Positions 1 through 11,349 of a stretch of 11,349 nucleotides of DNA are shown here, in pieces. The notes beneath the pieces are model-generated. The model was not told the DNA's origin, did not search any database, and saw only the letters and a list, made by a program, of their open reading frames with translations. How positions within the stretch are numbered: position 1 is the first letter of the stretch; every line of letters begins with the position of its first letter. The stretch is taken from contig DHJA01000021.1 of assembly GCA_002404095.1 (NCBI GenBank), forward strand, positions 1 through 11,349, given 5' to 3'. The position numbers and the translations under genes are program-made. Source of the DNA: Planctomycetaceae bacterium UBA4732. Lineage in GTDB: Bacteria > Planctomycetota > Planctomycetia > Gemmatales > Gemmataceae.

Positions 1-167
1 TAAAAAGGGTTACAGTCGAAGTAGGCTCCCCAAGAGGGACACTATTCGTAACAATTCTCTCTTTGTCGAAAGCTACAACCGCTGGCGGCAATAATACCGC
101 GACGTGGAATGCGATGAGTCGCAGAACGGACTGGCGGAGCGGGACTAGATTCTTAAACCTTCCCCGA

Positions 168-186
168 GGCGGCGGGAAACGCCGCC
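168..186. terminator. GC-rich hairpin, possible terminator of an upstream gene
   Basis: GGCGGCG at 168-174 pairs perfectly with CGCCGCC at 180-186 around a GGAAA loop. No T-run follows on the plus strand. It could be the end of a transcript entering from the left or a structured RNA element. In GC-rich DNA a 7-bp GC stem can also arise by chance, so confidence is low. Confidence 0.25.
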
Positions 187-448
187 GAGACCGGCGCGAT
201 CGGTCGAATCGGGCTTAGTTGTTTGCCCGCATCCGCAAGGGCAGCCTTCTCCGGACAGCCGCGGCCGTCCCTCTTATCCCCGTTTTCAACAGGCACGTCG
301 TTCAACCCGGCCAGTCTCACGCTGTGATCCTGGCTACGGCCTAATCTTTTTACGTAGTCGCTGTCGCCTTCTGCCGCCTTCTACCGCTCTCCTGATAGGG
401 CAGGAATTGAGGGGGGAGGGACGACATCCCCCTTTCGCCATTATTTCT

Positions 449-477
449 TTGACTGAGGGGCACGGTGTTCGTAGAGT
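449..477 (+). promoter_or_regulatory. Candidate sigma70-type promoter for the cytochrome gene
   Basis: TTGACT (449-454) matches the -35 consensus at 5 of 6 positions. It is followed after exactly 17 bp by TAGAGT (472-477), which matches the -10 consensus at 4 of 6. Transcription would start near 484, giving a leader of about 170 nt before the ATG at 657. Planctomycete promoter preferences are not well known, so this is a pattern match only. Confidence 0.4.
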
Positions 478-604
478 GGAGCAAAATGTCCTGGCGAGCC
501 AGTGTACGCGCCCCCACATCCTTTCAAACGGCCGGCGCCTCTACGCCCTCGCCGCCGAGATCATGGCCAAAGATTTCGTGAGCCGGTCAGACGCATAAAC
601 CGCG

Positions 605-625
605 TCCCCCGACCGGGGGACTTTT
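605..625 (+). terminator. Hairpin plus T-run in the leader of the cytochrome gene
   Basis: TCCCCC (605-610) pairs with GGGGGA (615-620) around a GACC loop and is followed by CTTTT (621-625), the form of a short intrinsic terminator. It lies between the candidate promoter at 449-477 and the ribosome binding site at 643-647, so it could end an upstream transcript or act as an attenuator. The six-pair stem and four-T tail are modest. Confidence 0.35.
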
Positions 626-656
626 CCGGAGTTGACTAACACAGGAGCGTTCCCTC

Positions 657-3209
657 ATGTTCCAGCAGCGATTTCAATGGGTCTTGCGGGCCTTCTGCGC
701 CGCATGCGCCCTCATCCTCTCCCTCGGCCGTTCGTCCGGCAACGACCTGCCCGCGGACGGAGCCGGGCTTGCGTCCCAGGCCCAAGCCATCCTGCATAAG
801 CATTGCTTCGACTGTCATGGTAAAAACCCCAAGAAGCTCCGGGGCGACCTCAACCTCTTCGACCGTACCCACCTTGACGACGCGGAACGCAAGATCGTCG
901 TGGCGAAAGCCCCCGACAAGTCCGAACTGATCTCGCGCGTCGGGTCCGACGACGACAGCCTCCGAATGCCGCCCGATCCGCGCCCCCGCCTCTCCGACGC
1001 CGAGCGCAAAACCCTCCACGATTGGGTGGCCGCCGGGGCCGTCGCCTGGCCCGTGGCGGCCCCAGCCGTCGCCGCGGAGCCAGCGGCGCCCGTCGAGAAC
1101 CTCGCGGCGTCCGTGAAGGAGCTGTTGCGCGGCAACTGTTTCGACTGCCACGGCGGCTCGCGCACCAACGCCGGCGTCAAAATTCTGGACCGCGAACTGC
1201 TCGTCAACAAGAAAAAGCTCGTCCCCGGCAAGCCGGACGAATCCATGCTATTCCAACTCGTGACCGCAACGGACGACTCGGTCATGCCGCCGGCAGGCCG
1301 GCCGCGTCTCAAACCCGACGCCGCGGAGCTTATCCGGCGCTGGATCGCTGGCGGCGCGCCGGCGTTCCCCGCCGACGTCGCCGCGGCAGGCGAACCCAAC
1401 AAGGATCCGGCCTTCAAGAACTTCGCTGGCGTCGATTACGTCCTGAAAAAGATCCTGGAAAACGTTCGCACGCTGTCCGCCGAAGATCGCCGCTTCGTGC
1501 GTTACTTCAGCATCAACCACATCCTGACCACCGGGGCCACGGCGGCGGAACTCGACTTGCAGCGCGACGCTCTCGCCAAGGCGATTAACCACCTCTCCTG
1601 GCAAAACCACGTCGTCCGCCTCAAGGCGATCGATCCCCCAGCCAACACCGTCTACGCCCTCGACCTGCGGCACGTCGGCTGGCAGCTGCAGCCGTTCCAG
1701 CAGTGGAAAGGCGGCAAGGGCGTGAGCCGGGCCGACGTCAACATCTTCGACCTCGCCCTGCTCGAATATCCCTATTCCGTCGCCTACGCGGATTCCGACA
1801 CCTTCGACCACTTGACGGAGGAGTTCCTCTATCCGGCCGGCCAAGTGCGTCCCATTCCCTACGTCCGCGCCGACTGGTTTGTCAGCACCGTCACCCTGCC
1901 GCCGCTGTACGAAGACTTTCTCCAATTACCCTTCCAGTTGTCTGAATTGGAGGATCTCCTCGGCGTGGCCGCTCAGGACGACGTGAACGATCACGTGGCG
2001 ATTCGCGCGGGCATGGCCGTTTCGGGCGTGTCGCGCAACAACCGCGTTGTCCAGCGGCACCCGGAGAAATACGGCGCCTTCTGGCAGAGCTTCGACTTCA
2101 AGACCAGCAAGGGGCGCGAGAATATGTTCAAAGACCCCATCGACCTGCACCCCACCGGCGGCGAGGTGGTCTTCAACCTACCCAATGGTTTACAGGGCTA
2201 CTACGTCACCAACGCCCGCGGCGACCGTTTGGAAGCGGCGCCGACCGAGATCGTTACTGACAAGTTCGCCGAGGATAAGACGGTGCGAAACGGGCTGTCG
2301 TGTATGCGCTGCCACGACGTCGGCACGAAGACCTACGCCGACACGATGCGCCCGGCGCTGCTGCAGCTGCCCGGTACACCCGGCTTCGACAAGCGGCTCG
2401 CCCTGGCGCTCTATCCGGAGCAGGCGAAACAGGACGACTTGCTCAAGGAGGACGGCGACCGTTTTCTCGCGGCCATGCAACAAGCGCTGGGCAAGCCGCA
2501 GGGACAGGAGCCGTTGATTCCGGTAACGAAGCGGTTCCTGGACGACCCGATTCCCCTCGCCGGCGCCTCGGGCGAGCTGGGACTGAACGATCCGTCGGGG
2601 CTGGCGTCCGTGTTCAAGATGCCGCAGTTCTCATCGCTGGGTCTGATGCCGTTGTCGGCCAAGGGGGTGGTCCGCCGCGACGCCTGGGAGGACTACTATG
2701 ACCAGATCGTCCGCGCGTTGGGTCTGGGTGTGCCAATCGTGCCGATTGACGGCGTGCTGCGCGGCGACTACCCGGCCTCGGCGCCGCCATTCGAGGTTGT
2801 GCTGAAGACCAACAAGAAAAACAACTCCTTCGAGCCGGGCGACGACCTGGTGGTCAGCGTCGTCAACCACTCCACGAAGCCGATTTACATCGAGCTAGTC
2901 GGCGTCAGCAGCAAGGGCCGGATGGTGATCCTCACCGCACCGGGCGCGGTGGTCGCGGCCGGGCAGGAATATCGCTATCCGCCGGAAGGGTCGCCGGCGA
3001 TCAAGATCAAGCCGGGCTTGGGCCGCGAGCAGATCACCCTGCTGGCCGGAGAAGAGACGTTCCCCGCGGGCCGGCTGCTCCGCGGCAAGGGATTGACCGA
3101 CCGCGTCGTTCATCCGTTTTACGAGTTGGGTAAGCAGAACGGGCGTTATGTGGTAACCAAGGATCCGGCCCGGCTTGTGAAGAAGACTATCGCCATCGAA
3201 ACGCGGTAA
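657..3209 (+). CDS. Secreted planctomycete cytochrome c (PSCyt1-type) protein with DUF4384-like C-terminus
   Basis: This is an 850-residue exported, predicted heme-binding protein. Residues 1-28 form a signal peptide (R5, R11, then a hydrophobic AFCAACALILSLG stretch). Two planctomycete cytochrome c domains follow. The first has C50-F-D-C53-H54 with a distal Met in RMPP (M104). The second has C161-F-D-C164-H165 with a distal Met in VMPP (M210). Residues about 255-700 form a long module containing SRNNRVVQRH (459-468), NLPNGLQGYYV (507-517) and a third heme motif, C549-M-R-C552-H553. I recall this module from other bacterial proteins but know no formal name for it. The C-terminus (about 712-810) has the F-x-P-G-D, I-Y-I-E-L-V and I-K-P-G pattern of DUF4384, a beta domain often seen in caspase-like proteins. 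AGGAG at 643-647, 9 nt before the ATG, supports the start. Binding of three hemes is inferred from the CxxCH motifs; substrate and partner are unknown. Electron transfer or redox sensing outside the cytoplasmic membrane is the likeliest role. It is the first of three same-strand genes for exported proteins. Confidence 0.85.
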   Translation: MFQQRFQWVLRAFCAACALILSLGRSSGNDLPADGAGLASQAQAILHKHCFDCHGKNPKKLRGDLNLFDRTHLDDAERKIVVAKAPDKSELISRVGSDDDSLRMPPDPRPRLSDAERKTLHDWVAAGAVAWPVAAPAVAAEPAAPVENLAASVKELLRGNCFDCHGGSRTNAGVKILDRELLVNKKKLVPGKPDESMLFQLVTATDDSVMPPAGRPRLKPDAAELIRRWIAGGAPAFPADVAAAGEPNKDPAFKNFAGVDYVLKKILENVRTLSAEDRRFVRYFSINHILTTGATAAELDLQRDALAKAINHLSWQNHVVRLKAIDPPANTVYALDLRHVGWQLQPFQQWKGGKGVSRADVNIFDLALLEYPYSVAYADSDTFDHLTEEFLYPAGQVRPIPYVRADWFVSTVTLPPLYEDFLQLPFQLSELEDLLGVAAQDDVNDHVAIRAGMAVSGVSRNNRVVQRHPEKYGAFWQSFDFKTSKGRENMFKDPIDLHPTGGEVVFNLPNGLQGYYVTNARGDRLEAAPTEIVTDKFAEDKTVRNGLSCMRCHDVGTKTYADTMRPALLQLPGTPGFDKRLALALYPEQAKQDDLLKEDGDRFLAAMQQALGKPQGQEPLIPVTKRFLDDPIPLAGASGELGLNDPSGLASVFKMPQFSSLGLMPLSAKGVVRRDAWEDYYDQIVRALGLGVPIVPIDGVLRGDYPASAPPFEVVLKTNKKNNSFEPGDDLVVSVVNHSTKPIYIELVGVSSKGRMVILTAPGAVVAAGQEYRYPPEGSPAIKIKPGLGREQITLLAGEETFPAGRLLRGKGLTDRVVHPFYELGKQNGRYVVTKDPARLVKKTIAIETR

Positions 3210-3432
3210 GGGGGCCTGGGCGCGGGAGGGGGCGAGGAGACCTCGCCCCTACGGTTGTTAGAGATTGGGGCGAGGTCTCCTCGCCCATCGCGGGTAGGGG
3301 CGGGGTTTCCCCGCCCGTCCTGGGTAGGGGCGAGGTCTCCTCGCCCATCGCGGGTAGGGGCGAGGTCTCCTCGCCCATGTAGAACAGGCGTATAAGCTGA
3401 CATCCAAACATCAACCTCTAAAGGAGTCCGCA
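3210..3432. repeat. Array of GC-rich palindromes with 30-bp period
   Basis: Four tandem units start at 3267, 3297, 3327 and 3357, an exact 30-bp period. Each has a 20-bp palindromic core of the form GGGGCGAGG-TCT-CCTCGCCC and a 10-bp linker (ATCGCGGGTA twice, GTCCTGGGTA once). A fifth palindrome at 3229-3249 lies in opposite orientation (stem GGGGCGAGG/CCTCGCCCC, loop AGA) and ends in CCCCTAC. The unit at 3297 has GGGGCGGGG/CCCCGCCC instead, so both stem arms changed together. The cores are related to the element at 10639-10767. TATAAG at 3391-3396 lies just after the last unit and may be a -10 box, but no -35 is visible. Known analogues are REP/MITE-type intergenic palindromes; this could also act as a transcription barrier between the flanking genes. 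Confidence 0.8.
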
Positions 3433-4767
3433 ATGTCCACAATTCGCAGAGTTCCCTGGTTCGCGGCGGCGTTGCCCATCGTGTTGGCGCTGGCCGCCCC
3501 GGCCGTCGCCGCCCCCACGCTGGAGGAAGCGCTGGTCGCCAACGCCCCGGCGGTGGTCAAACGTCTGCAAGCGATGGGCTGTCGCAACGTCGGCGTCCTC
3601 AAGTTCCTGGTGACCAAAGACGGCGACAAGCTGAGCGACAACGTCGGTCCCCTGAACATGACTCTGGCGAACCGGCTGGAAATCGCCTTGCTCCTCGCCA
3701 ACGACCCGAAGAAGCCGTTGGGCGTCATCGAACGCGCCAGCGCCGTAGCCCAGCGGACCACCGGCGCCAATCACCTGACGCGCGACGGCCGGCTCAAGCT
3801 GTTCGCGGCCCGCTATCCGTTGGCCTGGGGCAAGGAGCTGGTGGACGCCGACGCCTTCGTGACCCGGACCGCCCTGGTCAGCAAGGACTTGCGCACGCTG
3901 ACGATCAGCCTGCTCGCCTTCACGAAGGAGGACAACAAGCTAGTCGCGTTGGGCGACGACTTCAAGACGGCCAATCGGCCGAGCGCGCTCAGCGAGATGG
4001 GCGAGAGCTTCGTACTGCGCGGCGCCTTCGACGACGGGGCGTTGGATACGAATCCCGCGACGCTAAAGGCGCGTGAGGAAAAGGTGATCCAGGTCGCGGC
4101 CAAGGTCAAGGAGCAGGAGGTGAAGTACCCGCTGCAGGAAAAGGCGCCGCCGGTGACGCTGACGGCGTTCTACGACGGCAAGCCGGCCGCGATCGAGTAC
4201 CGGGACGGCAAGGCGTACCTGCCGGAGCCGCGGGAGGGCCAGAAGGTGGCGTTCGGGCTGAAACGGGACGACTCCAAGGAGCGTTACGGGATCGTGTTGA
4301 AAGTGAACGGCGAAAACACGCTTTACCGGCAGAAGCTGCCGGACATTCAGTGTCGCCGCTGGATCATGGACCCGGGCGAGCGTCCTTACCAAATCAAGGG
4401 TTTCCAGAAGGACAACAAGACCATCGAGGAATTCCGAGTGTTGTCCGCGATGGAGTCCGGCGAGCGCGCGATCAACTACGGCGCCGACGTGGGCACAATC
4501 ATTCTGACCGTTTACCGGGAGTACAAGGGCAAGGTGAAACCGCGCGACAATACGGACGAGGGCGCGGCGTTGGCGGCTGTGACGCGGGGAGATTGGCCCG
4601 AAGAGAAGTCAAAGAATTACAACGCGCTAAAGGCGCGTCTGCTGGAGGACGCGAACCGCGGTCTGATCGTGGAGGGCGCCACGGCCAACAGCGCGGTCAA
4701 GAGCGTGGCGTTCGAGCCAGACCCGGTGCCGGTGATGAGCGTGACGATCATCTACTACCGTCCGTGA
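3433..4767 (+). CDS. Secreted protein of unknown function, CsgG/FlgO-like N-terminus
   Basis: This 444-residue protein has a clear signal peptide (R5, R6, then FAAALPIVLALAAPAVA; cleavage near residue 27). Residues about 30-200 show an alternating pattern resembling the CsgG/FlgO/LpoB class of envelope proteins: NVGVLKF (52-58), LANRLEIALLLAN (78-90), GVIERAS (97-103), then a strand-rich stretch, RTLTISLLAF (154-163). The match is by eye and weak. Residues about 237-365 look like a separate beta domain (VLKVNG 288-293, CRRWIMDPGE 307-316, IKGFQ 321-325, VGTIILTVY 353-361), loosely like DUF4384. No catalytic motif is evident. AAGGAG at 3421-3426, 6 nt before the ATG, fixes the start. It follows the cytochrome gene by 223 bp, which the palindrome array fills, and precedes the TPR-CHAT gene by 100 bp. 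An envelope or periplasmic accessory role is inferred from the signal peptide and neighbours only. Confidence 0.75.
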   Translation: MSTIRRVPWFAAALPIVLALAAPAVAAPTLEEALVANAPAVVKRLQAMGCRNVGVLKFLVTKDGDKLSDNVGPLNMTLANRLEIALLLANDPKKPLGVIERASAVAQRTTGANHLTRDGRLKLFAARYPLAWGKELVDADAFVTRTALVSKDLRTLTISLLAFTKEDNKLVALGDDFKTANRPSALSEMGESFVLRGAFDDGALDTNPATLKAREEKVIQVAAKVKEQEVKYPLQEKAPPVTLTAFYDGKPAAIEYRDGKAYLPEPREGQKVAFGLKRDDSKERYGIVLKVNGENTLYRQKLPDIQCRRWIMDPGERPYQIKGFQKDNKTIEEFRVLSAMESGERAINYGADVGTIILTVYREYKGKVKPRDNTDEGAALAAVTRGDWPEEKSKNYNALKARLLEDANRGLIVEGATANSAVKSVAFEPDPVPVMSVTIIYYRP

Positions 4768-4784
4768 TGATCGCGGGGAATCCG

Positions 4785-4801
4785 GCGAAAGGGGCTTTCG
4801 C
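4785..4801 (+). other. Small hairpin after the CsgG/FlgO-like gene
   Basis: GCGAAAG (4785-4791) pairs with CTTTCGC (4795-4801) around a GGG loop, 17 nt after the stop codon. There is no T-run, so it may be a processing or weak termination site rather than a full terminator. Downstream readthrough into the TPR-CHAT gene is plausible. Confidence 0.25.
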
Positions 4802-4804
4802 GGT

Positions 4805-4825
4805 AATGACAAGGAGCGTGTCATT
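4805..4825. promoter_or_regulatory. Dyad upstream of the TPR-CHAT gene, operator-like
   Basis: AATGACA (4805-4811) and TGTCATT (4819-4825) form a perfect 7-bp inverted repeat with a 7-bp spacer, 42 bp before the ATG at 4868. The spacing is typical of a dimeric regulator site, but no regulator is known and a chance occurrence cannot be excluded. Confidence 0.25.
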
Positions 4826-4867
4826 CAAGTTCTGTTTGGCAGATCACAAGTTGAAAGGATCGAAGCG

Positions 4868-6370
4868 ATGTTTCGCACGTTTGGCCGGTTCGGTTGGCTG
4901 CTGGCGGTGGCGTTGGCGGGCTGCGTCCTGAGCGCCGGCATGGCTCGCGCAGCGGACGGCGATGCGGCAGCGCTAGGTACTGCGTTGCGTAAAGGGATTG
5001 CTCTCCAAAAGGCAGGGCAGGCGAAGGAGGCCCTCCCTTACTACGAGCAGTCGCTGGAATTGTCTCAACGGCTTTTCGGACAGAGCCACGAAAACACGGC
5101 CGCCGTCCTCGGTGTGCTGGCAAGCCTGTACGTGGCCAGTACTCTCAACAACCTGGCAAGCCTGTACTCGGACATGGGCCAGTACGCCAAGGCGGAACCC
5201 CTTTTTCAGCGCAGCCTGAAAATTTCTGAAGAGAAGCTCGGCAAGGACGACCCTGACGTGGCCAGTACTCTCAACAACTTGGCGATTCTCTACGAGGCTA
5301 TGGGCCAGTACGCCAAGGCAGAAGCCGTTTTCCAGCGCAGCCTCAAGATCCGGGAGAACAAGCTCGGCAAGGATCACCCCGATGTGGCAAGGAGCCTCAA
5401 CAACCTGGCGGTTCTGTACGATGCTATGGGCCAGTACGCCAAGGCGGAGCCGCTCTACCAACGAAGCCTGAAGATCAAGGAGGATAAACTCGGCAAGGAC
5501 CACCCCGACGTGGCCCAAAGCCTTAACAACTTGGCAAATCTGTACGCGGACATGGGCCAGTACGCCAGGGCGGAGCCGCTCTATCAGCGCAGTTTGCAAA
5601 TCCGTGAGGACAAACTCGGCAAGGACCACCCTGACGTGGCCCAAAGTCTCAACAATCTAGCAAGCCAATACGCGGACATGGGCCAGTACGCCAAGGCGGA
5701 ACCCCTTTTCCAGCGCAGCCTGAAGATTTGGGAAGACAAACTCGGCAATGACCACCCCGACGTGGCCAAATGCCTAAACAACCTGGCGAACTTGTACGCC
5801 ATCCAGAGGAATTGGAAGCAGGCCGCGCAGGCAGCCGACCAAGAGCGCCGTGTCGTCCGCCGCTATGTAGCGAACGCACTCGCCGTTTTATCCGAGAAGG
5901 ATCAGCTTGCCTACCTGGACCACAGGGATGCAAAACAATTCCACATCGCGGAGTCAATCGCTCTCAACCGGCGCGAGGACGCGGCCCCAGCGGCGCTATC
6001 GGCCGGTTGGGTACTAAACGGTAAGGCCGTGGCTCAAGAGTCTCTGGCTCAGCGCGTCCTGGCGGCCCTGGACGCCCGCGACCTCGCCGCGCATCTGGGG
6101 AAGACCAGCGCCCAATCCTCGCGCGCCGAGCCGTGGGTGGAACTGGCCGAGATCCGCAAGGCTCTGCCTGCCGACGCCGTCCTCATCGAAATCAGCAAGT
6201 TTCAAGTGGCCAACTTCGAGGCAAAGGGCCAGGACAAGCACAGGACAAGCATTGGTTGGGCTACCGCTACGCCGCCTGGGTCATTACCGCCGCGGGCGAC
6301 GTGCATATCGTGGACCTGGGGCCGGCCGACGTCATTGAGGACGCCGTCAAGGAGGTGCGCCAGGCTCTGA
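4868..6370 (+). CDS. TPR half of a frameshifted TPR-CHAT protein
   Basis: This 500-codon frame encodes the N-terminal half of an exported TPR-CHAT protein; the part after residue 458 is out-of-frame read-through. GAAAGGA (4853-4859), 8 nt before the ATG, supports the start. The N-terminus is hydrophobic with a lipobox, L16-A-G-C19, so a lipoprotein is possible; cleavage at MARA (25-28) is the alternative. A first TPR-like helix pair spans about 36-75. Kinesin-light-chain-type repeats with a 42-residue period follow, marked by NNLA at 94, 136, 178, 220, 262 and 304, with MGQYAKAEP and KLGKDHPDVA between. Residues 310-455 are a helical linker leading to the CHAT region. Such TPRs bind partner proteins; in this architecture they usually recruit or sense, and CHAT acts. 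The frame is lost at the 11-bp duplication at 6230-6251, after which ORF residues 459-500 resemble nothing and end at 6370. As it stands the product would have no CHAT catalytic domain. Confidence 0.75.
   Translation: MFRTFGRFGWLLAVALAGCVLSAGMARAADGDAAALGTALRKGIALQKAGQAKEALPYYEQSLELSQRLFGQSHENTAAVLGVLASLYVASTLNNLASLYSDMGQYAKAEPLFQRSLKISEEKLGKDDPDVASTLNNLAILYEAMGQYAKAEAVFQRSLKIRENKLGKDHPDVARSLNNLAVLYDAMGQYAKAEPLYQRSLKIKEDKLGKDHPDVAQSLNNLANLYADMGQYARAEPLYQRSLQIREDKLGKDHPDVAQSLNNLASQYADMGQYAKAEPLFQRSLKIWEDKLGNDHPDVAKCLNNLANLYAIQRNWKQAAQAADQERRVVRRYVANALAVLSEKDQLAYLDHRDAKQFHIAESIALNRREDAAPAALSAGWVLNGKAVAQESLAQRVLAALDARDLAAHLGKTSAQSSRAEPWVELAEIRKALPADAVLIEISKFQVANFEAKGQDKHRTSIGWATATPPGSLPPRATCISWTWGRPTSLRTPSRRCARL
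5147..5815 (+). repeat. 126-bp tandem TPR-coding repeats
   Basis: Five full 126-bp units begin at 5147, 5273, 5399, 5525 and 5651, with a partial sixth from 5777. They are highly similar at the DNA level (recurring runs such as ATGGGCCAGTACGCCA), which suggests recent unit duplication or gene conversion and makes unit number prone to change. Just before the array, CTGGCAAGCCTGTAC occurs at 5117-5131 and again at 5153-5167. Confidence 0.85.
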
Positions 6371-7485
6371 CCGACGCGCAAGGTTCCCCCAAGCATCCCA
6401 GCACCATCACGCAGGAGGGCGAGCCTGACGCGGAGAAGGCAATGCTCAAGCCGTTGGCGGCATTGTCAAAACTGGTCTTGGAACCGTTGGCCGAACACAT
6501 CGACGGCAAAAAACGCTGGTACATCAGCCCCGACGCCTCGCTGTGGCTGGTCCCCTGGGCGGCGCTGCCTTTGAAGGACGGCCGCTATGCCGTCGAAGCG
6601 CACACCATCAGCTATCTCGTCAGCGGCCGCGACCTGGCGGCGGTCCCATCGCAGGCCAAGCCGAGCCGGCCGCGCATGATGGCCGACCCCGACTATAACT
6701 TGGGCGTGGCCGAGGCTCGGAGTGTTACGAAAGAACTGGTTGGCAAGGCGGCGGCGCCGGACCCGTCGCTACGCAGCTTGTCCCCCTCCCTTGGCCGCTT
6801 GAGGGCTAAGCGTCTTGACGGCACGGCCGCGGAAGCGCAGGCCGTCAAGCCGGCGTTGGAGAAGTACGCCGGCGAGGAGGCTTGGCTCTACCAGCAGGAC
6901 AAGGCTCTGGAGGGCGTCTTCAAGTCCTTCCGTGGCCCGCGTGTGCTGATACTCAGCACTCACGGCTTCTTTCTTGAAGACCAAGTGGTCGCTCCCTCCG
7001 ACAAGCTCGGCTCGGACGAGAAGCGTCCGGCCCTGGACAAGGAAGGCAAGCCGCTGGAGAATCCGTTGCTGCGTTGCGGCCTCTTGTTGGCCGGCTGCAA
7101 CAACCGCGACCAAGCCAAGGAAGGCGACGAGGACGGCGTACTAACGGGTCTGGAAGTGGCGGGCACCGACCTACGCGGCACCGAGTTGGTGGTGCTGTCG
7201 GCGTGCGAGACCGGCCTGGGCGAAGTGCATAACGGCGAAGGCGTGGCCGGCCTGCGTCAAGCATTCCAACTGGCGGGAGCGCGGGCGGTGGCGGCGACGT
7301 TGTGGCAGATCCCCGACCGCGAGTCAGCCAAGCTCATGGGCGACTTCTTCGCCAATTTAGGGGACGGCAAAGGTAAGGCGGAAGCGTTGCGCGAAGCGCA
7401 GTTGGCGATGATCCGGTCGCGGCGTGAGAAGAACGCCGCCGCCCATCCGTTCTTCTGGGCCGCCTTCACCCTCACCGGACAGTGA
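6133..7485 (+). CDS. CHAT half of a frameshifted TPR-CHAT protein
   Basis: This frame carries the C-terminal caspase-like CHAT peptidase domain (clan CD, related to separase and caspases). The ATG at 6133 is only the first in the open frame. Codons up to 6240 are an out-of-frame shadow of the TPR frame, and meaningful sequence starts at QDKHWLGY, encoded from 6241. I see no convincing ribosome binding site, so independent translation is doubtful. Family features are WYISPDASLWLVPWAALPL (a conserved CHAT core), the histidine of STHGFF (codon 6961-6963) and the cysteine of SACETGLGE (codon 7204-7206). These are the expected catalytic pair, followed by GVAGLRQAFQLAGARAVAATLW and a C-terminal PFFWAAFTLTG. 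Both catalytic residues are intact, so the domain has not visibly decayed. With one 11-bp copy removed it continues the TPR half into an 868-residue protein with His695 and Cys776. The stop codon lies 77 bp from the stop of the convergent kinase gene. Targets are unknown. Confidence 0.7.
   Translation: MGGTGRDPQGSACRRRPHRNQQVSSGQLRGKGPGQAQDKHWLGYRYAAWVITAAGDVHIVDLGPADVIEDAVKEVRQALTDAQGSPKHPSTITQEGEPDAEKAMLKPLAALSKLVLEPLAEHIDGKKRWYISPDASLWLVPWAALPLKDGRYAVEAHTISYLVSGRDLAAVPSQAKPSRPRMMADPDYNLGVAEARSVTKELVGKAAAPDPSLRSLSPSLGRLRAKRLDGTAAEAQAVKPALEKYAGEEAWLYQQDKALEGVFKSFRGPRVLILSTHGFFLEDQVVAPSDKLGSDEKRPALDKEGKPLENPLLRCGLLLAGCNNRDQAKEGDEDGVLTGLEVAGTDLRGTELVVLSACETGLGEVHNGEGVAGLRQAFQLAGARAVAATLWQIPDRESAKLMGDFFANLGDGKGKAEALREAQLAMIRSRREKNAAAHPFFWAAFTLTGQ
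6230..6251 (+). repeat. Perfect 11-bp tandem duplication causing the frameshift
   Basis: CAGGACAAGCA occurs at 6230-6240 and immediately again at 6241-6251. Read from the first copy the protein runs GQDKHRTSIGW and then degenerates. Read from the second copy it runs QDKHWLGYRYAAW, normal CHAT-type sequence. Deleting one copy joins the two frames without any other change and gives a 2,607-bp gene from 4868 to 7485. The event is therefore a recent replication slip, a reversible on/off switch or an assembly/sequencing error. Confidence 0.9.
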
Positions 7486-7486
7486 G

Positions 7487-7570
7487 CGAAGTGACAGTAA
7501 TCCTCGGGCGGGAGAGGAGCCTTCGCTCCTCTCCCCCCCTTCACCGATTCCGCCGGGGGCCGTCACTTCG
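7487..7570. terminator. Convergent-gene hairpin, likely bidirectional terminator
   Basis: An 11-bp perfect stem, GGGAGAGGAGC (7510-7520) with GCTCCTCTCCC (7525-7535), closes on a CTTC loop between the stops of the convergent CHAT and kinase genes. It has no T-run on either strand. A 9-bp inverted repeat, CGAAGTGAC (7487-7495) and GTCACTTCG (7562-7570), encloses it and overlaps the kinase stop codon. Position and stem strength favour transcription termination for both genes. Confidence 0.5.
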
Positions 7571-9851
7571 ATCCGTCCCAGATCCGCACCGTGTGGTCAA
7601 GGCTTCCGGAAACCAGGTAGCGCCCGCCGCCCGCGAAGACTACCCCCATCACCGCCAACCGGTGGCCTCGGAGGCTGAGCAACTCCAATCCAGTGGCCGT
7701 GTCCCATAGCTTGATCTCGTGGTCCCAACTTCCTGTCGCCAGCCGCCGGCCGTCCGGGCTGAAGGCGACCGCCACGGGCCGCCCCGCGTGTCCGCGCAGC
7801 CGATGTTCCACCTGGCCCGTCTGCGCCGACCAGATCAGGATTTCGCCCTCGTCCGGCTCGTCCGCGTGAACGCGACCCCCGGCCGAGGCCACTGTCCGTC
7901 CGTCCGGGCTGAATGCCAGGGCCGCGACCGGCAGACCGTGACCCCGGAAGACCAAACGCTCCTCTCCGCTACCACTGTCCCAAAGGCGCACGGTCTGGTC
8001 ATGGCTCGCGGTGGCCAGGACGGCGCCGTCCTGGCGATAGGCCAACCCGGACACGCGGCTCGTGTGACCAGTCAGAGTGTGGACCTTCTCCCCGGTATCG
8101 ACGCGCCAGACGCCGACCTCTCCCGGCCCGTCGCCGCCGAAGGCTGCGACCGCGACCTCCAGGCCTGATGGATGAAAGGCGACGCACGACAACGGGCCAG
8201 AACCCGCCGCGAATTCCGTCCGCTTTTCGCCGGTACGCGCGTCCCAGATGATCAACCGGCCGTCCTCTCCCGCCGAGGCGAGGCTGTCGCCGTCGGGGCT
8301 GAAGGCCACCCAGTTCACGCTGCCCCGGTGTTCGGACAGCACCTGCATTGCCTCTCCGGTGGCCGCTTCCCACAAGCGCACGGAGCCGTCGCCGCTGGCC
8401 GACGCGATGCGCGTCCCGTCGCGGCTGACCGCGACGCAACTGACGCCCCGCGTGTGGCCCTCCAGCACACGCTCTTCCGTGCCATCGACCCGCCGTCGAA
8501 GGTAGTTCCACTCCCATGCGCGCAATTCCTCCGAACAGAGGTTGAGCTGCTCGGAAGCCCAGGCCGGCTTGCCAGCCGATAGTTCGCGGTCCGCCAAGGC
8601 GACGCGATTGAGGTACAGCTGTCCCTCGACCTCCCGCCGCTGCTCCGCCTCCGCGACCACGCGCCGCGCTTCCGTCGCCCGCCCGGCCTCCGCTTCCCGC
8701 CAGGCGTAGATTACCCAGCCGAGCAAGGAGGCGACCAGCAATAAGGCGGTCCCCGTCAGGCCTGCGGCGGCCGGCTCCCGCCTTACCCACCGGGCCAGGC
8801 GCTCCCCCGTGCCGACAGGCCGCGCGAGGACCGGCCGGCCGGCGAGGAAGCGCCCCAAATCTTCCGCCAGCGCCTGGGCCGTGGGGTACCGTCGGTTCGG
8901 CGCCTTATGCAGACATTTGAGACAGACATTCTCCAAATCGCGCGGCGTCTGCGGTTGCAAGCGCCGCGGCGGCGCCGGCTCTTCGCGCACCACCTGCTGG
9001 ATCGTCATCGCGGCCGTGGCCGCCTTGAACGGCGGTCGGCCCGTCAACAGGTCGTAAAGCACGGCCCCCAGCGCATAAATGTCAGTGGCCGGGCCGATCT
9101 GACGGGTGAGTCCCAGAGCCTGCTCCGGGGCCATGTAACAAGGCGTCCCCATCACCGCCCCGGTCGATGTCAGATCGGATTTCGTCTGATGGGCCAAGCC
9201 GAAATCGACGATCTTGGGCGTTCCGTCGGCGGCCAGCAATACGTTGGCGGGCTTCAAATCGCGGTGTATCACGCCCTTTTCGTGGGCGGCGTGGACGCCC
9301 CGGGCCAGCGCTTCCGTCAGCCGAGCGGCCTCGCGCGGCTCCAGCGGCGTGCCGGCTAGCTTGGCCGCCAAGCTGCCGCCCTCCAGGTATTCCAGGGCCA
9401 GGAAGGGAAGGCCGTTCTCTTCGCCGAGGTCGTAAATCTGGACGATGTTGGGGTGCTGCAGTCGAGCGACGACCTCCGCCTCGCTCCGGAAGCGCGACAG
9501 CTCGGTAGCGCCAGCGTAGCCGCCCGACAAAATCATCTTCAGAGCGACAACGCGGTTGAGCTTGAGGTGCCGGGCCTTGTAGACGACGCCCATACCGCCA
9601 CGGCCCAACTCTCCCAGAATCTGGTATCCGGGGACCATCGGCAGGGCGAGCGACGCGCCGGAGCGAGCGCGGGAGGACTCGTTCATTTCGATGCTGGCGG
9701 CCTTGGTCGCCTCGGGGTCCTCGTCCTCCCCTCCCGCGCCCACGCCGAGAAACCTTTCCATTGACGCGGTCGCGTCCCCGTCCGTGCGCAGGTCCGGTTG
9801 AACCTGTGTAGGCGGGATTGTTTCCCCGGCGGGGTCCGTAATGTCCGTCAT
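7563..9851 (-). CDS. Membrane Ser/Thr protein kinase with WD40 propeller
   Basis: This 762-residue Hanks-type (PknB-like) kinase phosphorylates Ser/Thr residues of unknown targets. An acidic, low-complexity N-terminus (1-72) precedes a complete kinase domain (about 76-336): glycine loop GRGGMGVV (83-90), lysine K105 in VALK, probable helix-C E124, catalytic loop HRDLKPAN (196-203, D198), DFG (216-218) and APE (241-243). A basic stretch (351-358) leads to one membrane segment, about 364-383. A helical stalk (385-450) follows, then seven WD40 blades (about 462-762) with recurring GH, FSPDG and LWD motifs. The expected topology has the kinase inside and the propeller outside, as a sensor or docking platform. 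Start choice: GGAG at 9861-9864, 9 nt before the ATG. The sigma factor stop lies 25 bp upstream, so the two are almost certainly co-transcribed. All catalytic residues are present and no truncation is seen. Confidence 0.92.
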   Translation of the reverse strand: MTDITDPAGETIPPTQVQPDLRTDGDATASMERFLGVGAGGEDEDPEATKAASIEMNESSRARSGASLALPMVPGYQILGELGRGGMGVVYKARHLKLNRVVALKMILSGGYAGATELSRFRSEAEVVARLQHPNIVQIYDLGEENGLPFLALEYLEGGSLAAKLAGTPLEPREAARLTEALARGVHAAHEKGVIHRDLKPANVLLAADGTPKIVDFGLAHQTKSDLTSTGAVMGTPCYMAPEQALGLTRQIGPATDIYALGAVLYDLLTGRPPFKAATAAMTIQQVVREEPAPPRRLQPQTPRDLENVCLKCLHKAPNRRYPTAQALAEDLGRFLAGRPVLARPVGTGERLARWVRREPAAAGLTGTALLLVASLLGWVIYAWREAEAGRATEARRVVAEAEQRREVEGQLYLNRVALADRELSAGKPAWASEQLNLCSEELRAWEWNYLRRRVDGTEERVLEGHTRGVSCVAVSRDGTRIASASGDGSVRLWEAATGEAMQVLSEHRGSVNWVAFSPDGDSLASAGEDGRLIIWDARTGEKRTEFAAGSGPLSCVAFHPSGLEVAVAAFGGDGPGEVGVWRVDTGEKVHTLTGHTSRVSGLAYRQDGAVLATASHDQTVRLWDSGSGEERLVFRGHGLPVAALAFSPDGRTVASAGGRVHADEPDEGEILIWSAQTGQVEHRLRGHAGRPVAVAFSPDGRRLATGSWDHEIKLWDTATGLELLSLRGHRLAVMGVVFAGGGRYLVSGSLDHTVRIWDGSK

Positions 9852-9876
9852 AGTCCTATGCTCCGCGTCCGCGTCA

Positions 9877-10491
9877 TCAGGAGTGCCTTTCGCTGTTCAG
9901 CCGTTGGTGCAACGTCCCCATCGCGGATTGCCAGCGGCGCTGGACGGTGCGCACCGTGACCTGGAAGAGGTCGGCGACCTCCGCCTGCTTCCAGCCGTGG
10001 TAGAAGATCAGGCCGACGACTTCCCGCTCCTCCACCGGCAGAGCGGCCACCCCCTCATGAAACGCCGCCCAGCGCTCCAGGTCGTCCGGGTCCGTCCGCG
10101 CGTCCGGCGGATCGACGACGGGAGCGCGACCGTCGCGAGCGGCCGCTTGACTGGAATGATTGGCGCCGACGCCCATAGGTCCGTGGAAGTGCCGGGCAAG
10201 GTCCAACAATTCGCGGCGCATCTGTTCGGCCGCCAAGCCGAAGAAGCCGCGCACCGAGTCGGGGCGCACGTCGCGCAGCGACCGCAACAGACGAAGCTGG
10301 GCGTTCTGCAGCACGTCCCCCGTTTCGGCCCAGCGGCGGACGGTGGGATAGCTTTTTAGCATCTTGCGGGCCAGTCGTTCCAGGCGGCCGCCGACGCCGC
10401 GCAGCAACTCGTCGCGGGCGGCGAGGTCGCCGGCGCGAACGCGGTCCACCCAGGCGTGTAGTTGCGTGGTGTGGAGGGATGAATCGGCCAT
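9877..10491 (-). CDS. ECF-family RNA polymerase sigma factor
   Basis: This is a 204-residue sigma factor with only regions 2 and 4, as in the ECF class. Region 2 spans about 24-100 (GDVLQNAQLRLLRSL at 58-72 for core and -10 contacts; FFGLAAEQMRRELLDLAR at 83-100). A linker of about 35 residues follows. Region 4 spans about 138-195, with the helix-turn-helix at GWKQAEVADLFQVTVRTVQR (166-185), which should recognise the -35 box. The frame stays open upstream to 10863, but that extension runs through the inverted-repeat element and is low-complexity Pro/Arg/Gly sequence, so I chose the ATG at 10491. GGA lies 10 nt upstream of it; a TTG two codons earlier is possible. No anti-sigma gene is present. 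The kinase gene starts 25 bp downstream, matching planctomycete ECF groups linked to Ser/Thr kinases (ECF43 and ECF59-62 are described examples). Control by phosphorylation is therefore likely but not shown. Confidence 0.88.
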   Translation of the reverse strand: MADSSLHTTQLHAWVDRVRAGDLAARDELLRGVGGRLERLARKMLKSYPTVRRWAETGDVLQNAQLRLLRSLRDVRPDSVRGFFGLAAEQMRRELLDLARHFHGPMGVGANHSSQAAARDGRAPVVDPPDARTDPDDLERWAAFHEGVAALPVEEREVVGLIFYHGWKQAEVADLFQVTVRTVQRRWQSAMGTLHQRLNSERHS

Positions 10492-10560
10492 ATACAAGGT
10501 CCGTAATGCGCATGAACGGCGCCGTGCGGGACAATCGAAGACCCGTTGAGGATGGAAGGA

Positions 10561-10589
10561 AGTATACCGGCAGGCGCGGCGCCACGCAA
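10561..10589 (-). promoter_or_regulatory. Candidate promoter of the sigma-kinase operon
   Basis: On the minus strand, TTGCGT (10589-10584; 3 of 6 to the -35 consensus) is followed after 17 bp by TATACT (10566-10561; 5 of 6 to the -10). Transcription would start near 10554, about 63 nt before the sigma factor ATG. The weak -35 fits either a regulated housekeeping promoter or a different sigma specificity. It may equally be autoregulated by the ECF factor itself; that motif is unknown. Confidence 0.4.
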
Positions 10590-10638
10590 ACTTTTCCCGC
10601 AGCCATTGTCGCATCGGGGTACCCATGTCGATTGTGGG

Positions 10639-10767
10639 GTAGGGGCGGGGTCTCCCCGCCCTTGGCGTCACAGGGCGGGGAGACCGTTCAGTCTTTGGCT
10701 GATCGGCTTTCCGCCGAGTGGGTCTCCCCGCCCTTGGCGTCACAGGGCGGGGAGACCCCGCCCCTAC
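10639..10767. repeat. 129-bp composite inverted-repeat element, MITE-like
   Basis: Two identical 37-bp blocks lie at 10649-10685 and 10721-10757. Each is itself a hairpin: GGTCTCCCCGCCC pairs with GGGCGGGGAGACC over 13 bp around an 11-nt loop, TTGGCGTCACA. The outer ends, GTAGGGGCGG (10639-10648) and CCGCCCCTAC (10758-10767), are perfect inverted repeats of each other, so the whole 129 bp is one large inverted structure around a 35-bp centre (10686-10720). No transposase and no obvious target-site duplication are visible. It belongs to the same palindrome family as the array at 3229-3376 (shared CCCCTAC end and GGGGCGRGG arms). Confidence 0.85.
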
Positions 10768-10951
10768 GGCACCCCCCTCCAAAATCGGGACGGGACGCCC
10801 ACGGCCGCTGTTGTCTTCGGGCGGCGATTCACGCTTACCTGGTGGAGGCAATGAGAACGGCAACCGACCCGTTTCTCAGCCGGCTCCGCATACGGACCCT
10901 TGGTGGGGTTTGTCTGAACCGGCGGCCTCTCAACACGAAAGGAAACGACAC

Positions 10952-11248
10952 ATGCGTACTCTTTGGATCAAACGGTGGGCGGCGGCGCTGGCAACAACCG
11001 TGGCAATCTGTGGTGGAACGGCAACGGCGTCCGAGCCGTACTGCCCGCCGACCTACGTCGTCAAACGGGTGGTCTGTTACGAGACGGCGACCGTCTACGA
11101 AACGCACCGCGAGGCGTATCAGGCTTGCGTCACTCAGTACGATTCCTGCGGCGATCCGTACCACGTCTACAAGACGTGCTACCACGACGTGCGGACGCCG
11201 GTGCAGAAGCAGATCGCCGTCGTTCATTACGAAGCGGTCCCGAAATAA
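10952..11248 (+). CDS. Small secreted Cys/Tyr-rich protein of unknown function
   Basis: This 98-residue protein has a signal peptide (R2, K7, R8, then AAALATTVAICGGTATA; cleavage near residue 26-27). The mature part of about 72 residues has five cysteines (C31, C42, C59, C66, C76) and about ten tyrosines, in repeated short patterns such as YCPPTYVVKRVVCYET and YDSCGDPYHVYKTCYHDV. Disulfide bonding in the envelope is likely; an odd cysteine count leaves one for dimerisation or metal binding. I know similar small proteins only as planctomycete hypotheticals. The frame is open far upstream, but AAAGGA at 10938-10943, 8 nt before this ATG, and the signal peptide directly after it fix the start. 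A strong terminator follows, so it is probably a single-gene transcript. Confidence 0.75.
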   Translation: MRTLWIKRWAAALATTVAICGGTATASEPYCPPTYVVKRVVCYETATVYETHREAYQACVTQYDSCGDPYHVYKTCYHDVRTPVQKQIAVVHYEAVPK

Positions 11249-11262
11249 TTGGCGAAGGCAGG

Positions 11263-11310
11263 ACCGAAGCGGGTAGGATCAAGCGTCACCAGACCCGCTT
11301 CGGTTTGTTG
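11263..11310 (+). terminator. Intrinsic terminator after the Cys/Tyr-rich gene
   Basis: ACCGAAGCGGGT (11263-11274) pairs perfectly over 12 bp with ACCCGCTTCGGT (11293-11304), followed by the T-rich tail TTGTTG. It starts 14 nt after the stop codon at 11246-11248. The 18-nt loop is longer than usual, but stem, tail and position all fit Rho-independent termination. Confidence 0.7.
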
Positions 11311-11349
11311 CAGAGGGCGGCTAGGTGACCGTTTCGTAAGTCCCCTGCC

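Follow-up and report, generated by a model that had tools for sequence, protein, structure and literature searches.

The TPR-CHAT protein Csx29 of Craspase (PDB 8eey, 7xsr, and 8d9f) combines a TPR array with a downstream caspase-like CHAT domain, as do the intact members of the gene family described here. A CHAT domain is also present in DdvA, a transmembrane anti-sigma factor, which is membrane linked like the present family of putative lipoproteins. Reversible phase variation based on sequence duplication has been described for the pneumococcal type 3 locus, cap8E, and tts (Waite 2001/2003, as cited in passages of PMC4022640 and PMC4243769). Among the matches listed in literature searches on TPR-CHAT proteins, bacterial CHAT domains, and duplication-based phase variation, no such lesion in a TPR-CHAT gene was found.

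Here, we analyze a TPR-CHAT gene split by an 11-base tandem duplication. It lies in a stretch of 11,349 bases (the window), which represents bases 1 to 11349 of contig C24 (21,273 bases) in a 6.8-Mb draft genome of 299 contigs that is 90% complete. We consider it likely that the duplication is a young loss-of-function lesion in a lipoprotein-like TPR-CHAT family with members gained and lost. The locus would show gene loss in a bacterial caspase-like family in a clean and recent form, and it serves mainly as a warning against taking every frameshifted CHAT gene in a draft genome for a switch or an error.

An 11-base tandem duplication shifts the reading frame

The preliminary description of the window reported an exact 11-bp duplication that splits a TPR-CHAT gene, and both copies of CAGGACAAGCA, as well as both resulting frames, were seen in the sequence (Table 1). 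Identity at period 11 extends over exactly 11 bases, with no further match at the edges of either copy. The frame of 868 codons previously stated for removal of one copy agrees with the length arithmetic. GC content by codon position switches phase at the repeat, which fits the expectation for a true frameshift. The CAGGACAAGCA pair is the only exact tandem copy with a period of 8 to 60 in the window and is not expected by chance, as 60 dinucleotide-preserving shuffles of the window gave means of 0.0 (period 11) and 0.03 (periods 10 to 60). Programmed frameshifting was considered and rejected; a return to the CHAT frame takes a shift of -1 (or +2) between the repeat and position 6370, and no XXXYYYZ heptamer was found in any phase (starts 6225 to 6367). 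An Rfam search of the window at the gathering threshold returned no matches.

Other features of the window include planctomycete cytochrome domains, identified using Pfam, and two GC-rich intergenic places. Like the 108 kinase matches in the genome and the names given to some homologues, the cytochrome domains point to a planctomycete. The first (3231 to 3380) contains a tandem array of the GGGGCGAGGTCTCCTCGCCC type with a 30-base period and 3.7 copies (3267 to 3378), while similar GGGGCGGGGTCTCCCCGCCC-like motifs occur in the second (10630 to 10770). Genes for a WD40 serine/threonine kinase and an ECF sigma factor (PF07638) adjoin the TPR-CHAT genes on the opposite strand (7563 to 10491).

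Table 1. Features of the split TPR-CHAT gene in the window
Feature	Position	Strand	Basis or remark
Upstream frame (500 aa): putative signal peptide with lipobox-like LAGC, TPR array, 42 foreign residues, TGA stop	4868..6370	+	Frames, Pfam
12-residue in-frame stretch without counterpart in either close paralogue	5108..5143	+	Alignment, sequence
TPR array, 126-base period, 5.3 copies	5130..5799	+	Repeat search
First copy of CAGGACAAGCA	6230..6240	+	Sequence
Second copy of CAGGACAAGCA, directly adjoining	6241..6251	+	Sequence; no repeat here in either paralogue
Downstream CHAT frame, stop included	6256..7485	+	Frame list
GTG, start of database protein P0240 (CHAT half alone, 391 aa)	6310..6312	+	Protein database
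Pfam CHAT domain	6448..7482	+	Pfam
CHAT His codon (STHGFF)	6961..6963	+	Sequence; His in 44/46 aligned rows
CHAT Cys codon (SACETG)	7204..7206	+	Sequence; Cys in 45/46 aligned rows

The two halves of the split gene

Within the upstream frame, six stretches each were matched by Pfam TPR_12 and TPR_10, and the final 42 of the 500 residues are foreign to the family. Its N terminus carries what, judged by eye, looks like a signal peptide with a lipobox-like LAGC motif. The claim that all TPRs are undamaged proved a little too strong, as the 12 residues near the start of the array (Table 1), which look like a partial TPR unit, are extra relative to the paralogues, though in frame. Using PADLOC, the upstream half matched a generic TPR model alone and the CHAT half gave no match.

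The downstream half belongs to the CHAT family by its match to PF12770 (E value of 1.6e-69; 235 bits versus a cutoff of 24). It keeps the whole Pfam domain as well as both conserved residues, and the codons for His and Cys, said earlier to remain, are in place. These residues are presumably the active-site pair.

To place the break relative to the fold, the intact paralogue (814 aa) was modeled with AlphaFold2 from 46 sequences, with a mean pLDDT of 86.8 and a pTM of 0.85. Two strands are predicted just ahead of the CHAT fold (residues 383 to 394 and 405 to 416), and the repeat site corresponds to the loop between them (395 to 404). The break would therefore fall inside a predicted hairpin rather than at a domain border, which argues against two working proteins arising from a clean split. 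In such an arrangement, the CHAT half would be translated alone, either from an internal start or through reinitiation beyond the upstream stop codon, with the halves acting separately or together. Retention of the complete domain with both conserved residues is in its favor, as are the start of a database protein at GTG 6310 and the presence of in-frame starts, such as ATG 6442 with GGAG six bases ahead; no clear ribosome-binding site precedes GTG 6310. The 391-aa product would also be without the second strand of the hairpin and without a signal peptide, and the gene is unsplit at this site in all 46 hand-picked aligned sequences. Moreover, GGAGAAGGCAATG is coding in the intact frame, and its EKAM residues are also found in paralogues. 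A working split gene is therefore judged highly improbable.

Loss of function by simple inactivation is the reading that we prefer. From the model, the duplication is predicted to fall in the loop of the beta hairpin connecting the TPR part with the caspase-like CHAT fold. The protein now read by the cell would be exported and carry the TPRs, but would end in the 42 foreign residues and have no protease-like domain, while the CHAT half, devoid of the signal peptide and part of the hairpin, would probably not be made in useful amounts. The halves would have no separate function.

The single-copy frame is most likely ancestral

A search of the same genome with the 181 bases around the site identified three places: the window, a paralogue on contig C284, and a second copy on C24. 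The latter two share 85 and 83% identity, respectively, with the window around the site, and both are without the extra 11 bases. The C24 paralogue (C24:11619-14063) lies approximately 4.1 kb downstream; it has an open frame of 814 aa and no repeat, and the frame of the C284 paralogue is open across the site, with a TGA further on. A small secreted-looking gene (10952 to 11248) lies upstream of the intact C24 paralogue and has a counterpart upstream of the C284 paralogue; thus, the two-gene unit seems to have been copied.

To extend the comparison, an alignment of 46 rows was used, comprising the intact paralogue and 45 hand-picked homologues, the C284 protein included. In all 46, the site is read through without a duplication, from the strand VLIEI.. 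to ..RYAAW. This segment ranges from 45 to 53 aa, with one row at 89, and the EAKGQDK residues found at the window's break are also kept in two aligned rows. As the two paralogues and every aligned row read through the site, the single-copy frame is most likely the ancestral state, and the proposed check against the closest homologues bears out the one-copy frame. The contrary case raised in the preliminary description, that close relatives all carry two copies, does not hold, since the duplication is absent from 2/2 close paralogues and from 46/46 rows (those two included).

Beyond this genome, the best full-length CHAT matches were 51 to 52% identical (149 genomes searched, its own apparently counted). 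One scan of genome contigs for named relatives gave a single 26% match, to the TPR part. The last 142 residues of the CHAT half share 82% identity with a contig-end fragment from a genome of another family (G131:C423:13-432; L041), followed by matches at 70% (G132) and 68% (G135).

The break is recent

The age of the break was approached through changes private to each of three paralogues across 398 codons of the CHAT half. The window lineage carries 46 synonymous and 17 nonsynonymous private changes, compared with 52 and 30 in the intact C24 copy and 25 and 10 in C284. Between the window and C284, dN is 0.0303 and dS is 0.3455. The substitutions still look purifying, and no stop was found within the 409 codons of the CHAT half. 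This pattern points to a recent break, in line with the earlier view that it is very recent, since the CHAT half of the split gene fares as well as those of the paralogues. Measured against the other two lineages, at most approximately 10% of its private changes can postdate the loss of constraint, a rough estimate, as C284 is itself broken.

The gene accordingly resembles a recent pseudogene in having a broken frame with intact homologues, while the decay that accumulates in pseudogenes (an excess of nonsynonymous changes and more stops) was not seen in the CHAT half. Either the break is too recent to show decay or the gene is not dead, and frequent switching back on of the gene would be equally compatible with this absence. 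We favor a spontaneous 11-base tandem duplication that would recently have inactivated one gene of a small TPR-CHAT family whose products are lipoprotein-like and probably exported.

Assembly error and transposon excision

An artefact, in which the living strain has one copy and the second arose by assembly or sequencing error, was weighed because the genome is a draft (299 contigs, 90% complete) whose near-identical paralogues (83 and 85%) could mislead an assembler. Mixing of these paralogues would not produce the repeat, however, as neither contains it. In the protein database, P0121 (461 aa; a cluster of three) ends in the exact shifted tail of the window, and its one contig, of 1565 bases, is not C24. 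P0240 represents the CHAT half alone in a cluster of seven on three contigs, the longest of which is 21,293 bases, compared with 21,273 for C24. Both records may stem from the same sample or reads as C24, and they support the two-copy allele without proving independence. No intact version was listed at high identity in a protein database search with a length limit of 875 aa, at which 868 aa is admissible; this search was at the level of clusters.

To gauge how often such repeats occur, 40 contig pieces totaling 554,306 bases (15,887 of them N) were sampled. Seventy exact tandem copies with a period of 8 to 60 were identified, of which 39 had a length divisible by three. None of the remaining 31 split a long frame as the window's copy does (by eye), and several sit inside one long frame that stays open. 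In the nearest case, L098:14624, the phase of the two frames is right but a further stop separates them, and it was not counted. The window's event thus stands out in the sample and does not point to poor assembly in general. With the broken tail recurring on the 1565-base contig and the CHAT half recorded as a protein in a three-contig cluster, the suggestion of an artefact seems very improbable, even if the reads are possibly common with C24.

A target-site duplication left by an excised insertion sequence would also give two adjoining copies. Insertion sequences rarely excise without leaving any base behind. The absence of microhomology past the 11 bases between the copies fits such a scar, and the genome contains nine DDE_Tnp_1 matches, eight of them over the cutoff. 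However, in the clearest element, which has both a transposase and inverted ends (C240; L115), the flanking repeats are 9 bases long. One locus of the background sample (L084) has an 11-base direct repeat next to ends with 13 of 16 inverted positions in agreement, yet this repeat occurs as three copies with unequal spacing. The transposase survey of the genome covered DDE_Tnp_1. Overall, a transposon scar is regarded as very unlikely, and a spontaneous duplication remains the preferred origin.

Damage elsewhere in the CHAT family

Nine CHAT matches were identified in the genome. Apart from the window gene, two contain a TGA inside the domain, two are 5'-truncated remnants (C74:35232 and C74:36908), and one is without TPRs. 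C24:11619 and C216 are intact-looking, and C283 has an open 749-codon frame that may have lost its start, as it contains nothing matching the first 53 residues of C216. In the C284 paralogue (L005, 373 to 375, minus strand), a TGA replaces a Cys codon kept in 42 of the 46 aligned sequences, cutting off the CHAT Cys and sparing the His. The copy at C74:32201 combines a TGA in CHAT, at the position of a Trp in C216 and C283, with an out-of-frame insertion near its start. A changed genetic code was rejected as an explanation of these TGA codons, as genes of the window end in TGA (e.g., 7483 to 7485) and relatives have two different residues, Cys and Trp, at the affected positions.

The C74 copies form part of a second TPR-CHAT subfamily (L119; G000:C74:29000-39000), at 1649 to 4275, 6233 to 6595, and 7909 to 8364, with the Trp-to-TGA change at 3499 to 3501. 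The two remnants that follow the damaged copy share 84 and 90% identity with that on C216. In the CHAT gene without a TPR array on C269 (L122; G000:C269:88500-93500; 1419 to 2627, minus strand), regions homologous to C216 residues 25 to 72 and 676 to 1029 adjoin in one frame, which links the beginning of a TPR-CHAT gene directly to the CHAT part.

Stops were present in two of the nine CHAT matches versus 2 of 108 kinase matches in the same genome (Fisher P = 0.03), a weak excess. Among the CHAT rows listed for other genomes, none of 142 had a stop, as counted by hand in the best 150 rows, 8 of which are from this genome; these rows omit weaker matches, where damaged genes would be more common. 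A CHAT row of another genome in a separate search (G079:C271) holds a TGA.

Three genes carry three different lesions, namely, the 11-base duplication, a TGA at a near-invariant Cys, and a TGA at a Trp with an out-of-frame insertion, and each removes the CHAT Cys from the TPR frame. It could be proposed that selection repeatedly disconnects the CHAT effector from an exported TPR sensor, with the 11-base duplication the one reversible form and the family composed of mostly silenced, partly revivable death or signaling effectors. We give this proposal little credence. If selection for the recurrent damage were shown, this would point indirectly to a cost of these putative exported effectors for the producing cell. 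Under simple loss, which we favor, the cell would tolerate inactivation of the window gene because it retains one or more intact close paralogues, assumed to be redundant, and because gain and loss of such genes are ongoing in this genome.

A reversible switch is unlikely

The duplication was initially suggested to act as an on/off switch, whereby slippage removes or adds the 11-base unit, so that some cells of the population produce the complete TPR-CHAT protein. Precise loss of a perfect tandem copy is indeed feasible, the CHAT half is without decay, and reversible silencing by spontaneous sequence duplications is known in pneumococcal capsule genes, according to passages of PMC4022640 and PMC4243769. 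However, the protein records found show the two-copy allele alone, and the site has no repeat in the paralogues or homologues. Two copies of an 11-base unit make a poor contingency tract and do not amount to the hypermutable tract of a phase-variable gene. The stops, out-of-frame insertion, and truncations of the sister genes are also not slippage switches. For insertions of up to 9 bases, a passage of PMC4022640 on pneumococcal capsule genes, which cites Waite 2001 and 2003, gives reversion as at most approximately 1e-5. In principle, the window gene could revert if one copy were lost, though probably only rarely. The on/off switch is accordingly considered very unlikely, and inactivation of one family member is retained as the better explanation.

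Comparison with known systems

As far as the cited passages of PMC4022640 and PMC4243769 describe them, the pneumococcal capsule genes resemble the window gene in that duplication within an open frame inactivates the gene and precise loss is possible in principle. They differ in showing reversible phase variation, whereas one allele was seen here, in an unrelated gene and organism. Similarly, frameshift indels and scars are treated as reversible silencing in PMC8339072; the lesions are likewise frameshifts in otherwise intact genes, but that source draws on 5977 isolates with disrupted and restored frames, in contrast to one draft genome with no restored allele.

When the CHAT half was compared by sequence with solved chains, DdvA (PDB 8rot and 8rw5) was the sole meaningful match (E value of 0.0005). 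The match is limited to query residues 300 to 386, on the Cys side, and the window gene has no visible anti-sigma part. An ECF sigma gene lies near the window gene, but on the opposite strand and with the kinase gene between them.

Using the model of the intact paralogue as a Foldseek query, the top matches were Craspase TPR-CHAT (Csx29) structures and kinesin light chain TPRs (34 to 48% identity). On that paralogue, 8eey and others share the TPR-CHAT architecture and fold, with 12 to 14% identity between Csx29 and the model and moderate TM-scores of 0.32 to 0.47 by query length. PADLOC matched the paralogue to a generic TPR model (E value of 2.1e-11) and a weak CARF model (E value of 0.0006) only. 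A RAMP-type Cas7-11 partner (PF03787) gave no matches in the 90% complete genome, with 4 of 14 controls positive. The window family was not assigned to Craspase, given that no RAMP protein was found in the genome and that the family appears to carry a signal peptide. It shares with Csx29 the order of a TPR array and a caspase-like domain and, unlike Csx29, combines them with a putative signal peptide and kinesin-light-chain-like TPRs.
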